Of a stretch of 64,000 nt of DNA, positions 1 through 64,000 are shown one piece after another. Position 1 is the first letter of the stretch. Every line of letters begins with the position of its first letter. The notes beneath the pieces were generated by a model that made no database searches, was not told the origin of the DNA, and saw only the letters and a program-made list of their open reading frames with translations. The position numbers were made by a program, and so were the translations under genes. This DNA is from Roseicella sp. DB1501 (GTDB taxonomy: Bacteria; Pseudomonadota; Alphaproteobacteria; Acetobacterales; Acetobacteraceae), in the NCBI RefSeq assembly GCF_013112485.1, contig NZ_JABFHG010000018.1, forward strand, positions 1 through 64,000. The letters are read 5' to 3'.

Positions 1-99
1 TCGTGCCCTTCCGACCGTCATAAGAACCCGCTCCGAGCGGTTCCGCCACGTCAGCTTCGTCCGTCATGCCCGCTATCTCGGCAGGCAAGCCCGGGCATC

Positions 100-417
100 T
101 CAAGGCCACTGATGGCTGACGCTTACGGAGCGGACGCCGAGATCGCGATAGGTCGCTCGCTCGATGCGGCGCGAGGAGAAGATGCCGTTGGCGTAAGCGT
201 AGACCAGCAGCGCCAGCATCAGGCGCGGGTGGTACTGCGCCTTACCGCCCGGGATCGGGCGAACGGCGAAGGCACCGAGCGGCACCCGATCCACCGCCGC
301 CACCACAAAGTGCGCCACGTCATCCGCCGGCAGCCAGTCCTTCGCGTCAGGCGGCAGCAGGAAGGCCTGATCGCGGCTGAACGGTATGAACCCTGTCATG
401 CCGAACAGATTTGCCAA
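100..417 (-). pseudogene. IS1182-like transposase, N-terminal fragment
   Basis: The 105-residue product starts with MANLFGMTGFIPFSRDQAFL and continues through the block DDVAHFVVAAVD...YHPRLMLALLVYAYANGIFSSRRIE...ATYRDLGVR. This is the DUF772 N-terminal domain of IS1182/IS5-group DDE transposases. Full-length members run to about 450 residues; here the similarity stops just after ATYRDLGVR, and the reading frame ends a few codons later in unrelated sequence. The catalytic DDE core is therefore absent, and the piece is a dead insertion-sequence remnant. The break lies at roughly position 115-135. Whether the rest of the element lies left of the window cannot be seen. The family assignment is from remembered sequence pattern. 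Confidence 0.8.
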
Positions 418-463
418 TCTCAGGCCCGTTGGGAATCCGACAGGCTGCTAGCCTGTTGTTTTC

Positions 464-512
464 AGAGCATCTTCACGCGTTCGGATGGAAACACTCGAAC
501 GGGATCTGCTCT
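464..512. repeat. REP-like palindromic element downstream of the beta-lactamase
   Basis: The outer arms AGAGCA (464-469) and TGCTCT (507-512) are perfect inverted copies, and the inner arms CGTTCG and CGAACG form a second nested inverted repeat. The element abuts and overlaps the stop codon of the leftward beta-lactamase gene. This looks like the short imperfect palindromes that occur in many copies in alphaproteobacterial intergenic spaces, and it could also act as a terminator for the beta-lactamase mRNA. No second copy was found in this window, so the repeat status is inferred. Confidence 0.45.
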
Positions 513-1428
513 AGCCGTTGAGCTCCGCCGCCATGGCCCGGCCGACCGCGGCAAGGCTGGCATTGCGCCGCTCCATCGGGGCCTCGGTCCCGGTGAGGAA
601 GGCGGCGAAGAGCACCGGCGGCCGCCCCGGCGGCCAGAAGATGCCGACATCGTTGGCGGTGCCCCGCTCGCCCGAGCCGGTCTTGTCGCCGAAGCGCCAG
701 CCCGCCGGCAGGCCGGCCCGGATGCGGCTGTCCCCGGTGCGGCTGCCGAGCATCCAGCCGGTCAGCCGCCGGCGCCCGGCCCGCGAGAGCGCGTCGCGCA
801 GCAGCAGCGCCCGCAGAGTCGCCAGCATCGCCATGGGCGAGGTGGTGTCGCGCGGATCGTCCGGCAGCGCCTCGTTGAGCTCCGGCTCGATCCGGTCGAG
901 TCGCGTCACCTTATCGCCGAGGCCGCGGGCGAAGGCCGTCAGCCCCGCCGGGCCGCCGATCGCCTCCAGCAGCAGGTTGCCGGCGGTGTTGTCGCTGTAG
1001 CCGATGGCCGCGGCGCAGAGCGCCGCGAGCGTCATGCCCTCGCCGCCGGCCTGCGGCTCGGTCACCGGGGAATAGGGGGCCAGGGCCTCGCGGCCGAAGC
1101 GGATCAGCCGGTCCAGCCGCTCACGCCGGGCATCGACGCGGCTGAGCACGGCACCGGCCGCCAGCAGCTTGAAAGTGCTGCACATCGGGAAGCGCTCGGT
1201 CGCGCGATGCGACACGCCGCCGCCCGAGCTGGAATCGAGCATGGCGACGCCGAGCCGGCCGCCGCTCTCCCGCTCGATCCGCCGCATCGCCGCCGGCCAG
1301 GATTCGGGGCGCCGCGTCCTGGCCAGGACCGGCGAGGGGGCCAAGGCCAGGGAAAGGGGCAGCGCGGCCATCGCCAGCGCCGCGCCGGCCAGGGCGCGGC
1401 GGCCAGGCATCGGTCTTCCAGGGGGCAT
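511..1428 (-). CDS. bla: Class A serine beta-lactamase
   Basis: A periplasmic enzyme that hydrolyses the beta-lactam ring. The 305-residue product has a Tat/Sec-like N-terminus rich in Arg then Ala/Leu, with cleavage likely near APSPVLA. All four class A landmarks are visible: the nucleophile motif STFK (Ser70), the YSDN loop (Ser130), the omega-loop EPELNEA (Glu166, Asn170) and KTGSGERGTANDVG (Lys234). A Cys precedes Ser70, but the residue at the Cys238 position is not Cys, so the carbapenemase-type disulfide is not predicted. The start is taken at ATG 1428, just behind an AAGGGG sequence; ATG 1410 is an alternative. No LysR-type ampR neighbour is present, so expression is probably constitutive. 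Substrate range cannot be read from the sequence. Confidence 0.93.
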   Translation of the reverse strand: MPPGRPMPGRRALAGAALAMAALPLSLALAPSPVLARTRRPESWPAAMRRIERESGGRLGVAMLDSSSGGGVSHRATERFPMCSTFKLLAAGAVLSRVDARRERLDRLIRFGREALAPYSPVTEPQAGGEGMTLAALCAAAIGYSDNTAGNLLLEAIGGPAGLTAFARGLGDKVTRLDRIEPELNEALPDDPRDTTSPMAMLATLRALLLRDALSRAGRRRLTGWMLGSRTGDSRIRAGLPAGWRFGDKTGSGERGTANDVGIFWPPGRPPVLFAAFLTGTEAPMERRNASLAAVGRAMAAELNG

Positions 1429-1442
1429 CCCCTTCGGCCCGG

Positions 1443-2726
1443 TCAGGACGCGGCCTCCGGCAGGGCCAGATGGGCGATGTCGCGGCGGCAGAAGCCCTCC
1501 GGCCAGTCGATCTCCGCCACCGCCGCATAGGCGGCATCCCGCGCCGCCCGCAGCGTCGCGCCGCTCGCCGCGATGCCGAGCACCCGGCCGCCATTCGCCA
1601 CCACCGCGCCATCCGCCCGCCGCGCCGTGCCGGCATGGAAGACCTGCACCCCCGGCACCGCCGCGGCGCGCTCCAGGCCACGGATCTCCGTGCCCTTGGC
1701 ATAGGCGCCGGGATAGCCCCGCGCCGCCATCACCACGACGAGGCTCGGCCGCGGGTCCCAGCGCAGGTCGAAATCCCGCAGCTCGCCGTCGCAGGCGGCG
1801 AGCTGCGCCGCCAGCAGGTCGCTGCGCAGCCGCAGCATCAGCGCCTGGCATTCCGGGTCGCCGAAGCGGACGTTGAACTCGATGAGCTTCGGCCCCGTCG
1901 CGGTCAGCATCAGCCCGGCGAAGAGCACGCCGCGGAAGGGCGTGCCGCGGCGCGCCATCTCGGCGAGGGTCGGGCGGACCACCTCGGCCATCACCCGGTC
2001 CTGCAGCGCCGCGGTGAAGACGGGCGGCGGCGAATAGGCGCCCATGCCGCCGGTGTTCGGCCCGGTATCGCCGTCGCCGACCCGCTTGTGGTCCTGCGCC
2101 GCGCCGAGGGGCAGCGCCGTCTCGCCGTCGCAGAGGGCGAAGAAGGAGACCTCCTGGCCGACCAGGCATTCCTCGATGACGACGCTCGCCCCGGCGGCGC
2201 CATGCACGCGGCCCTCCATGATGTCGGCGATGGCCGCCTCGGCCTCGGCCAGCGTCCCGGCCACCACCACGCCCTTGCCGGCGGCGAGGCCATCGGCCTT
2301 GACGACGATCGGGGCGCCCCGCTCGCGGAGGTAGCGGCGCGCCGCCGCCGGGTCCTCGAAGCGGGCCCAGGCGGCGGTCGGCACGCCCGCCGCATCGGCC
2401 ACCGCCTTGGTGAAGCTCTTGCTGCCCTCGAGTTGCGCCGCCGCCGCCGAGGGGCCGAAGCAGCGCAGCCCGGCCGCGGCGCAGGCATCGGCGAGCCCCA
2501 GGGTGAGCGGCGCCTCCGGCCCGGCCACGACCAGGTCGACCGCCTGCGCCCGGGCGAAATCGACCAGGGCCGGCACCGCCTCGGCGCCGATCGGCACGCA
2601 GTCCGCGACCTCGGCGATGCCGGCGTTGCCCGGCGCGCACCAGAGCTTCGTCAGCAGCGGGGAGCCGGAGAGCGCCCAGCACAGCGCATGTTCCCGCCCG
2701 CCGCCGCCGACCACGAGGACCTTCAT
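1443..2726 (-). CDS. purD: Phosphoribosylamine--glycine ligase
   Basis: GARS, the second step of de novo purine synthesis: it joins glycine to 5-phosphoribosylamine using ATP. The 427-residue length is normal for the family. The N-terminal domain opens with [14 protein letters not shown]. The ATP-grasp core contains [28 protein letters not shown] and, near residue 290, [10 protein letters not shown], all diagnostic of PurD. The C-terminal GARS_C domain follows. Translation starts at ATG 2726. It is divergent from xseA, with about 110 bp between the two starts, and the beta-lactamase gene lies only 14 bp downstream on the same strand, so the two may share a transcript. Confidence 0.98.
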
Positions 2727-2836
2727 GCCGCCATGCCTCCTGCCGCCCGTCCGGCGGCCGTGCCGCCTGCGGAACCGGGTGGGGATCGCCGCCCCACGGG
2801 CTCCCCGCGGGCGGCCCCCTAGCATATCCTGCGGCG

Positions 2837-4324
2837 ATGGACACGACCGCGCCCCGCGCCGGCGCCGCCAAGGCCGCGCCGAACATCCCGGAATTCGCCG
2901 TCTCGGAGATCGCCGGCGCCATCCGCCGCACCCTCGAGGACGCCTTCGGCCGGGTGCGCGTGCGCGGCGAGATCACCGAGCTCAAGCGCTATCCCTCCGG
3001 CCACATCTACCTCTCGCTGAAGGACGAGAACGCCAAGATCGAGTCGGTGATCTGGAAGACCTTCGTGCCGCGGCTGGCGATCAAGCCGGAGAACGGCGTC
3101 GAGGTCATCGCCACCGGCAAGATCGGCACCTATGCCGACCGCTCGAAATACCAGCTCGTCATCGACCGGCTCGAATATGCTGGCGAGGGCGCGCTGCTCG
3201 CCCGCATCGAGACGCTGCGGCTGCGCCTGCTCGGGGAAGGGCTCTTCGCACCGGAGCGCAAGCGGGCGCTGCCGGTGCTGCCGCGGGTGATCGGCGTCGT
3301 CACCTCCGAGCGCGGCGCTGTCATCCAGGACATCCGCACCACCATCGCCCGGCGCTTCCCGCGCCACCTCCTGCTCTGGCCGGTGCCGGTGCAGGGCCAG
3401 GGCGCGGCGGAGCAGATCGCCGCCGCCATCCGCGGCTTCGGCGCCATCCCGCCGGACGGGCCGGTGCCGCGCCCGGACGTGCTGATCGTCGCCCGCGGCG
3501 GCGGCAGCCTCGAGGACCTGATGGCCTTCAACGAGGAGATCGTCGTCCGCGCCGCCGCCGAGAGCCCGATCCCGCTGATCAGCGCGGTCGGGCACGAGAC
3601 GGACACGACCTTGATCGACTTCGCCGCCGACCGCCGCGCCCCGACGCCGACGGCGGCCGCCGAGATGGCCATCCCGGCCCGCGCCGACCTGCTCGCCGAC
3701 CTCGCCCAGACCGAGGCGCGGCTGCTGCAATCCGGCCGCGCCCTGCTCGACCGCGCCCGCCGCCGGCTGATGCTGGCTGAGCGCGGGTTGCCCGACCTGC
3801 CGAACCTGCTCGGCGCCCTGCGGCAGCGGCTGGAGGATCGCGGCGAGCGGCTGGCCGTCGCCCTGCCGGCGCTGGTCGAGCGCAAGCGCGGGGTGCTCGC
3901 CCGCATCGCGCCGCGCCTGCCGCATCCGCGCGAGGGCATCGCCGCCCGCCGCGCCGCGCTCGGCCTGCTCGGCCAGCGCGCCGAGGGTGCGATGCGGCGC
4001 CAGCTCGCCCGCGGCGCGGCGGCGCCGGCGCTCGCCCGCTTCTCGGCGACGCCGGTCGCGGCCCTGGCGCGGGAGAAGCGGGCCCGGCTGGAGGGGCTGG
4101 TGGCGCGGCTGGAGGGCGTCTCCTACCAGGCGGTGCTGGCGCGCGGCTTCGCCTTCGTCGCCGATGCCGAGGGCACACCGCTGGCCAGCGCCGCCGCGGT
4201 GCCGCCCGGGGAGCGGCTGGTGCTGACCTTCGCCGATGGCCAGGTGCGGGCGACCGCCGAGGGAGCGAAGGCAACGCGCCGCAAGCGCGAGGATGGCGAG
4301 CAGGATCAGGGAGCCTTGCTGTGA
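2837..4324 (+). CDS. xseA: Exodeoxyribonuclease VII large subunit
   Basis: Catalytic subunit of Exo VII, the metal-independent cytoplasmic nuclease that trims single-stranded DNA ends into oligonucleotides and works with the small subunit XseB (not in this window). The 495-residue protein has the N-terminal OB fold (about residues 18-115, [13 protein letters not shown]...[11 protein letters not shown]). The conserved catalytic stretch follows, with [16 protein letters not shown] at about 218-233 and [17 protein letters not shown] at about 248-265. The long Arg/Ala-rich helical coiled-coil region typical of XseA comes after it. The stop codon overlaps the next gene's possible GTG start by four bases, so the two are translationally coupled. 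Confidence 0.97.
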
Positions 4325-5199
4325 GGAAATGGGGCATGCGGATCGGCGCGGATAGCCAGCGGACCGGCCGGGGCCTCGCCGCCCCGCCCCTCGCCCGCCG
4401 CCGGCTGCTCGCCCTGCCGCTGCTGGCCGTCCTCCCCGCCGAGGGACTTACCCAGGGACTTACCCAGGGACTTACCCAGGGCGGCCTGGTCATTGGCCGC
4501 GTCGCCCCTGGCACGCGCCTCGCCCTGGATGGCCGGGCGCTGCGGGTCGGGCCCGGCGGCGAATACGCCTTCGGCCTCGGCCGCGACCATGGGCCGGAGG
4601 CGGTGCTGACGGTAACCCCACCCAGCGGCCGGCCGGAGGCGCAGCGCCTGGAGGTGGCGAAGCGCGACTGGCCGGTGCAGTCGATCACCGGTCTGCCGCC
4701 GAAGCAGGTCACGCCCGATGCCACGGCGCTGCGGCGCATCAAGCTGGAGCGCGAACGCCTCGCCACGGCGCGGGCGACGGACAGCGCGCTCACCGATTTC
4801 GCCGCCGGCTTCGTGCTGCCGACGCATGGCCGGGTCAGCGGCGTCTTCGGCAGCCAGCGCATCCTGAACGGCGAGCCGCGGCAGCCGCATTACGGCTTCG
4901 ACATCGCGGCGCCGGCCGGCACGCCGATCGTCGCGGCCTGCGACGGCACGGTGACGCTCGCCGCCGAATTCTTCTTCTTCGGCCGGCTGATCGTGCTCGA
5001 TCACGGGCATGGCGTGAACACGCTCTACGCCCATTGCTCGGCGATCGGGGTGCGGGAGGGGCAGCGCGTCGAGGCCGGGCAGCACATCGGCGCGGTCGGC
5101 GCGACCGGCCGGGTCACCGGGCCGCACCTGCATTTCGGCCTGTCCTGGTTCGCCACCTGGCTGGATGCGCAGCCGGTGCTGCCGTCGGTCACGGGCTAG
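4321..5199 (+). CDS. M23 family peptidoglycan metallopeptidase
   Basis: A predicted envelope endopeptidase of the LytM/M23 type that cleaves peptidoglycan cross-bridges or activates amidases. The C-terminal domain has the zinc/active-site pattern: HYGFDIAAPAG (about residue 189), GHGVNTLYAH and GPHLHFG (H-x-H about residue 268). The N-terminus carries RRR then a hydrophobic stretch ending near AEG, compatible with a Tat or Sec signal. Between signal and catalytic domain lies an in-frame 12-bp tandem repeat giving GLTQ x3. The GTG at 4321 overlaps the xseA stop; ATG 4336 is an alternative start. A strong stem-loop follows the stop codon. Confidence 0.92.
   Translation: MRKWGMRIGADSQRTGRGLAAPPLARRRLLALPLLAVLPAEGLTQGLTQGLTQGGLVIGRVAPGTRLALDGRALRVGPGGEYAFGLGRDHGPEAVLTVTPPSGRPEAQRLEVAKRDWPVQSITGLPPKQVTPDATALRRIKLERERLATARATDSALTDFAAGFVLPTHGRVSGVFGSQRILNGEPRQPHYGFDIAAPAGTPIVAACDGTVTLAAEFFFFGRLIVLDHGHGVNTLYAHCSAIGVREGQRVEAGQHIGAVGATGRVTGPHLHFGLSWFATWLDAQPVLPSVTG
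4443..4478 (+). repeat. Three perfect 12-bp tandem copies inside the M23 gene
   Basis: The unit GGGACTTACCCA is repeated three times without mismatch. It encodes GLTQ repeats directly after the predicted signal peptide of the M23 peptidase. Because 12 is divisible by three, copy-number change would alter only linker length, not frame. Confidence 0.85.
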
Positions 5200-5205
5200 A
5201 TCCTT

Positions 5206-5236
5206 CCCCACAACACCGCTTCGCGGCGTTGTGGGG
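5206..5236. terminator. Strong stem-loop after the M23 gene
   Basis: CCCCACAAC pairs with GTTGTGGGG around an inner CCGC/GCGG stem and a TTC loop. It starts 7 bp after the M23 stop codon. No T-run follows, so it is a weak intrinsic terminator at best, or an RNA-stabilising 3' hairpin. Confidence 0.5.
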
Positions 5237-5391
5237 GCCCCGTGGAATCCCCACGAAGCCGCTGCGCGTCTTCGCGGGGGCCTCGTGATCGCCTCAGGCC
5301 TGAGTGGCGTCACAGCCTGCCGTGGCGAAGCCGCGGCAGGGCAACAGGTGGCGACGGGCGATGAAGGGCGTTTCCAGTGCCTGGGAGGGAC

Positions 5392-6150
5392 ATGATCATG
5401 CCGGAGGAATTCGCCCGCTATCCGAGCCTCGCCGGCCGCGGCGTGCTCGTCACCGGCGGGGCGAGCGGCATCGGCGCCAGCATCGTCGCGCATTTCGCGG
5501 CGCAGGGGGCGCGCACCGCCTTCCTCGATATCGACGAGGCGAATGGCCGGCAGGTGGCGGCGGAGACCGGCGCCTGCTTCCTGCCCTGCGACCTGCGCGA
5601 CATCGCCGCGCTGCGGGCGGCGGTGGCCGAGGCCGCGCGGCAGGTCGGGCCGATCACCGTGCTGGTCAACAACGCCGCCCGCGATGACCGACATGGCTGG
5701 GAGACGGTGGAGCCCGACTACTGGGACGAGCGGCTGCAGACCAACCTGCGGCACGCCTTCTTCTGCAGCCAGGCGGTGGCGCCGATGATGCGCGAGGCGC
5801 GGCAGGGCTCCATCGTCTTCTTCGGCAGCGTCTCCTGGATGATGGGCCAGGGCGGCATGCCGGCCTACACCGCGGCCAAGGCCGCCTCGCACGGTCTGGC
5901 GCGCGGCTTGGCCCGCGATCTCGGCCCCTTCGGCATCCGCTGCAACATCCTGGTGCCGGGCTGGATCTTCACCGAGCGTCAGGAGCGGCTCTGGGCGACG
6001 CCCGAAGCGGTGGCGCGGCATCTCGAGCGGCAATGCCTGAAGGAGAAGCTGCGCGCGCCGGACATCGCCCGCATGGTGCTCTGGCTCGCCGCCGATGACA
6101 GCCGGATGGTCACGGGCCAGAGCTTCGTGGTGGATGGCGGCGCGACCTGA
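5392..6150 (+). CDS. SDR family NAD(P)-dependent oxidoreductase
   Basis: A classical short-chain dehydrogenase/reductase of 252 residues. It has the Rossmann dinucleotide motif TGGASGIG (about residues 20-28), the NNAA structural motif in VLVNNAARDD, the catalytic Ser in GSVSW and the Tyr-x3-Lys pair in AYTAAKA (near residue 158). The C-terminal GQSFVVDGGAT ending is typical. An acidic residue (D) follows the second strand in AFLDIDEAN, which favours NAD over NADP. ATG 5392 is chosen because GGGAGGGA lies immediately upstream. The substrate, possibly a sugar or hydroxy acid, cannot be deduced. It is a single gene, convergent with the following binding-protein gene. Confidence 0.9.
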   Translation: MIMPEEFARYPSLAGRGVLVTGGASGIGASIVAHFAAQGARTAFLDIDEANGRQVAAETGACFLPCDLRDIAALRAAVAEAARQVGPITVLVNNAARDDRHGWETVEPDYWDERLQTNLRHAFFCSQAVAPMMREARQGSIVFFGSVSWMMGQGGMPAYTAAKAASHGLARGLARDLGPFGIRCNILVPGWIFTERQERLWATPEAVARHLERQCLKEKLRAPDIARMVLWLAADDSRMVTGQSFVVDGGAT

Positions 6151-6180
6151 CATCTCCCCACGCCGGCGCGGGCGCCGGCC

Positions 6181-7206
6181 TCAGCGCAGCGGCAGGGCGT
6201 AGAGCAGGCCGCCGCGGGTCCAGATCTCGTTCGGGCCGCGGACCAGGCCGACCGCCGTGTCCGGCCCCATGCTGCGGTCGTACATCTCGCCGTAATTCCC
6301 CATGGCCTTGATGACGTTGAAGGCCCAGGACCGGTCGAGGCGGATCGATTCGCCGAGCTCCGGCGTCACGCCGAGCAGGCGGCGGGTGTTCGGGTTGGTC
6401 GAGGTCTTCCGCATCTCCTCGACATTGGCCCGGGTGATGCCCTGCTCCTCCGCCTCGATCAGCGCATAGGTGTACCAGCGCACCACGTCGAGCCATTGCT
6501 GGTCGTCGCGGCGGATATAGGCGCCATAGGGCTCCTTGCTAAACCGCTCGGCCAGGATGATCCAGTCTTTCGGACTGGGCAGCGTCGCCCGCGCCCCGGC
6601 GAGCTGCGAGGCATCGGTGCCGAAGGCGTCGCAGCGCCCGGCCTGCAGCGCCGCCACCGCCTGGTCGGTCCGCTCGAAGACCAGCGGCTTGAAGGGCGTG
6701 TTGATGCTGCGGAAGTAGTCCGCCGTCACCTGCTCGTTGGTCGTGCCCTGGATCAGGCAGATGGTGGCGTCGCGCAGCTCGGCCGCCTTCTGCACGCCGG
6801 AGGCGCGGGGCACCATGAAGCCGTGGCCGTCATAGAAGTAGGTCACGGCATGGCGCAGGCCGAGCGTGGTGTCGCGCAGCATGGTCTGGGTGCTGGTGCG
6901 GAACAGCACGTCCAGCTCGCCAGTGCCGAGCGCGGTGAAGCGGGTGGAGGAGGAGACCGGCACCAGCCGCAGCTTCGCCGGGTCGTTGAAGATGGCGACG
7001 GCGAGGCCGCGGCAGAGATCGACGTCGAGCCCCTGCCAGACGCCCTTGCTGTCCGGCAGGGCGAAGCCGGCGATGCCGGTATGGATGCCGCAGATGAGCT
7101 GCCCGCGCGCCTTGATCGCCTCCAGCGTCTGCTGCGCGGAGGCGGCGCCGGCGGTGAACAGCGCGCAGGCGAGCGATGCCGCGGCGAGAAAACCACGTCC
7201 CAACAT
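6181..7206 (-). CDS. Periplasmic amino-acid-binding protein of an ABC transporter (AapJ-like)
   Basis: A solute-binding protein for polar or general L-amino acids. The 341 residues begin with a Sec signal peptide (LAAASLACALFTAGAASA, cleavage near residue 24). The mature start LEAIKARGQLICGIHTGIAGF, then GLDVDLCRGLAVAIF, TSTQTMLRDTTLG and GNYGEMYDRSMG, is the recognisable AapJ/BztA pattern. Usual AapJ operons add two permeases (AapQ, AapM) and an ATPase (AapP); none is adjacent here, so this is an orphan binding protein that either borrows a permease elsewhere or has another role. ATG 7206 is used because it opens the signal peptide directly. Confidence 0.9.
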   Translation of the reverse strand: MLGRGFLAAASLACALFTAGAASAQQTLEAIKARGQLICGIHTGIAGFALPDSKGVWQGLDVDLCRGLAVAIFNDPAKLRLVPVSSSTRFTALGTGELDVLFRTSTQTMLRDTTLGLRHAVTYFYDGHGFMVPRASGVQKAAELRDATICLIQGTTNEQVTADYFRSINTPFKPLVFERTDQAVAALQAGRCDAFGTDASQLAGARATLPSPKDWIILAERFSKEPYGAYIRRDDQQWLDVVRWYTYALIEAEEQGITRANVEEMRKTSTNPNTRRLLGVTPELGESIRLDRSWAFNVIKAMGNYGEMYDRSMGPDTAVGLVRGPNEIWTRGGLLYALPLR

Positions 7207-7385
7207 GAATTTCCGGATCCTCGTCGATGGTCGTGAGCACCGAGGATCCTTGCCCATCATCAGAGCTGTCAACGCCACCGCAGCCCGAAAAGCAGCCACC
7301 TGGCCACACCATGCACTGATATTGGGCAGAAACAGCCTATTCCGGAAGCGATCTCATGCCCAGTGCCGCGGCAGGCCGGATCGGA

Positions 7386-7673
7386 TCAGGGCATGGCCAG
7401 GGCGAAGGCGCTGCGCAAGCCGGCATAGAGCGCCGAGGCATGGTCCAGCACGACGCCGGCGAGGACGCCGCCGAGCAGCACCGAGAACAGCGGCGCCCGC
7501 GCCGCGCGCAGCAGCCGGCACAGACCGCCGGTGGGAGATGGTGCCTCCGGCGGCCCCTCCGACGGCGCGGTGATCGCCGCGGCCTCGCCGGTCAGTTCCG
7601 GGGCCCAGGGCAGGAGACCCGCCGCGGGCAAGGTTGCCTCCGCCATCCGGGCGGCATCGCCTGGACCGGTCAT
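7386..7673 (-). CDS. Small protein with C-terminal membrane segment
   Basis: A 95-residue product with no recognised family. The first 60 residues are Pro/Ala/Glu-rich. A hydrophobic segment follows (APLFSVLLGGVLAGVVLDH, about residues 60-79), so it is probably anchored in the inner membrane. Its ATG overlaps the stop of the upstream 77-residue gene (ATGA), and that gene in turn overlaps the tetR gene. The three therefore form one translationally coupled unit under the TetR operator. Function unknown. Confidence 0.6.
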   Translation of the reverse strand: MTGPGDAARMAEATLPAAGLLPWAPELTGEAAAITAPSEGPPEAPSPTGGLCRLLRAARAPLFSVLLGGVLAGVVLDHASALYAGLRSAFALAMP

Positions 7674-7903
7674 TCGATGCGCGTCCCGGACAGCAGCGAA
7701 GGGTCGAGCGTCGCGGCGAATTCGGCCTCGTCCAGCATGTCGCGCGATAGCAGCGCCGCCTCGCCGGGGTCGCCGCAGCCGAAGAACTGCGTGATGGCGC
7801 CGAGCATCCGCGGCGCTTCCGGATGCGCCTGGGTGGCGGCGATCGCGGCGCCGGCCAGCAGCAGGATGGCGCCGGCGGCGGCGAGGGATGTCAGCAGGCG
7901 CAT
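7670..7903 (-). CDS. Small secreted protein in the tetR operon
   Basis: A 77-residue product. Residues 1-23 (MRLLTSLAAAGAILLLAGAAIAA) form a clean Sec signal peptide, leaving a 54-residue periplasmic peptide with a single Cys (FFGCGDPGE). It overlaps the end of tetR by 13 bp and the next gene by 4 bp. No known family is recognised. Confidence 0.65.
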   Translation of the reverse strand: MRLLTSLAAAGAILLLAGAAIAATQAHPEAPRMLGAITQFFGCGDPGEAALLSRDMLDEAEFAATLDPSLLSGTRIE

Positions 7904-8469
7904 GGGGACGGCTCCAGCAGGCGGGCAAGGGCGGCATGCATGGCCTGGCGCTCCTGCTCGGTGGGCACGTAGAGACCGAAGAGCCGGGCCATGAAGATCC
8001 CATCGCCGGCCGCCATGATCGCATGGCCATGGCCCGGCGGCAGGCCATCCGCCGCCACGGCCTCGCGCATCCGCGCGACCACGGCGCGGATCGGGCCGAG
8101 CAGGGCGGGGTCGTGGTGGAAGGCGGCGAGGAAGACCGCGGCGGCGCGGTCGCAGCGTTCATGCACCCGCTCGGGCGTCAGCGCGAAGGCCCAGGCCATC
8201 ATGGCCCGGGCGACGCGGCCCGGCCCGGCGGGCTGGCTGGCGACCGTCGCCTCGAAATCCTGCTGGATCCATTCCGCCACGCGGCCGAGCAGCCCGGTCA
8301 GCAAGGCCTCCTTGGAGGCGAAGTGATAGAGCAGCCCGCCCTTGGAGACGCCGGCGCCGCGCGCCGCCGCGTCGAGCGTCAGCCCGCTGACGCCGCGGGC
8401 GCGGACGATCGCCTCCGCGGCGTCGAGGATGCGGGTGCGGGAATCGGCGTTGGGGAGGCCATCGGGCAT
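7891..8469 (-). CDS. TetR/AcrR family transcriptional regulator
   Basis: A 192-residue one-component repressor. The N-terminal helix-turn-helix (about residues 10-57) reads RTRILDAAEAIVRARGVSGLTLDAAARGAGVSKGGLLYHF, closely following the TetR signature including the KGGLLYHFxSKEAL end. The C-terminal ligand-binding part contains WIQQDFEATVA and FHHDPALLGPIRAVVARMREAV. A near-perfect 14-bp inverted repeat lies 14 bp upstream of the start codon, implying autoregulation. The only co-transcribed genes visible are two small envelope proteins downstream. The ligand is unknown. Confidence 0.93.
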   Translation of the reverse strand: MPDGLPNADSRTRILDAAEAIVRARGVSGLTLDAAARGAGVSKGGLLYHFASKEALLTGLLGRVAEWIQQDFEATVASQPAGPGRVARAMMAWAFALTPERVHERCDRAAAVFLAAFHHDPALLGPIRAVVARMREAVAADGLPPGHGHAIMAAGDGIFMARLFGLYVPTEQERQAMHAALARLLEPSPCAC

Positions 8470-8482
8470 GGCGGGACACTAT

Positions 8483-8516
8483 ACCGGCCGGACGGTCTGT
8501 CAACCGTCCAGCCGGT
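8483..8516. promoter_or_regulatory. TetR-type operator overlapping the tetR promoter
   Basis: Arms at 8483-8496 and 8503-8516 match as inverted repeats at 13 of 14 positions around a 6-bp centre. Read on the minus strand, a TTGACA hexamer sits across the centre and TATAGT follows about 14 bp later, close to a -35/-10 pair though with a short spacer. The site lies directly upstream of the TetR gene and is the only obvious palindrome there. Confidence 0.8.
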
Positions 8517-8534
8517 ACAGTCAGCAGGCCGCGG

Positions 8535-8774
8535 CTACCAGCGCGGGGCGTGGCGGTGCGGCGGCGGAGCGTAGCGGACGGGCGGCGGTGGCATCCGGTA
8601 GCGGTGATGCCAAGCGCGCTCATGCGCCCGGGCGGCCGCGATCCGGGCGCGATGCGCCTCGGCCGCCCGCCAGTCATGGCCCGGCCCGCCACTCCAGCCA
8701 CCATGGGCGGAAGCGGCGCCGGCGAGCAGCGGCAGGGAAGCGAGGGCGGCGAGAAGGGCGGTACGGAACCGCAT
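8535..8774 (-). CDS. Small secreted His/Arg/Pro-rich protein
   Basis: A 79-residue product with a signal peptide (MRFRTALLAALASLPLLAGAASA). The mature part is rich in His, Arg, Trp and Pro, ending PPPVRYAPPPHRHAPRW. The ATG at 8774 is preceded by GGAGGAG at good spacing. The high histidine content could bind metal, but no family is recognised. It faces away from the TetR operator and lies just before the type II secretion cluster. Confidence 0.6.
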   Translation of the reverse strand: MRFRTALLAALASLPLLAGAASAHGGWSGGPGHDWRAAEAHRARIAAARAHERAWHHRYRMPPPPVRYAPPPHRHAPRW

Positions 8775-8935
8775 GCTGGTCTCCTCCAGGAGAGGTGGCG
8801 ACAGCAGCGATCTTGGCCGGGCGGCAGGGCGGCGGAAGGGCGCGGATATGGCGGCCCGGGGCAATCCGGTGGCGAATTGCGGCAGGCGATGCCGCGACGC
8901 AAAGGCGTGCCGCGCCGCCCGGCGCACGGCAGGGC

Positions 8936-9481
8936 TCAGGAGCCGCGGCGCGGCCTGCCGGTATCCCAGACCATCTCCGGCTCGGCCTTCGCGGCGGCGG
9001 CGCTCGGCGTCCCCCCACCCGAGCGGTAGGCCGGCCGCAGCACATGCTGCCCATCGGGGCCGAGCAGCGTCGCCTCGCCCGGCAGGATGGACTGCACGAG
9101 ATAGGCCTCGACCTGGTCGCCCGCCTGCACGACCAGCGGCTTGCCGCCGGCCCGCGTCTCGAAGATGGCGCTGGCACCGAAGCCGCCCACCAGCACGCCG
9201 GTCAGCCGCGGCAGGCCGGAGGCGGCGGGCGCCCCGGCCGCCACGGCATCGCCGGGCCGCCGATGCGGGTCGAAGAGCGGCCGCGCCAGGATCGTGGCGA
9301 GCCAGGCCTCGCTGCGGTCCTCGCCGGGTACGGCCTCGGCCGGCGGCGCCGGCAGCGCCAGCGGGGCAACGGGCGGCGGGGGCGGCGCCCGCTCCGCCAG
9401 GCCGAGCGCGAGCAGCGCCGTCAACGCGCCGGCGCCGGCCAGCCGCAGCGCCAGCGCCGCCAGGAAGGTCCGCGGCCGCAT
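8936..9481 (-). CDS. gspC: Type II secretion system protein C-like
   Basis: GspC is the inner-membrane component that bridges the platform to the secretin. This 181-residue protein has a short cytoplasmic N-terminus and a single TM helix (FLAALALRLAGAGALTALLALGL). After a Pro/Ala linker comes LATILARPLFDPHRRP, the landmark of the PulC/GspC N-domain, and a periplasmic HR-like domain (RLTGVLVGGFGASAIFE...VVQAGDQVEAYLVQSILPGEATL). No C-terminal PDZ domain is present, so it is a short GspC. The ATG overlaps the gspM stop (ATGA), and it is the last gene of the leftward gspG-L-M-C unit. Confidence 0.82.
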   Translation of the reverse strand: MRPRTFLAALALRLAGAGALTALLALGLAERAPPPPPVAPLALPAPPAEAVPGEDRSEAWLATILARPLFDPHRRPGDAVAAGAPAASGLPRLTGVLVGGFGASAIFETRAGGKPLVVQAGDQVEAYLVQSILPGEATLLGPDGQHVLRPAYRSGGGTPSAAAAKAEPEMVWDTGRPRRGS

Positions 9482-10092
9482 CACGGCTGGGTCCCCGGCC
9501 GCGGCGCCGGCTCGTCGCCGCCGCGGAAGGCGTAGAGGGTGAGGCTGGCATTCAGCAGCGCCTCCTCCGTGCCGGTGCGGAGCTGGGTCTGCCGCAGGTC
9601 GAGATCATCGACCGCCATGCGCGGCCGGGCCTGCCCGATCGCCTGCAACAGCTGCATCAGCACCGGCCAGGGCGCCGCGAGCGAGAGGCGCAGCCCGATC
9701 CGGCGATAGGCGCCGCTCGGCTGGGCGGGCAGCGTCTCGACGCTGAACAGGGTGGCGCCGGCCTCGCCGGCCATGCGCCGCACCGCCTGCTGCAGGCTGG
9801 CGCCGGCGACGGCATCCGTGCCGCCCTCGAGCAGCGCCGGCGCCGCCTCGCCGGAATCGGGCACCAGGGCGGCGCGCTCCTGCAACAGCGGCAGGCTGGC
9901 GGCCACGGCCTCCAGCCGGTGCTGCAGCGCGCGGCGCTGCCGCAGCGCATCCTCGGCCGCGGCATGGCGCGCGAGCAGCGGCGCAGCCCCGACCAGCCAG
10001 AGCATGAGCAGCGCCCCGCCGAGCAGGAGCACCGCCAGGGCGCTGCCGGCGCGGCCTTCCGGCAGGGCCAGGGTCATGGCGCCGTGCCGCAT
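9481..10092 (-). CDS. gspM: Type II secretion system protein M (GspMb type)
   Basis: A 203-residue inner-membrane platform protein. One N-terminal TM helix (ALAVLLLGGALLMLWLVGAAPLL) is followed by a coiled-coil (AAEDALRQRRALQHRLEAVAAS) and a ferredoxin-like periplasmic domain (GATLFSVETLPAQPSGAYRRIGLRLSLAA...LLQAIGQARPRMAVDDLDLRQ), matching the GspM/PilO-like pattern. The start at ATG 10092 lies one base after the gspL stop. GspM partners GspL, which is directly upstream. Confidence 0.82.
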   Translation of the reverse strand: MRHGAMTLALPEGRAGSALAVLLLGGALLMLWLVGAAPLLARHAAAEDALRQRRALQHRLEAVAASLPLLQERAALVPDSGEAAPALLEGGTDAVAGASLQQAVRRMAGEAGATLFSVETLPAQPSGAYRRIGLRLSLAAPWPVLMQLLQAIGQARPRMAVDDLDLRQTQLRTGTEEALLNASLTLYAFRGGDEPAPRPGTQP

Positions 10093-10093
10093 C

Positions 10094-11107
10094 TCAGGGC
10101 ACCGCCTCGGCCTGGATGGCGAAGACATCCGGCCCGCCTTCGGCGGCGCGCGTCACCGGCGCCGCGAAGCTCGGGTTGCGGAAGGCGGGATTCACCGAGA
10201 GCGCGGCGATCAGCCGCGCCGCATCCGCCGATTGGCCACGCAGCGTCACCTGTCGCTCCTTCAGGGCGAGGTCGGTCAGGAAGGTGTCGTCCGGCAGCAC
10301 CGCCGTCACCGCCGCGAGCAGCCCGAGGGCATCGCCGAAATCCGAATGCGCCAGGCGGGCGAGGTCGCCGCCGGCCGCCATCTCGTCCAGCCGCTGCCGC
10401 AGCGCATCGGCCGCCGCGGCCTGTGGCTGCAGGGCGGCGATCCGCGCCTCGACCTCGGCCGCCGCGCGGGACTGGCGGAGGAAGGGCGCGGCCAGGGCGG
10501 CGCAGGCGAGCGCGGCGCAGGCGAGCGTCGCCAGGCGCAGGGTGCGGCGCTGCCAGGGGGCGAGGCGGGCCCCGGCGAGGGCGATCCGGCGGCGCCCGCC
10601 CTCCGCCCCCTCGGCCTCGAGCAGGGCCGGCCGCGCGCCGGCCTCCCGCAGCCGCCCCAGAATGTCGGCGAGCAGGCCGCGCGGCACGAGCAGCAGGCGC
10701 AGCACCAGCCGCCCGCGCGCCGGATCGCGCCGGACCGTCTCCCAGGACCAGTGGACCTCCTCGGCGGCGAAGGGCGTGATGCGGTCGATCTCGAAGCGCA
10801 GCGCCGCCGCCGCGTCCCGCTCCGCCGAGAGCGGCAGGACCACCTCGCGCTCAAGCAGCAGCCCGGGCGGCAGGCGCAGCAGCAGCGGCGCGCGGCCGGC
10901 GCGGCGCACCGCCTCGCGCAGTGCCGGTCCCGCCGGCGCCGGCCCAAGGCTCCGCTCGATGCCGCGACGCCGCAGGGCAAGGCCGAGCGACCCCGTCCCG
11001 TCGAGGCTGGCGATCAGCCAGGGGCCGCTGGCCAGGCCGCCCGCCATCCCGGCCGGGACCAGCGCCCGGAGTTGCCGGCCCCACCAGGCGAGGAAGGGAT
11101 CAAGCAT
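10094..11107 (-). CDS. gspL: Type II secretion system protein L (GspL/PilN-like)
   Basis: A 337-residue inner-membrane protein that links the GspE ATPase to the platform. The N-terminal cytoplasmic half includes LPPGLLLEREVVLPLSAERDAAAALRFEIDRITPF, typical of the PilM/GspL actin-like fold. A TM helix (LRLATLACAALACAALAAPF) follows at about residue 185-205. A coiled-coil and a PilN-like ferredoxin domain (LPDDTFLTDLALKERQVTLRGQSADAARLIAAL) complete the protein. ATG 11107 is preceded by GAGG; ATG 11128 is a longer alternative. Confidence 0.85.
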   Translation of the reverse strand: MLDPFLAWWGRQLRALVPAGMAGGLASGPWLIASLDGTGSLGLALRRRGIERSLGPAPAGPALREAVRRAGRAPLLLRLPPGLLLEREVVLPLSAERDAAAALRFEIDRITPFAAEEVHWSWETVRRDPARGRLVLRLLLVPRGLLADILGRLREAGARPALLEAEGAEGGRRRIALAGARLAPWQRRTLRLATLACAALACAALAAPFLRQSRAAAEVEARIAALQPQAAAADALRQRLDEMAAGGDLARLAHSDFGDALGLLAAVTAVLPDDTFLTDLALKERQVTLRGQSADAARLIAALSVNPAFRNPSFAAPVTRAAEGGPDVFAIQAEAVP

Positions 11108-11204
11108 GGCGACCTCGCCGGGATGCATGGCGGGGGCGATGCGGGCCTGGCCGGTCCCGGGAGGGGGTGCGAGCGGGCATGGGTCGGTGTCCGGTCCGCC
11201 GCCG

Positions 11205-11678
11205 CTACCAGCTCGTCACGTCGCGGTCCTCGCCGGCGCCGCCCGGCCGGTCGTCCGCGCCGAGGCTGAACAGGTCGTAGGCGCCGTGCTCGCCGGGCGC
11301 CCGGTAGCGCCAGACGCGACCCCAGGGATCCTGCAGCTGCTCGGCCTTGCGGATATAGGGGCCGTTCCAGCGGCTCTGCCCGGCCGGGGCCTGCACCAGG
11401 GCGGCCAGCCCGTCCTCGCGCGAGGGATAGCGGCCGGTATCGAGGCGGTAGAGGTCGATCGCCGTGGAGAGCGATTGCAGCTGCAGCCTGGCGCCGTCCT
11501 GCTTGGCGCCGCCGAGATAGCGCATCGCCTGCGGCGCGGCGACGGTGACGAGCACGCCGAGGATGACGAGCACCACCAGCAGCTCGATCAGGGTGAAGCC
11601 CGCGCTCGCGCCGGCGCGGCGGCCGACCGGGGCGTGCTCACGCCGCGATGAGGTCTCTGTGCGCCGGCGAATGATCAT
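11205..11678 (-). CDS. gspG: Type II secretion system major pseudopilin
   Basis: GspG is the main subunit of the periplasmic pseudopilus. The 157-residue prepilin has the cleavage motif AG/FTLIELLVVLVILG with Gly27, Phe28 and Glu at mature position 5 (residue 32). The body shows IDLYRLDTGRYPS, GLAALVQAP, WNGPYI, DPWGRVWRYRAPG and a C-terminal Asp/Gly-rich calcium loop (LGADDRPGGAGEDRDV), all canonical. The prepilin peptidase needed to process it (GspO/PilD) is not in this window. It is the first gene of the leftward arm, divergent from gspD across about 480 bp. Confidence 0.95.
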   Translation of the reverse strand: MIIRRRTETSSRREHAPVGRRAGASAGFTLIELLVVLVILGVLVTVAAPQAMRYLGGAKQDGARLQLQSLSTAIDLYRLDTGRYPSREDGLAALVQAPAGQSRWNGPYIRKAEQLQDPWGRVWRYRAPGEHGAYDLFSLGADDRPGGAGEDRDVTSW

Positions 11679-12157
11679 GGTGCTTCTGTCTCCAGCCGCC
11701 TGGGGAACATTTTGGTCCGGGCGTCGGCACGCAGATCCGTGAGGTTCTATTGTGGGAGAACCATCTCGTTTCTTGAGCCACACGTCTTGCTGGATACGTA
11801 ACGAAAAACGCTTGGTGTTCCGCCTCACATCTCCTGAAGCGCAGAAATCCCCGCGGAAAGTTCAACCTGTTGCCGTGGGCTGCGGACGCTGCAACCCGTG
11901 CTGCCGCACGGCCTGGGCGGGACCGCCCATAGAGTGGCAACCAATTCGGCGCTCACTGGATGAGAAATATCGCCGTAATAGTCGTCATGGCTGCTAGCAG
12001 TGCCTGCCCGCCTTGTGTTTCAAAAAAGCATCATTTTGCCAGGCCCGCCGATGCCCTCCATCTCCCCTCGCAGCGCCCGCAGGCACCCGGCCGGAGCCGG
12101 GCCGCATCCCCGCCACCCGGTGCCGCCCGCGGCCGTTGAGGGGCGGGCGCGGTCCTG
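11679..12157. promoter_or_regulatory. Divergent intergenic region between gspG and gspD
   Basis: A 479-bp non-coding stretch with visibly lower GC than its neighbours, placed where promoters for both secretion arms must lie. It contains the inverted repeat GGTTCT/AGAACC (11743-11762), a possible regulator site. No convincing open reading frame, tRNA or -35/-10 pair was identified. Confidence 0.5.
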
Positions 12158-14464
12158 ATGCGGCGCTGGCTTCTGCTCCTCCTCGTCGCCGGCTGCGCGC
12201 CCGCGCCCGGTCCTGCCATCGTCACCCAGAGGGACCGCCTGCCGCCCTCGCCCGCCGCGGCGCCGCGGCGCGACGGCGTCATCGGCACGCCTGAGGCGCC
12301 CGGCGCGCCGCAGCTCGCCTTCGGCGCGCCGGCAACGCCCGGCCAGCCTCCCCCACCGGCCGGGACGGAGACGGGCGACATCTCGCTCGACTTCGCCGAT
12401 ACCGATATCCGCGAGGTCACGGCGCAGATCCTCGGCGGCATCCTCCGCGTCAACTACACGATCGACCCGGCGGTGCGCGGCGCCGCCAGCTTCCGCACGG
12501 CGCGGCCCCTGACCCGCGCGCAACTCCTGCCGACGCTGCAGGCGCTGCTGGCGCAGAACGGCGCCACGCTGGTGCAGTCGGGCGCGCTCTACCGCGTCCT
12601 GCCGGCCGCCCAGGCCGCGGCGGCGAGCGGCGGCGAGGGGCTGGCCGGCAGCGTCGTCGTGCCGCTGCGCCACGCCTCGGCCGAGGAGCTGGCCAAGGTG
12701 CTGCAGCCCTATGCCGGCGACGGCAACCGGATCATCGCCGATCCCGGACGCAACGCGCTGCTGATCGGCGGCGACCCGCAGGCGCGCGACAGCCTGGTCG
12801 GCCTGGTCCGCAGCTTCGACATCGACATGCTCGCCGGCCAGTCCTACGCCCTGCTGCCGGTCGGCGCCGGCGAGGTGAAGGACCTCGCCACCGCGATGCA
12901 GGAGGCGCTGCGCGGCCCGGGCAGCGCGGCCGGCGGCGGGCTGGTGCGGGTGGTGCCGATGGCGCGCGCCAATGCCGTGCTCGTCGTCGCGCAGCAGCCG
13001 CGGCTGATCGAGGAGGCGCGCCGGATCTACGGCCTGGTCGACCGCGCCCGGCGGCAGCACACGCGCAGCTGGCGCGTCCACTACCTGCAGAACGGCACCG
13101 CCAGCGACGTCGCCTACCTGCTGCAGCAGGCCTTCACCCCGAACAGCGTGACGGCGCAGCCGACCCGGCTGCTGCGGGCGGGCGCCGGCAGCCTCGGCAA
13201 TACCGGCGCCGGCTTCTCGCCGGCCAATGCGAATGCGGGCACGAATACCGGCCTCGGCTCCGCCGGCCGGGCGACGCAGGGCAGCCTCGGCGGCGCGGGC
13301 CTCTCCGGGGCGGGCAATCCCGGCGGCAACACGCTCGGCGGCGGCGGCATCGGCGGCCAGGCGGGCGGCGGCGGGCTCGGCGCCGGCGGCCTGACCCTGC
13401 CGCAGGGCCAGGCGGCGGCCGGCGCGGCCAGCAACCCGCTGCTCGGCCCGCTCGATTCCAGCGGCACGGAGACCGATCCTAACACGCTGCGCATCATCCC
13501 CGACACGCAGAACAACGCGCTGCTCTACTACGCGACGCCGCGCGAGGCCGACACGGTCGAGGCGATGCTGCGCAAGGTGGACATCCTGCCGCTGCAGGTG
13601 CGCATCGACGCCGTGATCGCCGAGGTCACGCTGAACGATTCGCTGCAATACGGCACGCAATTCTTCTTCCAGTCGGGCGGGCTGAACGGCGTGCTGAGCT
13701 CGGCGACGGCGGCCTTCAACCCGGCGCAGATCGCCTTCAACACCACCCTGCCCGGCTTCATCCTGAGCGGCAACAGGGCGACCGGCGTGCCCTTCGCCAT
13801 CAGCGCGCTGCAGAACGTCACCACCGTCAACGTCCTCTCCTCGCCGCAGCTCATGGTGGTCGACAACCAGACCGCCCGCCTGCAGGTGGGCGACGTCGTG
13901 CCCTATCTCAGCCAGACCTCGCAGAGCACGCTCAGCGCCAATGCGCCGGTCATCAGCTCGATCAACTACCAGCAGACCGGCGTGATCATCGAGATCACGC
14001 CGCGGGTCAACAGCGGCGGGCTGGTGACGCTCGACATCGCGCAGAATGTCAGCGACGTCGCGCGCACCGTCACCACGCCGGGCATCAACTCGCCCACCTT
14101 CCAGGAGCGCAGCGTCGTCTCCCGCGTCGTGGTGCAGGACGGCCAGACGGTCGGCCTCGCAGGGCTGATCCGCGACAACGTCAACATCGCCAACCAGGGC
14201 ATCCCCTGGCTGAAGGACGTGCCGGTGCTCGGCGCGCTCGCCGGGCAGCAGGACAACGGCCGGCAGCGGACCGAGCTGCTGATCATGGTCACCCCGCGGG
14301 TCATCCAGGACCAGCGCGGCGCGCGCGCCCTGACCGAGGATCTGCGGGAGCAGCTCATCAACGCCGCCGCGGTGCCGGACCGGCTCAACGCCCTGCCGCT
14401 CTCCGGCTCGCCCGATCCGGGAGAGAGGCTGCGGCAGCGGGTCCGGCAGCAGCTCGAGCGCTGA
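12158..14464 (+). CDS. gspD: Type II secretion system secretin
   Basis: The outer-membrane channel of the secretion system, 768 residues. The signal peptide ends in a lipobox (LVAGC, Cys13), so this secretin is probably itself a lipoprotein and may not need a separate pilotin. N0/N1-N3 domains are visible (DISLDFADTDIREVTAQILGG; VVPLRHASAEELAKVLQPY; VRVVPMARANAVLVVAQ). A Gly/Asn/Ala-rich low-complexity insert occupies about residues 344-418, inside the N3-type region. The secretin domain follows with the conserved VPVLGALAG and RTELLIMVTPRVI near the C-terminus. It heads the rightward arm. Confidence 0.96.
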   Translation: MRRWLLLLLVAGCAPAPGPAIVTQRDRLPPSPAAAPRRDGVIGTPEAPGAPQLAFGAPATPGQPPPPAGTETGDISLDFADTDIREVTAQILGGILRVNYTIDPAVRGAASFRTARPLTRAQLLPTLQALLAQNGATLVQSGALYRVLPAAQAAAASGGEGLAGSVVVPLRHASAEELAKVLQPYAGDGNRIIADPGRNALLIGGDPQARDSLVGLVRSFDIDMLAGQSYALLPVGAGEVKDLATAMQEALRGPGSAAGGGLVRVVPMARANAVLVVAQQPRLIEEARRIYGLVDRARRQHTRSWRVHYLQNGTASDVAYLLQQAFTPNSVTAQPTRLLRAGAGSLGNTGAGFSPANANAGTNTGLGSAGRATQGSLGGAGLSGAGNPGGNTLGGGGIGGQAGGGGLGAGGLTLPQGQAAAGAASNPLLGPLDSSGTETDPNTLRIIPDTQNNALLYYATPREADTVEAMLRKVDILPLQVRIDAVIAEVTLNDSLQYGTQFFFQSGGLNGVLSSATAAFNPAQIAFNTTLPGFILSGNRATGVPFAISALQNVTTVNVLSSPQLMVVDNQTARLQVGDVVPYLSQTSQSTLSANAPVISSINYQQTGVIIEITPRVNSGGLVTLDIAQNVSDVARTVTTPGINSPTFQERSVVSRVVVQDGQTVGLAGLIRDNVNIANQGIPWLKDVPVLGALAGQQDNGRQRTELLIMVTPRVIQDQRGARALTEDLREQLINAAAVPDRLNALPLSGSPDPGERLRQRVRQQLER

Positions 14465-14572
14465 CGGGAACCAGAATTCCGTTCCAAGGCTGATACTGAT
14501 CTTCTATAAGTTATATTCCATTGCGGAACATCTCAGGGCAGCGCCGGCGGCGCTGCGGTCGAGGCGCCCAGG

Positions 14573-14989
14573 ATGCCGGTCCCCTTCCTCGCCTGCATGG
14601 CCCTGACCGCCAGCTTCTACCACCTGCCGCCGCGCGTGCTGCCGGCGATCCAGGCGGTGGAGGGCGGCCGCGTCGGGCTGGCCCGGGGCAACCGCAACGG
14701 CACGGAAGATCTCGGCCTCATGCAGATCAACACGATCTGGATCGCGCCGATCACCCGCATCACCGGCCTGCCGGCCGCCGAGGTCAGGGCGCGCCTGCTG
14801 CACGATGCCTGCTTCAACATCGCCGCGGCGGGGATGGTGATGCGCAACTATCTCGACGAGACCGGCGGTGACCTGCTGCGCGCGGTCGGCAACTACCACT
14901 CGCACACGCCGACGCGCAATCTCGGCTACCAGGCCAAGGTGCTCGACGCGGCGCGGGTGATGTTTACCGTCCGGCCGGGGACGCGATGA
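14573..14989 (+). CDS. Lytic transglycosylase coupled to gspE
   Basis: A 138-residue SLT-type transglycosylase that would cut glycan strands to open the cell wall. Visible motifs are the catalytic Glu30 in IQAVEGG, GLMQIN (residues 48-53), NIAAAGMVMRNY and AVGNYHSHTP, close to the VirB1/IpgF class that serves secretion systems. The N-terminus is short and hydrophobic (FLACMALTASFY), and a full signal peptide is not obvious. Its stop overlaps the gspE start (ATGA), so the two are translationally coupled. This suggests it makes room in peptidoglycan for the secretion apparatus. Confidence 0.88.
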   Translation: MPVPFLACMALTASFYHLPPRVLPAIQAVEGGRVGLARGNRNGTEDLGLMQINTIWIAPITRITGLPAAEVRARLLHDACFNIAAAGMVMRNYLDETGGDLLRAVGNYHSHTPTRNLGYQAKVLDAARVMFTVRPGTR

Positions 14990-16689
14990 GCGCCACCTTC
15001 CCCGCCGAGGCCGGGGCCGGCGATCCGCTGGCCGGCCTGCTGCTCGCCGCCGGGCATTGCGAGGCGCGGGCGCTGGACCGGGCGCGGCGCGTCGCCGAGG
15101 AGGCCGGGCAGCGGCTGGACACCACGCTGCTGCAGCTCGGCCTCGTCTCCGAGCGCGGCCTGGCCGAGGCCTATGCGGCGCTGCTCGGCCTGCCGCTCGC
15201 CGGGCCCGACCGCTACCCGGCCGCCGAGCCGGTCCTGCCGGAGCGCCTCTCGGCCCGCTTCCTCCGGCATGTCCGCGCCCTGCCGCTGGCCATCGAGGAC
15301 GGGGTGCTGGTGCTGGCCCTCGCCGATCCGCTGGACCGCTTCACCCCGGCCTCGGTCGGGCTGGCCAGCGCCCATCCGGTGCGCGTCGAGGTCGCCGTCC
15401 CGATCGAGCTGGAGGCGGCGCTGAACCGCCTCTATCCGGAAGCGGCGGCGACGGAGGGCGCGCTCGCCGGCGAGGCGCCGCTGGAGGCGGATACCGAGCG
15501 GCTGAAGGACCTGGCGAGCGAGGCGCCGGTCATCCGCCTGGTCAACGCCATGCTCACCCGCGCCGTCGAGACCGGCGCCTCCGACATCCATATCGAGCCC
15601 TTCGAGGACCGGCTGCGCATCCGCACCCGGCATGACGGGATGCTGCAGGAGGCCGACAGCCCGCCGTCCGGCCTCGCCGCCGCCATCACCTCGCGCATCA
15701 AGATCATGGCGCGGCTCGACATTGGCGAGCGGCGCCTGCCGCAGGACGGCCGCATCAAGCTGGCGGTGCGCGGGCAGGAGGTGGATTTCCGCGTCTCCAC
15801 CATCCCCTCCCTGCATGGCGAGATCGTGGTGCTGCGCATCCTCGACCGCGGCGCCGTCGCGCTCGACTTTCCCCGCCTCGGCCTCTCCCCCGATATCATC
15901 GCCCGCTTCCGCGCCGGGCTGGAGCTGCCGAACGGCATCGTCCTCGTCACCGGCCCGACCGGCAGCGGCAAGACGACCACGCTCTATACCGGCCTGACCG
16001 CGCTGAATGCCGTCAGCCGCAAGGTCGTCACCGTCGAGGACCCGATCGAGTACCAGCTTCCCGGCATCAACCAGATCCAGGTGCATGCGCAGATCGGCCT
16101 CGGCTTCGCCGCCCTGCTGCGCTCCATCCTGCGCCAGGACCCGGACGTGATCATGGTGGGCGAGATCCGCGACGGCGAGACGGCGCAGATCGCGGTGCAG
16201 GCGGCGCTGACCGGGCATCTCGTGCTCTCGACCCTGCACACCAACTCGGCCGCCGCGGCGGTGACGCGGCTGCGCGACATGGGGGTGGAGGACTACCTGC
16301 TCACCGCCGTGCTGCGCGGCGTGCTGGCGCAGCGCCTGGTGCGCCGCCTCTGCCAGGAGTGCAGCCGGCCGGTCGCGGCGCCGCCCGAGCTGGTGCGCCG
16401 CTTCGGGTTGGACCGCCGCTGCGAGGGCGCCGAGGTGGTGCTGCGCCAGCCCGTGGGCTGCCCCGCCTGCCGGCAGACCGGCTATCGCGGCCGCGCCGCC
16501 ATCGCCGAATTCCTCGAGATGACGCCGGACATCGAGCGCCTGGTCTTCGCCCGGCAGGACCAGGCGGCGATCGAGCGGGCCGCCGCCGCGGGCGGGATGC
16601 AGAGCCTGCTGGAGGCCGGCATCGCCGCGGCGCTCGCCGGCGTGACGACCATCGAGGACGTGGTGCGCAGCGTACGGGCGGATGGCTGA
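14986..16689 (+). CDS. gspE: Type II secretion system ATPase
   Basis: Cytoplasmic hexameric ATPase that powers pseudopilus assembly, 567 residues. An N-terminal MshEN-type domain is followed by the catalytic core. Visible motifs are Walker A GPTGSGKTTT (about 322-331), the Asp box VTVEDPIEYQ, Walker B DVIMVGEIRDGETA and the His box TGHLVLSTLHTN. A tetracysteine zinc site lies in CQECSRPV...CPACRQTGYRG (about 455-500). Length and motif order are normal. It is co-transcribed with gspD, the transglycosylase and gspF. Confidence 0.97.
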   Translation: MSATFPAEAGAGDPLAGLLLAAGHCEARALDRARRVAEEAGQRLDTTLLQLGLVSERGLAEAYAALLGLPLAGPDRYPAAEPVLPERLSARFLRHVRALPLAIEDGVLVLALADPLDRFTPASVGLASAHPVRVEVAVPIELEAALNRLYPEAAATEGALAGEAPLEADTERLKDLASEAPVIRLVNAMLTRAVETGASDIHIEPFEDRLRIRTRHDGMLQEADSPPSGLAAAITSRIKIMARLDIGERRLPQDGRIKLAVRGQEVDFRVSTIPSLHGEIVVLRILDRGAVALDFPRLGLSPDIIARFRAGLELPNGIVLVTGPTGSGKTTTLYTGLTALNAVSRKVVTVEDPIEYQLPGINQIQVHAQIGLGFAALLRSILRQDPDVIMVGEIRDGETAQIAVQAALTGHLVLSTLHTNSAAAAVTRLRDMGVEDYLLTAVLRGVLAQRLVRRLCQECSRPVAAPPELVRRFGLDRRCEGAEVVLRQPVGCPACRQTGYRGRAAIAEFLEMTPDIERLVFARQDQAAIERAAAAGGMQSLLEAGIAAALAGVTTIEDVVRSVRADG

Positions 16690-16692
16690 GCC

Positions 16693-17913
16693 GTGCCGCG
16701 CTTCCGCTACCTTGCGATCGGGCCCGGTGGCGAGCGCCGCAGCGGGCTGATGGAGGCGGCGACGGCGGCCGAGGTCGCGCATCGCCTGCAGGGCGAGGGC
16801 TGCGCGCCGCTGCGGGCGGAGCCGGAGGGCACGGGCGGGATCGCGGCGCTGCTTCGCCTCGAGCTGCGCGGCCGGCGCGGGCTGCGGCGGACGGAGGTGG
16901 CCGACCTCATCCTCGAGCTCTCGACCATGCTCGGCGCCGGGCAGGATCTCGACCGCGCCCTGCGCCACGCGCAGGAGGAGGCGCCGAACGAGCGCGTCCG
17001 CCGCGTGGTCGGCGCGCTGCGCGAGGCGGTGCGGGACGGCAGCCCGCTCTCGGCCGCCCTCGCCCGGCAGCCGGAGAGCTTCGCGCCGCTGCATGTCGGC
17101 CTGGTGCGCGCCGGCGAGGCGGGCGGACAGCTCGCCCCCAGCCTCGCCCGGCTGGCCGAGCTGCTGGAGCGGCAGCGCAGCCTGGCGGCGACCGTCAGCT
17201 CCTCCCTGGTCTATCCGGCGCTGCTGCTGGCGGCCGCGACCCTCTCGGTCGGGCTGCTGCTGACCCAGGTGCTGCCGCAATTCGTCCCGCTCTTCGAGCA
17301 GAGCGGCGCCGCCCTGCCCGCCTCCACGCAATTCCTGATCGATGCCAGCGACGCCGCCTCCCGCCACGGCGCGACGGCGTTGCTCGCGCTCGGCGCCACG
17401 ACGCTCGGCCTGCGCGCCCTGCTGCGGCGACCGGCGCCGCGGCGCCTCGCCGATGGCCTGCTGCTGCGCCTGCCGGTGCTCGGGCCGCTGCTGCGGGAGG
17501 TGCTGGCGGCGCGCTTCACCCGCGTGCTCGGCACGCTGCTGGTCAACGGCGTGGCGCTCATCCCGGCGCTCGGCGTGGTGCGCGACACGCTCGGCAACCG
17601 CGCCGCGGTCGAGGCGGTGGACCGGGCGGCCGCCAGCGCCCGCGGCGGCGGCGGCCTGACCGCGACGCTGGCCGAGGCCGGCATCTTCCCCTCGCGCGGC
17701 ATCCAGCTGCTGCGGCTGGGCGAGGAGAATGCCCAGCTCGGCCCGATCGCCCTGCGCGCGGCCGAAATCCATGAGGAACGCACGCGGCTGGCCTTGCAGC
17801 GCCTGCTCGCCCTGCTGGTCCCCGGCATCACGGTGCTGATGGGCGCGCTGGTCGCCGGGATCGTCGTCTCGATGATGACCGCGATGCTCGGGCTGAACGA
17901 CCTTGCCCGCTGA
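16693..17913 (+). CDS. gspF: Type II secretion system inner-membrane platform protein
   Basis: A polytopic protein of 406 residues that contacts GspE and GspL. Two T2SSF repeats are visible: LILELSTMLGAGQDLDRAL...LVRAGEAGGQLAPSLARLAELLE and the C-terminal copy FTRVLGTLLVNGVALIPALGVV...LLRLGEENAQLGPIALRAAEIHEE. Each precedes hydrophobic TM stretches, and the protein ends with VLMGALVAGIVVSMMTAML. The GTG start at 16693 lies three bases after the gspE stop. Confidence 0.96.
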   Translation: MPRFRYLAIGPGGERRSGLMEAATAAEVAHRLQGEGCAPLRAEPEGTGGIAALLRLELRGRRGLRRTEVADLILELSTMLGAGQDLDRALRHAQEEAPNERVRRVVGALREAVRDGSPLSAALARQPESFAPLHVGLVRAGEAGGQLAPSLARLAELLERQRSLAATVSSSLVYPALLLAAATLSVGLLLTQVLPQFVPLFEQSGAALPASTQFLIDASDAASRHGATALLALGATTLGLRALLRRPAPRRLADGLLLRLPVLGPLLREVLAARFTRVLGTLLVNGVALIPALGVVRDTLGNRAAVEAVDRAAASARGGGGLTATLAEAGIFPSRGIQLLRLGEENAQLGPIALRAAEIHEERTRLALQRLLALLVPGITVLMGALVAGIVVSMMTAMLGLNDLAR

Positions 17914-17923
17914 CCGGCGCCGC

Positions 17924-18343
17924 TCAGGGCGGCCCGGCGAGGCTCACCCGGCCGGTGAGCGCATCGACCCGCAGCAGCCGCCGGCGCTCGCCCGCCTGCA
18001 CGAGCACCGTGCCGCCGGCGGCGGCGCCGGTGCCGGCGAAGGCGAGCCGCGACCGGTCCGCGGCGAGGCCGGCCGGCAGGCGGCGCGGCGGCGCCCCGTC
18101 CAGGCTGTAGGATTCGGCGCCCAGCGTCACCGCGACGACACGGTTCTCCGCGATGGCGCGTGACCGGGCGAGTTGCAGCGCGCCCGCCAGCTCGCGCGCC
18201 GCCGCCTCGGCATCGAGGCGCGGGCTGCGCGCCGGGCCGAGCATCCCGACCACGGCCAGGCCGAGGCCGAGGATGGTCAGGCCGATGAGCATCTCGAGCA
18301 GCGTGAAGCCACCCATCCGCTGCCGTGCCGCCGGGGCTGCCAT
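17924..18343 (-). CDS. gspH: Type II secretion system minor pseudopilin H
   Basis: A 139-residue prepilin with the motif GG/FTLLEMLIGLTILGLGLAVV (Gly12, Phe13, Glu17). RELAGALQLARSRAIAENR, characteristic of the GspH/FimT family, follows. It is encoded leftward, opposite to gspF and gspI on either side, an unusual placement. ATG 18343 is chosen because the prepilin leader is then of normal length. Confidence 0.9.
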   Translation of the reverse strand: MAAPAARQRMGGFTLLEMLIGLTILGLGLAVVGMLGPARSPRLDAEAAARELAGALQLARSRAIAENRVVAVTLGAESYSLDGAPPRRLPAGLAADRSRLAFAGTGAAAGGTVLVQAGERRRLLRVDALTGRVSLAGPP

Positions 18344-18350
18344 GCGCGGC

Positions 18351-18683
18351 CTAGCGCGACGGGTCCAGCACGAAGCCGTTGCGCAGCGCCCGCACCGTGA
18401 AGCTGCGCGGCTCGCAGCGGCCGAGCGGCGCATCGCCGAAGCGCGCCGTGTCGTAGAGCAGGATATCGGCGCAGACCGTGCAGCGCACCAGGCGCGGGTC
18501 CGGCAGCGGCGTCTCCAGGATCAGCCGTGGGTCGAGGCGCGTGTAATAGGGGTTGCCGCCGAGTTCGGCGGTCATCCGCTCGATCACGCCCGGCAGCTTG
18601 CAGATCGGCGTCGGCGCGCCGGCCCGTGCCGGGCCGCCCATTGGCATCGCCGCCGCCAGCATCGCCAGGAGCAAGGACGCCAT
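18351..18683 (-). CDS. Small secreted cysteine-containing protein upstream of gspH
   Basis: A 110-residue product with a signal peptide (MASLLLAMLAAAMPMGGPARA). The mature part has four cysteines (CKLPG, CTVC, CEPRS) that could form two disulfides. It lies 7 bp before gspH on the same strand, so it is probably co-transcribed. No family is recognised. Upstream in-frame ATGs at 18707 and 18794 are possible but would extend the N-terminus beyond the signal peptide. It could be a secretion substrate or accessory factor; this is inference from position. Confidence 0.6.
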   Translation of the reverse strand: MASLLLAMLAAAMPMGGPARAGAPTPICKLPGVIERMTAELGGNPYYTRLDPRLILETPLPDPRLVRCTVCADILLYDTARFGDAPLGRCEPRSFTVRALRNGFVLDPSR

Positions 18684-18908
18684 GCGCGCCCCCACCCCGC
18701 GCCGCATCGGGGCCGCCGCCGGGACCCGGACCATCCGCATGCCCGCCTCTCCTTCCGCCGGGACGTCCGGCGCCGGGGCGGGAGGATAGCGCATTCATTG
18801 CGCCATCGGCAGGGAAACGCGATCAACAAGCCCTGTGCCGACAGCGCCGGGCCTGGCGGCCTGGCATCGCCGCGGCCATCCCGCCGGGGCGCCGGGCGGC
18901 GGGCGGCG

Positions 18909-19328
18909 ATGCGAGGCTTCACGCTGCTCGAGGTGCTGATCGCCTTCGTCATCGCCGCCATCGCCCTCGGCGCCTTCGCCCAGGCCGGCACGACGAGCCT
19001 GCAAAGCTTGCAGGCCACCGCCCGGACCGAGGAGGCGCTCTCCCGAGCCCGCTCGCGCCTCGCCCTCGCCCTGCACGGCGCGCCGCTGCAGCCCGGCACG
19101 CAGGAGGGCGATGACGGCGGCGGCTTCCGCTGGCGGGTGCAGGTCCAGCCCGTCGCCAGCCTGCCGCCGCGCTCGCTCGGCGGGCGCGGGGCGCGGCGGC
19201 AGCTGCAGGTGCAGACGGTGCTCTATGCCGTCAGCGTCGAGCTCGCCTGGACCGACGGCGCGGCGGGCACGGGCGCGCGCCGGACGATGCGGCTGGAGAC
19301 GCGGCAGGTCGCGTCCATGCTGCCGTGA
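18909..19328 (+). CDS. gspI: Type II secretion system minor pseudopilin I
   Basis: A 139-residue prepilin with a very short leader, MRG/FTLLEVLIAFVIAAIALGAF (Glu8 at mature position 5). RWRVQVQPVA and a C-terminal RRTMRLETRQVA, both typical of GspI, follow. The stop overlaps the gspJ GTG start by four bases (GTGA). GspI, J and K form the tip complex of the pseudopilus. Confidence 0.9.
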   Translation: MRGFTLLEVLIAFVIAAIALGAFAQAGTTSLQSLQATARTEEALSRARSRLALALHGAPLQPGTQEGDDGGGFRWRVQVQPVASLPPRSLGGRGARRQLQVQTVLYAVSVELAWTDGAAGTGARRTMRLETRQVASMLP

Positions 19329-19912
19329 CCGCATCCCGCGCGGGCCGGGCGGCGGCGGGCGGCTTCACCCTGGTCGAGATCCTGGTGGCGCTGCTGGTCC
19401 TCGGCCTGCTCGTCGCCGGGCTCGGCCGCGGCCTTCGCTTCGGTCTGCAGGCCTGGGACCGGGCGACGGCGATCGCGGGAGAGGGTGATGCGCTCGATGC
19501 CCTCGACCGGGCGCTGCGCGGGCTCGTCGCCCAGGCGCATCCGGGCACGCCGGGGCAGCCGGCGCCCTTCCGCCTGCTGCCCGGCGGGCTCGGCTTCGTG
19601 ACCCGCCTGCCGGACCAGCCGGAGCAGCCGGGGCAGCCGGTCGAGGCGCTGCTGCTCCTCGATGCGCGGCAGCGCCTGGTGCTGCGCACGCGCCCCTGGC
19701 GGCATGCCATCGCCCGGAACCCCGCGCCCTTCGCCGAGACCGAGCTCCTGCGCGGCGTGGCGGGGTTCGAGCTGGCCTTCTGGGAGGCCGGGCAGGGCTG
19801 GTCGGGACGCTGGGAGGCGCCGAACCTGCCGGCGCTGCTGCGCCTGCGGCTGCGCCTCGCCGCCGGCCACTGGCCGGACATCGTCGTGGCGCCGGGACTC
19901 GACCGGCCGTGA
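19325..19912 (+). CDS. gspJ: Type II secretion system minor pseudopilin J
   Basis: A 195-residue prepilin with the cleavage motif GG/FTLVEILVALLVLGLLVAG (Gly13, Phe14, Glu18). The body contains RALRGLVAQAHP and LLRGVAGFELAFWEAGQGW, the GspJ pattern. A Pro/Gln repeat tract (PDQPEQPGQP) is unusual but small. It starts at GTG 19325 and overlaps gspI upstream and gspK downstream by four bases each. Confidence 0.9.
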   Translation: MTASRAGRAAAGGFTLVEILVALLVLGLLVAGLGRGLRFGLQAWDRATAIAGEGDALDALDRALRGLVAQAHPGTPGQPAPFRLLPGGLGFVTRLPDQPEQPGQPVEALLLLDARQRLVLRTRPWRHAIARNPAPFAETELLRGVAGFELAFWEAGQGWSGRWEAPNLPALLRLRLRLAAGHWPDIVVAPGLDRP

Positions 19913-20721
19913 GCCGCGGCGCGCGCCAGGACGGCTTCGCCCTGCTGATCGTGCTCTGGGCGCTCGGCCTGCTCGCCCTGCTCGGGACGATGCTGGCGGC
20001 GACCGCGCGGCAGCAGAGCCAGCGCCTCGCCAACCTGCTCGACGGCGCCACCGTCGAAGCGGCGGCGGAGGCGGCGCTGCATCACGGCATCTTCGCCCTG
20101 CTCGACGTCTCGGACGGGCGCTGGCGGCCGGACGGGACGATGCATCGGCTTCGCCTCGGCGAGGTGGCGGCGGAGGTGCGGATCCGGGACGAGACGGGCA
20201 AGGTGAACCCGAATCTGGCGCCGCCCGAGCTGCTGCGGGGACTGCTGCGGCAGGTCGGGCTGGATGCCGGGCGGGCCGAGGCGCTGGCCGGGGCGATCCT
20301 CGACTGGCGCAGCGTGACGCACGGGCCGACCCCGCCGGAGGCGAAGGCCGCGCGCTACGCCGCCGCCGGGCGCGACTACGCGCCGCCCGGCCTGCCCTTC
20401 GAGAGCATCGACGAGCTCGGCGCGGTGCTCGGCATGACCCCGGCGCTGCTGGCGCGGCTGCGGCCGCATCTCTCGCTCTTCACCACCACCGATCCGGATG
20501 TGACGACCGACGACCCGGTGGTGCTGGCCGCGCTCGGCGCGCCGAAGCGCCTGCCGCCGAGGGTCACCGCGCTCGACACGCCGCGCGTGGCGGCGATCGA
20601 GGTGCGGCTGCGCGGCCCCGGGCGCACCGGCTTCGCCGAGCGGGCGGTGGTGCGGACCAACTATCTCGGCGAGGTTCGCCGCTTCGAGATCCTCGCGCGC
20701 GAGCGCCTGCCGCCGGGCTGA
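19909..20721 (+). CDS. gspK: Type II secretion system minor pseudopilin K
   Basis: A 270-residue protein beginning QDGFALLIVLWALGLLALLGTML. As usual for GspK it lacks the Glu at mature position 5. The large globular domain shows DETGKVNPNLAPPELL, AILDWR, PFESIDELGAVLGM and a C-terminal RFEILARERLPPG, all matching the GspK family. The GTG start overlaps the gspJ stop. It is the last gene of the rightward secretion arm and is followed by two palindromes. Confidence 0.93.
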   Translation: MSRGARQDGFALLIVLWALGLLALLGTMLAATARQQSQRLANLLDGATVEAAAEAALHHGIFALLDVSDGRWRPDGTMHRLRLGEVAAEVRIRDETGKVNPNLAPPELLRGLLRQVGLDAGRAEALAGAILDWRSVTHGPTPPEAKAARYAAAGRDYAPPGLPFESIDELGAVLGMTPALLARLRPHLSLFTTTDPDVTTDDPVVLAALGAPKRLPPRVTALDTPRVAAIEVRLRGPGRTGFAERAVVRTNYLGEVRRFEILARERLPPG

Positions 20722-20728
20722 GGCCAAC

Positions 20729-20751
20729 GGCATGAATGTTTTATTCATGCC
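20729..20751. terminator. Perfect 9-bp stem-loop downstream of gspK
   Basis: GGCATGAAT (20729-20737) and ATTCATGCC (20743-20751) pair perfectly around a GTTTT loop, 7 bp after the gspK stop. It lies between convergent genes and probably terminates or protects the secretion transcript. There is no T-run outside the stem. Confidence 0.55.
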
Positions 20752-20838
20752 GGGCGCCCGAATGGGCGCTGCCGCGAGTGCGGCGAAGGCCCAGGCAAGC
20801 CGGAGGTTCGCGCCCGGCGCCAAGGGACAATGAATGGG

Positions 20839-20866
20839 CGCCGTTGATGTGTCGACATCAACGGCG
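20839..20866. terminator. Perfect 12-bp stem-loop between gspK and the Sco1-like gene
   Basis: CGCCGTTGATGT (20839-20850) and ACATCAACGGCG (20855-20866) pair perfectly around GTCG. It sits 20 bp beyond the stop of the leftward Sco1-like gene and is the best candidate for that gene's 3' hairpin, or a bidirectional terminator for the convergent pair. Confidence 0.55.
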
Positions 20867-20886
20867 TTGCCATGAGGCCGTGACGC

Positions 20887-21486
20887 TCAGCTGCCGGGCG
20901 GCGGGATGGTGCGGTTGATCGCCTTGATCAGCGCCTCCGGCCGCATCAGCGCCGCCGCCATCGTCCAGCGGTCCAGGCTCTCGTCGCCGATCCGCAGCAT
21001 GGCGGCGTGCTGGAAGATGTCGAGATCGAGCTTCGGGTCGATATCGGCGAAGCCGAGCCGGCGGCGCAGGATGTCGATCTCGGCCGGGTTGCCGGTCAGG
21101 AAGGACCAGCCGGGCCGGATCCCGAAGCGCTCGGCATAGGCGTCGAGCACCTCGGGCGTATCGAAATCCGGCTGCAGGGTGATCGAGTACATGAAGACGT
21201 CGCGCCCCAGCCGGTCGCCCAGCAGGTCCTGGATCAAGACCAGGTTCTGGGTGACGCTGTCGCAAACATCGGTACAGCCGACAAAGACGAAGTTGATGAG
21301 GACCCGCCTGCCCTGCATCAGGTCGGCATAGAAGCGCGCCTTCTCACCGCGATGGGTGGTGACCACGGCATTGGTGAAGTAGTCGGCGCCGCGGCTGCTC
21401 GGCGTCGCCGCCGCGGCCGGCCGCGACGGGACGAGCGGCGCCAGGGCCGCCGCCAAGCCCGCGGCGGCGAAACTTCTCCGGTTCAT
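20887..21486 (-). CDS. SCO1/SenC family copper chaperone-like protein
   Basis: A 199-residue thioredoxin-fold protein with a signal sequence (MNRRSFAAAGLAAALAPLVPSRPAAAA, Tat-like RRSF). The family's copper ligands are visible: Cys71 and Cys75 in FVGCTDVC, and a C-terminal His in DIFQHAAM. Sco proteins deliver copper to CuA of cytochrome oxidase or act as thiol-disulfide reductants. Here the gene is about 55 bp downstream of a multicopper oxidase on the same strand, suggesting it helps metallate or protect that enzyme. The oxidase partner is inferred from position only. Confidence 0.87.
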   Translation of the reverse strand: MNRRSFAAAGLAAALAPLVPSRPAAAATPSSRGADYFTNAVVTTHRGEKARFYADLMQGRRVLINFVFVGCTDVCDSVTQNLVLIQDLLGDRLGRDVFMYSITLQPDFDTPEVLDAYAERFGIRPGWSFLTGNPAEIDILRRRLGFADIDPKLDLDIFQHAAMLRIGDESLDRWTMAAALMRPEALIKAINRTIPPPGS

Positions 21487-21542
21487 CGCTGATCTCCTGT
21501 CGGGGCCGGCCGCACCGCCGGCCCCTGTCCCCGGTTGCCGCC

Positions 21543-23381
21543 TCAGACGATGTCCCAGCGGAACATCATGCCGGAATCCTCGTGCATGACGTTGTGGCAG
21601 TGCGTGACGTAACGACCCTTCATGTCGCGGAAGCGCATGAAGATCTTCACCTCCTCGTTCCAGTTCAGCGGGACCACGTCCTTGCGGGCGTATTCGGGCG
21701 AGCTCGCGGAGGTGGCGACGCCGTTGCGCGAGAGGATCCGGTGCTCCTCGAAATGCATGTGCACCGGGTGCCGCCAGCCGCCGCTGCTGTTCTGGATGAT
21801 CCAGACCTCCTCGCTCTCCTGGTCGATCCGCGCGGCGACCTGGTCCTCGTCGAACAGCTTGCCGTTCACCGCCCAGGCGCCGTTGGTACGGTCGAAGCGG
21901 AAGGTGCGAGTCTTGGCCTTGGCGGCGCGCTGCATCAGCTTGGCGAAGTCGGGGTCCGGCAGCTCGCGCAGCACCTGCGTGCCCTTGCTGAAGTCGAAGC
22001 TCGGGTCCGGGACGGTGCGGCTCTTGTCGATGTTGATCTGCATCAACGGCGTGCCGGGGCTCAGGATGTTGCCGTTGGGACCGCGGCCATCCGTCTGCTC
22101 GAGCCGGTTGACCAGGTAGAGTCGGTTGGTGTTGATCTTGCTGAAGTCGATGATGATGTCGGCCCGCTCGGCGACGGCGAGGCGCACGCTGGTCCGCTGC
22201 AACGCCTTCGGCAGCAGGTTGCCGTCGTTCGAGATCTGCCAGAAGGGTAGGTAGTTCTTGCCGTCGTAGAGCGCGTATTCGTACCAGCGCGCCGGGCCGT
22301 GGTTGTAAAGGCGGAACCGGTAGCGGCGGTTGCGGACGTTGAAATAGGGCTGGATGGCGCCGTTGACGCAGAACTTGTCGCCGAGGATCCCGTCCGAATT
22401 GAATAGGTCGTAGACCATCTGGCAGTTCTTGTCGAAGATGAAGTCGCCGAACATCAGCGGCACGTCGAACTCGCCGCTCGGCAGCCGCAGGCCGGTATTC
22501 TCGTCGCCCGTGTCACGGTCGTCGAAGAGCAGGTAGGGGCCGACCATGCCCTTGACGACGTTCTGCGCCGTGAAGTCGAGATGGTGGTCGTGGTACCAGA
22601 GCGAGCTCAGCGCCTCGGTCGGGTCGCCCCGGTTGTCGCCGCGGCTGGTGAAGCCGGCATAGACATTCGGGTAGTGCTGATCCTTGAAGCCCTTCGGATT
22701 GATCTCGTTCGGGTCGCTGCTGGAGTTGATGTAGTTGACCGGGTTGCCGTCGCTCTCGGAGGGCGTGTGGCCGTTGTGGAGATGGGTGGTGATCTCGGGG
22801 ATGCCGAAGCCCTTGTAGCTTTTTTTCGAGGGCAGGTTGTTGTGGAACCGGATCAGGATCGGCTCGCCGTAATAGGCCATGTAGCAGGGCCCGGGATAGA
22901 TGCCGTCGAAGCCCCAGAAATTGGTCGGCGAGTAGTCCGGGTGGAACTTGGCGCTGCTCGGCTTCATGAAGGTCTCATAGAACTTCACCGGCGCGAAGCG
23001 ACCGCCATAGGTATAGCCGCCATGATCGTCCGTCGTGGCGGTGCAGAACTGGTGGTTGATCCGCCGGGTCGCGCCATTGATCGGCGTGGTGCCATCGGGC
23101 GGCCCCTCCTTCATCTCATAGGGGTTGTTGTTCTTGACGGTCTGCTTGATCGGGATGATCGGCAGGGGCGCCACCCAGGGACGCGTCGGCGGGCTGGCCG
23201 GCGCTCCGCTACCGGAGGATTGCGCCAGCGCGCGGGCGCTGAGGCCGAGCTTCAGCGCCAGCGTGCCGCTCGAGGTGAGCAGGCCGAGGCGCAGCATCTC
23301 GCGCTTGCTCAGCTTGGCATGGACGATCTCCTGGCGGTTCCGCTGCGAGATCTCGGCAAGCTTGTCCTGCCAATCGGGCAT
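21543..23381 (-). CDS. Multicopper oxidase (CotA/bilirubin-oxidase-like)
   Basis: A 612-residue periplasmic or exported oxidase that couples one-electron oxidation of a substrate to reduction of O2 to water. All copper-binding motifs are present: THLHNGH, SLWYHDHH, HPVHMHFEEH and the C-terminal HCHNVMHEDSGMM, which contains the T1 Cys and axial Met. An N-terminal hydrophobic segment (MLRLGLLTSSGTLALKLGLSARALA) follows KRE, resembling a Tat signal without the strict RR pair. ATG 23381 is chosen because GGAAGG lies 9 bp upstream. Possible substrates are Mn(II), Cu(I), phenolics or bilirubin. The Sco1-like gene downstream fits a copper-dependent unit. Confidence 0.93.
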   Translation of the reverse strand: MPDWQDKLAEISQRNRQEIVHAKLSKREMLRLGLLTSSGTLALKLGLSARALAQSSGSGAPASPPTRPWVAPLPIIPIKQTVKNNNPYEMKEGPPDGTTPINGATRRINHQFCTATTDDHGGYTYGGRFAPVKFYETFMKPSSAKFHPDYSPTNFWGFDGIYPGPCYMAYYGEPILIRFHNNLPSKKSYKGFGIPEITTHLHNGHTPSESDGNPVNYINSSSDPNEINPKGFKDQHYPNVYAGFTSRGDNRGDPTEALSSLWYHDHHLDFTAQNVVKGMVGPYLLFDDRDTGDENTGLRLPSGEFDVPLMFGDFIFDKNCQMVYDLFNSDGILGDKFCVNGAIQPYFNVRNRRYRFRLYNHGPARWYEYALYDGKNYLPFWQISNDGNLLPKALQRTSVRLAVAERADIIIDFSKINTNRLYLVNRLEQTDGRGPNGNILSPGTPLMQINIDKSRTVPDPSFDFSKGTQVLRELPDPDFAKLMQRAAKAKTRTFRFDRTNGAWAVNGKLFDEDQVAARIDQESEEVWIIQNSSGGWRHPVHMHFEEHRILSRNGVATSASSPEYARKDVVPLNWNEEVKIFMRFRDMKGRYVTHCHNVMHEDSGMMFRWDIV

Positions 23382-23777
23382 TCTTTGCATCCTTCCACAA
23401 GCAAGTTGCGGAGGCGCCGTGTCTTTCGGCGCCTCGTGGAAAACGCACTTCAGGGAGGCTCCAACAGCGCCCGGGACTGCGTTACGCCTGGAATCATTCA
23501 CGCATGGGCGAGTCGTTTCTACGTTCTTCTGACAAGCGATACTGTTTTATATTTGGCTCATAGGAGTATTTCTTGTATCGTTTCGACACGTATCGCACAG
23601 GCAGCCGGATCGATTCATTAACATTCCGATCTGGTTCATCACAAATTTACGTAATGTTGCGACGGCGAATGCGTTCAGGCCGACGGGCGCAAGCCAGGGC
23701 TGCCAAGCCGGGCGAGACCGGCAGTGCCCAGGGTCAGAGGCCGGGGCAGCCAGGGTCTTCGGGAGACAGGGGCCGGA
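23382..23777. promoter_or_regulatory. Intergenic region upstream of the multicopper oxidase
   Basis: About 396 bp with no credible gene. The portion 23,510-23,660 is markedly AT-rich compared with the flanks (ATACTGTTTTATATTTGGC and neighbours) and probably holds the oxidase promoter, reading leftward. No clear operator palindrome was identified. Confidence 0.45.
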
Positions 23778-24716
23778 TCAGCCGCCGGGACGCGCTTCCT
23801 TCGGCCAGCGACGATGCAGCCAGAGCCATTCCTCCGGCCGCTCGCGGATCCAGGCCGAGAGGCGATCGTTGATCGCCAGGGTCAACGCCCGGATCGCCGC
23901 CTGCCGGTCGGGCAGGTCCGGCAGCGCCAGGGGCGGATCGACGACGAGGCGGAAGCGGCAGGCGCCGAGCCGCTGGACGCGGCCGGGGATGACAGGGCAG
24001 CGGAAGCGCAGCGCGAGTTGCGCCGGCGCCGGCGCGGTCATGGCCAGATGGCCGAGCAGCGGCACGGCGATGCCGTCATTCAGCTTCTGGTCCACCAGCA
24101 GGCCGAGCACGCCGCCCTCGGCGAGGAACCTCATCGCCGCCCGCGCCCCCTGCGCGCCCTTCGGGAAGAGCGGCAGCGGATCGCCCGGCACGGCCCGCGC
24201 CCGCAGCCCGTTGATCAGCGCATCCACCGCCCGGTTGTCGGCGGCGCGATAGACGCTGCCCACGCGGATCCCGCGCCGCGCCAGGGCCGGCGGGATCACC
24301 TCCCAATTCGCCATATGGGCCGAGACCATGATGGCCGGCCCGCCCTGCTCGGCGAGCGGCGCCAGATGCTCGGCGCCGGTGAACTCCCAGCGCATCGCCG
24401 AGAGATGCGGCAGCTCGCCGACGGTGCGGCCGAGATTGCGCCACATGCCGCGCAGGATGCGGCGGCGCTCGGCCGCGTCGCGCTCCGGCAGGGCGAGGGC
24501 CAGGTTGCCGAGGGCGACGCGCGAGACCGGCAGAAGCGGCCCCAGCCAGCCCGCGACGGCGGCGCCGAGATCGGAGGAGCGCCGCGGCCCGAGCCAGCGG
24601 GCGAGACGGAACACCAGCCCCACCGCCACCCGCTCCAGCGCGTGCCGCAGCCCCTTCACGCCGCCGGGCCGGAGGGCCGGGGCGCCGCCCGGCCTTGTCG
24701 AATCCGCTGCCCCCAT
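23778..24716 (-). CDS. Lysophospholipid acyltransferase, LpxL/HtrB family
   Basis: A 312-residue inner-membrane acyltransferase that adds a secondary acyl chain to Kdo2-lipid IVA or a related precursor. The catalytic H-x4-D/E motif appears as SAHMANWEV, followed by YRAADNRAVDALINGLR, the acceptor region FLAEGGVLGLLVDQK and the C-terminal PEEWLWLHRRWP typical of LpxL/LpxM proteins. It is the last gene of a leftward block with lpxK, waaA and a DUF374 gene, consistent with lipid A maturation. The exact acyl specificity is not deducible. Confidence 0.92.
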   Translation of the reverse strand: MGAADSTRPGGAPALRPGGVKGLRHALERVAVGLVFRLARWLGPRRSSDLGAAVAGWLGPLLPVSRVALGNLALALPERDAAERRRILRGMWRNLGRTVGELPHLSAMRWEFTGAEHLAPLAEQGGPAIMVSAHMANWEVIPPALARRGIRVGSVYRAADNRAVDALINGLRARAVPGDPLPLFPKGAQGARAAMRFLAEGGVLGLLVDQKLNDGIAVPLLGHLAMTAPAPAQLALRFRCPVIPGRVQRLGACRFRLVVDPPLALPDLPDRQAAIRALTLAINDRLSAWIRERPEEWLWLHRRWPKEARPGG

Positions 24717-24737
24717 ATCGCCGCCTGCCGCCGCGCC

Positions 24738-25727
24738 TCAGGCCGGCACCGGCACCCGCTGCGCCAGCGGGTCGAGCAGCGCCTCGATCGAGGCCGGCTC
24801 CTCCCATTCCAGCGCCACCGTCACCACCGTCACCCGGTTGCGATAGGCCGGCGGGATGCGCACGAAATCCTTGCGCGTCGTCACCGGGATGGCGCGCAGC
24901 CGCTCGGCCTCGGCGAGGATGTCGCGCAGCTCCGCCTCGTCATAGGGATAGTGGTCGGCGAAGGGCATCCGCCCGGCCAGCACCGCGCCGGCCTCCTGCA
25001 AGGTGGCAAAGAATTTGCGCGGGTTGGCGATGCCGCAGAAGGCATAGACCGGCTGTCCGGCGAGCAGCTCGGCCTCCGGCCCCGGCTTCAGCCGGGCCCG
25101 CAGCACCGGCATGCGCGGCGGCAGCCGCGCCAGGGCGCCGGTCTCGTCCTCGCCGATCAGCACCACGGCGCGGCAGCGCGCCGCCGCGGCCGCGGGCGGC
25201 TCGCGCAGCGGCCCGGCCGGGATGATGCGCCCGTTGCCGAAGCCGTAGGGCCCGTCGACGATGAGCAGCGAGAGGTCCTTCGCCAGCGTCGGGTTCTGCA
25301 GCCCGTCATCCATGACGATGCATTGCGCCCCGGCCGCCACCGCCGCCCGCGCCCCCTCGGCCCGGTCGGCCGAGATCCAGGCCGGCCGCTCGGCGGCGAG
25401 CAGCAGCGCCTCGTCGCCCACCGCCTGGCTGTCATGGCTCTGCGGATCGACCCGCACCGGCCCCTTCAGCCGGCCGCCATAGCCGCGCAGCAGGAAATGC
25501 AGGCCGACGCCGCGCCGGGCGAGACGCCGGCCGAGATCGAGCGCGACGGTGGTCTTGCCGGCCCCGCCCGCCGTGGCGTTGCCGCAGCAGAGCACCGGCA
25601 CCGGCGCGGTCCAGGACGGCTGCCGCATCCGCCGCGCGGTCGCCGCGCCGTAAAGCGCCGCGACGGGCGAGAGCAGCAGGGGCAGCAGCCCATGGCCGTC
25701 TCTGGTCCAGAAATCGGGGGCGCGCAT
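24738..25727 (-). CDS. lpxK: Tetraacyldisaccharide 4'-kinase
   Basis: LpxK phosphorylates the 4' position of lipid A disaccharide at the inner membrane. The 329-residue protein has the N-terminal membrane-associated helix (WTRDGHGLLPLLLSPVAALYGAATARR). Walker A follows as GNATAGGAGKTTVALDL, then FLLRGYGG, VGDEALLLA, CIVMDDGLQNPTLAKDLSLLIVDG and FADHYPYDEAEL, all canonical. ATG 25727 gives a normal family N-terminus. Confidence 0.97.
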   Translation of the reverse strand: MRAPDFWTRDGHGLLPLLLSPVAALYGAATARRMRQPSWTAPVPVLCCGNATAGGAGKTTVALDLGRRLARRGVGLHFLLRGYGGRLKGPVRVDPQSHDSQAVGDEALLLAAERPAWISADRAEGARAAVAAGAQCIVMDDGLQNPTLAKDLSLLIVDGPYGFGNGRIIPAGPLREPPAAAAARCRAVVLIGEDETGALARLPPRMPVLRARLKPGPEAELLAGQPVYAFCGIANPRKFFATLQEAGAVLAGRMPFADHYPYDEAELRDILAEAERLRAIPVTTRKDFVRIPPAYRNRVTVVTVALEWEEPASIEALLDPLAQRVPVPA

Positions 25728-25798
25728 CGGGCCTCGATCAGCCTCCTCGTGTCGCCGGGCCAGCGGGACGCCATTGGGGCGCCGGCGCGGCCCCGGCC

Positions 25799-27172
25799 TC
25801 AACCCCGCTCCCGCCCAGCGGTCGCCGTGGGCTCGGCAAGATGGGGGAACGCGGCATTCACCTCCCTGGCTGCAGGCAGGAGCCCGAGCAGCAGCGCCGC
25901 GAGATGCCCCGGCAGGCCGGCTTCCGGGGCCAGGGCCGCGGCCGCCGCCTGGGCCATGGCCCGCCCCCGGGTCGGATCGGATAGCACGGCCCCGGCCGCG
26001 GCGGCCAGCGCCGCCGGGTTGGGCACGACCTGCGCCGCCCCGCCGGCGGCGAGCAACCGTCCCACCACCTCCTCGAAATTCCAGGTATGCGGGCCGAGCA
26101 GGATCGGGCAGCCGAGCCGCGCCGGTTCGCGCGGGTTCTGCCCGCCATGCGGCACCAGCGAGCCGCCGACGAGGCAGATCCGGGCAAGGCGGTAGAAGAG
26201 GCCGAGCTCGCCCAGCGTGTCGGCGACGTAGAAAGCGGTGTCCGGCCCGGGCAGCGCGCCGGCGCCGCGGCGCGCGACGGGCCGCTGCGCCGGCGCGGCC
26301 TCGAGCGCCGTGGCGATGGCGGCCCCGCGCTCCGGATGCCGCGGGACGATGATCGTCAGCAAGTCAGGATGCGCCGCGAGCAGGCGCTCATGCGCCGCCG
26401 CCATCAGCGCCTCCTCCCCCGGCTGGGTGCTGGCGGCGAGCAGGACCGGCCGATCGCCGATCGCCGCCCCGAGCGCGGCGAGCGCCGTCGGCTCGGCCGG
26501 CAGCGGCGGCGCCGCATCCTTCAGGTTGCCGAGGCAGAGCACCTCCGGCGCGCCGCAGGCGCGGAGCCGCGCCGCATCCGCCTCGGTCTGCGCCGTGACC
26601 AGCCGGAAGGCCCCGAGCAGCCGCCGCGCAAGGCCCGGCGCCAGGCGCCAGCGCCGCGCCGAGCGGGCGCTGAAGCGGGCATTGACCAAGGCGAGCGGCA
26701 CTCCGCGCGCCGCGGCGGCCGTGATCAGGTTCGGCCAGAGCTCGGATTCCACCAGCACGCCGCAATCCGGCCGCCAGTCCGCGAGGAAGCGCGCCACCCA
26801 GCCCGGCACGTCGAGCGGCAGGAAGCGGTGCAGCAATCGTCCGCCCAGCGCATCCGGCAGGCGCTGTGCCAGCAACCCGGCGGCGGTGACGGTGCCGGTG
26901 GTGACCAGCAGGCGCAGATCGGGCGCGCGCTCCGCCAACGCCTCCAGCAGCGGCACGACGGAGAGGGTCTCGCCGACGCTCGCGGCATGCAGCCAGAGCA
27001 GCCGGCCGGGGGGCCGCGCCGCCCCCTCCCCTCGCCGCTCGCCGAGTCGGGCCGGCACCTCCTTGCCGCGGCGGGCGCGGCGCCGCAGGTGCAGGGCGAG
27101 CACCGGCGCGGCGAGGCGCGTGGCCAGCCGCCACAGGGCGAGGCCGGCCTCCGGCTGTCGGGCTTGGCTCAT
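25799..27172 (-). CDS. waaA: 3-deoxy-D-manno-octulosonic acid transferase
   Basis: A GT-B glycosyltransferase that adds Kdo from CMP-Kdo to lipid IVA. At 457 residues it has LLWLHAASVGETLSVVPLLEAL, LVTTGTVTAAGLL, LPLDVPGWVARFLADWRPD, ESELWPNLI and LVNARFS. The C-terminal half has IIVPRHPERG, FYRLARICLVGGSLVPHGGQNPREPA and ILLGPHTWNFEEVV. These are the strongest WaaA signatures. It lies between lpxK and a DUF374 acyltransferase on the same strand. Confidence 0.97.
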   Translation of the reverse strand: MSQARQPEAGLALWRLATRLAAPVLALHLRRRARRGKEVPARLGERRGEGAARPPGRLLWLHAASVGETLSVVPLLEALAERAPDLRLLVTTGTVTAAGLLAQRLPDALGGRLLHRFLPLDVPGWVARFLADWRPDCGVLVESELWPNLITAAAARGVPLALVNARFSARSARRWRLAPGLARRLLGAFRLVTAQTEADAARLRACGAPEVLCLGNLKDAAPPLPAEPTALAALGAAIGDRPVLLAASTQPGEEALMAAAHERLLAAHPDLLTIIVPRHPERGAAIATALEAAPAQRPVARRGAGALPGPDTAFYVADTLGELGLFYRLARICLVGGSLVPHGGQNPREPARLGCPILLGPHTWNFEEVVGRLLAAGGAAQVVPNPAALAAAAGAVLSDPTRGRAMAQAAAAALAPEAGLPGHLAALLLGLLPAAREVNAAFPHLAEPTATAGRERG

Positions 27173-27245
27173 GCCGCCCCGCGGCGCGGCGGCCGGATCG
27201 CGGCGGCCTGCCCAGCGCGCGGGCCCCGGCACCGGCACCGCGCCC

Positions 27246-27968
27246 TCATGCCGGGACGGCCTGGCGCGCGGCGGGCGCGGCGGCCCAGGCATCGGCCTCG
27301 GCGCAGGCGGCCGAGAGCGCCGCCTCGATCGCCGGCAGGGCGGCGAGCGGATCGGCCCGGTCCACCGCCACGGCCGGATGCACCACCAGCACGCCACGGG
27401 CGAAGGGCAGCGGCAGGACCATGCGGTCCCAGCTCGGCAGGATGCGCACGCGGGTGGTGCGGGCGGCGCAGGGCAGCACCGGCAGGCCGGAGACGGCGGC
27501 GAGCTGCGCCACGCCGGGCGCCGCCACTCGCCGCGGCCCGCGCGGCCCGTCCGGCGTGATCACCACCAGGTCGCGCCGCGCCAGCACCCGCAGCAGCACG
27601 CGCAGGCCCGTCGCGCCGCCGCGGCGGGTCGAGGCATGCACCATCTCGAGGTCGAAGCGCCGCACCACCTCGCCGATGAAGCGGCCGTCGCGGTGCCGGG
27701 AGACGAGGACATGCGCCCGCTGGCCCGCGAGCTCCGGCACCGAGGCCCGGGCCCGCTGCCAGAGCATGGGCATCATCGGCAGCCGCTCGTGCCAGAAGGC
27801 GGCGATGACGGTGCGGGGCGCCCCGGCGGCGTCGCGGAAGGCCGCGCGCAGCGCCGCATCCCCCACCAGGGTCCAGCGCGTGGTGCGGTAGACGCAGGCG
27901 AGATAGAGGCCGAGCGCCCTGGCGAAGAGGGCCTGGGCGGCGGCGGAGCGGATCAGCCGCCGGAACAT
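27246..27968 (-). CDS. DUF374 lysophospholipid acyltransferase-like protein
   Basis: A 240-residue membrane-associated protein of the DUF374 family, repeatedly found next to waaA in alphaproteobacteria. Motifs visible are AAFWHERLPMMPMLW, LVSRHRDGRFIGEVVRRF, STRRGGATGLRVLLRVL and VITPDGPRGPRRVAAPGVAQLAA; the last is the conserved acyltransferase-like block. A lipid A or phospholipid acyl transfer role is inferred from the family and operon. ATG 27968 is chosen because upstream in-frame codons are not protein-like. Confidence 0.9.
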   Translation of the reverse strand: MFRRLIRSAAAQALFARALGLYLACVYRTTRWTLVGDAALRAAFRDAAGAPRTVIAAFWHERLPMMPMLWQRARASVPELAGQRAHVLVSRHRDGRFIGEVVRRFDLEMVHASTRRGGATGLRVLLRVLARRDLVVITPDGPRGPRRVAAPGVAQLAAVSGLPVLPCAARTTRVRILPSWDRMVLPLPFARGVLVVHPAVAVDRADPLAALPAIEAALSAACAEADAWAAAPAARQAVPA

Positions 27969-28196
27969 GGATGCGCACACATGACGGGTGCCGGCGGGTA
28001 GCATGGTCCGGGGCGCGGGAACAGCGGCGGCGCGCCGGCCCCTCCTCCCCCGGCCCCTGGGTTCTCCCGTGTGCCCTCCCTCGGGGCAGGCGCGCATGGC
28101 CGCGGCGCCGGCCGGGCCGCACGACAACGCGCCGGGCCGAGGCCCGGGCGGGGCCGCCGCGCCATGGCTCCGGTCAGGCGCCCGCCCGGCGCGTCC

Positions 28197-30467
28197 TCAC
28201 CAGCGCACGCGCAGGCCCCCGATGATCAGGCGGCGCAGGCCGAAGTAGCAGGCGGTGGCGGAGGAGCAGCTGGCGACGTATTCGCGGTCGCCGAGGTTCT
28301 GCATGTTCACCGTCAACTCCAGCCTGGTGGGCAGGTCGAGGCGGGCGCCGATGTCGTAGCGGATCGCGGCGTCGAAGAGGGTGACGTCGTTCACCTTGAA
28401 GGTGTTGACGTCGTTGCCGTAGCTCGAGCCGACATAGCGGACGCCGCCGCCGAGCTCGAGGCCGCGCAGCAGGCCCTCGGTGAAGCGGTAATTGGCCCAG
28501 CCGCTGGCGACGTGGTTCGGCACCTGCGGCACCCGGTTGCCCGAGACGTTCGCGGTGCTCGACTTGGTGATCTCGGCATCGATGTAGGTGTAGGTGCCGA
28601 TGAGGTCGAGGTTGTCGTTGAGGCTGGCCCGCCCCTCGAACTCGATGCCGCGCGAGCGGATCTCGCCGGTCGGCTGGCTGAAGGTGGTGTAGATGGGGTC
28701 GGGCGTCAGCACGTTCTGCTGCGTGATCTGGTAGCCGGCGAGCTGGATGAAGCTGTTGATCCCGGGCGGCTGGTACTTCACGCCGACCTCGAACTGCTCG
28801 CCTGTGGTCGGCGCGAAGGGCGTGGCGCCGCGCTGCGGGGCGGAGGTGCCGGAGTTCGGCAGGAAGGAGGTGGAGTAGCTGGCATAGGGCGCGATGCCGT
28901 TGTCGAACAGGTAGAGCAGCCCGGCGCGCCAGGTCACCTCGTCATCCACCTGCGACTGCTGCCCCGCATTGGCGCCGCTCACCAGATGGGTGGTGGTGCC
29001 CTGCGTCGCATGGTCGTAGCGAAGCCCGACATTGAACCGCCAGCGGCCATAGGCGATCTGGTCCTGGGCGTAGAGGCCGAGCTGGTCGAGCTCCTGGTTC
29101 GTCTTGTCGGCGAGCGAGCTGTAGATGGGCGGGATGGTGCGGTAGTAGACCGGCGCGAAGATGTTGAGGCTCGGTATGCCGGCCGAGACGGTGGTGATCC
29201 GCCCGCGCGCCGAGGTGCGCTGCCAGTCGAGGCCGAACAGCGCCGTGTGCTGCAACGCCCCGGTGGTGAAGGTGGCCTGCGCCTGATTGTCCAGCGCGAA
29301 GGAGTTCGCGTGGTCCTTCGAGAAGGTGGCGCGGCGCGCGCCGGTGCGGCCATCCGCCCCGATGGCGCCGACCGAGAGGACGTTGAACTCGGAATCGACG
29401 TAGGAGTAGCGGAAGTTCTGCCGCACGGTCCAGACGTTGTCGACCCGGTGCTCGAACTGGTAGCCGATCGCCGCCTGGGTGCGCTCGTACTTGTTGTAGT
29501 TGGGATCGCCGCCGAAGAAATTGGACCGCAGCCGCCCATAGGGGCTGGGCAGCACCGTGCCGACGGCCGGGACGAAATTGTAGAAGCCGCCGTAGGGATC
29601 GTACTGGTAGGAGGAGAGGAAGGTGATGGAGGTGTTGTCGGTCGGCCGCCAGGTCAGGGCGGGCGCGATGGCGATGCGCTTCTCGTCGCTGAAGTCGAAC
29701 TGCGTGTTGGCGGTGCGGCCGATGCCGGTCAGCCGGTAGAGGAATTTGCCGTCCTCGGTGAGCGGCCCGCCGAAATCGAAGGCCGCCTGGGCGAGGCCGT
29801 AGGAGCCGGCCTCGAGCCGCACCTCGTTCACCGGCGTCGCCGTCGGGCGGCGGCTGACGAGGTTCACGATGCCGCCGGCGCCGGTCTGGCCATAGAGCAC
29901 CGAGGCCGGGCCGCGCAGCACCTCGATGCGCTCGAGCAGCCAGGGATCGGTGTTCGGCACGCCGTAATAGAGGCCGCGGCCCTGGCGCAACCCGTCGAGG
30001 AAGTTGACATAGGCGGCGCCGGTGCCCTGGCCGCCGAAGCCGCGTACGAAGACGCTGTCATAGCGCGCGCTCGGCCGAACCTCAGGCAGCACGCCCGCGG
30101 TGTAGCGCAGCGCCTGCGAGACGCTGAGCGCCCCCTGGTCGTCGATCTGGTCGCGGGTGACGACGCCGAGCGATTGCGGCGCCTCGATCAGCGGCGTATC
30201 GGTCTTGGAGCCGGTGGTGGTGACCGGGGCGACATAGCCGGAGACCGGCTGCCAGGAGCGCCAGGCGGTCGCCTGGACGTCCATCTGCGGCAGCTCGATG
30301 GCCGAGCCGGACGCGGCCGCCGGATCGGAGGCGGAGGCTTCGGCGGCCGGGGGCGCATTGCCCGTGGCCTGGGCCAGGGCGGGCCCCGCGGCCAGGGTCG
30401 AAAGGATGGCAACTCCCAGGGGACGGAACCTGGTCCGGATGCCGTCCCGCGCCGCAACTCGCCTCAA
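28197..30467 (-). CDS. TonB-dependent siderophore receptor
   Basis: A 756-residue outer-membrane barrel that imports a ferric siderophore using TonB energy. After a signal peptide (LGVAILSTLAAGPALAQ), the plug domain shows IEAPQSLGVVTRDQIDDQGALSVSQALRYTAGV, VFVRGFGGQG and ERIEVLRGPASVLYGQTGAGGIVNLVSRRP, the FhuA/FpvA-type siderophore pattern. The barrel ends in a terminal aromatic (RVRW), as required for assembly. The start appears to be TTG at 30467, preceded by GGAG; no ATG opens the signal peptide. A CxxxxxC pair near the C-terminus (ASCSSATACYF) is typical. The cognate siderophore is unknown. Confidence 0.93.
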   Translation of the reverse strand: MRRVAARDGIRTRFRPLGVAILSTLAAGPALAQATGNAPPAAEASASDPAAASGSAIELPQMDVQATAWRSWQPVSGYVAPVTTTGSKTDTPLIEAPQSLGVVTRDQIDDQGALSVSQALRYTAGVLPEVRPSARYDSVFVRGFGGQGTGAAYVNFLDGLRQGRGLYYGVPNTDPWLLERIEVLRGPASVLYGQTGAGGIVNLVSRRPTATPVNEVRLEAGSYGLAQAAFDFGGPLTEDGKFLYRLTGIGRTANTQFDFSDEKRIAIAPALTWRPTDNTSITFLSSYQYDPYGGFYNFVPAVGTVLPSPYGRLRSNFFGGDPNYNKYERTQAAIGYQFEHRVDNVWTVRQNFRYSYVDSEFNVLSVGAIGADGRTGARRATFSKDHANSFALDNQAQATFTTGALQHTALFGLDWQRTSARGRITTVSAGIPSLNIFAPVYYRTIPPIYSSLADKTNQELDQLGLYAQDQIAYGRWRFNVGLRYDHATQGTTTHLVSGANAGQQSQVDDEVTWRAGLLYLFDNGIAPYASYSTSFLPNSGTSAPQRGATPFAPTTGEQFEVGVKYQPPGINSFIQLAGYQITQQNVLTPDPIYTTFSQPTGEIRSRGIEFEGRASLNDNLDLIGTYTYIDAEITKSSTANVSGNRVPQVPNHVASGWANYRFTEGLLRGLELGGGVRYVGSSYGNDVNTFKVNDVTLFDAAIRYDIGARLDLPTRLELTVNMQNLGDREYVASCSSATACYFGLRRLIIGGLRVRW

Positions 30468-30503
30468 CGCTCCAACTCCTTGGCCTGTCCAATCGGTGGC
30501 AAC

Positions 30504-30520
30504 TTGCTAATGCGACGCAA
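30504..30520. promoter_or_regulatory. Possible iron-responsive site upstream of the siderophore receptor
   Basis: A short AT-containing inverted repeat (TTGC...GCAA) lies 37 bp before the receptor start, where a Fur/Irr-type operator would be expected. Similarity to a Fur box is weak, so this rests mostly on position. Confidence 0.22.
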
Positions 30521-30660
30521 TCTCATTGTGAAGGGAGGTTGGCGGCCTGTGACGTTGCCTAGCCGCGATCATGTGGCCCCGGCACCACAGCCGGCAGGCG
30601 GGCCGGAGCCTTCGCCGCGCATCGGCGTTCGACGGGCAGGCATGCGAGAGGAGGCGGCCC

Positions 30661-30843
30661 ATGGCCGAGCCACCGAAGGGAGCCGAGGAGCGGATGAACA
30701 CCGCGGATCCGGCCTCCAAGACCACCGCGGACAAGGTGCAGCAGGGCGGCACCACCCGGAACCCTGAAGCGAAGGTGCCTTCGGACCTCTATCCCGATCC
30801 GCCGGGTGTCACGGATCGGACGCGTGGCGGTCCTGATGATTAA
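30661..30843 (+). CDS. Small hydrophilic protein, unknown
   Basis: A 60-residue, charged, probably disordered product (MAEPPKGAEERMNTADPAS...GGPDD). The ATG at 30661 follows GGAGGCGGCCC, a good ribosome site. No family is recognised. It is the last chromosomal gene candidate before the integrated element. Confidence 0.5.
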   Translation: MAEPPKGAEERMNTADPASKTTADKVQQGGTTRNPEAKVPSDLYPDPPGVTDRTRGGPDD

Positions 30844-31236
30844 TGCGGCCCGGAGGATGGACCAGCTCCTGTGACGCAAGGGCTTGTGCCGCAGCGCGGC
30901 ACGAACACGGGGAGCGCGCGGGCGGGACCTGCCCTTGTTGGTGACGGATTGCTGCAACTCCGGTCGCGGGCCTGGCCGGACAGCGGTCTCGTTGCGATAT
31001 AGGATATTTTGAACGCCGCGGATGTCGGCGCAGGCTGCCGAGCGACGCCAAATCAACATAGTAATGTTAAAAAAATAATCTGAATGGCTGGCAATCCGCG
31101 CCGCGCCCACGGTCTCGGACGCGATGACCAACATGCTCATGCGAAGCTTTGCCGCGCTCTACGTCACGGCGGCCGCTCTGGCCTTGATCATGGGGTAGGG
31201 GCGGGCGGATCACCGGGGCAGAACGGGCGATCCGGA
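30844..31236. other. Gene-poor chromosomal end before the integration site
   Basis: Nothing convincing is encoded here. A short frame ending at 31,199 (TNMLMRSFAALYVTAAALALIMG) is hydrophobic and might be a small membrane peptide, but it lacks a ribosome site. An AT-rich patch lies at 31,055-31,085. Confidence 0.4.
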
Positions 31237-31282
31237 TGGTGCTGCCAGAGAGGATTGAACTCTCGACCTCTCCCTTACCAAG
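31237..31282 (-). tRNA. 3' half of tRNA-Thr(GGU): element attachment site
   Basis: Read on the minus strand, the sequence runs from the anticodon loop (TTGGTAA, anticodon GGT) through the 3' anticodon stem GGGAG, variable loop AGGTC and T-loop GAGAGTTCAATCCTCTC to the acceptor end and CCA. The upstream side should supply CTCCC to pair with GGGAG, but shows AGATTC instead, and no D-arm or 5' acceptor strand follows. It is therefore a 46-nt 3' tRNA fragment. Tyrosine-recombinase elements leave such a duplicate at the end distal to the rebuilt tRNA. By strand logic the intact tRNA-Thr should lie to the right, beyond the window. Confidence 0.85.
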
Positions 31283-31476
31283 AATCTGCCCCCGTTCCAA
31301 CGCTTTGAAATCGTTGGATGTTGCCTTGGTGGAAAACACCATTGTTCCCACGATGTTCACCGTTTCCTCTCTGCAGAGAGAGGAATGGAAGGGGGGAGCA
31401 CTCCCTATTTTTGCTGCGGCGTAAGTCCATGAGTTGTCCAGCGTAGCTGGCGTATGACGCTGGCTGGAGGTGCATC

Positions 31477-31815
31477 ATGGTGAGCAAGGCCAACGATCAG
31501 CGGAACAGCGGACCGGCCCAGCCAGGCCCGTCAGAGACCGAGCGGCAGATCGCCGATATGTTCCACACCGTTACTATTGGCTTGCGAACGATCTGGGACC
31601 TGCCTTCGGAGTTCTGGCCGAAAGACGCCCCGTCCCCGAAAGAGCGGCAAAGGAAATGGGGCCTGGACCAGAAGGCGGCTCTCGACAAGAAAATGCGTGA
31701 GGAGGAGGCGGCTATAGAGGATGCATTTCGCCGTTTGGCAAGGCACTGCGGCGGCCATGACTTTTATGCCGAATGGCTGGCACGGGTGACGCCGGATCAT
31801 GAGCGCGGCCGGTGA
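31477..31815 (+). CDS. Hypothetical protein, first gene of the element
   Basis: A 112-residue hydrophilic product with no recognised domain (central DLPSEFWPKDAPSPKERQRKW, C-terminal FRRLARHCGGHDFYAEWLARV). The ATG is preceded by GGAGG at good spacing, so it is very likely translated. Its position next to the attachment site is where an integrase or excisionase is often found, but the sequence resembles neither. Confidence 0.65.
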   Translation: MVSKANDQRNSGPAQPGPSETERQIADMFHTVTIGLRTIWDLPSEFWPKDAPSPKERQRKWGLDQKAALDKKMREEEAAIEDAFRRLARHCGGHDFYAEWLARVTPDHERGR

Positions 31816-31850
31816 TTGCTTCGCCATTCGATTTGATTTAGAACTAAAAG

Positions 31851-32222
31851 ATGTCCCGACTTAAAATCCAGAAAAGCAGCCGATCCAAGCTGCGCGCCAA
31901 AACGCCGCCGGACATGATCCGCGAGGTGCTGGATCATCTCGATTACCGGGAGAGCTATCCCGCTGAGCGCAAGCAGGACATTCGCTTCGCCGCCGCCGAT
32001 TATCTCCTGGAAGCCTATCTCCGCCTCATGTCCGAAGCCCCGGAAGTGCCGCGCCGGAACATGGGCTTGCACATGGCCGAAGGAAAGATCCTTGGCCTTT
32101 CAATGGCCAGGGCATCGTGCCAGTTAGCGCGCCGGAACCGACACAGGCCGACCGCGAATACTGGACCAGGCATTTTCCCGGAGCGGATTACACGGTTCGG
32201 ACCAGCGATCGGCTGAAGCCAT
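31851..32222 (+). pseudogene. Hypothetical protein gene with probable -1 frameshift
   Basis: From ATG 31851 the frame reads a basic helical protein (SRLKIQKSSRSKLRAK...AADYLLEAYLRLMSEAPEVP) up to about 32,095, then turns into Arg-rich low-quality sequence ending at 32,216. Another frame from about 32,099 reads FNGQGIVPVSAPEPTQADRE, then YWTRHFPGADYTVRTSDRLKP, to a TGA that overlaps the next gene's ATG (ATGA). That second part lacks its own start codon and has the natural gene-end overlap. The two frames would join if one T were added in the run at 32,098-32,100. This may be a sequencing error, a mutation or a recoding site. Confidence 0.55.
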
Positions 32223-32712
32223 GAAGCGTCTCGTTCTCGCCTTGCTCCTGCTATCCACGCCGGCCCATGCTTTTCCGGCGCGGGTGGTTTCGTGTCACGA
32301 CGGGGACACCTGCAAGGCTATTACCGCGTCCGGTGACCGCATCACGCTGCGCCTGCACGTGGCGGACACCCCTGAAACCCCGCCATGCTTCGATCCGCAG
32401 CCCTACAGCGCCCAGGCCACCGCGTTCACCCGCCGCATGATCGTCGGCAAAGTGGTCGACGTGCGGCCAGTCGGGCGCAGCTGGAAGCGATCGGTGGCTG
32501 ACATCACCGTCCAGGGTCAGGACGTATCGAAGGCCCTCATCAAGGCCGGACTGGCATGGGCGGACATCCGGCACACCAACGACCCGGCCTACCTGGCAGC
32601 CCAAATCGACGCGCAGCACGACGAGCGGGGGCTCTGGGGCGATCCAGCGGTCTCCCCATGGGACTGGCGGCTGACGCATAACCTGTGCCGGCGCGGTTCA
32701 GCGCCGCGTTGA
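32221..32712 (+). CDS. Secreted staphylococcal-nuclease-like (thermonuclease) protein
   Basis: A 163-residue protein with a signal peptide (MKRLVLALLLLSTPAHA) and an SNase OB-fold. It shows RVVSCHDGDTCKA, RLHVADTPETP, the Arg of the GRSWKRSVADITV region and LIKAGLAWAD...IDAQHDERGLWGD. Similar small periplasmic nucleases occur on conjugative plasmids (ParB-nuclease/Nuc types) and in phages. The family's catalytic residues (Asp, Arg, Glu) appear in roughly the right places. The start overlaps the preceding gene. Confidence 0.85.
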   Translation: MKRLVLALLLLSTPAHAFPARVVSCHDGDTCKAITASGDRITLRLHVADTPETPPCFDPQPYSAQATAFTRRMIVGKVVDVRPVGRSWKRSVADITVQGQDVSKALIKAGLAWADIRHTNDPAYLAAQIDAQHDERGLWGDPAVSPWDWRLTHNLCRRGSAPR

Positions 32713-32934
32713 CACGCCCAGGGTCGTCGCCTTCCCACCGCACTTCATGCATCGCAGCCGGTCGATCACCTCGTAAAGCCTGGTCTGCGCCGCGAGCTGA
32801 TGCTGCAGGGCGAGCGCGCCGATATGCAGCGCGGCGCTTCGGTTACAGGCCTTGCATCGAACGTGCAGCCACTCGTTCTGGCGGTGCCAGAGCTGATCGA
32901 CGGGTTTCGGCGAGCCGTCCAGGTGGCGGGACAT
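32698..32934 (-). CDS. Small zinc-ribbon-like protein
   Basis: A 78-residue protein with two CxxC pairs 39 residues apart (VRCKACNR and LRCMKCGGK), suggesting one zinc site. The central helical part reads ALALQHQLAAQTRLYEVIDRL. It overlaps the 3' end of the nuclease gene on the opposite strand. An upstream GTG at 32955 is possible. No named family is recognised; similar two-CxxC proteins are common on alphaproteobacterial plasmids and phages. Confidence 0.6.
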   Translation of the reverse strand: MSRHLDGSPKPVDQLWHRQNEWLHVRCKACNRSAALHIGALALQHQLAAQTRLYEVIDRLRCMKCGGKATTLGVSTRR

Positions 32935-32983
32935 GCGCGAACAAATGTGGAACACAAGCGGGGGTTTCCGCTAGGCTCGCCGC

Positions 32984-33232
32984 ATGAGCGATCCTTCGAG
33001 TCCCCATGCCGTGACCACCTCTGCCGACATCGGACCCTGGGGCGGTCCGACGCGCCGGTACCGCGACGTGCCGATCGAGGCCAACGAGAAGGAGACGGTG
33101 TTCGGCTTTCATCTCCATGGCCATCCCATGGAGCGCGGCAGCTTCGGTTCGGTGGATGCCCTTATCCGGATCATCGACGCCTGGCTCGACACACGCACGT
33201 TGCCGGCGCCTTACCGGATGCCAGAGGGGTAA
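32984..33232 (+). CDS. Hypothetical protein
   Basis: An 82-residue product (MSDPSSPHAVTTSADIG...FGFHLHGHPMERGSFGSVDALIRIIDAWLDTRTLPAPY). The ending SVDALIRIIDAWLDT looks like a genuine helix. The ribosome site is weak. No family is recognised. Confidence 0.5.
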   Translation: MSDPSSPHAVTTSADIGPWGGPTRRYRDVPIEANEKETVFGFHLHGHPMERGSFGSVDALIRIIDAWLDTRTLPAPYRMPEG

Positions 33233-33319
33233 GCGGGGAAGTGCACCGCTAAAAATCTTGATTGCAACTCTGCATCGTACCCGCTGAAATCGTACCGGCC
33301 ATCAGGCGGGAGGACATCA

Positions 33320-33955
33320 ATGAGCGCCGGAACGAACTGGCTCCAGAATAGCGCTCTTCAAAGCCTGAATACGCTCTATGACACCGCTATAGGCTCTGCC
33401 AAAGGGATGCAGGCCACCGCCGAGGAACTTGCGGATCAGTATCGCCGAAAGCATGTCAGTGTCGACGATGCCGTTGCGTCGCTGATCCGCTGGCAAGCAG
33501 CAAAGACCGGTGCCACGGGGTTTGCCACAGGCCTTCCTGGTCTCATTGCCATGCCAGTCACCTTACCGGCCGATATGACGAGTCTTTGGTACGTGCAGCT
33601 CCGCATGGTGGCAGCTATCGCGTCCCTCTATGGGCATGATCCGAGGGACGAAGTCGTCCGCACCATTGCCTTTTATAGCCTTCTCGGCGGCGGCGCGATC
33701 GGGGCGGTAAGCAAGACTGGCGTCACAATCGGCAATAAAACAGCGATGGCGGCTTTGACTAGACTTCCGGGCCATGTCCTACTCCGGGTTAACCGACTCA
33801 TCGGATATCGCTTGGTAACAAAATTCGGAACGAAAGGCGTTATTAACTTGGTGAAGCTCGTCCCGATCGCAGGTGGGGTTATTGGCGGCACCATCAACGC
33901 CGTCGGGACGAACGCCACGGGGAAAGCAGCGATCCTGCTACTTCGACAGGCTTAA
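33320..33955 (+). CDS. EcsC family protein
   Basis: A 211-residue protein with the EcsC pattern: a long N-terminal helix, then KTGATGFATGLPGLIAMPVTLPADMTSLWYVQLRMVAAIASLYGHDPRDEVVRTIAFYSLLGG, RLIGYRLVTKFGTKGVINLVKLVPIAGGVIGGTINA. EcsC proteins are membrane-associated proteins of unclear biochemical role and are frequently accessory genes. It has a good ribosome site (GGAGG) before ATG 33320. Lower GC than the chromosome suggests recent acquisition. Confidence 0.88.
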   Translation: MSAGTNWLQNSALQSLNTLYDTAIGSAKGMQATAEELADQYRRKHVSVDDAVASLIRWQAAKTGATGFATGLPGLIAMPVTLPADMTSLWYVQLRMVAAIASLYGHDPRDEVVRTIAFYSLLGGGAIGAVSKTGVTIGNKTAMAALTRLPGHVLLRVNRLIGYRLVTKFGTKGVINLVKLVPIAGGVIGGTINAVGTNATGKAAILLLRQA

Positions 33956-34179
33956 AGCAGAACGCTCCTTACCCCCCTCCCCGCTTTAAGCCCCAACCCC
34001 GAATTGAGTTTTGACCCGGCGCAGAACCGCCGCATTGAACCGATGCGCTCCTTTTTTGCGCCGTGCAGCATTTCCCGCTTTGTTGAACCGCTTCGTGAAG
34101 CTATTCTGCTCCGAAGCTGTTTAAGCGGAAGTGCTGACAGACCACTACAGCGCTGCGCGCTGTTTTAAGGAAGTGAAAA
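33956..34179. other. Intergenic region with inverted repeat; candidate oriT
   Basis: It lies just upstream of the two-gene relaxase unit, the usual place for a transfer origin. CCGCTT (34,088-34,093) and AAGCGG (34,123-34,128) form an inverted repeat, with CTTCGTGAAG inside. No nick-site consensus was recognised, so the assignment is positional. Confidence 0.3.
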
Positions 34180-34461
34180 ATGCCGGACAAGCTGGCGGAG
34201 GTTTTCGAGATCGTCACGGAGATGCGGAAAGAGCAAAAGGCTCTAATCAGCATCATGCGCGACATGATCCATCCATCCCTCCTCTCGATCAAAGAGGGGC
34301 TGAACACGATGAACGAAAACCTTAACCGCGAGCCGGATAACGCCATTCAGGACTGGATCGCTTCGGTGGATGACCGCATCGACAGCGTGAAACGCCTCCT
34401 CGACACCCTACCCAAGGACACCGCGAACGAGGTCATGGTAGTGACCGGCCTTGGCCCCTAG
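34180..34461 (+). CDS. Small helical protein preceding the relaxase
   Basis: A 93-residue, predominantly helical and charged protein (MPDKLAEVFEIVTEMRKEQKALISIMRDMIHPSLLSIKEGL...IASVDDRIDSVKRLLDTL). Its stop codon shares one base with the relaxase GTG start, so the two are translationally coupled. Position and size fit a mobilisation accessory protein, but no MobC/TrwA ribbon-helix-helix motif is evident. Function unknown. Confidence 0.65.
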   Translation: MPDKLAEVFEIVTEMRKEQKALISIMRDMIHPSLLSIKEGLNTMNENLNREPDNAIQDWIASVDDRIDSVKRLLDTLPKDTANEVMVVTGLGP

Positions 34462-37430
34462 TGTTGACGTTCCGCGACATCGCAGCCGGGGCGTTGTCAG
34501 CGGCAGTTGCGCTTACCGATCATCTGTTTGAACAGACGCTCGACGACAAACATCAAGCCTTGGGTGCCTACTACGCGGGCCAGCCGGAGGGACCGGGGGG
34601 AAGTTCGGTCGCCCGCGCCCGCCTCGACATGGACCCTGCCCTTGCCGATGTGCTGGGCCTCACCCCCGGTCAGGTTGTCAGCCACAAGCAACTCACGGCG
34701 ATCCTCTCCGGTCGAAGGACGGACGGCAAAGACCTGCCCGGATCATCACGCAAGGTCAGGCGATACAAGCAAGAGGGGAAGGAGGACCGGATCAAGCTGG
34801 CGGGGATGGATCTGTGCTTCTCCGCGCCGAAGTCGTTCAGCCTAGCATGGGCCTTCGCCGAGACGGAGGCCGAGCGCGCATCCCTGATGCAGTGCCATCT
34901 CGACGCCAGGGACGCCGTGCTCCGGCACATCGAGCGCGAAATCGGGCATGGCCGCGTCGGCGCCAATGGGCAGATGACCACGGAGCCGGCGAAGCTGGCC
35001 TGGATCAGCATCGAGCATTTCACCGCCAGGCCGACAGCCACCATCACCCGGCCCGACCCGGTCACGGGCGTCATGGGGACCGAGCTTTACACCGTGCGGC
35101 AGGCCGGCGACCCGAACGTCCACAGCCACAACATCATCCCGAATGTCATGGTGACCGATAGCGGCAAGGTCGTGTCGATCAACCAGGGCTTGCTGGCGCC
35201 CAACATCCATCTCTACGGCGCGATTTATCAGGCCCTGCTGGCCGACAATCTCCGCGCCATGGGGGTGCGGGTCGATCTCTGCGACGAAAAGCGTTACGCC
35301 GTCCTGCCCGCCATCCCGAAGGAAATCTGCGCCGAATTCTCCAAGCGGACCCGCGATGCCGAAGGCGCGGCGCGGGAGGAAGCCGGGCGGCGCGGCCTCG
35401 ACTGGGACGCGATGTCGCAGGACGACCGGGTCAAGTTCCTCAAGGGCGGCGCCAAGGCGTCGAGAAAGGCCAAGACCGACGACCTCGCCGATTTCCAGTC
35501 CTGGCAGGAGCAAGCCGCCGGCTTGGGCTGGGCCCATGAAACGGTGATCGAGGGTCCACAGGCCAGCCTGGACGACGACACCAGGCGCGAAGCGGTGCGG
35601 CAGACCGCCCTCCCCCTGCTGTCGTCCATCCTCGATCGCAAAGCGGTTCTGAGCGGCAGCGAGGTCACGCTGCAGGTCGTGCGCGGCGCCATCAAATGGG
35701 GCCTCAAGGCGCTGGAGGAGTTGAAAACGGTATCGAAGATGCTCGTCCAGCACGGCATCGAGCAGGACGGCGCCCAGACCGATCTGGTCTGGACCGAGCA
35801 GGACGGCAGGGTGAAGGTCACCACCGCGCTCCATATCGGCCAGGAGCTGGAGGTCATCGACCGGACCCGCGCCCGCGCTGCTGACCTGTCCCGCGCGCTC
35901 ACCGTGGCGGAGATCGATCAATGCACGGACGGGCTCGATTTCACGACCCCTGAAGGCATGGCACAGCGCGAGGTCATGAACGCGATCGGCACCGGGGGAG
36001 AGTTCGCGGTCGCCATCGGTTCGGCTGGCGCGGGGAAAAGCGCACTGATGTCGGTCCTCACTTCCGCATGGAGACGGCGGAAGATGAAGGTCATCGGCAC
36101 CGCCCTGTCATGGAAGATCGCGCGCCGGATGGAGATGGACGAGACCTACGCCCTCGATCCCCTCATCAATCGGCTTGAGAAAGGCAAGATCGCCATCGAC
36201 CGAAACGCCGTGATCGTGATCGACGAGTTAAGCCAGATCGGGACAGTCCATCTACTCAAGCTCTTGAGGCTCCAGCAACGCTACGGCTTCAAGATCGCGG
36301 CGATAGGGGACCACCTTCAAGCTCAAAGCATAGCGGCAGGTAGTGTGATTGACCTGCTGCAACGCGCGATGCCAGAAGCCATCCCCCAGCTGCTAATCAA
36401 CATTCGCCAGAAGACCGAGCGGGAGAAGAAAATCGCCGGTCTCTTTCGTGACGGAAAGGCGGGAGACGCGATCAAGCTCAAACGCGAGGACGGCACTGCC
36501 GAACTTGTCGAAGGCGACAGGGCGGAAGCCATCGCCCGCATTGCCCAACTCGCCATGACCATGCCGGACGCTACGCTTTCCACCCCGACGAATGCCGATG
36601 CGATGGATATCGGTCGGGCGATCCGCAAACTCAAACAGGAAACCGGGGAAATATCATATCAAGAAACGCTCATAAAGGCGACCGACAATCAGGAATCCGA
36701 GCATGAGCTATCCATAGCCCAAGGGGATTGTGTGAGGTTGTTCGCCGTCACCCGTTCCTCGAAAGGCGCTGTGTTAGGGGTGAATGGGTCGGTCCTGACC
36801 GTGACGAAGGTTCACAAGACCGGGCTGGATCTAACGACCCATAAAGGCAAGACAGGCTTTGTATCGTGGGATGCGCTGAAATACGGCGGGGAACGGGTCA
36901 AGCTTGCATATGGCACGGTTTTAACAGTCGAGTCTTCCCAAGGACTGACGTCCGACAACCATATTAGCTGCTTTCCTAGCGGGACATCAAACGTCAATCA
37001 GTTTCGCGCCTATGTTTCAGCGAGCCGCCACCGCTTGGCGTCATGGATTATTGTATCGAAAGGGGCCGAGATGCTCGATATTTCAAACCGTCTCCCCTTG
37101 GGAATTAACGACCCTATCGATGACGACGCCATATGGGACCATGTTGCGTCTAATCTTTCACGCAGACCAAAGAAAGAAAATGCCGTCGATCTGTTGGAGC
37201 AGTTTGCGGAGCTAAAATCTGGCTTTGCGCAAAGTTTCCAAGCGACTTCAAGAATATTTGAGAACGAAAAGTCTGCATCGCAAGCGAGGATCATCAAAGC
37301 CAACTGCCAGTATAGCCACAAAGCGGGTTTTAGAGCTCATGACGTTTGTAATAAGAACGAAAATTCTTTACAATATGGCATCAAAACGGGTCGAATGACG
37401 TCTCACCGCCAAACGACCCTGAACATCTAA
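34461..37430 (+). CDS. MobF-family conjugative relaxase-helicase (TrwC/TraA-like)
   Basis: A 989-residue protein that would nick one strand at oriT, stay bound to the 5' end and unwind the DNA for transfer. The N-terminal relaxase has the Tyr pair in ALGAYYAG (about residue 40), FSAPKSFSLAWAF and the metal-binding VHSHNIIPNVM (about 217-227). The C-terminal RecD-like helicase has Walker A GSAGAGKSA (about 519), Walker B VIVIDELSQ (about 583), IGDHLQAQSI and motif VI VESSQGLTSDN...YVSASRHR (about 823-855). The last 400 bp are noticeably AT-rich. No type IV coupling protein or T4SS gene is present, so the element would be mobilisable rather than self-transmissible. Confidence 0.92.
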   Translation: MLTFRDIAAGALSAAVALTDHLFEQTLDDKHQALGAYYAGQPEGPGGSSVARARLDMDPALADVLGLTPGQVVSHKQLTAILSGRRTDGKDLPGSSRKVRRYKQEGKEDRIKLAGMDLCFSAPKSFSLAWAFAETEAERASLMQCHLDARDAVLRHIEREIGHGRVGANGQMTTEPAKLAWISIEHFTARPTATITRPDPVTGVMGTELYTVRQAGDPNVHSHNIIPNVMVTDSGKVVSINQGLLAPNIHLYGAIYQALLADNLRAMGVRVDLCDEKRYAVLPAIPKEICAEFSKRTRDAEGAAREEAGRRGLDWDAMSQDDRVKFLKGGAKASRKAKTDDLADFQSWQEQAAGLGWAHETVIEGPQASLDDDTRREAVRQTALPLLSSILDRKAVLSGSEVTLQVVRGAIKWGLKALEELKTVSKMLVQHGIEQDGAQTDLVWTEQDGRVKVTTALHIGQELEVIDRTRARAADLSRALTVAEIDQCTDGLDFTTPEGMAQREVMNAIGTGGEFAVAIGSAGAGKSALMSVLTSAWRRRKMKVIGTALSWKIARRMEMDETYALDPLINRLEKGKIAIDRNAVIVIDELSQIGTVHLLKLLRLQQRYGFKIAAIGDHLQAQSIAAGSVIDLLQRAMPEAIPQLLINIRQKTEREKKIAGLFRDGKAGDAIKLKREDGTAELVEGDRAEAIARIAQLAMTMPDATLSTPTNADAMDIGRAIRKLKQETGEISYQETLIKATDNQESEHELSIAQGDCVRLFAVTRSSKGAVLGVNGSVLTVTKVHKTGLDLTTHKGKTGFVSWDALKYGGERVKLAYGTVLTVESSQGLTSDNHISCFPSGTSNVNQFRAYVSASRHRLASWIIVSKGAEMLDISNRLPLGINDPIDDDAIWDHVASNLSRRPKKENAVDLLEQFAELKSGFAQSFQATSRIFENEKSASQARIIKANCQYSHKAGFRAHDVCNKNENSLQYGIKTGRMTSHRQTTLNI

Positions 37431-37448
37431 CGCTGTCATGGAGCGCTG

Positions 37449-38294
37449 GTGCCTGAGACTACATTACACGATTTGCCTGCAACTAAGGAAGATGCCTTAA
37501 AGCTAGGTCTGACCAAATACTTTACTGGCATTCCGTGCAGGCAAGGTCATATTGCAGCTCGCTATTCAAAGGATCACGGGTGCGTTGAATGCAATAGTGA
37601 TTATTATAGAAAGAAACAAGGCGGTCTGCCGACCCGAAATCCTCCTAAGTTCCCAAGCGTCGTTATGCATTCCGGCCCCCTTGTGTCTCGGCAGGAGGCA
37701 GAGAAAAACAACTTACCTCTGTTCTTTACAGGCCAGCCCTGCGCACAGGGGCATATATGCCAAAGGTCTACCAAAACCAACCGTTGTAAAGTATGCCAGA
37801 CAACGGCGAATAAAAACCACCACCAGTCCGCCGAAGCAAAAGCTAAACGCAAACGTGTCTACGCCGAAAAGCGCGAGCAGTATAACGCTGCGGCTAAGAG
37901 ATACAGGGATAATAACAAAGAAAAATACCTAGCTATGGTTCGGAGGGTGAGAGATAGAAATCGGCCCACATACAGAGCCATAGCGAAACGCTGGCGAGAA
38001 AAAAACAAAGAAGCATACCAAGCCCGGCAAGCGAACAGGCGTAAGCGAGAACGCGCTGCTGGCGGATCATATACAGCGAAGCAAATTGCCAATCTGCGTC
38101 ATAAGCAGGGAAACAAATGCATTTACTGCAAAACAAAGTTTTTTGCGGGATATCACATTGATCACATCATGCCATTAATTCTTGGCGGATCAAATGATAT
38201 TAGCAATATCCAGCTACTATGCAGAGATTGCAATTTGCGCAAAGGTGCAAAAAACCCGGTAGCATACGCACAAGAACGCGGCCTTTTACTTTAA
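37449..38294 (+). CDS. HNH endonuclease with tandem Cys/His N-terminal repeats
   Basis: A 281-residue phage-type HNH nuclease. The C-terminal domain (about 218-268) reads CIYCKTKFFAGYHIDHIMPLILGGSNDISNIQLLCRDCNLRKGAKNP, a complete HNH with two CxxC zinc knuckles. The N-terminus has two similar modules, KLGLTKYFTGIPCRQGHIA...CVEC and KNNLPLFFTGQPCAQGHIC...CKVC, each a likely zinc-binding DNA-recognition unit. A long basic helix connects them. The start is GTG 37449. AT-rich codon use unlike the relaxase points to independent acquisition, as for free-standing homing endonucleases. Confidence 0.88.
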   Translation: MPETTLHDLPATKEDALKLGLTKYFTGIPCRQGHIAARYSKDHGCVECNSDYYRKKQGGLPTRNPPKFPSVVMHSGPLVSRQEAEKNNLPLFFTGQPCAQGHICQRSTKTNRCKVCQTTANKNHHQSAEAKAKRKRVYAEKREQYNAAAKRYRDNNKEKYLAMVRRVRDRNRPTYRAIAKRWREKNKEAYQARQANRRKRERAAGGSYTAKQIANLRHKQGNKCIYCKTKFFAGYHIDHIMPLILGGSNDISNIQLLCRDCNLRKGAKNPVAYAQERGLLL

Positions 38295-38332
38295 GGCACC
38301 CCGCCGCGTCACCAAGCAGCGGGACACCGGCC

Positions 38333-39079
38333 TCAAGATGGCTCGTGCTTCCTGTGGCGCGCCTGCTCACGCCGCGCGATATTCTCGACCGTCCGTCTCA
38401 CTTCGGCATGGCTGAGCGGCGGCACGCAGCGCGCATCGTTGAAGGCGAGGCAGAGGTTGAGAACCAGCTCGCGCTCCAGCCAGGGCTGACGCAACAGCTT
38501 CCCGGCGATACGTGCGATGGTCGAATTGCGCTCGCCGTTCGGCACCGTCATGAGCGGTGCGTTCCAGTCGATCCGGATCCTCGGCGCGCTGATGCGCTCG
38601 ATCAGCCAATCCGGCGCAGGCGCAATTTCCGGCGCGCTGTCGACGGACCATGCGTAGGAGCGACCGGAGGGATGAATCGATGGCGGAGCGCAGACATAGC
38701 CGCCGTCACCGCGCACATCGAGGCCAGGGACGAATTTAACTCGGTTCCCGATCCCGGCGCGGTAGCGGAAAAAGAGGTGACGGCCCCCGCCGCCCGTGAT
38801 GGCTTCAACAGTGGATGGCAAAGACCCATAGCTGGCTTCGAGATCGTGAAGCGATGCCTCACCGGCATCGCCATCGACATCGACAACGAAAATACCGGAA
38901 GGCAGACCAGTCGGGATGCCGATATTGGCATCAGGCCAGCGCTGCCACCACGCGAGGACAGTGCCTGGATCGCGTGACGCTTCATAGAATCCGCGTTCCG
39001 TCAGGGGCACCTTGCCGCGCGGCGCCAGCGGAAAAACCGGGATGCTACGGCGGGCAAAGGCGAGGGCGTGTTTCAGCAT
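38333..39079 (-). CDS. Bifunctional DNA primase/polymerase (Prim-Pol plus PriCT)
   Basis: A 248-residue archaeo-eukaryotic-type primase-polymerase. The N-terminal Prim-Pol domain has FARRSIPVFPLAPRGKVPL, NIGIPTG, the metal-binding FVVDVDGDAG (Asp67, Asp69), GGGRHLFFRY and GYVCAPPSIHPSGRSYAW. The C-terminal 70 residues (RNSTIARIAGKLLRQ...VPPLSHAEVRRTVENIARRE) match a PriCT-1 helical domain. No helicase is fused. It is the last gene of the leftward operon; a second, larger Prim-Pol lies at 48.9 kb. Confidence 0.9.
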   Translation of the reverse strand: MLKHALAFARRSIPVFPLAPRGKVPLTERGFYEASRDPGTVLAWWQRWPDANIGIPTGLPSGIFVVDVDGDAGEASLHDLEASYGSLPSTVEAITGGGGRHLFFRYRAGIGNRVKFVPGLDVRGDGGYVCAPPSIHPSGRSYAWSVDSAPEIAPAPDWLIERISAPRIRIDWNAPLMTVPNGERNSTIARIAGKLLRQPWLERELVLNLCLAFNDARCVPPLSHAEVRRTVENIARREQARHRKHEPS

Positions 39080-39384
39080 GTCAACACCCGCACCAGTGCC
39101 GGACTAACCTTCCGCCACGCCGGTCCCGCGTTCAGCCATGCCTCCTCATCGTCGATCACCACGACATCGCCCACGCCAGTCGCGCGGTGCAGTCCCGGTT
39201 CCGGCTTGAACATCGGTGTCGGGTGATTCTCCCAACCGGCTTCCGTTGTCCGGTCCACTGTCAGGTGCAGGCAGTCGCCCAGATCGAGGAGAGACAGATC
39301 GTTGATCGTCAGTGTTGCTACCGGCTTCATCAGACCAAACAGGTTGAAGGACGGGCGCATGGCATGGAGAATCGTCAGGCGCAT
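39073..39384 (-). CDS. Small protein with R-x-x-x-VGD motif (paralogue of 40077-40415)
   Basis: A 103-residue product. The C-terminal core GLHRATGVGDVVVIDDEEAWLN...AWRKV aligns with QRSTSVGDIVVVDAKRAFACARVGWVEI of the gene at 40077-40415. Motifs of this kind (RSxSVGD followed by a Trp-containing strand) occur in small proteins and polyvalent-protein domains of phages and conjugative elements (YodL-like); that link is tentative. Its start overlaps a 33-residue partner and its stop overlaps the primase start. Confidence 0.7.
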   Translation of the reverse strand: MRLTILHAMRPSFNLFGLMKPVATLTINDLSLLDLGDCLHLTVDRTTEAGWENHPTPMFKPEPGLHRATGVGDVVVIDDEEAWLNAGPAWRKVSPALVRVLTC

Positions 39385-39476
39385 AGCACCGGCCCCGCAG
39401 GCAGACGTTCGTCCACCCAGAAGTCGCGGATCGGCTCATCTATGCGGTCGCCGGGGCCGCCCCTATTGTTTATCAT
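39375..39476 (-). CDS. 33-residue protein with DFW-x-D-x-RLPAGP motif
   Basis: The product MINNRGGPGDRIDEPIRDFW continues VDERLPAGPVLCA. Its core RIDxxIxDFW[VI]D[ED]RLPAGP is repeated at the C-terminus of the 76-residue gene at 40412-40642. Its ATG overlaps the upstream stop (ATGA) and its stop overlaps the downstream ATG, so despite its size it sits in a perfect operon slot. Conservation of the motif between the two copies argues that it is translated. Confidence 0.6.
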   Translation of the reverse strand: MINNRGGPGDRIDEPIRDFWVDERLPAGPVLCA

Positions 39477-39949
39477 GCCCTCGGCGCCACCATCACTGCG
39501 CGCGGACGGCGATAATACTCCTCATACGCCAGACCCAAGATCCCAAGCATGACGTGGCAATGCATCGGCATGTGACCGCTTTCCGCAACATCGATAATCG
39601 CTTGCTGGATTCTGCCGAACCAGCACGTCGTCAGCGTGTCCCGGTGTTTTGAAAAAAACGACATCCCGAGCGGATAGTCAGTAGATCCATCATCGGTAAT
39701 GGCTTGTTTAACCACCGAAGACGTCACGTTCACCAAGTCGACAAAAATCTCGCGGCATTCCTCAATTAAGATCGCCTCATCATCTTCTGTCTGCGACCTC
39801 ATTCCATCAGGATCGCGCTCCCGCATTCCCTGCCACTCGGCTCTGGCGTTCTCAGCAAACCTCTGCCCGAGGGCCTTCGCTAGGCGCCGTTCCGCCTGAC
39901 GCATTTCCGCACTGGAATCGTGGTTGAATTCGTTTGCGATGGTCGTCAT
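39473..39949 (-). CDS. Hypothetical phage protein
   Basis: A 158-residue mainly helical protein with acidic centre (RSQTEDDEAILIEECREIFVDLVNVTSSVV) and C-terminal MLGILGLAYEEYYRRPRAVMVAPRA. The ribosome site AAAGG lies 8 bp before ATG 39949. No family is recognised. It separates the two copies of the duplicated small-protein module. Confidence 0.65.
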   Translation of the reverse strand: MTTIANEFNHDSSAEMRQAERRLAKALGQRFAENARAEWQGMRERDPDGMRSQTEDDEAILIEECREIFVDLVNVTSSVVKQAITDDGSTDYPLGMSFFSKHRDTLTTCWFGRIQQAIIDVAESGHMPMHCHVMLGILGLAYEEYYRRPRAVMVAPRA

Positions 39950-39960
39950 CGTTTTACCTT

Positions 39961-40080
39961 TCAGGTTTCACCGTCATCAAATTCACCATCGTCAGACGGC
40001 GCGGCTGCCACCGGCCTGAGCAGGCCGAGCGCAGTGGCGTTGAGGGTCTGGTGTAGCCGCTGGTGGATTTCGCATTTCAC
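39961..40080 (-). CDS. 39-residue small protein
   Basis: GTG 40080 overlaps the preceding stop (GTGA). The product, VKCEIHQRLHQTLNATALGL then LRPVAAAPSDDGEFDDGET, has an amphipathic N-terminal helix and an acidic tail. It is supported only by operon position and plausible composition. Confidence 0.4.
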   Translation of the reverse strand: MKCEIHQRLHQTLNATALGLLRPVAAAPSDDGEFDDGET

Positions 40081-40415
40081 GGCTGCGGCCCCTTCATGCG
40101 CCGAGAGATGACATCGAACGGAATCTCCACCCAGCCGACGCGGGCGCAGGCAAAGGCGCGCTTTGCGTCGACCACGACGATATCGCCGACGCTGGTGGAG
40201 CGTTGCGGTCCAGGTGCGGGGATCAGAAAGTCGGGATGGTGCGCGGGATCGTTCCATGCTTCGTCGACGTGGTTGGTGAGCCTGAAAGCATGGGACAGCG
40301 CGGTCTCGACAGGCGTCGCATCGGCCAGATGAAGGTCGGCCACCTTCTCGATCGGCGCCTCGCTTTTTTCCAGGCCGAATGTCGGGTGGGTGTCGTGATA
40401 AACGGAGACCTTCAT
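40077..40415 (-). CDS. Small protein with RSTSVGD motif
   Basis: A 112-residue product. It has an N-terminal strand MKVSVYHDTHPTFGL, a middle LSHAFRLTNHVDEAWNDP and the core RSTSVGDIVVVDAKRAFACARVGWVEIPFDVI. This core is shared with the gene at 39073-39384. RSxSVGDVV followed by a C/W-containing strand recurs in proteins of mobile elements; a role in host interaction or antirestriction is speculation. It overlaps the 76-residue gene upstream by four bases. Confidence 0.7.
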   Translation of the reverse strand: MKVSVYHDTHPTFGLEKSEAPIEKVADLHLADATPVETALSHAFRLTNHVDEAWNDPAHHPDFLIPAPGPQRSTSVGDIVVVDAKRAFACARVGWVEIPFDVISRRMKGPQP

Positions 40416-40642
40416 AGCTTCGGCCCCGCCGGCAACCGGTCATCGATCCAGAAATCGATGACGCCATCGATCCGCTCGCCATCGTCCGGCGTGTCGGCGT
40501 AGTGGGCGAAGTAGGGATCCTTGAACTCGGCCGGGTACTCGCTGCCGTCGGCGGTCTGGACGACGATGTTGCGCTGGAAGCGACGCAGCTCCTGCTTTGC
40601 GCGATCCAGCACGGACGCATTGAACGCCTCGCACGTCTGCAT
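40412..40642 (-). CDS. Small protein with C-terminal DFWIDDRLPAGP motif
   Basis: A 76-residue protein. The first 50 residues (MQTCEAFNASVLDRAKQELRRFQRNIVVQTADGSEYPAEF) are specific. The end RIDGVIDFWIDDRLPAGPKL repeats the 33-residue protein at 39375-39476. The ribosome site AAGGAA lies 7 bp before ATG 40642. Together with the next gene it forms the complete copy of the duplicated module. Confidence 0.72.
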   Translation of the reverse strand: MQTCEAFNASVLDRAKQELRRFQRNIVVQTADGSEYPAEFKDPYFAHYADTPDDGERIDGVIDFWIDDRLPAGPKL

Positions 40643-40719
40643 GTGATTTCCTTTCTTGTTTTTGGCCTCGTAGGGCGATCATCTTGGTACGCAGTGGTTG
40701 GACAAATCGTGGTCAGGCT

Positions 40720-40986
40720 TCAGCGGCCATAGATGCGTCCTTCGGAGGCGCAATCGACCCGCCCCGTCACCGTGTCGACATTCGAGTTGGCATGCACCAG
40801 GCGCAGCGTCGGGACCCCGGATCGCCGCGCTGGCGGCGGGTCGTCGAGGACGGCCATGCCATCGACGCACATGACGTAAATCATTGGCCTGAACTCGATG
40901 TTGCTCACACCATCGACACGGCGATCGAGATCGTACTGCATGTCCACTGCAGGCGGCTTTCCATGGATGCGGATGCGCGCGCTCAT
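40720..40986 (-). CDS. Hypothetical protein
   Basis: An 88-residue product starting MSARIRIHGKPPAVDMQYDL. PMIYVMCVDGMAVLDD and VHANSNVDTVTGRVDC suggest a small beta-rich fold. ATG 40986 is preceded by GGGAG and overlaps the stop of the upstream membrane protein. No family is recognised. Confidence 0.6.
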   Translation of the reverse strand: MSARIRIHGKPPAVDMQYDLDRRVDGVSNIEFRPMIYVMCVDGMAVLDDPPPARRSGVPTLRLVHANSNVDTVTGRVDCASEGRIYGR

Positions 40987-41207
40987 TGATTGCGCTCCCA
41001 CCAGCTGAAGAGGGTTACGCCGGCGCCGCCCATGCTGATCGAGGCGCTGGTCAGCAATGCCTGCGCCGGGAACTGGTCGAAGCACCAGACGAGGCCGAGG
41101 CCTGATCCGATCACCAGTAATGCAGAAACCCAAACCACGGCTTCCGGAATAGTCTGATATGGCACTCCGTTTTCAGCCTGACTGGAAACGCTTGTGTTGT
41201 CTTTCAT
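40983..41207 (-). CDS. Small membrane protein, first gene of the leftward operon
   Basis: A 74-residue protein with two probable TM helices (AVVWVSALLVIGSGLGLVWCF and AQALLTSASISMGGAGVTLFSWW). ATG 41207 has GGAG at 7 bp. It heads the nine-gene leftward operon whose promoter must lie in the AT-rich gap at 41,208-41,331. The layout resembles small inner-membrane proteins of phage immunity or exclusion regions; function unknown. Confidence 0.6.
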   Translation of the reverse strand: MKDNTSVSSQAENGVPYQTIPEAVVWVSALLVIGSGLGLVWCFDQFPAQALLTSASISMGGAGVTLFSWWERNQ

Positions 41208-41331
41208 TCTTTTCTCCCTGAAATAAGCTCGCATTATCATTTACACATAAAATGTGATAGTGTACATACGCTTTATAAGCAATAATCTTGCTTATTCCCT
41301 TTATCTTAAAATGTGATAGCTTACCGACAGC
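41208..41331. promoter_or_regulatory. Divergent AT-rich control region with repeated operator-like sites
   Basis: The 12-bp sequence AAAATGTGATAG occurs twice in direct orientation (41,249-41,260 and 41,308-41,319). Between them a 7-bp inverted repeat ATAAGCA/TGCTTAT spans 41,275-41,295. The region separates the leftward nine-gene operon from the rightward Cro-like gene, the standard layout for a phage switch. The second copy ends 12 bp before the HTH gene's ATG, consistent with autoregulation. Confidence 0.65.
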
Positions 41332-41535
41332 ATGAATGCGTTAGAGCAATACCGAGTTGATGAGGGCTTAAACTATTCTGAGCTTGCCGCCCGCCTCAAA
41401 ACATCGCCACAGAATGTTCAGCGTTGGTGCAACGGCATCGAGCCGCGTCCCGCTGACCGGGAGATGATCGAGAAGCGCACCAAGGGTCGGGTGAAGAAGG
41501 GCGCGGTGTTGATCTATCAAGGCAAGCCTGATTGA
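41332..41535 (+). CDS. Cro/CI-type helix-turn-helix regulator
   Basis: A 67-residue DNA-binding protein. The HTH reads LEQYRVDEGLNYSELAARLKTSPQNVQRWCNGIEPRP, a compact XRE/Cro fold (residues 4-40). There is no effector or cleavage domain, so it is Cro-like rather than a full CI repressor. No ribosome site precedes ATG 41332, so translation may be leaderless or weak. It probably binds the repeats in the adjacent control region. Confidence 0.82.
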   Translation: MNALEQYRVDEGLNYSELAARLKTSPQNVQRWCNGIEPRPADREMIEKRTKGRVKKGAVLIYQGKPD

Positions 41536-41564
41536 CCGTTGTCCGGCGGGTACGGATAGCGGTG

Positions 41565-41615
41565 AGGCAGGCGCCTCAAGGCCGACAGGCCCAACAACAA
41601 AGAGGAGAGACGACC
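41565..41615 (+). promoter_or_regulatory. Two-hairpin 5' leader, copy 1
   Basis: GAGGC-AGGC-GCCTC forms a 5-bp stem with a 4-nt loop and GGCC-GACA-GGCC a second 4-bp stem. Then come CCAACAACAA and the ribosome site AGAGGAGA in front of ATG 41616. The same order and spacing recur in front of the gene at 41882. Confidence 0.6.
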
Positions 41616-41798
41616 ATGGCTGCACAGCCAAAAGCGAAAACGACGAAACCCGCCACAAAAAACCAGACCAAAAGCAAGACGCCTGTTGCAAGCAAGGCTG
41701 CTGCTGCAAAGGCGAAGGCTCCTGCGAAGAAGGCCGCGGCGAAGCCGGTGAAGACGGCCGCGAAAAAGGCGCTGGCGAAGGCGAAGAAGAAGGCCTGA
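41616..41798 (+). CDS. Histone H1-like Lys/Ala/Pro-rich DNA-binding protein
   Basis: A 60-residue protein made almost wholly of K, A, P and T (TKPATKNQTKSKTPVASKAA then AKAKAPAKKAAAKPVKTAAK). It looks like the C-terminal tail of histone H1 and the bacterial Hc1/AlgP class. Such proteins coat or condense DNA through non-specific phosphate contacts. ATG 41616 has an AGAGGAGA ribosome site within a structured leader. It may compact phage or host DNA; that is inference. Confidence 0.75.
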   Translation: MAAQPKAKTTKPATKNQTKSKTPVASKAAAAKAKAPAKKAAAKPVKTAAKKALAKAKKKA

Positions 41799-41834
41799 TT
41801 TCCCAGTGGCCCTGCTCAGCCGGGGCCACAAGGA

Positions 41835-41881
41835 AGGCAGGTGCCTTCGGCCTTCAGGCCCAATAAAAAGAGGAGAAGAGA
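41835..41881 (+). promoter_or_regulatory. Two-hairpin 5' leader, copy 2
   Basis: AAGGC-AGGT-GCCTT forms a 5-bp stem and GGCC-TTCA-GGCC a 4-bp stem, followed by CAATAAAA and AGAGGAGA before ATG 41882. Relative to copy 1, the outermost G-C pair of stem 1 is changed to A-T on both sides, a compensatory substitution. Confidence 0.62.
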
Positions 41882-42202
41882 ATGATCACGGATCAGGAGC
41901 GCGACGTCGCACTTTTGAACAGCCCAGCCGAGCGCGTCACTAAAGAGCGCATCGGTGCCATCATTATCGAGACAAAATTCATCCAGCCCGAGGGCACCTT
42001 GCTGACCTTGTGCATCCTGACACTGCGGAACGGCTTTACCGTGACAGGCGAATCTGCCTGCGCGGCACCCGAAAACTTCAACAAGGAGCTTGGCGAGAAG
42101 ATCGCCTATGACAACGCCTTCAATCAGATATGGAAGCTTGAGGGCTACCTTTTGAAAGAGGCTATCTATTTGACAGGAACAAAAGCGCAGGCGGCGGTTT
42201 GA
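41882..42202 (+). CDS. Phage Gp49-like family protein
   Basis: A 106-residue protein with the Gp49/66 phage family core: ERIGAIIIETKFIQPEGTLLTLCILTLRNGFTVTGESACAAPENFNKELGEKIAYDNAFNQIWKLEGYLLKE. Family members are common in tailed phages and have no settled biochemical function. It is translated from a strong AGAGGAGA site behind leader copy 2. Confidence 0.87.
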   Translation: MITDQERDVALLNSPAERVTKERIGAIIIETKFIQPEGTLLTLCILTLRNGFTVTGESACAAPENFNKELGEKIAYDNAFNQIWKLEGYLLKEAIYLTGTKAQAAV

Positions 42203-42204
42203 AC

Positions 42205-42369
42205 ATGGCTATGAAAAACCGTCGCAACAACCGACAGAAGATGGCAGGTCCTGCGGAAGAATATTATCTTCATCCGCGCAAAGGGTTTAAGCGCAAGCGC
42301 CCGAGTGAGCGAGCGCAGGATCGAATGGCAGCCGCGAAAATCGACTGGTTCAAGCGCAAGGCTCTTTAA
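42205..42369 (+). CDS. Small basic protein
   Basis: A 54-residue, strongly basic product ([47 protein letters not shown]), likely nucleic-acid binding. It starts 2 bp after the Gp49-like stop, fitting a coupled operon. No family is recognised. Confidence 0.55.
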
Positions 42370-42380
42370 TTGGCTTGCCA

Positions 42381-42402
42381 GATGACGGTTCCCGCCGTCA
42401 TC
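42381..42402 (+). promoter_or_regulatory. Perfect 8-bp hairpin in the cold-shock gene leader
   Basis: GATGACGG (42,381-42,388) pairs with CCGTCATC (42,395-42,402) around TTCCCG. The ribosome site AAGGAG follows 11 bp later and ATG 42423 after that. It could be a 5' stabilising stem, or a terminator of the preceding gene pair. Confidence 0.5.
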
Positions 42403-42422
42403 GAGTAAACCAAGGAGAACTT

Positions 42423-42638
42423 ATGCAAGCACGACCACTCACCGGCACCGTCAAATGGTTCAATCACACCAAGGGGTACGGCTTCATCGAACCTGACGCC
42501 GGCGGCAAGGACGTCTTCGTCCACATAACAGCCGTCGAAAAATCCCGCTTGCCAACTCTCAATGAGGGCCAGCGTGTCCAGTTCGAGGAGGAGATCAGGA
42601 ACGGCAAGAACGCGGCCTCGAACCTGCAGCTGGTGTGA
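42423..42638 (+). CDS. Cold-shock domain protein
   Basis: A 71-residue CspA-type OB fold. RNP1 is KGYGFIEP and RNP2 is [23 protein letters not shown] and [10 protein letters not shown] are canonical. It binds single-stranded RNA/DNA and melts RNA structure. Located behind several genes with structured leaders, it could act on those leaders; this is speculation. Its stop overlaps the methyltransferase ATG. Confidence 0.95.
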
Positions 42639-43243
42639 TGCCCCTCTTCCCTCCAGGCCAATACGGCGTGCTGTACGCTGACCCGCCCTGGCGCTTCGAA
42701 CTGCGATCCGATCGGGGGGAAGACAAGTCGCCGCAAGCCCACTACGGCTGCATGGACCTCCAGGCCCTCAAGGCGATGCGGGACCAGGTCGTCTGGGCGA
42801 CGGCGCCCGATGCGGTCTGCATCATGTGGGCGACCTTCCCGATGTTGCCCCAGGCAATCGATCTCATGGCCTGCTGGGGCTTCAGCTACTGCACCGGCGG
42901 CCCATGGAACAAGCTGACCAGTACGGGCGTGGAAGCCTTCGGCACTGGCTACGTCCTGCGGTCGGCGTCCGAGCTGTTCCTGATCGGCACACATGGCAGC
43001 CCGAAGATTAAGAACCGCAGCACTAGGAACGTGCTTTTCACTGGCGACCTTCCCGATGACCTTCGCCATCTAGGCGTCTCCGCCAGCACGATCCGGCGCG
43101 AGCATAGCCGGAAGCCGGATGAGATGATCCCCCTGATCGAGGGCTTGTTCGAGGGGCCATACCTTGAGCTGTTCGCAAGGCAGCAGCGGCCAGGATGGGC
43201 GGTCTGGGGCAATGAGGTCGACAAATTCAGCGACGCGGCATGA
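42638..43243 (+). CDS. MT-A70 family adenine methyltransferase
   Basis: A 201-residue DNA N6-adenine methyltransferase of the MT-A70 class common in phages. It has YGVLYADPPWRFE (catalytic DPPW), MDLQALKAM, DAVCIMWATFPML, AFGTGYVLRSASELFLIGTHG, and REHSRKPDEMIPLIEGLFEGPYLELFARQQRPGWAVWGNE. The last block is the SAM-binding end of the circularly permuted fold. It probably protects phage DNA from host restriction. The ATG overlaps the csp stop. Confidence 0.95.
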   Translation: MPLFPPGQYGVLYADPPWRFELRSDRGEDKSPQAHYGCMDLQALKAMRDQVVWATAPDAVCIMWATFPMLPQAIDLMACWGFSYCTGGPWNKLTSTGVEAFGTGYVLRSASELFLIGTHGSPKIKNRSTRNVLFTGDLPDDLRHLGVSASTIRREHSRKPDEMIPLIEGLFEGPYLELFARQQRPGWAVWGNEVDKFSDAA

Positions 43244-43407
43244 CCTTCCAGATCACCATCACCTACCGCGAACCCAACCCCGACGGCTCGCCACGCACCG
43301 ACACGGTGACCTGCAGCACCAAGGTCGAGCTCGAGGCACGGTATGCGGCGCTGTGTAAGCGGGCGGGCGTGGTCAGTGTGAAGGTGGGGTATGGGGACGC
43401 TGGCTGA
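43240..43407 (+). CDS. Small hypothetical protein downstream of the methyltransferase
   Basis: A 55-residue product (MTFQITITYREPNPDGSPRT, VTCSTKVELEARYAALCKRA, GVVSVKVGYGDAG) with a likely beta-alpha fold. Its ATG overlaps the methyltransferase stop (ATGA). No family is recognised. Confidence 0.55.
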   Translation: MTFQITITYREPNPDGSPRTDTVTCSTKVELEARYAALCKRAGVVSVKVGYGDAG

Positions 43408-43489
43408 CTAACTGCTAAGTGGCGGGAGGTCCTTGGCATAAGTGATGGACAATCAGTTGATTGATGGCCGCACAATCGGTACACCGCTA

Positions 43490-44017
43490 TTAGGATGCCG
43501 CATCTATCCAGTTTCTGCTCAATCCAGCCACTCGACGCATCTGATTAATTTCCTTATGTCGCCTGCCATGGCAAGTCGAACACAACCACACCACATCTAA
43601 CGGCTTCATATAATTTTCATGATGGGCTTGCACGCCTTGGCTATGGGTCAATCCGCACCGCTCACAATCACAAGGAACAAGCATTCCATATTTCATGGCT
43701 TGCCATACAATAAAATGGCAAGCGTTTTTCACGCGATTTCGACCAACCCATTCTTTTTTATGCTGACGATTAGCTTGACGCTTAACCGCATTCTTTCGTC
43801 GTTGATCCTTAACCCGCCGTCGCGCGCCTTGACGGTGTGGCAAATCGGCCCTGATCCTATCATAAGCTCGTATCTCATCAATATTTTCAAGCCTATGCTT
43901 TGCCACTCTCTTTTTTGTACATTCCTTGCAGATGTTCAGGTACCCATCTGCCATCTTATTGTGCTTATAATATTCCGACAGAGCCTTAGTTAAACGACAC
44001 CGGGCACAACATTTCAT
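43490..44017 (-). CDS. HNH endonuclease with a hidden ribosome binding site
   Basis: A 175-residue phage HNH nuclease, AT-rich relative to its neighbours. An N-terminal zinc module CCARCRLTKALSEYYKHNKMADGYLNICKECTKKR is followed by a basic linker. The catalytic domain has CDCERCG, VQAHHENYMKPLDVVWLCSTCHGRRHKE (HH and the distal His). Compact HNH genes of this kind behave as free-standing homing endonucleases. Its ribosome site AAGGAG and the AU of the AUG are inside a perfect 13-bp hairpin. It is the last gene of the leftward replication operon. Confidence 0.88.
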   Translation of the reverse strand: MKCCARCRLTKALSEYYKHNKMADGYLNICKECTKKRVAKHRLENIDEIRAYDRIRADLPHRQGARRRVKDQRRKNAVKRQANRQHKKEWVGRNRVKNACHFIVWQAMKYGMLVPCDCERCGLTHSQGVQAHHENYMKPLDVVWLCSTCHGRRHKEINQMRRVAGLSRNWIDAAS

Positions 44018-44045
44018 ATTATCTCCTTCTGCAAGGAGATAATAT
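44016..44045 (-). promoter_or_regulatory. Perfect 13-bp hairpin sequestering the HNH gene start
   Basis: ATATTATCTCCTT (44,016-44,028) and AAGGAGATAATAT (44,033-44,045) pair perfectly around a 4-nt loop. On the HNH mRNA the 3' arm holds the only Shine-Dalgarno sequence, AAGGAG, and the first two bases of the AUG. When folded it would block initiation, so translation should depend on unfolding, temperature, a protein, or transcription from a promoter inside the stem. Confidence 0.8.
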
Positions 44046-44081
44046 TACCATTGCGATGTCAGACTGTACAGTTAGAACGGA

Positions 44082-45740
44082 TTAGAAGGGGATTATATCC
44101 TCGTCGATAAACACGCCCCACTCCGCTCCCGGATTGCTTGGCGCCGCAGCCTTCACATCAGGCTCGACCGCTGCCGGCGTATAATCCTCCTTGAGGATGC
44201 GGAGATGCTCGCCTTCCTTCCGCACGAGAATCCGGCTGGGCTGCGGGTAGGGCATGTTGAGAGCCTCATCGACAGTGTCCGGGGGAAGCCGCGGCATCCG
44301 TCCCTTGTGCCATTCGACGGCCTTCTGGCGGGCGAAGCCGCCATGCTCGAAGCAGAGCCACCGGCTGATCATCTTGCCGTTCAGGGTGTGGTACGAGATT
44401 TTCAAGCTCGGCGGCCTGCCCGCTTTCTCATGCCGCATCTGCGTCATGCCGATCACGTCGAGCCATTCCGGGGCGATCTGCGTGCTCAGGATCGGGTTGC
44501 TGTAAGACTGGGCCGCGATCCTGATCTCCGGCGGCGGGAAGTCCCGCCCGCAATCCGGGCAGGATCTCGCTCCGGCATGACAGACGGCGTGGCAGTGGTC
44601 GCAGACCCGGACAGGCGCCTCGCCGCCGCCCTTGCCAGGCCTGCGGGGCTTGATCTGGTCGATGGGACCGAACCTGCCGGCGTTGTTGGCGTGATCGAGG
44701 TAGAGGCAGTTTTCCTTCCCAGGAAACGTCCTGCTGCCACGTCCCAGCATCTGGACGTAGAGCCCGGCGCTGGCGGTCGGACGCAAGCCCGCGATCAGGT
44801 CGATGCGCGGAACGTTGGTGCCTGTCGTCATGATGTCCCGGTTGGCGACAGCGCGCAGCTTGCCGTCCTTGAACGCGCGCAGGATCTGGTCGCGCTCCGC
44901 CGGCGGCGTTTCCCCCGTCACCACGGCGCACTCGATCCCATGAGCGCGAATGGCTTCTGCGACCTTATGGCTGTGGTCCACCCCGGCGCAGAAGCAAAGC
45001 CAGGTACCGCGATTGGCGCCATACTGCACGATCTCGGCGACGGCGGTTCTGGTGACCTCGTCGACATTGACAGCCGCCTCCAGCTCGCCGGCGATGAACT
45101 CCCCTCCTCGCTTATGGACACCGGACACGTCCAGCCTGGTTTCCATGTGCTTGGGGATCACCTCGCACAGGTACTTTTCCCGGATGGCGTCCAGGATGCC
45201 GTACTCGTAGGCGATATCCTCGAACAGGCGATCGTCGCCCTCGACGAGGCTGCCGGAATCAAGGCGGTAGGGCGTGGCCGACAGTCCGATGACCCGCATA
45301 TGCGGATTGATCGTGCGCAGGTCGGCGATAAAGCGATCCCACATGGTCTGCGCATTCCGGCTTACGGTATGCGCCTCGTCGATGAGCAGGACATCGCAGC
45401 GCTGGATGTCGAATGCCTTGTTGTAGACGGACTGGATGCCGACAAACAGGATGCTGGCATCGAGGTCGCGCCTGTTCAGCCCGGCGCTGTAAACGCCGGC
45501 GGGGGCGCCAGGCCATAAGTTGATGAGCTCGAGATAGTCCTGCGACACCAGGTCGCGGCTGTGCGTGGCGATGACGATCCGTGTCTCCGGCCAGGCCTGC
45601 AGGGACCGCATGCAGAAATCGGCGATAACATAGGATTTGCCGCAGCCGGTCGGGATCACGACGAGCAGGTTGTTGTCGCCGGCGTAGAGCCGCGTCATCA
45701 CGGCTTCATTCGCCGCTTTCTGGTACGGCCTAGGCTCCAT
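44082..45740 (-). CDS. Superfamily 2 DEAH-box helicase
   Basis: A 552-residue helicase of the phage UvsW/RecQ-like SF2 group that would remodel branched DNA during replication or recombination. It has Walker A PTGCGKS (30-36), the DEAH box (121-124), motif III GLSATPYR and motif VI YVQMLGRGSRTFPGKE. A zinc-ribbon pair CDHCHAVCHAGARSCPDCG and a distinctive C-terminal extension follow the helicase core. Its start overlaps the end of the Cas4-like nuclease gene, so the two are likely functional partners. Confidence 0.92.
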   Translation of the reverse strand: MEPRPYQKAANEAVMTRLYAGDNNLLVVIPTGCGKSYVIADFCMRSLQAWPETRIVIATHSRDLVSQDYLELINLWPGAPAGVYSAGLNRRDLDASILFVGIQSVYNKAFDIQRCDVLLIDEAHTVSRNAQTMWDRFIADLRTINPHMRVIGLSATPYRLDSGSLVEGDDRLFEDIAYEYGILDAIREKYLCEVIPKHMETRLDVSGVHKRGGEFIAGELEAAVNVDEVTRTAVAEIVQYGANRGTWLCFCAGVDHSHKVAEAIRAHGIECAVVTGETPPAERDQILRAFKDGKLRAVANRDIMTTGTNVPRIDLIAGLRPTASAGLYVQMLGRGSRTFPGKENCLYLDHANNAGRFGPIDQIKPRRPGKGGGEAPVRVCDHCHAVCHAGARSCPDCGRDFPPPEIRIAAQSYSNPILSTQIAPEWLDVIGMTQMRHEKAGRPPSLKISYHTLNGKMISRWLCFEHGGFARQKAVEWHKGRMPRLPPDTVDEALNMPYPQPSRILVRKEGEHLRILKEDYTPAAVEPDVKAAAPSNPGAEWGVFIDEDIIPF

Positions 45741-46446
45741 GGCAGGAGCCTCTGAAGCGGCACATGCGACATAGATAGAAGTCCGCCTTCCCGATTTTCT
45801 CGGGCGGCTCCTTCGCGCTGGCGATGCGGCGGGCTTTCTGAACCAGCGCTTCGGCGAGGATTGGATCGCACTCGGTGCGGCAGCTGTCGACGTCGCGCCC
45901 GCCCGGCGTACAGACCGTGAGATAGTGTCGCGTCAAACTGAAATAGCGCATGTAGATCTGGGCCTGCGCATGCCAAACCACATCGAAGTTCCTGAGCGCC
46001 AGCTTTTCGCCGAACGTCGCCTTCGCTTTTTGGAATTCCTTAAATTTGCGTTCGTTGACTGCTTTGTTTTCCCAAATCGACGGCGTGACCGGCTGCTGTA
46101 CTAAACCGCGCACGACACCGTCTATGTGCCCCTTGAAATCACCGTCCTCGAAGCCCCACTGCGTTCCGTCATCCTTGTGCGTCCAGAGTTCGACGCCGGG
46201 CACCAGGCGCAGGCGGGACGCAATCAGCTCCTCGGAGCGGTGACCGTCCTCGATGGCGAACAGGCCGGTCGACGGGATGGGTTCGGCCGGATAGCCATGA
46301 AAGCCGTACCAGATCTTGCGGGCGCAGGGATCGCCGATCGAGCTGGCGCCGATATAGCGGCGCGCGGGTTCCGCAGCGGCGCGTTCCTCGCAGGCGCGTC
46401 GCATGGCTTCAAGCGTCGGATCGAAATACTCAGGCAATGCGACCAT
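45730..46446 (-). CDS. Cas4/RecB-like PD-(D/E)XK nuclease with Fe-S cysteines
   Basis: A 238-residue nuclease. Four cysteines, C41 (GDPCARK) and C226, C229, C235 (LCRMCRFRGSC), form the 4Fe-4S pattern of Cas4/AddB enzymes. The nuclease core shows GHIDGVV and WENKAV (E-x-K) followed by HAQAQIYM, the QxxxY-like motif. In phages such proteins resect DNA ends for annealing by Sak4/Red-type recombinases, and a Sak4-like gene lies two genes upstream. No Cas genes or CRISPR array are nearby, so an adaptation role is unlikely. Confidence 0.88.
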   Translation of the reverse strand: MVALPEYFDPTLEAMRRACEERAAAEPARRYIGASSIGDPCARKIWYGFHGYPAEPIPSTGLFAIEDGHRSEELIASRLRLVPGVELWTHKDDGTQWGFEDGDFKGHIDGVVRGLVQQPVTPSIWENKAVNERKFKEFQKAKATFGEKLALRNFDVVWHAQAQIYMRYFSLTRHYLTVCTPGGRDVDSCRTECDPILAEALVQKARRIASAKEPPEKIGKADFYLCRMCRFRGSCHGA

Positions 46447-46494
46447 GGCGAACGGACAGGAAAGGAGCGGCCCGAAGGCCGCTCCCCCACACCC

Positions 46495-46986
46495 CTACTT
46501 CCGTGCCGCTGCCCAGGGAGCAGCGCTCGTAGCCGCGGCAGCCCCGGACGCAGGCGCTGCCGCAGAGGGCGTGTTCGACAAGGCCCTGTACTTCTTGATG
46601 CGGTTGCCGGGTCCGTAGTCACCCTTGGCCGGCGTGACGGTGACATCGATCAGCATGCGGCGATCATGCAGGTCTTCCGACCGGCTGACCGTCGTCCGGC
46701 CGACCGCACGGGTGATCTCGCCCAGCGTCTCGAATGCGATCTTGCGGGCGTCCTCGCTGGCATTGTTGAGGTTGAGCCGCTCGAAGATCTTGCGGCCTGT
46801 GTATTCGCCGTCGACGATCTCGACCGTCAGCACGACCTGCGAGCCGGTCGGGTCCTTTGAGTTGGGACCGTTCTGCTTTTCCTCGCTGGCCGTAATCATG
46901 GCCGTGTAGGTGGCAGGCGGGACGGGGGTGTAATCCGAGCGTTCCGGGATGTCGTTGGCGTTAATAGGCGATGCGAATTGAACCAT
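46495..46986 (-). CDS. DUF669 phage protein (ssDNA-binding-like)
   Basis: A 163-residue protein with the DUF669 layout: YTPVPPATYTAMITASEEKQ, VVLTVEIVDGEYTGRKIFERLNLNNASEDARKIAFETLGEITRAVG and LIDVTVTPAKGDYGPGNRIKKY. The Ala/Pro-rich tail (SNTPSAAAPASGAAAATSAAPW) resembles an SSB interaction tail. DUF669 genes are regularly next to Sak4-type recombinases and are thought to coat ssDNA. Confidence 0.9.
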   Translation of the reverse strand: MVQFASPINANDIPERSDYTPVPPATYTAMITASEEKQNGPNSKDPTGSQVVLTVEIVDGEYTGRKIFERLNLNNASEDARKIAFETLGEITRAVGRTTVSRSEDLHDRRMLIDVTVTPAKGDYGPGNRIKKYRALSNTPSAAAPASGAAAATSAAPWAAARK

Positions 46987-47018
46987 ATTCTTGCGTCCTT
47001 CAATGTTAGATGTTTGAT

Positions 47019-47831
47019 TTAGGTATTATCCACTTTTTCAAGCGAATTCGGTTGCCCCTGATTGAAATAGGGGATCGCTCCGGCTATGACGCCCCAGAAC
47101 GACCCCTCGTAATCGAAAGGTATTTCGGCGGGCAGAGCGAAACGTGACTTAGCGCGGAACGCGGGGCGCTCCTGGGTGTAGAGCAGGCGCTCCCCAGACC
47201 CGACCGCCCGCTTCCGGTCCTTGTTGAACCCGCCGGTGCTGTCCTTGGTCACCGCCACGTAGTAATTGGCGTACAGGACGATGTCGGCATATTCCAGCAG
47301 CAGTCCGGCCGCGCTGACATTCTTGCCTTCCTGCAGCTTGATGCCGACACGGTCGTAGGCTTCAGTTTCGGGGTTCTCGTATCGTTTGACCTGAGCATGC
47401 GCGATCTGAATGATCGTCATCTCTTTCTGGTCGTTCAGGTAATCCAGCGCGGTCAGGTATTCGCGCCAGAGATCGAGCGCCATGCTGTAGCCCTTGCCGT
47501 ACCCGCCGCCGGCTTTCTCGATGGTGTTGACGGCGTTTTCCTTGCAGACCTGGGCCCAGATCAGCGGTTCCAGCCAGTCGACTGAATCGACGACAAGCGT
47601 ATGCCGGTCATGATCCTGCGTCGCCAGCTCGCCCAGATAAGCCATGACCTCCTGAAAGGTCTTGGCCAGGGGGAACTTCTGCACCCCGGCCTGGCCGGTC
47701 AGGCCCTTCTCGGTCTGAATGAAGATGGGCCGGTCGGCCATGGCGCCGAAGCGCGTCTTGCCGACACCCTCGGGACCATAAATCAGGATCCGTGGCGGCA
47801 GGGGTTTTTCGATCTCAAGCGAAAGGGCCAT
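47019..47831 (-). CDS. Sak4-like RecA-fold recombinase ATPase
   Basis: A 270-residue phage ATPase for single-strand annealing/recombination. It has Walker A GPEGVGKTRFG (19-29), the QTEKGL sensor region, Walker B HTLVVDSVDWLEPL, a MTIIQIAHAQVKRYENPE stretch and LLEYADIVLYANYYV, which match the Sak4/AAA_24 group. Neighbouring DUF669 and Cas4-like genes complete the common phage recombination cassette. Confidence 0.88.
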   Translation of the reverse strand: MALSLEIEKPLPPRILIYGPEGVGKTRFGAMADRPIFIQTEKGLTGQAGVQKFPLAKTFQEVMAYLGELATQDHDRHTLVVDSVDWLEPLIWAQVCKENAVNTIEKAGGGYGKGYSMALDLWREYLTALDYLNDQKEMTIIQIAHAQVKRYENPETEAYDRVGIKLQEGKNVSAAGLLLEYADIVLYANYYVAVTKDSTGGFNKDRKRAVGSGERLLYTQERPAFRAKSRFALPAEIPFDYEGSFWGVIAGAIPYFNQGQPNSLEKVDNT

Positions 47832-47832
47832 G

Positions 47833-48279
47833 TTATTCGCCTCCCTTCCGCTTGATCACCAGATTTGCCCTGCCAGGCGTCACGGTGCGGGCAGGCTCGA
47901 ATTGCTGACAGATCGCCACCGGCCATGCCTTGTATTTTGATTCCGGCACGCCGTACTCGACGGTCATATACTCAGCTGGATCAGCGCCATTCGCGCGGAT
48001 ATCGGCATGGATCGCAGCCAGCTTGTCCTGATCCCATTCCACTTTCTTCGGGACAGTGACCGACAACGTCAGGTCATCTTCCGTCAGATTGACCGCGCCG
48101 AAAGCGTCGCCCTTGGTTTTGTATAGATCGGCGATGTCCGATTCGTAGCGGCCAAGAATTTCGGCTTCGATGGCTTTTTCTTCGTTCGCCAGTTGAGCCT
48201 TCTCGACCTTGATGGCGTCGAGGCGGTCGGCCAGAGCAGACAGGGAATTAACTTCCCTCGGTTTTAATACAGCTTCCAT
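47833..48279 (-). CDS. Phage protein preceding the Sak4-like gene
   Basis: A 148-residue product: an N-terminal coiled coil (LSALADRLDAIKVEKAQLANEEKAIEAEIL) and a C-terminal part with SVTVPKKVEWDQDKLAAIH and YMTVEYGVPESKYKAWP. Proteins of this pattern are found next to Sak4/DUF669 in phages, but the family name is not recalled with certainty. ATG 48279 is chosen because AAGGA lies 8 bp upstream; the frame continues farther upstream without a ribosome site. Confidence 0.72.
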   Translation of the reverse strand: MEAVLKPREVNSLSALADRLDAIKVEKAQLANEEKAIEAEILGRYESDIADLYKTKGDAFGAVNLTEDDLTLSVTVPKKVEWDQDKLAAIHADIRANGADPAEYMTVEYGVPESKYKAWPVAICQQFEPARTVTPGRANLVIKRKGGE

Positions 48280-48368
48280 ATGTGCGTCCTTAAAGTTTGT
48301 ATTGAATATGCCGAGGCTATAATTCATTATGTTGCGTGTCAATAACAAAAGCGGTACAAATTCACACC

Positions 48369-48536
48369 ATGTCAAAAATTCAAATGTGCTTTCTTCATAT
48401 ACCGATTGCGAAGGCAGAAATGGCGCGGATCGATCGTGCAAAAGCCAGAAGCCCGCTCAGGAGCAAGGCCGAATTCGTCCGCCTTTTGATCGATAAGGCT
48501 CTCAAGGAATATGAGGTCCCTGATGCCAAACCCTGA
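48369..48536 (+). CDS. Small ribbon-helix-helix-like protein
   Basis: A 55-residue product (MSKIQMCFLHIPIAKAEMAR, IDRAKARSPLRSKAEFVRLL, IDKALKEYEVPDAKP) with a beta strand followed by two helices ending AEFVRLLIDKAL, as in Arc/MetJ-like repressors. It is encoded opposite to the replication operon and only 90 bp from the start of the gene at 48279, so it could be an antagonist repressor. A GTG start at 48336 is possible. Confidence 0.6.
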   Translation: MSKIQMCFLHIPIAKAEMARIDRAKARSPLRSKAEFVRLLIDKALKEYEVPDAKP

Positions 48537-48717
48537 CGTCGAGCCGCATCAGCGAGAGGCCATGATCTTTGCCGGGGCTATGGTCGGTGAATATCTGGAA
48601 TCGATCGGGCAAACTGATTTGGCGAAGCTTGATGCCGAACAGTGGCAAACCTTTCTTGAGGTCGTCTGCCTGAATTACTATGTCAAGGTGAATATATTAG
48701 CGCCATGCCCGTTTTAG
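48523..48717 (+). CDS. Small hypothetical phage protein
   Basis: A 64-residue product starting MPNPDVEPHQREAMIFAGAM, with a helical body (DAEQWQTFLEVVCLNYYVKV). ATG 48523 has GAGG upstream and overlaps the ribbon-helix-helix gene by 14 bp. No family is recognised. Confidence 0.55.
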   Translation: MPNPDVEPHQREAMIFAGAMVGEYLESIGQTDLAKLDAEQWQTFLEVVCLNYYVKVNILAPCPF

Positions 48718-48854
48718 GTTGGCGTGAATTCGACGGCAGAGAGAACCCTAAAGCCGTAAGTCCGGCCCTGCGCAGCCTTTTGGTTTACGAAATACGCCAC
48801 ATGACGAAGATCTGGAACCCGGCTTCAGCCGTAAAGGAACTCGGTTGGGCCTGA
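48705..48854 (+). CDS. 49-residue hypothetical protein
   Basis: The product MPVLGWREFDGRENPKAVSP, ALRSLLVYEIRHMTKIWNPA, SAVKELGWA overlaps the previous gene by 13 bp in another frame. It completes a three-gene rightward mini-operon enclosed in the leftward replication operon. Supported by overlap and composition only. Confidence 0.4.
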   Translation: MPVLGWREFDGRENPKAVSPALRSLLVYEIRHMTKIWNPASAVKELGWA

Positions 48855-48953
48855 CCGGTCCAGAAGGAAGGCCATAATCGCTACCTTTGCGGCCGCACCG
48901 GCGGCTCCCGTGTGTCCGCCAGGTGGCAGATCGCGGCCCTCAGCCCAGCCAGC

Positions 48954-51095
48954 CTAGCCCTCAATCACCCTGTATATCTTCGTCTTGCCATCCCGATTGA
49001 TGTCGATCCGGCCGATCTCGTGCAGCGTCGATTCGACGGTATCGAGATCCCTCGGCTTCATGCGCAGGCGATGGTTCATCTGGCTGCGGGTCATGCTGCC
49101 GGCGCTGACCAGGATCTGCATGAACTGAGAGCAGGTCTTCTCGAAGTCGCTGTCGTACATGTTCTCGGTGGCGAACTTCATCATGAAGCGGATGCTCGCG
49201 CCGACCATCGACTTCCCGGTCTCGATGTCGGCGCCGGTCAGAACCGGCCGCTTGTGATCGCGGGCAATCGAGAAGATCATGGCGACCTTCAGCACGTTTT
49301 CCCGGTAACGGACCCAGAGCGCCCCCATGCCGCTCGCCTGGTGCGTTTTGATCATCTCGTCCTGGACGCGGTAGAGCTGGTTGACCTCCTCCGCCATGTC
49401 GCCGAGTAGGACGGTGACCTTCTCGGGCACGATGATGTCCGGCCCCCTGGCGAAGGACCCCTCCGGCGCGAACTGCGCCCAGCGGGTGACCAGGTGCTCC
49501 GGCGGGTCGACGCTGTTGGCCTCGAAGTTCGGTTCCGGAAAATCGGTGGCGGACTTCAGGACGACGAAGCGATTGAGCTCGCCCGACGCGATCGCCGACT
49601 TCCGCATCGCCTCGGCGTAGCTGCCCATCGTCGTGGTGCCGTAGATGCAGAGGTTGGGCTCGATCAGCGTCATGCGGTCGTCCGGCTTCCCGGCGAGCAG
49701 GCCGCCGATATATTCGGAGTCCGAGCTCGAATAGAGCTTGGTGAAGATGGACGATATCTCGCGCTGATACCCAGGCGCCTTGGGATCGAACAGCGCGCGC
49801 ATGAACAGCCCGATCTCGTCGATGTTGGCGAGGATGGAGGGCTTCTGCTTGAGCTCCATCATCAGGCCGGGGCCCGACCGGACCTCGTCCGGCCCGGAGA
49901 ACTGGCCAAGCCCCGCCATCGTCATCAGCTTCTTGACCCGCTTGCGGCTGTTGTCCTTGCCCTGGCCTGATTCGGCGATGCCGACCATGTAGATGTTGGT
50001 GCGGGTGCCGAGCTTCTGCAGGGCATAGCGGCGGCCGAAGACCGCCCCCAGCGCGGCGACGATGTTCATCGTCGTCAGCTCGGGCTGCACCTTGAAGGCC
50101 GTGCTGTTGATCCATTGCAGGGTGTCGCCGATCAGGCCGGAGATCGCCGGGGCGGCATTCACCTCGGGCAGGGGCGCCGGCGCCTGCACTGCCCGTCCGC
50201 GGCCCAGCGTCGCCGCGAATTCCCGGAAATCGATGCCATCGATGTTGGAGAGGTCGAGCGGTTGGCTCGGTTGGTCCGCCGGCTTCCAGCCCCAGCTTTG
50301 CGCCATATGGACCAGGGAGCCGAAGGAGATGCCGGCGCCGACGCGGAAGGATTGCCAGCGCCTGGCCGTCTCGCCCTGCTGGTATTTGGTCCCGCCGCGC
50401 GACCAGTTGTCCCAGATCGAAAGGGGCCAGCCCGCGTCGTTCAGCGCCATGCCGACCGCGAGCCAGTCGTCGTGCGAACAGTCCGGCGGGATGCATTCCA
50501 GCATGGTCAGGACATCGTTGACGGACCAGTCCGCATCGGGCGCCTCGACATTGCACGCGCTCAGATGGTCCTGCGGCGGCCGGACGGGCTCCGCCATAAC
50601 GATATCCATGAGCCAGGCCGGGGCGTGGCTTATGGGCGCGTGCATGGCCTCCCAGCGGTAGGGCGTGCCGCTGGCGTGGATCGATGGCGGCGCGACGATG
50701 TAGCCGCCGTCCCCCCTGGTATCGAGGTTGCGGCCGATCTTGGAGGCCCGGGACCGGACCCGCCCTGTCGCCGGCATGCGGAACAGGAGGTGTTTCCCCT
50801 TCCCCGTGATGCTGGTCAGGGTCGCCGGCAGCTTGCCGTGCTGCCGTTCCAATCCGGCGAGGGACGCCATCCCGTCATCGCCATCGACGTCCAGCACCCA
50901 GAAGCCGGACGCCGCGCCGGTGGCGATGCCGAGGTTCAGGTTGGTCCGGGTGCGCCACAGCGCCAGGATCGACGCCGCATCCTTGCGGGCGTCATGGAGC
51001 CCGTGTTCGCAGGCCGGCACCTTCGAGCGCGGCTCGACCGGGAAGACCGCCCACCCTCGTTGCCCATACTCAATCGCTATTCGCTCGGTAGACAT
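48954..51095 (-). CDS. Primase-polymerase fused to a DUF3987-like replicative ATPase
   Basis: A 713-residue replication protein. The N-terminal Prim-Pol domain has GQRGWAVFPVEPRSKVP, LNLGIATG, WVLDVDGDDG (Asp69, Asp71), GKGKHLLFRMP and GYIVAPPSIHASGTPYRW. A PriCT-2-like domain follows (TMLECIPPDCSHDDWLAVGMALNDAG...WDNWSRGGTKY). The C-terminal ATPase has ESGQGKDNS as P-loop (about 368-376), then NIDEIGLFMRALF. Together it would prime and unwind at the origin, making this the likely initiator of the element. Just upstream is an AT-rich, hairpin-rich gap. Confidence 0.9.
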   Translation of the reverse strand: MSTERIAIEYGQRGWAVFPVEPRSKVPACEHGLHDARKDAASILALWRTRTNLNLGIATGAASGFWVLDVDGDDGMASLAGLERQHGKLPATLTSITGKGKHLLFRMPATGRVRSRASKIGRNLDTRGDGGYIVAPPSIHASGTPYRWEAMHAPISHAPAWLMDIVMAEPVRPPQDHLSACNVEAPDADWSVNDVLTMLECIPPDCSHDDWLAVGMALNDAGWPLSIWDNWSRGGTKYQQGETARRWQSFRVGAGISFGSLVHMAQSWGWKPADQPSQPLDLSNIDGIDFREFAATLGRGRAVQAPAPLPEVNAAPAISGLIGDTLQWINSTAFKVQPELTTMNIVAALGAVFGRRYALQKLGTRTNIYMVGIAESGQGKDNSRKRVKKLMTMAGLGQFSGPDEVRSGPGLMMELKQKPSILANIDEIGLFMRALFDPKAPGYQREISSIFTKLYSSSDSEYIGGLLAGKPDDRMTLIEPNLCIYGTTTMGSYAEAMRKSAIASGELNRFVVLKSATDFPEPNFEANSVDPPEHLVTRWAQFAPEGSFARGPDIIVPEKVTVLLGDMAEEVNQLYRVQDEMIKTHQASGMGALWVRYRENVLKVAMIFSIARDHKRPVLTGADIETGKSMVGASIRFMMKFATENMYDSDFEKTCSQFMQILVSAGSMTRSQMNHRLRMKPRDLDTVESTLHEIGRIDINRDGKTKIYRVIEG

Positions 51096-51700
51096 TCCGG
51101 AATGAAAAACCCTTTGGCGCGCGCTCCCATCCGGGTTGAGCGGACGGAAACGCGCACCAAAGGGTTTGGTGTGAAAAACAGAATCAGATGCTCAACCCAT
51201 CCGCTGGAACGGGATTGTGCTGAAACAAGGAAACCATGGAAAGAGGGAAAAATCGGGTTAAAGGGAAACGCAACATTATTCGCTTATTCCGTCAAATTGG
51301 GGTTTACCATAAAGAAAACCACACAAACCACGAGCAAACCGCAGAGTTTTCTGTGGTTTGCTTTTCGGTGTTTATTTTCCATAGAGCGGCTCTATCTTAT
51401 TGATATTTAAGATATATATTGATATGATATAAGGTGTAAGACTGGGTCAGAATCTAAATCCGCACAATCCGCATATGACTTACCCTGAATTTAGACTTAT
51501 GGGAAAGGGTCTATATGGGCCTGGGTGTGTATAGGAAGCTGCGGTTTTGCGTTTTTCTCGTTTTTTGGCAGATTTCCGCGGGGTTGTAGCCACATAGCGG
51601 GCCCGATTTTGGTCTGCGGATTGCGGTTTGCCTTTTTTCCTTGATGCCTTGGTTCTTTTAAAATACATTTACCGCGTATTTTAGTTTACCTGGTGCCTTT
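51096..51700. other. AT-rich hairpin cluster: candidate replication origin and divergent promoter region
   Basis: A 605-bp gap with no convincing gene. It has a 17-bp inverted repeat with one mismatch (51,107-51,123 with 51,151-51,167) overlapped by CACCAAA-GGG-TTTGGTG (51,155-51,171). GGGTTGAGC (51,133-51,141) pairs with GCTCAACCC (51,190-51,198). A 12-bp hairpin at 51,334-51,361 is followed by T residues, and ATAGAGC-G-GCTCTAT lies at 51,381-51,395. Next is a tract of repeated TTGATAT/GATAT units at about 51,397-51,432, then two AATCCGCA direct repeats. It lies directly upstream of the primase-ATPase gene. Confidence 0.55.
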
Positions 51701-51916
51701 GTGTTTGAAGTTCGATACGACATACCTCCTCCAGTTCCCCGGATCGCTTTTGCCTCGGGTTACATCGATTTCCTTGTTTCCCTGGGACCCGGAGCCAGTT
51801 TTGAAATCGAGCCCCGTCTCCGCTCGAAGGCGATCAGCAATGCCAAGAAGGCCGGGCTGCAGGTGCGCACCCGCAAACAACCCAACGGCATGGTCCGGGT
51901 CTGGCGGCTGGCATGA
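51701..51916 (+). CDS. Small hypothetical protein
   Basis: A 71-residue product from GTG 51701 (VFEVRYDIPPPVPRIAFASG; C-terminal AISNAKKAGLQVRTRKQPNG, MVRVWRLA). The end looks like a small winged or ribbon DNA-binding unit, but no family is named. Its stop overlaps the next gene's ATG (ATGA). It is the first gene of the rightward run. Confidence 0.62.
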   Translation: MFEVRYDIPPPVPRIAFASGYIDFLVSLGPGASFEIEPRLRSKAISNAKKAGLQVRTRKQPNGMVRVWRLA

Positions 51917-52326
51917 CCCTTTTCCTCGGCAGAGATCCCGCTGCTGTCGACAACCCCTGGCACGAATGGCAGCTGCAGGCTTTCTGTATTCAAGAAGCCC
52001 GCCGCGCCGGCTACCTGGTCCATGGCGATCAGAACGGCGCGCACAAATCCAGCACCTCGGCCTCGATGGCCAAGGCGACGGGCATGCAGCCGGGCTGGCC
52101 CGATCTCTGCTTCGCCGTGCCCGTCTGCCCGATCTGGATCGAGCTGAAGACCGCTGACGGCCGGCTCTCCACCGCCCAGCGCGACGTCCACGCCCACATG
52201 GCCGCCATGGGCTATCCCGTGCACACCGTCTATGCCGATTGCCCGGCCTCGGCCTGGTCCCAGGTCAGCGCCCTGCTGCCTGATCCGACAGTTTTTAGAG
52301 CCATGCGCGCGCGGGACGAGGCATGA
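51913..52326 (+). CDS. VRR-NUC domain nuclease
   Basis: A 137-residue stand-alone VRR-NUC (PD-(D/E)XK) protein. The catalytic core is GMQPGWPDLCFAVPVCPIWIELKTADGRLSTAQRDVHAHMAAMGYPVHTVY, with the D of GWPDL and the E-x-K of IELK. In phages these cut branched or flap DNA during packaging or replication. It overlaps its neighbours by four bases on both sides. Confidence 0.93.
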   Translation: MTLFLGRDPAAVDNPWHEWQLQAFCIQEARRAGYLVHGDQNGAHKSSTSASMAKATGMQPGWPDLCFAVPVCPIWIELKTADGRLSTAQRDVHAHMAAMGYPVHTVYADCPASAWSQVSALLPDPTVFRAMRARDEA

Positions 52327-52706
52327 CCCGTCACGTTCTGGAAAACCTGAACGGCCGACGCTTCCGCTGCCGCGCCATCATCGAGCGCTTCGGGACCAAG
52401 AACGCCTTCCGTGGCCCGCCGCTGACAACGCTGCTGCTACGTGACGTCACTGACCCCATGACCGGCGCTGTCCTGACCGAGCATCTCTGGTTCACCGCCG
52501 GCAATTGGTCGGAAGGCCTGCAGCCAGGCGACGCCATCGAGTTCGAAGCGCGGGTGACGGAATATTTGAAGGGATACCGCGGTCGGCGCGATGACGTTTG
52601 GGGTGCGCCTGTGCGCGTCGACTATCGCCTAGAGCGGCCAACTCAGGTGAGGAAGATCGCCGAGCCAGACCTGTCAGCGGGTGCGCTGTTCGAGGTGCCC
52701 GCATGA
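52323..52706 (+). CDS. Hypothetical protein, probable OB fold
   Basis: A 127-residue product. The pattern RRFRCRAIIERFGTK...LTTLLLRDVTDPMTG...EHLWFTAGNWSEGLQPGDAIEFEARVTEYLKGYRG resembles OB-fold nucleic-acid binders found in phage early regions. The ATG overlaps the VRR-NUC stop and its own stop overlaps the next ATG. The fold is predicted from pattern only. Confidence 0.7.
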   Translation: MTRHVLENLNGRRFRCRAIIERFGTKNAFRGPPLTTLLLRDVTDPMTGAVLTEHLWFTAGNWSEGLQPGDAIEFEARVTEYLKGYRGRRDDVWGAPVRVDYRLERPTQVRKIAEPDLSAGALFEVPA

Positions 52707-52900
52707 TCCTCATCCGCCGCATCGACGACTTCCTGCTCGACCGCGTTTTCCAGCCGATCGTGGACCACTTTCCAGATGCAGGGCCTGCGGGGGTGGCGCG
52801 GTTCTTTCTGACGGGTGCAGCGATGATCGGTATCGCGTCCGACCTGCAAAGGAAGATGTTCCTTTTGCAAATGTAGTCACATTTATGCATGTATAAGCAT

Positions 52901-53062
52901 ATGAAGCTTTCAGTTTGGGCGAGACAACAAGGAATATCGTACACGACGGCTTGGCGCTGGTTTCGAGATGGCAAAATGCCGTGCCACGCCTATCAGACCT
53001 CGTCAGGGACGATTATTGTTGTTCCAACTGGCCCAGAAAGCGTGCCAATTGCTAAAACGTAA
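52901..53062 (+). pseudogene. IS607-type TnpA remnant (DNA-binding domain only)
   Basis: The 53-residue product starts MKLSVWARQQGISYTTAWRW, continues FRDGKMPCHAYQTSSGTIIV, and ends shortly after. This is the MerR-like HTH of IS607 serine recombinases. The roughly 150-residue catalytic domain with the nucleophilic Ser is entirely missing. The reading frame ends just inside tnpB, so the deletion removed the catalytic part and fused the ends. The peptide could still bind the element's ends. Confidence 0.8.
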
Positions 53063-54251
53063 GGCGCACGTCTACCGTCTGTGTCCAACCGCTGAACAAG
53101 CGCGAACTCTGACGCAATGGATTGGCTGCACGCGGCTTGCCTACAACCTGGCGCTTGAGCAGCGAAAGACATTTTTTCGACCTGGCCGCTCTTTCAACAT
53201 TGCAAGTCAAAGCCGAGACATAACGGCGCTTCGCGCAGATTTTGACTGGATCAGATCTGCGCCCGCCCAACCTCTTCATCAGGCTATTAGAGATCTGGAT
53301 CGGGCATATCAAAACTGGTGGTCAGGGCGAGCAAAAGCGCCTACGCCGCGTAAACGTGGTGTCCATGATTCAATGCGCTTTACTGATTCAGAAACGCTTT
53401 CCTTCTGCCGCCTTTCCCGCCATGTCGGCAAGGTGAAAATACCTAAGCTCGGTTGGGTTCGCCTGCGCTGGGACAAGCGCATCCCCGGCACAGTGAAGAA
53501 TATCACCATCTCGCATAAGGCAGGCCAGTGGTTCGTCTCGGCGCAGTATGAATATGAAGCGCATGAGCCAGCAAACTCCAACCTGCCGTCAGTCGGTATA
53601 GACCGTGGCGTGGCCCTGTTCGCGGCACTATCAGATGGCAGAGTCATCGAAGCCGCTAATCCTGGCCGTAAGGCACAGAAGGCTCTAGCCCGCGCACAAC
53701 GCCGATTATCTCGCAAGAAAAAAGGCAGCAAGAACCGGGCAAAACAGCGTTTGCGCGTGGCTAAAATCCACGCCCGCATTGCCCGCTGCCGCAAAGATTT
53801 CCTTCACAAGCTCTCCCATGACATAGCCAGTAACTACGGCCTGGTCGCATTGGAGAAGCTTGAGGTCAGGAATATGACACGCTCTGCCAAAGGGACGAAA
53901 ACCAAGCCCGGCAAGCGTGTCAGACAGAAGGCCGGAATGAACCGCTCTATCCTCGATCAGGGGTGGGGCATGTTCGGCGACATGCTGGCTTACAAACTGG
54001 CAGACAGAGGCGGAACGCTGGTCAAGGTGCCAGCCCACCACACCAGCCAGACATGCAGCGCCTGTGGTGCGGTCGATGTGGCAAGCCGCGTCAGCCAATC
54101 CAAGTTCTGCTGCACCAGCTGCGGCCATGAGGCCAACGCCGACATAAACGCGGCGATTAACATCTTACGGCGGGCGGACAGTCCGTTGCTGCCTGTGGAG
54201 GCTGTGGGTTGCCACGCCGATGAAGCAGGAACCATCCAGAGGGCTGCATAA
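53049..54251 (+). CDS. tnpB: TnpB RNA-guided nuclease
   Basis: A 400-residue TnpB of the IS607/IS605 superfamily, the ancestor class of Cas12. The N-terminal OrfB_IS605 domain starts LKRKAHVYRLCPTAEQARTL. The RuvC catalytic residues are intact: Asp in SVGIDRGVALF, Glu in LVALEKLEVRNM and Asp in HEANADINAAINIL. The zinc finger TCSACG...CCTSCG is complete. TTG 53049 gives a family-like N-terminus; the frame is open upstream to 52968. The protein would cut DNA matching a guide copied from the sequence next to the element's right end, favouring retention of the element. Confidence 0.93.
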   Translation: MLKRKAHVYRLCPTAEQARTLTQWIGCTRLAYNLALEQRKTFFRPGRSFNIASQSRDITALRADFDWIRSAPAQPLHQAIRDLDRAYQNWWSGRAKAPTPRKRGVHDSMRFTDSETLSFCRLSRHVGKVKIPKLGWVRLRWDKRIPGTVKNITISHKAGQWFVSAQYEYEAHEPANSNLPSVGIDRGVALFAALSDGRVIEAANPGRKAQKALARAQRRLSRKKKGSKNRAKQRLRVAKIHARIARCRKDFLHKLSHDIASNYGLVALEKLEVRNMTRSAKGTKTKPGKRVRQKAGMNRSILDQGWGMFGDMLAYKLADRGGTLVKVPAHHTSQTCSACGAVDVASRVSQSKFCCTSCGHEANADINAAINILRRADSPLLPVEAVGCHADEAGTIQRAA

Positions 54252-54378
54252 TGCGGAACTCGGGAAAACTCGGCTCATTGGGGCCAAGAGGATGTCAGTG
54301 GTACACCGTCGCCTGCGACCGTCATCCGCCGCGTCGCCGGGTTCATGTCTGGCAGCGCCTTCGCGACTTGGTGCCCGC

Positions 54379-54630
54379 ATGATCAACGCCTGCAAGAAGG
54401 TCACCTACACGACCCGCGCCGAGGCCAAGAAAGCCGCCCAGGCCGTGGCGAGCCGGTTCGGCGGCAAGCGGACGCCCTATGCCTGTCACGAGTGCGGGCT
54501 GTGGCACCTGACCAGCCAGCGGCCGGGGGATTTCAGGGAGAAGAAGAAGCAGTGGCGGCGTGCGGTGAAGGCCGATAGCGCGAATATTAACCGGACCGCC
54601 GCGGCGGAGAAAGAAGGAGACTGTGCCTGA
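54379..54630 (+). CDS. Small phage zinc-binding protein
   Basis: An 83-residue basic protein (MINACKKVTYTTRAEAKKAA, AVASRFGGKRTPYACHECGL, WHLTSQRPGDF). The CHECGLWHLTS core is a common phage mini zinc motif with a Cys pair and His. The ATG at 54379 overlaps the stop of the interrupted upstream gene, and its own stop overlaps the DUF3310 GTG. Confidence 0.75.
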   Translation: MINACKKVTYTTRAEAKKAAQAVASRFGGKRTPYACHECGLWHLTSQRPGDFREKKKQWRRAVKADSANINRTAAAEKEGDCA

Positions 54631-54859
54631 GACTATCCAGGATGAGGTCAATCATCCAAAGCATTATACCAGCGATCCCAGCGGCATCGAGTGCATTACC
54701 GTCGTCCGCCACCGCAGTTTCAACGTCGGGAACGCGATCAAGTATCTCTGGCGCGCCGGGCTCAAGGACGAAGCCAAGACGATCCAGGATCTCCGTAAGG
54801 CGATCTTCTACATCAACGACGAGATCGAGCGGCTGAAGGCTGCGGGGGTGGCTGAATGA
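54623..54859 (+). CDS. DUF3310 (SaV-like) nucleotide kinase-associated protein
   Basis: A 78-residue DUF3310 protein: VNHPKHYTSDPSGIECITVVRHRSFNVGNAIKYLWRAGLKDEAKTIQDLRKAIFYINDEIERL. The NHPxHY start and NAIKYLWRAGLKD centre are diagnostic. It is frequently encoded next to nucleotide-metabolism genes in phages, and here it overlaps thyX. The start is GTG 54623. Confidence 0.93.
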   Translation: MPETIQDEVNHPKHYTSDPSGIECITVVRHRSFNVGNAIKYLWRAGLKDEAKTIQDLRKAIFYINDEIERLKAAGVAE

Positions 54860-55572
54860 AAGCCACTCTGATCGACAAGATGGGTACAGACCTGACCGTC
54901 GTTAATGCGGCGCGGGTCAGCTTCGCAAAGCAAAGTTCATGGCGGGAAGACGATGAGACTGACTGGCTGCATAACCCGTTTTCGGACAACCAGACCCTAC
55001 GTGATGCCGACGCCAAGTTGATCGGCTATCTCGCCCGGCACAACCACTGGACATGCTTCGGTCACTGCCAGGCGCAGTTCCATGTCAAGGCGCCGATCTT
55101 CGTCGCCCGCCAGCTCGTCAAACATCAGGTCGGTCTGGTCTGGAACGAGGTTAGCCGGCGGTATGTCGACGACGAGCCGGAATTCTGGATGCCGGACCAG
55201 TGGCGCGCCCGCCCCGATGCTTCCATCAAGCAAGGCTCAGGCGGTGTGCTGGACGACGAGGCGCAGGAAAGCTGCCTTTGGCTGGTCGACCACCTCTCGG
55301 CCCAAGCGCGCACGGTTTACAATGATCTTTTGCGCACTGGCGTCGCCCCTGAACTGGCCCGCATCGTCCTGCCCATCAACGCCTATACCGAGTGGTACTG
55401 GACAGGCAGCCTCGCCGCGTGGGCACGGGTGTGCAAGCTGCGACTGGATCCGCATGCCCAGAAGGAAACGCGCGATGTCGCGCAGCAGATCAGCGATGCG
55501 ATGGTCGAGGCGTTTCCGGTGAGTTGGCAGGCGTTGGTGGGAAGTGCGACTACAGAGCAAAGCGAGACATGA
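54856..55572 (+). CDS. thyX: Flavin-dependent thymidylate synthase
   Basis: ThyX makes dTMP from dUMP using FAD, NADPH and methylene-tetrahydrofolate. The 238-residue protein has VVNAARVSFAKQS, FGHCQAQFHVKAPIFVARQLVKHQVGLVWNEVSRRYV and a C-terminal LPINAYTEWYWTGSLAAWARVCKLRLDPHAQKETR. The usual ThyX motif RHR-x7-S appears as a variant (VKHQVGLVWNEVSRRY), with the first Arg replaced by Lys. It supplies dTMP for phage replication. The start overlaps the DUF3310 stop. Confidence 0.95.
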   Translation: MKATLIDKMGTDLTVVNAARVSFAKQSSWREDDETDWLHNPFSDNQTLRDADAKLIGYLARHNHWTCFGHCQAQFHVKAPIFVARQLVKHQVGLVWNEVSRRYVDDEPEFWMPDQWRARPDASIKQGSGGVLDDEAQESCLWLVDHLSAQARTVYNDLLRTGVAPELARIVLPINAYTEWYWTGSLAAWARVCKLRLDPHAQKETRDVAQQISDAMVEAFPVSWQALVGSATTEQSET

Positions 55573-55640
55573 GCCCGCCGCCATCCTTCGCCAAGGAATC
55601 GGATCCCTGCACCGCTATCATCGCGGCGTTGCCATGCAAG

Positions 55641-55934
55641 TTAGGAATCGATGAAACCCCGTACGGCGACAGCGACCTGACAAGCCGCGGCACCAGCCGC
55701 GAGCCACGCAGCGTAGCTGTTCCACCGCGACTGACCTTTGAGGGTCTCCAGGACGTCGAACCTCCGGCCAGACGCATCCTCGTCGTAGACATCGCCGCCA
55801 AGCACGCCCCCGAGGCCGACGTTTGGCGGGGCTGGTACCTGAAATCTCGCCGAGCGCACCCAGGCTATGGCGGAAAGCGATCCGAATATGGCCGTCGCGG
55901 CGTTGAGCGTCGAGGCCAACACGTCAATGGTCAT
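55641..55934 (-). CDS. Small membrane protein
   Basis: A 97-residue product with hydrophobic segments near both ends (ATAIFGSLSAIAWV and YAAWLAAGAAACQVAVAV). Encoded leftward within the rightward phage operon. There is no strong ribosome site and no family. It may be a moron gene expressed from the prophage. Confidence 0.45.
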   Translation of the reverse strand: MTIDVLASTLNAATAIFGSLSAIAWVRSARFQVPAPPNVGLGGVLGGDVYDEDASGRRFDVLETLKGQSRWNSYAAWLAAGAAACQVAVAVRGFIDS

Positions 55935-55943
55935 GCTGAAGCT

Positions 55944-56183
55944 TCAATCCTCAGGCCGATCCGGCCAGGCCAACACCCAGCGCTCGGCTGCCCTGACCTT
56001 GTCGGGGACGCTGACATCGAACTCCACGATGCCGGCCAGCGACCTCGGCGTGCCGTACCGGCCTCTGAACAGCGTGGCGCAGCCATTGCGCTGATCCCAG
56101 ATCAGCTGGAACTCCAGCTCATCACTGCGTCGCAACGTATACCCCTGCGCCTTCCGCTCGGCGCCAACCGTCAGTCTCGGCAT
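55944..56183 (-). CDS. Hypothetical protein
   Basis: A 79-residue product (MPRLTVGAERKAQGYTLRRS, LEFQLIWDQRNGCATLFRGR, YGTPRSLAGIVEFDVSVPDK) with a beta-strand rich pattern. It lies 9 bp upstream of the membrane-protein gene on the same strand, so the two are probably co-transcribed. ATG 56183 is chosen; a TTG at 56213 is an alternative. No family is recognised. Confidence 0.5.
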   Translation of the reverse strand: MPRLTVGAERKAQGYTLRRSDELEFQLIWDQRNGCATLFRGRYGTPRSLAGIVEFDVSVPDKVRAAERWVLAWPDRPED

Positions 56184-56281
56184 CACGCGACTCGTCCAAC
56201 CCGGCTGGATCAAAAATTACACGGCATGCAGTTTTCGGGAAGATCACGGACTATTTCAAAAACGCACATGGAGGAAATGGA

Positions 56282-56920
56282 ATGAGATTGTTTGATCGAT
56301 TGCGAGGAACGAGACCGGTTCCGCCAAAGACCGTCCGCATCGAACCCGTGACCGGGCCGATCGCAGATCTCTGTGCGGATATCAGGGCGCATCCGGGGGA
56401 GTATGAGTGGGATTTGGGTGCAGCCATTCCCATCGATAGGATCCGGAACAAGACCGACAAGCACCTCGCCATCGGCAGGCATTCGTATGTCGCCAGTGGT
56501 GAAGAAAAACTCGTCAGAGAGGCATTCGCCGCTTTCGAGGAGCACATGTACCTTGCCCTCAAAGCCCAGACCGAAGCGACACAAGCCGAGCGTCGACGCG
56601 ATCTTGCCGACCGCCTCGCCAAGGTGAAGGCGGGGCGGAATCGCTATCCGAATTTGGGCGCATACCTGGACGAGCCACTCCAACCGGTCACCCTCACCGA
56701 TGCAGAGCGCGATGCCTTTCGCGTGCAAGCAGACCGCGAACCCAACACTCGCTGGACCGACCTCGACGGCAACCCGCATCCGACACGCGCTGCCATGCGC
56801 GCGGCTGATAAAGCGATCAAGGCGAGACGCGCTGGCAGGAAGCGTCCGAAGGACTTCGATTTTCTGGTGGATAAGCCGAAGTGCCTGCCACTGGATAAGC
56901 CCATGCGCAGAGGTGGGTGA
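56282..56920 (+). CDS. Hypothetical phage protein
   Basis: A 212-residue product. A strong ribosome site (GGAGG) precedes ATG 56282. The middle is a long charged helix (KAQTEATQAERRRDLADRLAKVKAGRNR). The C-terminus is basic (KAIKARRAGRKRPKDFDFLVDK). RWTDLDGNPHPTRAAMRAADKA looks like a peptide-binding or assembly segment, but no named family is recognised. Confidence 0.7.
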   Translation: MRLFDRLRGTRPVPPKTVRIEPVTGPIADLCADIRAHPGEYEWDLGAAIPIDRIRNKTDKHLAIGRHSYVASGEEKLVREAFAAFEEHMYLALKAQTEATQAERRRDLADRLAKVKAGRNRYPNLGAYLDEPLQPVTLTDAERDAFRVQADREPNTRWTDLDGNPHPTRAAMRAADKAIKARRAGRKRPKDFDFLVDKPKCLPLDKPMRRGG

Positions 56921-56922
56921 GC

Positions 56923-57072
56923 ATGACTTGGTCCTGCATTCTCGGCTTCCACGACTGGTCCGCATGGTGGGACGGCGGGCAGCAGCAGGGCTGGTGGGAC
57001 GCTTGCTATCCCCTCCAGCGCAGGCAATGCAATCAGTGCGGATTTATTCAGGACAGGCGGACGACGCCATGA
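56923..57072 (+). CDS. Small cysteine-containing protein
   Basis: A 49-residue product (MTWSCILGFHDWSAWWDGGQ, QQGWWDACYPLQRRQCNQCG, FIQDRRTTP). It is rich in Trp, and its cysteines (C..C..CNQC) with a His could hold zinc. Starts two bases after the previous stop; its own stop overlaps the next ATG (ATGA). Similar HDW...CxxCG mini proteins occur in many phages. Confidence 0.6.
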   Translation: MTWSCILGFHDWSAWWDGGQQQGWWDACYPLQRRQCNQCGFIQDRRTTP

Positions 57073-57359
57073 CCGCCGACGCACCTCTGTCCATCACCGC
57101 TCTCCGCCACCTCGCCCGTCAAGCTTGCCGCGAAGCCGAGCGGTTCCAAGCAAAGGAATGCCGTCCGATCCGGATACTGTTCTGCACGATACGTCGGCGG
57201 CACCGCTGGACCCGCTGGGAGTCGCGCTGGCACCAGCCCGTAGCAAGGGAAAGCGTCGAGTTCGGATCGGTCTTCCTGACGCATGAATGCCAGCGTTGCT
57301 CTCACATCGAGATCAAACGGATCGATGCGCCGGGGAGGATATTATCAAATCGGACTTGA
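57069..57359 (+). CDS. Hypothetical protein with CxxC motif
   Basis: A 96-residue basic product (MTADAPLSITALRHLARQAC; C-terminal FLTHECQRCSHIEIKRIDA). The CQRC pair resembles that of the gene immediately upstream. Its 3' end overlaps the convergent HEPN gene by 15 bp. No family is recognised. Confidence 0.55.
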   Translation: MTADAPLSITALRHLARQACREAERFQAKECRPIRILFCTIRRRHRWTRWESRWHQPVARESVEFGSVFLTHECQRCSHIEIKRIDAPGRILSNRT

Positions 57360-58265
57360 AAGCCCCAGCCGCGCTGAAAGCACGAGCTTCACGGCTGTAA
57401 GAACGTCATCGAAAACATTCATGACTTCCTCATTGCCACCGTGATGCATGATTTTGCTGCGGATATCGTAGGCCTTTTTCATTTTTCGGGCGAGAGCTTC
57501 ACGTGCATCCTGTTCCAATGGCGCCTCGTCTCGGATCAGCTGTTGAATGCGCAGATTAATTGACTGCTCTTCGCTGAAACCAATTTGGCTGAGCACACCC
57601 TGAACTTCTCTTCTCTCAACCTCGGTAGCGCCCTGCTTCATAAACTCCAGCTTCTCCCTAAATCCACCGAGCGCAGCAATCAGCGCATCGTGGCGCTTTG
57701 GCCGCGGTGCCATAATTTCCAGTGCCATGATGAGTGTGAGAAATCGCGCCCGATTGGATGCCTCATGAAACGTCTCGAGATAAAGCTCAATCGCGGTTGC
57801 TGTCTTATCGTCAATCGCTGGCGGCTCCGCTACAAGACCGGAACGGAGTGCTTCCTCCGCAAAAGACCAACCAGTGCTTCCAGAGCCGCGGCCGGGATTT
57901 AATATCCAAAAAGAGATTTTCTTATCGTTTGGGTAGATGCAGTAGCCGTCTGCGTCAGCTCGTCCATCGTGCCGATTTGACGGATCTAGTTGCCTATCGA
58001 GATAATGCACCTTATTTTTGGAGAACGCGCTCCTGAAAGCAATGTGGTATTTGAGAGCCAGAGAATAGAGAGCAAGCTTAAGCTTTTTGACAAAGTCCTC
58101 CGCCGCATCTTCGCTTTCAAAGCCCTGAGCGACAAAGATTAACCATGGCCAATCCTTTTTTACCGTAACCGTAATCCCATCGACAACGATTGACGGCTCG
58201 GCATCCAGCCCCTGAATAGGAGCTTCAGCCTGTACCTTCACCGATAGCCGCAGCGTATACCCCAT
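57345..58265 (-). CDS. ApeA-like HEPN domain protein
   Basis: A 306-residue protein. The C-terminal helical domain (about residues 190-300) contains FHEASNRARFLTLIMALEIMAPRPKRHDALIAAL and the R-x4-H motif RSKIMHHG (Arg269, His274). This is the catalytic signature of HEPN ribonucleases and specifically resembles Apea_HEPN. The N-terminal half (GYTLRLSVKVQAEAPIQG...YHIAFRSAFSKNKVHYLD) is a separate beta-rich domain of unknown type. The start at ATG 58265 follows AGGAGGTGAG; that site is part of the final Arg codons of the upstream lipoprotein gene. A phage-defence or toxin role is inferred from the domain. Confidence 0.72.
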   Translation of the reverse strand: MGYTLRLSVKVQAEAPIQGLDAEPSIVVDGITVTVKKDWPWLIFVAQGFESEDAAEDFVKKLKLALYSLALKYHIAFRSAFSKNKVHYLDRQLDPSNRHDGRADADGYCIYPNDKKISFWILNPGRGSGSTGWSFAEEALRSGLVAEPPAIDDKTATAIELYLETFHEASNRARFLTLIMALEIMAPRPKRHDALIAALGGFREKLEFMKQGATEVERREVQGVLSQIGFSEEQSINLRIQQLIRDEAPLEQDAREALARKMKKAYDIRSKIMHHGGNEEVMNVFDDVLTAVKLVLSARLGLSSPI

Positions 58266-58269
58266 TAAC

Positions 58270-58731
58270 TCACCTCCTCCGCCCGCCCCCATGTCCGATC
58301 CCGCGATGAAAGTGCGTCCGCCCTCCGATGCGGCCGACATACCCAACGCTGATCGATGACCCGAACCAGGGACCGTAATAGCCGACCGGGTAGGCATATG
58401 GCCCATAATAGGGCGAGTAGTACCGCGAGACCGGAAAGGCCTGCAGGCGATTGCCGCTGGCGCTCATGCACTGCGCATAGGCGATATCGTAGCGCTGCTG
58501 CAGCCCGAGCTTCGGATCAACGACGGCCGGCGCCGTTCCTGCGGCAGGGAGGCCATAGCCGATTTGTCCCGCGGCATAGGCGCGGCAGGCGGCGTCCTCA
58601 CTGCGGAACTGGGCGAGATCCTTCCCGTCAGGTGGCAGCGAGAGGATGCCCGGTCCTGTTGGTGGACCCGACGCGCAGGCGGCAAGCGAAAGCACCGCAC
58701 AGAGAACAAGCAGGTGCTTGGCAGCAGTCAT
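58270..58731 (-). CDS. Predicted lipoprotein with Tyr/Gly-rich tail
   Basis: A 153-residue protein with a lipobox (LSLAAC, Cys19) after a clean signal peptide. The middle reads AQFRSEDAACRAYAAGQIG...LQQRYDIAYAQCMSASGN, common in small alphaproteobacterial lipoproteins. The C-terminus is Tyr/Pro/Gly-rich then Arg/His-rich. Its last codons, RRR-stop, form the ribosome site of the HEPN gene, so translation of the two is coupled. Confidence 0.8.
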   Translation of the reverse strand: MTAAKHLLVLCAVLSLAACASGPPTGPGILSLPPDGKDLAQFRSEDAACRAYAAGQIGYGLPAAGTAPAVVDPKLGLQQRYDIAYAQCMSASGNRLQAFPVSRYYSPYYGPYAYPVGYYGPWFGSSISVGYVGRIGGRTHFHRGIGHGGGRRR

Positions 58732-58941
58732 GACGAACCTCCCTGGTGAGCGTTCATATGGTCCCGGGAAGCCAGTTGGCGCGGATACTCGACGATCATT
58801 TTCCTAGCATTGCCTGAATTGAATGAACCGTCATCAATGCTCTGTAACGACTTCCGATCAGCAAGTTGCGATTGTGTCCCTGACCGTCGTGACACCGCCG
58901 GCCGGACAGCTATGGTCGGTCGAGCGACCAAGGGAAACGTC

Positions 58942-59217
58942 ATGACCGTAATTGGAAAAAGAGGCACGCCACTCGACGATGGCTTTCGCTCCAGGCCCTT
59001 CGTCAAAGCGAAGCAGCAGCTTTTTCCACCCCGCCTCTGGCGATGGGAAATCCGTGCCGAGGGTGACGATCAGCCCCACCAGGCTTCGCCCTATGCCTAT
59101 CGCTCAGCCCATGACGCCTGGGAGGCCGGCCGAGACCCGCTGGATCGCATCCTTCGACGGCGGTCCTGCCTTCGCGGCGCGGCTGCAATCGCCGCTCCGG
59201 CGCTGCAGCAATCCTAA
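58942..59217 (+). CDS. Hypothetical protein
   Basis: A 91-residue product (MTVIGKRGTPLDDGFRSRPF, PPRLWRWEIRAEGDDQPHQA, SPYAYRSAHDAWEAGRDPLD). The WRWEI...YRSAHDAWEAG segment has the pattern of small proteins that recur in alphaproteobacterial prophages. The ribosome site AGGGAA is weak. No family name. Confidence 0.5.
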   Translation: MTVIGKRGTPLDDGFRSRPFVKAKQQLFPPRLWRWEIRAEGDDQPHQASPYAYRSAHDAWEAGRDPLDRILRRRSCLRGAAAIAAPALQQS

Positions 59218-59333
59218 CCGCTCCGCGCCCCAGACCATGAAGCGTCATCGACGGTGACGTCGAGACCGTACGGGCGTTTGCAAAATGTCGGCCGGGCTGG
59301 CAAGGCGGCCGCTGGCGTGTGGTTTCACAACGT

Positions 59334-60143
59334 TCAAAAATTTACGAACACTGAGCCCCACCAATATTTAGCGAATGATCCATGGTCAAATGGTGGCACA
59401 CGAACGATAAGTTTAATAGGATATGCCGCGACCATCGTAGCCATTAAGCCAGCAAAGCAGGCAATAGTGGTCACGTACGCCAAAACGAAGGCGGCCACAC
59501 TCTGCGCTATCGTTGATTTTAACAAATCCCTCATTGCACGCCACGCCTTAACTCCCCAAACCGTCATCAAAGCAACCATTGCAAAATTAAAGACTTGCCA
59601 AGCATTATACCAGAACGATGGGAAGGCTCCGGAGAGCGGAACTCGCATTTCCCAAGCCTCGTTCTTTGCACCGGGGAAGGTTGTGACTATTTGCATTGAA
59701 AGCGAATTTCGTAGATCCCCGGAGTTATGCTCCGCCACCGATTTTATCATTGCGTCTATGAATGGTTGAACAGCATACAGTGGAATTGTTAAAACCGTTA
59801 CGCCCGCAAAGAAATAAAGCGACCAAATTATTGAGAGTTCTAATGGTAAGCGCTTGCCAACAATTAACCACGAAAGAGAGACAAGAACCGCGAATAATGC
59901 CGACATGAAAAATCCAGCCACCAGGTATTTTGCAAACTCGTCAAAATCTCGTCCAGTTTGAGATGGATTAAACAAATACGAAGCCGAAAGCGCCAATGTT
60001 AATACAGCCAGACAGCCCGACCACTTATCTCCCTCCAAACTCATCTGCGCGCATAGGTGCTTTCTGGGTGAGGATACGAGTGACACCATATCCTGCACCA
60101 GCATCGGAATTTTTGGCAAAAATGATAATAGTTTTTCGAACAT
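59334..60143 (-). CDS. Yip1-domain-like polytopic membrane protein
   Basis: A 269-residue protein with five predicted TM helices (for example WSGCLAVLTLALSASYLF, YLVAGFFMSALFAVLVSLSWLIV, IIWSLYFFAGVTVLTIPLYAV, FALVALMTVW-like segments, IACFAGLMATMVAAY). The N-terminal VSLVSSPRKHLCAQM resembles the SPR motif that opens Yip1-family domains. Coding sequence is much more AT-rich than its neighbours, suggesting a separately acquired moron gene. Confidence 0.7.
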   Translation of the reverse strand: MFEKLLSFLPKIPMLVQDMVSLVSSPRKHLCAQMSLEGDKWSGCLAVLTLALSASYLFNPSQTGRDFDEFAKYLVAGFFMSALFAVLVSLSWLIVGKRLPLELSIIWSLYFFAGVTVLTIPLYAVQPFIDAMIKSVAEHNSGDLRNSLSMQIVTTFPGAKNEAWEMRVPLSGAFPSFWYNAWQVFNFAMVALMTVWGVKAWRAMRDLLKSTIAQSVAAFVLAYVTTIACFAGLMATMVAAYPIKLIVRVPPFDHGSFAKYWWGSVFVNF

Positions 60144-60220
60144 TAATCTCTCCGCCGTTTGCGAAATGTGCGATCATCCCCTTTTAATGACGCAGGAAGC
60201 CGAGCGGGTGATTTTCATTC

Positions 60221-60595
60221 TCACCTCACCGCCACCTCCAGCGTGAACGGTCCCGGCGGCGTCCGCCGGAAGGTCTGGTAGACGCTGATCGTGTAGGTCC
60301 GCGCCTTGGTTTTGAACTGATAGTCGCTCTGGTTGTCGACGACGTCAGGGATCGTGAAAGCGGTGTCGGGTCCGCCCCGCGTCAGGCGCACCCGTGCGGT
60401 CTGCCCCGGACCGGTCTCGAGCAGAAAGCAGGCGCTGGTGGCGCCGGCGTCCATGTTGGTGGCTGTCCCCGACACCGTTGCCGACGAGGCCCCGCGCGCG
60501 AAGCGGATCGGCGTGCACTGCCCCTGGGCGAGCGCGGACGGCGCATGGGCCGCTATGGCGGCGGTGAGGAAGGCAAGCCTGGCGATGGTGGGCAT
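60221..60595 (-). CDS. Secreted protein with pre-peptidase C-terminal-like beta domain
   Basis: A 124-residue protein: signal peptide (MPTIARLAFLTAAIAAHAPSALA), then a beta-rich domain RFARGASSATVSGTATNMDAG...CFLLETGPGQTARVRLTRGGPDTAFTIPDVVDNQSDYQFKTKARTYTISVYQTFRRTPPGPFTLEVAV. The last part resembles PPC-type domains. The substrate is unknown. It lies in the moron-like block between the HEPN gene and the terminase. Confidence 0.68.
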   Translation of the reverse strand: MPTIARLAFLTAAIAAHAPSALAQGQCTPIRFARGASSATVSGTATNMDAGATSACFLLETGPGQTARVRLTRGGPDTAFTIPDVVDNQSDYQFKTKARTYTISVYQTFRRTPPGPFTLEVAVR

Positions 60596-60636
60596 GGGTG
60601 GCTCCCGTGGCGGAGCCCGCATCGAAGCATCAATGC

Positions 60637-60831
60637 TTATCGCTTCTCCATCTTCGCCCGCGACCGCGCCAGGACATCGTCGCTGACCTCGGCAACGTAA
60701 GTCGGGCTGACGCCGGGGGCCTGTCCCTCGATCTGCGCCTTGAGCGTATCCACCTGGCCTTTCCACTGGCCAGATACAAAACCGGCCCCGATACCGATCA
60801 CAAAACACATCACAGGCAATACAGCTTTCAT
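60637..60831 (-). CDS. Small exported or membrane-anchored peptide
   Basis: A 64-residue product (MKAVLPVMCFVIGIGAGFVS, GQWKGQVDTLKAQIEGQAPG, VSPTYVAEVSDDVLARSRAK). The N-terminus is a signal anchor and the remainder is helical and charged. GGAGG lies 5 bp before ATG 60831. Directly upstream of the secreted-protein gene on the same strand. Confidence 0.65.
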   Translation of the reverse strand: MKAVLPVMCFVIGIGAGFVSGQWKGQVDTLKAQIEGQAPGVSPTYVAEVSDDVLARSRAKMEKR

Positions 60832-61046
60832 CGTTTCCTCCGTTGTTTTAAGCCGCGTGATGCGGCGATAACGGACGATAATCCCCAGCCGGTTAAGAAC
60901 TGGTAAACGCAGCCGCAAACTATACCAAGGGTTATGGTTCCATTTATTTTAGCAACATTGTTGCTTTTTACCCGCTTCTCGCACAGAATGTTTGACAGCG
61001 ATCCTGTGTGGGGATCGCAAACTGGGGGCAAATCTTGGGATCAGGT

Positions 61047-62237
61047 ATGAGCGGCAACACTGTTGCCGTTGACGGCTGTGCAGAAATCATCGCAGCGCGG
61101 AAGGCTAAGCCGCGGAACAAAAAACTAAAAGATAAAAACCCAAATAAAAATACTCAAAACGAGCATGTTGCCAGGACTTTTCATTCAGCATACCGCATAT
61201 ACACGGGCGATGAAAAACAGCGATCGTCATTAACCCATACTCTGACCGACCACAAGACCCCATCCATCTTCAGCAACCACGACTTGCGCCGCGCATACGA
61301 AGTCTGGGCGCTGACCACCAAAGAACATTATCAAAGCGCCGTTCTCGACAGGCTTGTAAGGGGCGATGTCTTCGGCCTGTGTAACTCAGAGCGCTATCAG
61401 CATTGCCGCCGCGGCCTCGCCGCTTTCAAAGCCATTTTGGATAAAATGCAAGGCGAAGAGATGACGGCCGAGGAGAAAGCCCCGGTCCCGGTTCTCCGCA
61501 AGGTCACAGGCGAGCGCCAAGCGTCAGCGTTCATGATGCGCCAAGTCAACGCCGAGATCGAGCGTTTGTTGCCGAACCAGATGCAGGATGCCTGCGTCGA
61601 GATCGAATTCAGCTTCCGCTATCTGGCTGGCGAGCTCGCCTCAGTTTCTAACATGCGCGCCTATGGTGGCGTGTCTGGCGCGTCCTTGCGCGACGCCGTC
61701 GAGGACCGGGCCATGAAGCTGGTGCCCAGGTACACGACCTGGTCCAGCCGCCTGAAGTCGGACGCCCCATTGGCCCTCAAGGTTGTTAACGCCGTGGTTC
61801 TCGAGGGTATTGGGCTGCGTCAGGCCGCTGTCAGGGCGCGCCTATCCGACCATAAGCTAGCAGGGCGGCACCTTCTCTTCGGCCTCAACGAATACTGCAT
61901 CCACGCCGGCTGGGGTGACGTCATAGGCGAGTACAAGAACTACGATCCAGGATTTGTTTATATCATTGGCGCGTCGCAGGATGGTCCGTTTAAGATCGGC
62001 TATTCGGGGAGCCCTCTCAAACGCGTGTCAGAGTTGCAGTCTTCCAACCCGAACAAGCTTAATTTGTTTTATCTGATGAAAACCGGACTGGTCGCTAGCC
62101 GTGCCGTTGAACGCGAGATCCACAGCCATTTTTCTAACTGCAAAATACGTGGAGAATGGTACGACGTAAGCATTCAGGAGGTGATCGACGTCCTCCGGAT
62201 TATCCATCCGACGGGAGTTGATGCAAAACTTTCTTGA
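61047..62237 (+). CDS. T5orf172/Mug113-type GIY-YIG protein with long N-terminal region
   Basis: A 396-residue protein. Residues about 300-375 form a GIY-YIG-superfamily domain of the T5orf172/Mug113 class: GFVYIIGASQDGPFKIGYSGSPLKRVSELQSSNPNKLNLFYLMKTGLVASRAVEREIHSHFSNCKIRGEWYDVS. The Tyr, Lys-Ile-Gly, Arg and Glu positions are present. The preceding 250 residues are helical and contain a possible HTH (GIGLRQAAVRARLSDHKLAGRHLLFGL); no other named domain is recognised. ATG 61047 is used, and GTG 61008 is possible. It could be a DNA nickase guarding the terminase end of the phage. Confidence 0.8.
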   Translation: MSGNTVAVDGCAEIIAARKAKPRNKKLKDKNPNKNTQNEHVARTFHSAYRIYTGDEKQRSSLTHTLTDHKTPSIFSNHDLRRAYEVWALTTKEHYQSAVLDRLVRGDVFGLCNSERYQHCRRGLAAFKAILDKMQGEEMTAEEKAPVPVLRKVTGERQASAFMMRQVNAEIERLLPNQMQDACVEIEFSFRYLAGELASVSNMRAYGGVSGASLRDAVEDRAMKLVPRYTTWSSRLKSDAPLALKVVNAVVLEGIGLRQAAVRARLSDHKLAGRHLLFGLNEYCIHAGWGDVIGEYKNYDPGFVYIIGASQDGPFKIGYSGSPLKRVSELQSSNPNKLNLFYLMKTGLVASRAVEREIHSHFSNCKIRGEWYDVSIQEVIDVLRIIHPTGVDAKLS

Positions 62238-62436
62238 CCGGCCTTTTATTCCGGTATATTGTTTTCTTCATGATGCACTTCGTGCGTCAGACACAAGCCT
62301 CGCACCGCGGGGCTTTTTTGTTACCCATTTTCCTCCCGACCTCCCTGTTTACTTCGCTGGCTTCGGCCAGTTTTTTGCGTCAGCTCGGCCATTGCATTCA
62401 GTCCTGCGGGCCTAGACCCCAGGAATCAACATATCC

Positions 62437-62640
62437 ATGACAAACCGAGCGGCGCGCCAGATTCAAACCAGGTACATGATGACCAGCACCGGCCCCGCAG
62501 GAAAGACCATTCGCGGATCCGCTGACCAGATCGCCGACAAGTACCTGACCCTCGCCGAGGACGCCCAGCGCGCCGGCGACCACAACGCAGAAACCCTCTT
62601 CCAGCACGCCGATCACTGGCGGCGTATCGCAGCAGCATGA
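62437..62640 (+). CDS. Mini DUF4167 protein
   Basis: A 67-residue protein whose body TGPAGKTIRGSADQIADKYLTLAEDAQRAGDHNAETLFQHADHWRRI matches the DUF4167 domain of alphaproteobacterial chromosomal proteins (GPxxKxRGxAxxIxEKYxxLAxDAxxxGDxxxxENxxQHAEHYxRI). The usual long low-complexity tail is missing. Its stop overlaps the next gene. The family is conserved in alphaproteobacteria and poorly understood. Confidence 0.8.
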   Translation: MTNRAARQIQTRYMMTSTGPAGKTIRGSADQIADKYLTLAEDAQRAGDHNAETLFQHADHWRRIAAA

Positions 62641-62834
62641 CCTACCTGGACCGTAAGCGCGTCGTGCATTGCATTGAATGTGGCGACCCAATGCTATGCA
62701 TCTATGACCCCAAGATCCGCAACACCTGCCAAGGCTGCGGTGGCGCATCCCTGGCCCTGGAGACCGCCGAAGCCCGCGCCGAGATCCGGCGCGAGTATCT
62801 GGCCCGGGTTCGAGAGGCGCGCGGGCATGAGTGA
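62637..62834 (+). CDS. Zinc-ribbon protein
   Basis: A 65-residue protein with two CxxC pairs (HCIECGDPM and NTCQGCGGASL) forming a DksA/TraR-like or general zinc ribbon, then a charged helix. The ATG overlaps the DUF4167 stop and the stop overlaps the small terminase ATG. Confidence 0.7.
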   Translation: MTYLDRKRVVHCIECGDPMLCIYDPKIRNTCQGCGGASLALETAEARAEIRREYLARVREARGHE

Positions 62835-63372
62835 CAGCACGGACGATGCGCCGCGCCCCGAAGGCAGGCCAACGAAGTACCGGGACGAATATACCGAGCA
62901 GGCTTATAAGATCTGCTTGCTCGGCGCCACCGATAAAACTCTGGGCGAAATCTTCGGCGTCTGCGAGGCCACGATCAATAACTGGAAGCTCGAGCATCCG
63001 GAATTTGCTGATGCCCTGCGGCGCGGCAAGAAGGTGGCTGACATGCACATTGCCAGCAAGCTTTTTAACCGGGCCGAAGGCGCCGAATGGACCGAAGAAG
63101 CAGCCTTCAAGGTGAAGGAAGAGTTCTTCGACGATACGGGCAAAAAGATTAAGACCGAAGAGAAGATCGTCACTGTCCCGGTCAAGAAGGCGGCGCCGCC
63201 TGATACCACAGCCGCCATGTTCTGGCTGAAGAACCGCCATCCCGAAGCTTGGCGCGACAAACAGGACATTGAATTGGCCGGCCCTAACGGCGGAGCAATT
63301 ACAACCGCAAGCGCGACTTTAAGCCGCGAAGAACTTAAAACCATGATAGAGCAAGCCGAGCAGGATGTGTGA
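62827..63372 (+). CDS. Phage terminase small subunit
   Basis: A 181-residue DNA-packaging recognition protein. The HTH is at residues 15-55 ([48 protein letters not shown]), followed by [21 protein letters not shown] and [21 protein letters not shown]. This is the common Terminase_2/Nu1-like small subunit of alphaproteobacterial phages. It overlaps terL by four bases (GTGA). Confidence 0.92.
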
Positions 63373-64000
63373 ATCTCGACAATCCGCAGTATCGGGAAAT
63401 CGTCAAACTAAAGTGCGAGCTTGACCACCTCTATTTTACCCGGTTCTTTTTCAAACAGCGCAACGGCTTCAAGTTCATTGTCAACTGGCACCATTATGTC
63501 GTCGCCAGGACGGTGCAAAGAATTATAGACGGCGAGCTTAAAAACGTCGTCATCAACGTCCCGCCCGGTTCAGGCAAAACCGAGTGCGTCGTTATAAATC
63601 TGATCGCCCGCGGCCTTGCGCTCAATCCGCGCTCGCGTTTCCTGCATATCTCATCCGGCGAAACGCTGGTCCTGCTGAACTCGGAAACGGCCCGTGATCT
63701 CGTTCAGTCCGACGAGTTCCAAAGCATGTGGCCGATCTCGATCGCCAACGACGCCAAGTCGAAGCAGCGCTGGAACGTCATCGACGAAGACGGCCGCAAG
63801 CTCGGCGGTGTTTACGCCGTGCCACTGGGCGGCCAGATCACCGGCTTCCGGGCTGGCCACATGTCCGACGGCTTCAACGGCGCGATTATCATCGACGATC
63901 CGCTGAAAGCCGACGATGCCTTCAGCAAGCCCGCCAAGGCCGAGGCCAATCGCCGCCTGATTTCGACCGTCAAGTCGAGGAAGATGCGGCCGGACACGCC
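63369..64000 (+). CDS. terL: Phage terminase large subunit, 5' part (runs off the window)
   Basis: Starting at GTG 63369, an open frame of 210 codons continues to the window end. Visible are the adenine-binding FVGQR-equivalent region [16 protein letters not shown], Walker [29 protein letters not shown] and Walker [15 protein letters not shown]. The C-terminal nuclease domain is outside the window. TerL translocates DNA into the capsid and cuts concatemers. It marks the start of the packaging/structural module expected to the right. Confidence 0.93.

Follow-up and report, generated by a model that had tools for sequence, protein, structure and literature searches.

In bacteriophage T7, the RNase III substrate R1.1, which is 60 nt long and contains an internal loop, lies between genes 1.0 and 1.1; in the available text of PMC6121014 this loop is described as asymmetric (4/5), and the site is also treated in the available part of PMC4858673. 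In cluster K mycobacteriophages, the SAS/ESAS repeats occur directly before the start codons of unrelated nonstructural genes, with 11 to 19 SAS per genome and, in about half of the cases, an inverted repeat further upstream (PMC3203893, in its accessible portion). In that same portion, the authors see little support for RNA pairing in the ESAS repeats and favor DNA-binding sites, and the repeats are surveyed further in PMC12699233, of which a part was likewise accessible. Among repeated phage elements linked to start codons, we found none closer than SAS/ESAS. In phage T4, hairpins at translation initiation regions (the gene 43 operator and gene e) lie near the ribosome-binding site (RBS) and bind protein or inhibit translation, as set out in the portion of PMC3014915 that was available.

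Here we describe an element that is repeated in a 64,000-nucleotide stretch of DNA from Roseicella sp. DB1501 (the window) and that recurs in a related phage contig. Computation showed four copies in two phages, with conserved and covarying pairing, an intergenic position, and an unusually open RBS in three of the four. No prior description of the element was found in the literature searched. Rfam gave no matches in the window at or above the gathering threshold; between 41500 and 41950 there were two matches below threshold, the better of which was to the HDV ribozyme on the other strand (17.7 versus 50 bits). The genes and parts are listed in Table 1.

Table 1. Positions of the genes and element parts, in window coordinates except for the last two rows, which are in coordinates of the viral contig L037.
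Feature	Position	Strand	Remarks
YdaS/Cro-like gene	41332-41535	+	Stop codon TGA at 41533-41535
Copy 1, GCCTGATT box	41526-41533	+	End of YdaS/Cro-like gene; 5' strand of outer helix
Copy 1, long hairpin	41526-41572	+	Outer helix GCCTG/CAGGC; inner helix 41535-41545/41553-41563; RNAalifold consensus
Copy 1, stem 1	41563-41578	+	TGAGGC-AGGC-GCCTCA; compensatory pairs; alternative to the outer helix of the long hairpin
Copy 1, stem 2 mini-hairpin	41580-41591	+	GGCC-GACA-GGCC; P 0.99-1.00 in five contexts
Copy 1, A-rich linker and Shine-Dalgarno	41592-41615	+	GAGGAG at 41602-41607; ATG at 41616
H1-like Lys/Ala-rich gene, 60 aa	41616-41798	+	Flanked by module copies; stop codon at 41796-41798
Copy 2, GCCTGATT box	41793-41800	+	Contains the H1-like stop codon (41796-41798)
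Copy 2, long hairpin	41793-41842	+	5 bp, 2x2 loop, 4 bp, 2x2 loop, 9 bp
Copy 2, stem 1	41833-41848	+	GAAGGC-AGGT-GCCTTC; compensatory pairs
Copy 2, stem 2 mini-hairpin	41849-41860	+	GGCC-TTCA-GGCC; P 0.00 to 1.00 over five contexts
Copy 2, A-rich linker and Shine-Dalgarno	41861-41881	+	GAGGAG at 41870-41875; ATG at 41882
gp49-like gene, 106 aa	41882-42202	+	PF13876, Pfam E 6.4e-28
L037_H1 copy	3606-3666		Before H1-like gene; R1 37.9 bits
L037_gapR copy	3868-3928		Before GapR-domain gene (PF10073, E 6.3e-27); R1 23.7 bits

The two window copies belong to a rightward run that reads YdaS/Cro-like gene, copy 1, H1-like gene, copy 2, gp49-like gene, a 56-aa frame, a cold-shock gene, and an MT-A70 methyltransferase gene. 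Both copies are intercistronic because they are placed within this run, and where an earlier note on this DNA had taken them for mRNA 5' leaders, they are rather units that start at the stop codon of the upstream gene. A scan for sigma-70-like promoters, the one promoter type that it covered, scored none between 40900 and 43500. The H1-like label describes composition only, with no match in Pfam or PHROG. Leftward frames close by encode helicase, DUF669, AAA_24, and Prim-Pol proteins. The phage-like region is adjoined by a TrwC-type relaxase gene (34461-37430), where an IMG/VR viral contig (L003 offset) starts.

The earlier note had drawn each copy as two small hairpins, an A-rich linker, a Shine-Dalgarno (SD) sequence, and an ATG. 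Both leaders exist with this order of parts, at coordinates that were correct to within one or two bases. The compensatory change claimed for stem 1 is also present, but the stem has six pairs rather than five, and it is not the outer pair alone that has changed on both sides but two pairs (T-A/G-C and G-C/A-T). When four random substitutions were distributed over the 12 positions of this stem, all pairs remained standard in 1.2% of trials. The four pairs of stem 2 (GGCC/GGCC) are invariant in all four copies, and since they never vary, covariation is uninformative on this stem, which is conserved only. Compared with shuffles, the short leaders alone are modestly stable (z = -2.0 and -1.9), and two adjacent small hairpins occur at 53 places on the plus strand and 54 on the minus strand of these 64 kb of GC-rich DNA. 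The double-hairpin architecture alone is therefore common, and the interest of the element lies in the shared sequence and in its relatives. A covariance model built from copies 1 and 2 (R1) gave, by construction, high scores for these copies (78 and 72 bits), but the next-best match in the window reached 10 bits, and the model also found copies in another phage; the shared sequence is not due to chance.

The similarity between the copies reaches about 40 nt further upstream than first drawn, up to the preceding stop codon. In the three-copy alignment, an 8-nt box (GCCTGATT) located 37 to 40 nt 5' of stem 1 is identical at all eight positions in copies 1 and 2 and in L037_H1. On these three copies, RNAalifold selected stem 2 and a long hairpin that pairs the box with the CAGG of stem 1; stem 1 itself was not selected. 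In all four clear copies, the helix spans about 20 to 25 base-pair steps with internal loops, as counted on the folds, and the upstream stop codon falls within the 5' strand of the long hairpin. The internal loops are 2x2 in every one of them, that of copy 1 being at another place.

For segments picked after the fold was seen, the long hairpin reached z scores against dinucleotide shuffles of -5.66 in copy 1, -3.75 in copy 2, -3.69 in L037_H1, and -7.39 in L037_gapR, with 0, 3, 3, and 0 of 1,000 shuffles, respectively, folding as well. Larger segments gave weaker values (-3.4 for copy 1 and -1.9 for copy 2). The best 50-nt folds of the copies lay in the lowest 0.05%, 0.04%, 0.12%, and 0.00% of same-region folding windows. 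Among the 14 strongest local folds listed between 33001 and 56000, copy 2 was 7th and copy 1 was 10th, and others were equally strong; in L037, the long hairpins ranked 1st and 3rd.

Other structured sites were seen in the window. On the minus strand at 51107-51167, a 27-pair hairpin (G-U included) has a 3' end that runs into a T-run and ends 11 nt before the Prim-Pol start codon (ATG at 51095, minus strand); the fold of 51080-51170 has an energy of -53.3 kcal/mol (z = -7.8), and, standing immediately 5' of the primase gene, the site resembles an attenuator or terminator. At 44005-44055 on the same strand, a 13-bp mismatch-free hairpin (z = -7.45) holds the SD sequence and the first part of the ATG of the gene at 43490-44017, which encodes a Cys/His-rich protein of 175 aa that is HNH-like by eye and has no Pfam match. 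The RBS of the phage homing endonuclease gene mobE is reportedly hidden by a hairpin. Also on the minus strand, a strong UUCG-capped hairpin (46436-46510; z = -2.9) lies directly 5' of a 238-aa gene (45730-46446). At 42381-42402, a 9-bp hairpin follows a stop codon and precedes the cold-shock gene (region z = -3.0).

The related phage contig, L037 (IMGVR_UViG_3300024998_000191), encodes an MT-A70 protein that is 64% identical to that of the window. R1 was run on 98 loci with relatives of the neighboring genes, one of which was the window's own contig and for which the best 80 of 185 MT-A70 relatives were used; over the whole 45-kb L037 record, at E values of up to 1, it listed only the H1 and gapR copies. 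A second model (R2), trained on the long hairpin of three copies with L037_gapR left out and run on 91 loci, gave 92.1 bits for L037_H1, which is a training row, and 45.1 bits for L037_gapR, which is outside the training set (E = 1.1e-8 over 0.9 Mb). The module flanks the H1-like gene on both sides in each of the two phages. The gene order differs, with gp49 located 3' of the H1-like gene in the window and 5' of it in L037. The gp49 proteins of the two are 58% identical over 101 aa, and BLASTP between the H1-like proteins, which are of low complexity, gave no significant match. The downstream genes are unrelated, as had been claimed (H1-like, gp49, and, in L037, GapR), and the proposal that the leader was duplicated or captured as a module is likewise supported. 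Stem 1 is missing from the L037_gapR copy, in which the downstream arm is absent.

Covariation was assessed on two alignments, namely, A5, which is fitted and favors its own structure, and A4, an unfitted three-copy MAFFT alignment. On A5, 96.4% of 84 cells are paired, compared to 28 to 47% for six slid versions, and 10 of the 17 pairs of the long hairpin differ at both partners; 0 of 500 shuffles came out as high. On A4, 88.9% of 63 cells are paired, with changes on both sides in 6 of 17 pairs (1 to 6 of 500 shuffles). Parts of the middle segment, which is the 5' half of stem 1, covary with both of its alternative partners. Pairing that is conserved with compensatory changes is a sign of the selection for RNA structure that the earlier note had claimed. 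To our knowledge, few repeated RNA elements in DNA phages have covariation support.

The covariance-model search of phages and genomes that had been suggested yielded homologs in one related phage, L037, and no convincing copies in genomes of the family. The outcome that the note had named as refuting, a lack of further homologs in related phages, did not occur, by virtue of this one phage. Run with strict filters on 299 family genomes, the window's own included, R1 listed 15 places beyond the window with E values of up to 0.1 per genome, fewer than the roughly 30 expected by chance; none of them has the sequence of both stems, and they were not counted as copies. Seven of the places (L013, L015, L017, L020, L023, L024, and L027) end on the start codon of a frame of 140 codons or more, so that some may be ordinary gene leaders; across 14 of the 15, one strand has an open frame of at least 165 codons, which is weak coding evidence in GC-rich DNA. 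In 385 genomes of the class, three places outside the window had E values of up to 0.003, with about one expected; by eye, L152 is an ordinary leader, L154 is at a gene junction, and L153 lacks stem 2. With R1, no convincing chromosomal relatives were found beyond the window in the 299 family and 385 class genomes. R2 gave a single place outside the window in the 299 family genomes at E values of up to 0.01 (G297; 32.9 bits), which lies opposite a long membrane-protein-like frame and was judged to be a chance match.

Pattern searches extended the set by candidates. The first viral search returned the window's own contig and three matches judged to be due to chance, a search with the stem 1 pattern returned the window's own contig and nothing else, and a search of genome contigs returned one Chloroflexota locus. 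A further pattern gave 14 contigs, two of which are those of the window and L037; among the other 12, L138 and L141 are plausible by eye. In both of these viral contigs, the GGCC mini-hairpin is followed by an A-rich linker and then by a start codon, as in the module. Since their R2 scores (31.1 bits at 1208-1265 in L138 and 25.2 bits at 631-685 on the minus strand of L141) come mainly from stem 2 and the linker, and since L138 has no clear SD sequence, they are candidates only and possibly distant relatives. Together with the gp49 leader of L037, they are weak candidates for the module at single genes away from H1-like genes. Another locus, L147, was judged to be coding. A scan of 1.9 Mb on both strands for 16 GC-tetramer hairpins followed by an A-rich linker, an SD sequence, an ATG, and 40 codons, designed after the copies were known, gave five matches, i.e., the four copies and L141, which had been fetched earlier with such a pattern. 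BLASTN of the leaders against phages and plasmids gave only E values of 2 or more. The gp49 relatives L030 and L011 showed no such leader on reading, and L031 to L033 were covered by the R2 search only. An integron attC site was also considered and dropped; its end motifs were not seen by eye.

The RBS is predicted to be unpaired at 0.65 in copy 1, 0.74 in copy 2, 0.50 in L037_H1, and 0.67 in L037_gapR. The background, which consisted of 62 ATG frames of the window with 100 aa or more and an SD-like site, not all of which are genes, had a mean of 0.38, a standard deviation of 0.11, and a 95th percentile of 0.53; three of the four copies are unusually open by this measure, and L037_H1 is under the 95th percentile. 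In other contexts, the values were 0.48 to 0.64 for copy 1 and 0.76 to 0.82 for copy 2, and they were 0.48 to 0.82 over all free folds. The gp49 start in L037, which has no long hairpin, has an RBS that is unpaired at 0.60; because this RBS is open without the hairpin, the hairpin is not required for openness.

We tentatively propose that the element is a portable intercistronic RNA module of phage operons, about 90 nt in length, that serves in processing or stability and insulates translation, like the RNase III sites of T7. The unit consists of a long hairpin of about two turns at the preceding stop codon, the GGCC mini-hairpin, an A-rich single strand, a strong SD sequence, and the ATG. The long hairpin would be the site cut by a double-strand-specific nuclease, and the analogy with T7 early mRNA suggests RNase III or a similar enzyme. 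Cleavage would leave the upstream message with a hairpin that shields its 3' end, and the new 5' end would be capped and insulated by the mini-hairpin. As an outcome of cleavage and capping, the downstream genes, three of the four of which encode DNA-binding or basic proteins, would each be translated strongly and independently of one another. The order of the parts, with two helical turns of hairpin beginning at the stop codon and a small hairpin before a strong RBS that is predicted to be open, fits an element that separates the fates of neighboring messages, which in T7 early mRNA is the work of RNase III sites. The module is short, extends from the stop codon of one gene to the start codon of the next, and is found before genes that are unrelated to one another. 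If our proposal is right, it would therefore illustrate how a single reusable part lets phages express neighboring genes independently.

The overlap of the long hairpin with the stop codon would also allow a translation-dependent flip to stem 1, and a translation-coupling switch is the second-ranked explanation, although we consider it unlikely. The middle segment (CAGG and what follows, the 5' half of stem 1) would pair with either the stop-codon box or the downstream GCCTC-like arm; a ribosome ending the upstream gene would cover the box, stem 1 would form, and the downstream arm would be kept from the SD sequence. Folding with 60 nt of upstream sequence gave stem 1 probabilities of 0.85, 0.86, and 0.97 in copy 1, copy 2, and L037_H1, respectively, and with 100 nt, these fell to 0.01, 0.04, and 0.42 as the box paired with the stem region at 0.78, 0.77, and 0.51. 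The fold that had first been drawn is half right, with an invariant stem 2 but a stem 1 that at that length is no longer the preferred structure. When the stop-codon region was held unpaired, stem 1 returned in the minimum-energy folds of copies 1 and 2 and L037_H1, and the partial covariation of the middle segment with either partner also counts in favor of a switch. However, in the partition function with 200 nt upstream, box pairing was kept in copy 1, was 0.40 in copy 2, and was gone (0.00) in L037_H1, and the GapR copy has no downstream arm with which to switch. The second rank reflects above all the small predicted change in SD openness, from 0.34-0.65 to 0.50-0.73 in copy 1, 0.79-0.99 to 0.83-0.98 in copy 2, 0.48-0.49 to 0.48 in L037_H1, and 0.53-0.67 to 0.66-0.67 in L037_gapR.

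Somewhat less likely again is the two-hairpin leader as first drawn, which would either be recognized by an RNA-binding protein of the phage or the host or serve as a 5' cap. The changes on both sides of stem 1 among copies 1 and 2 and L037_H1 and the invariance of stem 2 agree with it, but RNAalifold prefers the long hairpin, the GapR copy does without stem 1, and both loops vary, which counts against a protein that reads the loops. On A5, this structure is 88.2% paired, no better than shuffles, 93 of 500 of which do as well, in a test weakened because L037_H1 is out of the stem 1 register there by one base. The gp49 leader of L037 (3153-3227) is a weak fifth candidate (R2, 13.8 bits; E = 0.0019 over 1.2 kb with full scoring), and a weak match in L140 (1825-1900) is this same leader. 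It has CCCAAAAACAA in common with the neighboring leader and keeps two small abutting hairpins, followed by CCCAAAAACAAATAAGGA and the ATG, with no long hairpin and a fold no better than that of shuffles (z = 0.4). It may be a diverged fifth copy that lacks the long hairpin. As such, it speaks for the two-hairpin picture and against the long hairpin as universal, and it led us to shift a little weight from our proposal to the two-hairpin leader.

More doubtful still is a portable, translation-responsive switch whose 5' strand is formed in part by the stop codon of any gene that it follows. A ribosome terminating there would convert the long hairpin into the short one and so determine both the processing and the start rate of the next gene, and phages would shuttle the switch together with nucleoid-protein genes (H1-like and GapR). 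A transcription-level element of the rightward operon, whether for antitermination (put/nut-like) or attenuation, is improbable. Two-stem RNA antiterminators exist (HK022 put), and a place 3' of a Cro-like gene would suit one; however, no intrinsic terminator was scored on the plus strand at copy 1 or copy 2 (the single plus-strand site is 41168-41190), no T-run lies 3' of the module hairpins, and the presence of two copies at a distance of 270 nt, with an SD sequence no more than 30 nt from each, fits translation or processing better. Least probable of all is a recombination joint without RNA function, which would explain an H1-like cassette bounded by repeats in both phages in differing gene order and would make the folds by-products, but the inner helix differs between copies and yet pairs in each, whereas recombination repeats would keep sequence and not pairing.

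The processing module that we favor can be set against each of the described systems. The T4 elements, as far as the available text describes them, are likewise phage hairpins near the RBS, but the RBS of the module is predicted to be open rather than hidden, being unpaired at 0.50 to 0.74 where hiding of the T4 kind would have it paired. Compared with SAS/ESAS as presented in the accessible portion of their description, the module has pairing that covaries and two clear copies per phage rather than 11 to 19 SAS per genome; the 13-bp SAS (GGGATAGGAGCCC) had 0 matches at up to two mismatches in the window and L037. A further likeness is to the T7 RNase III sites (R0.3 to R1.3). No sequence shared with them was noticed, and there are differences of form: the internal loop of R1.1 is described as asymmetric (4/5) in the text available and those of the module are small and symmetric, and the module adds the invariant GGCC mini-hairpin, the A-rich linker, and a stop codon at the base of the hairpin. 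The T7 regions before genes 0.3, 0.5, 1, 1.1, and 1.3 folded comparably, into hairpins with an upper helix of about 9 to 13 bp; we take these five gene junctions to be the places of the RNase III sites, which are not annotated in the T7 record used. All four clear copies of the module have a hairpin of about two helical turns where two genes adjoin, 5' of the following RBS, and the L037 gp49 candidate has none. What the module and the T7 sites have in common is a phage early operon in which a long, irregular hairpin stands right before an RBS.
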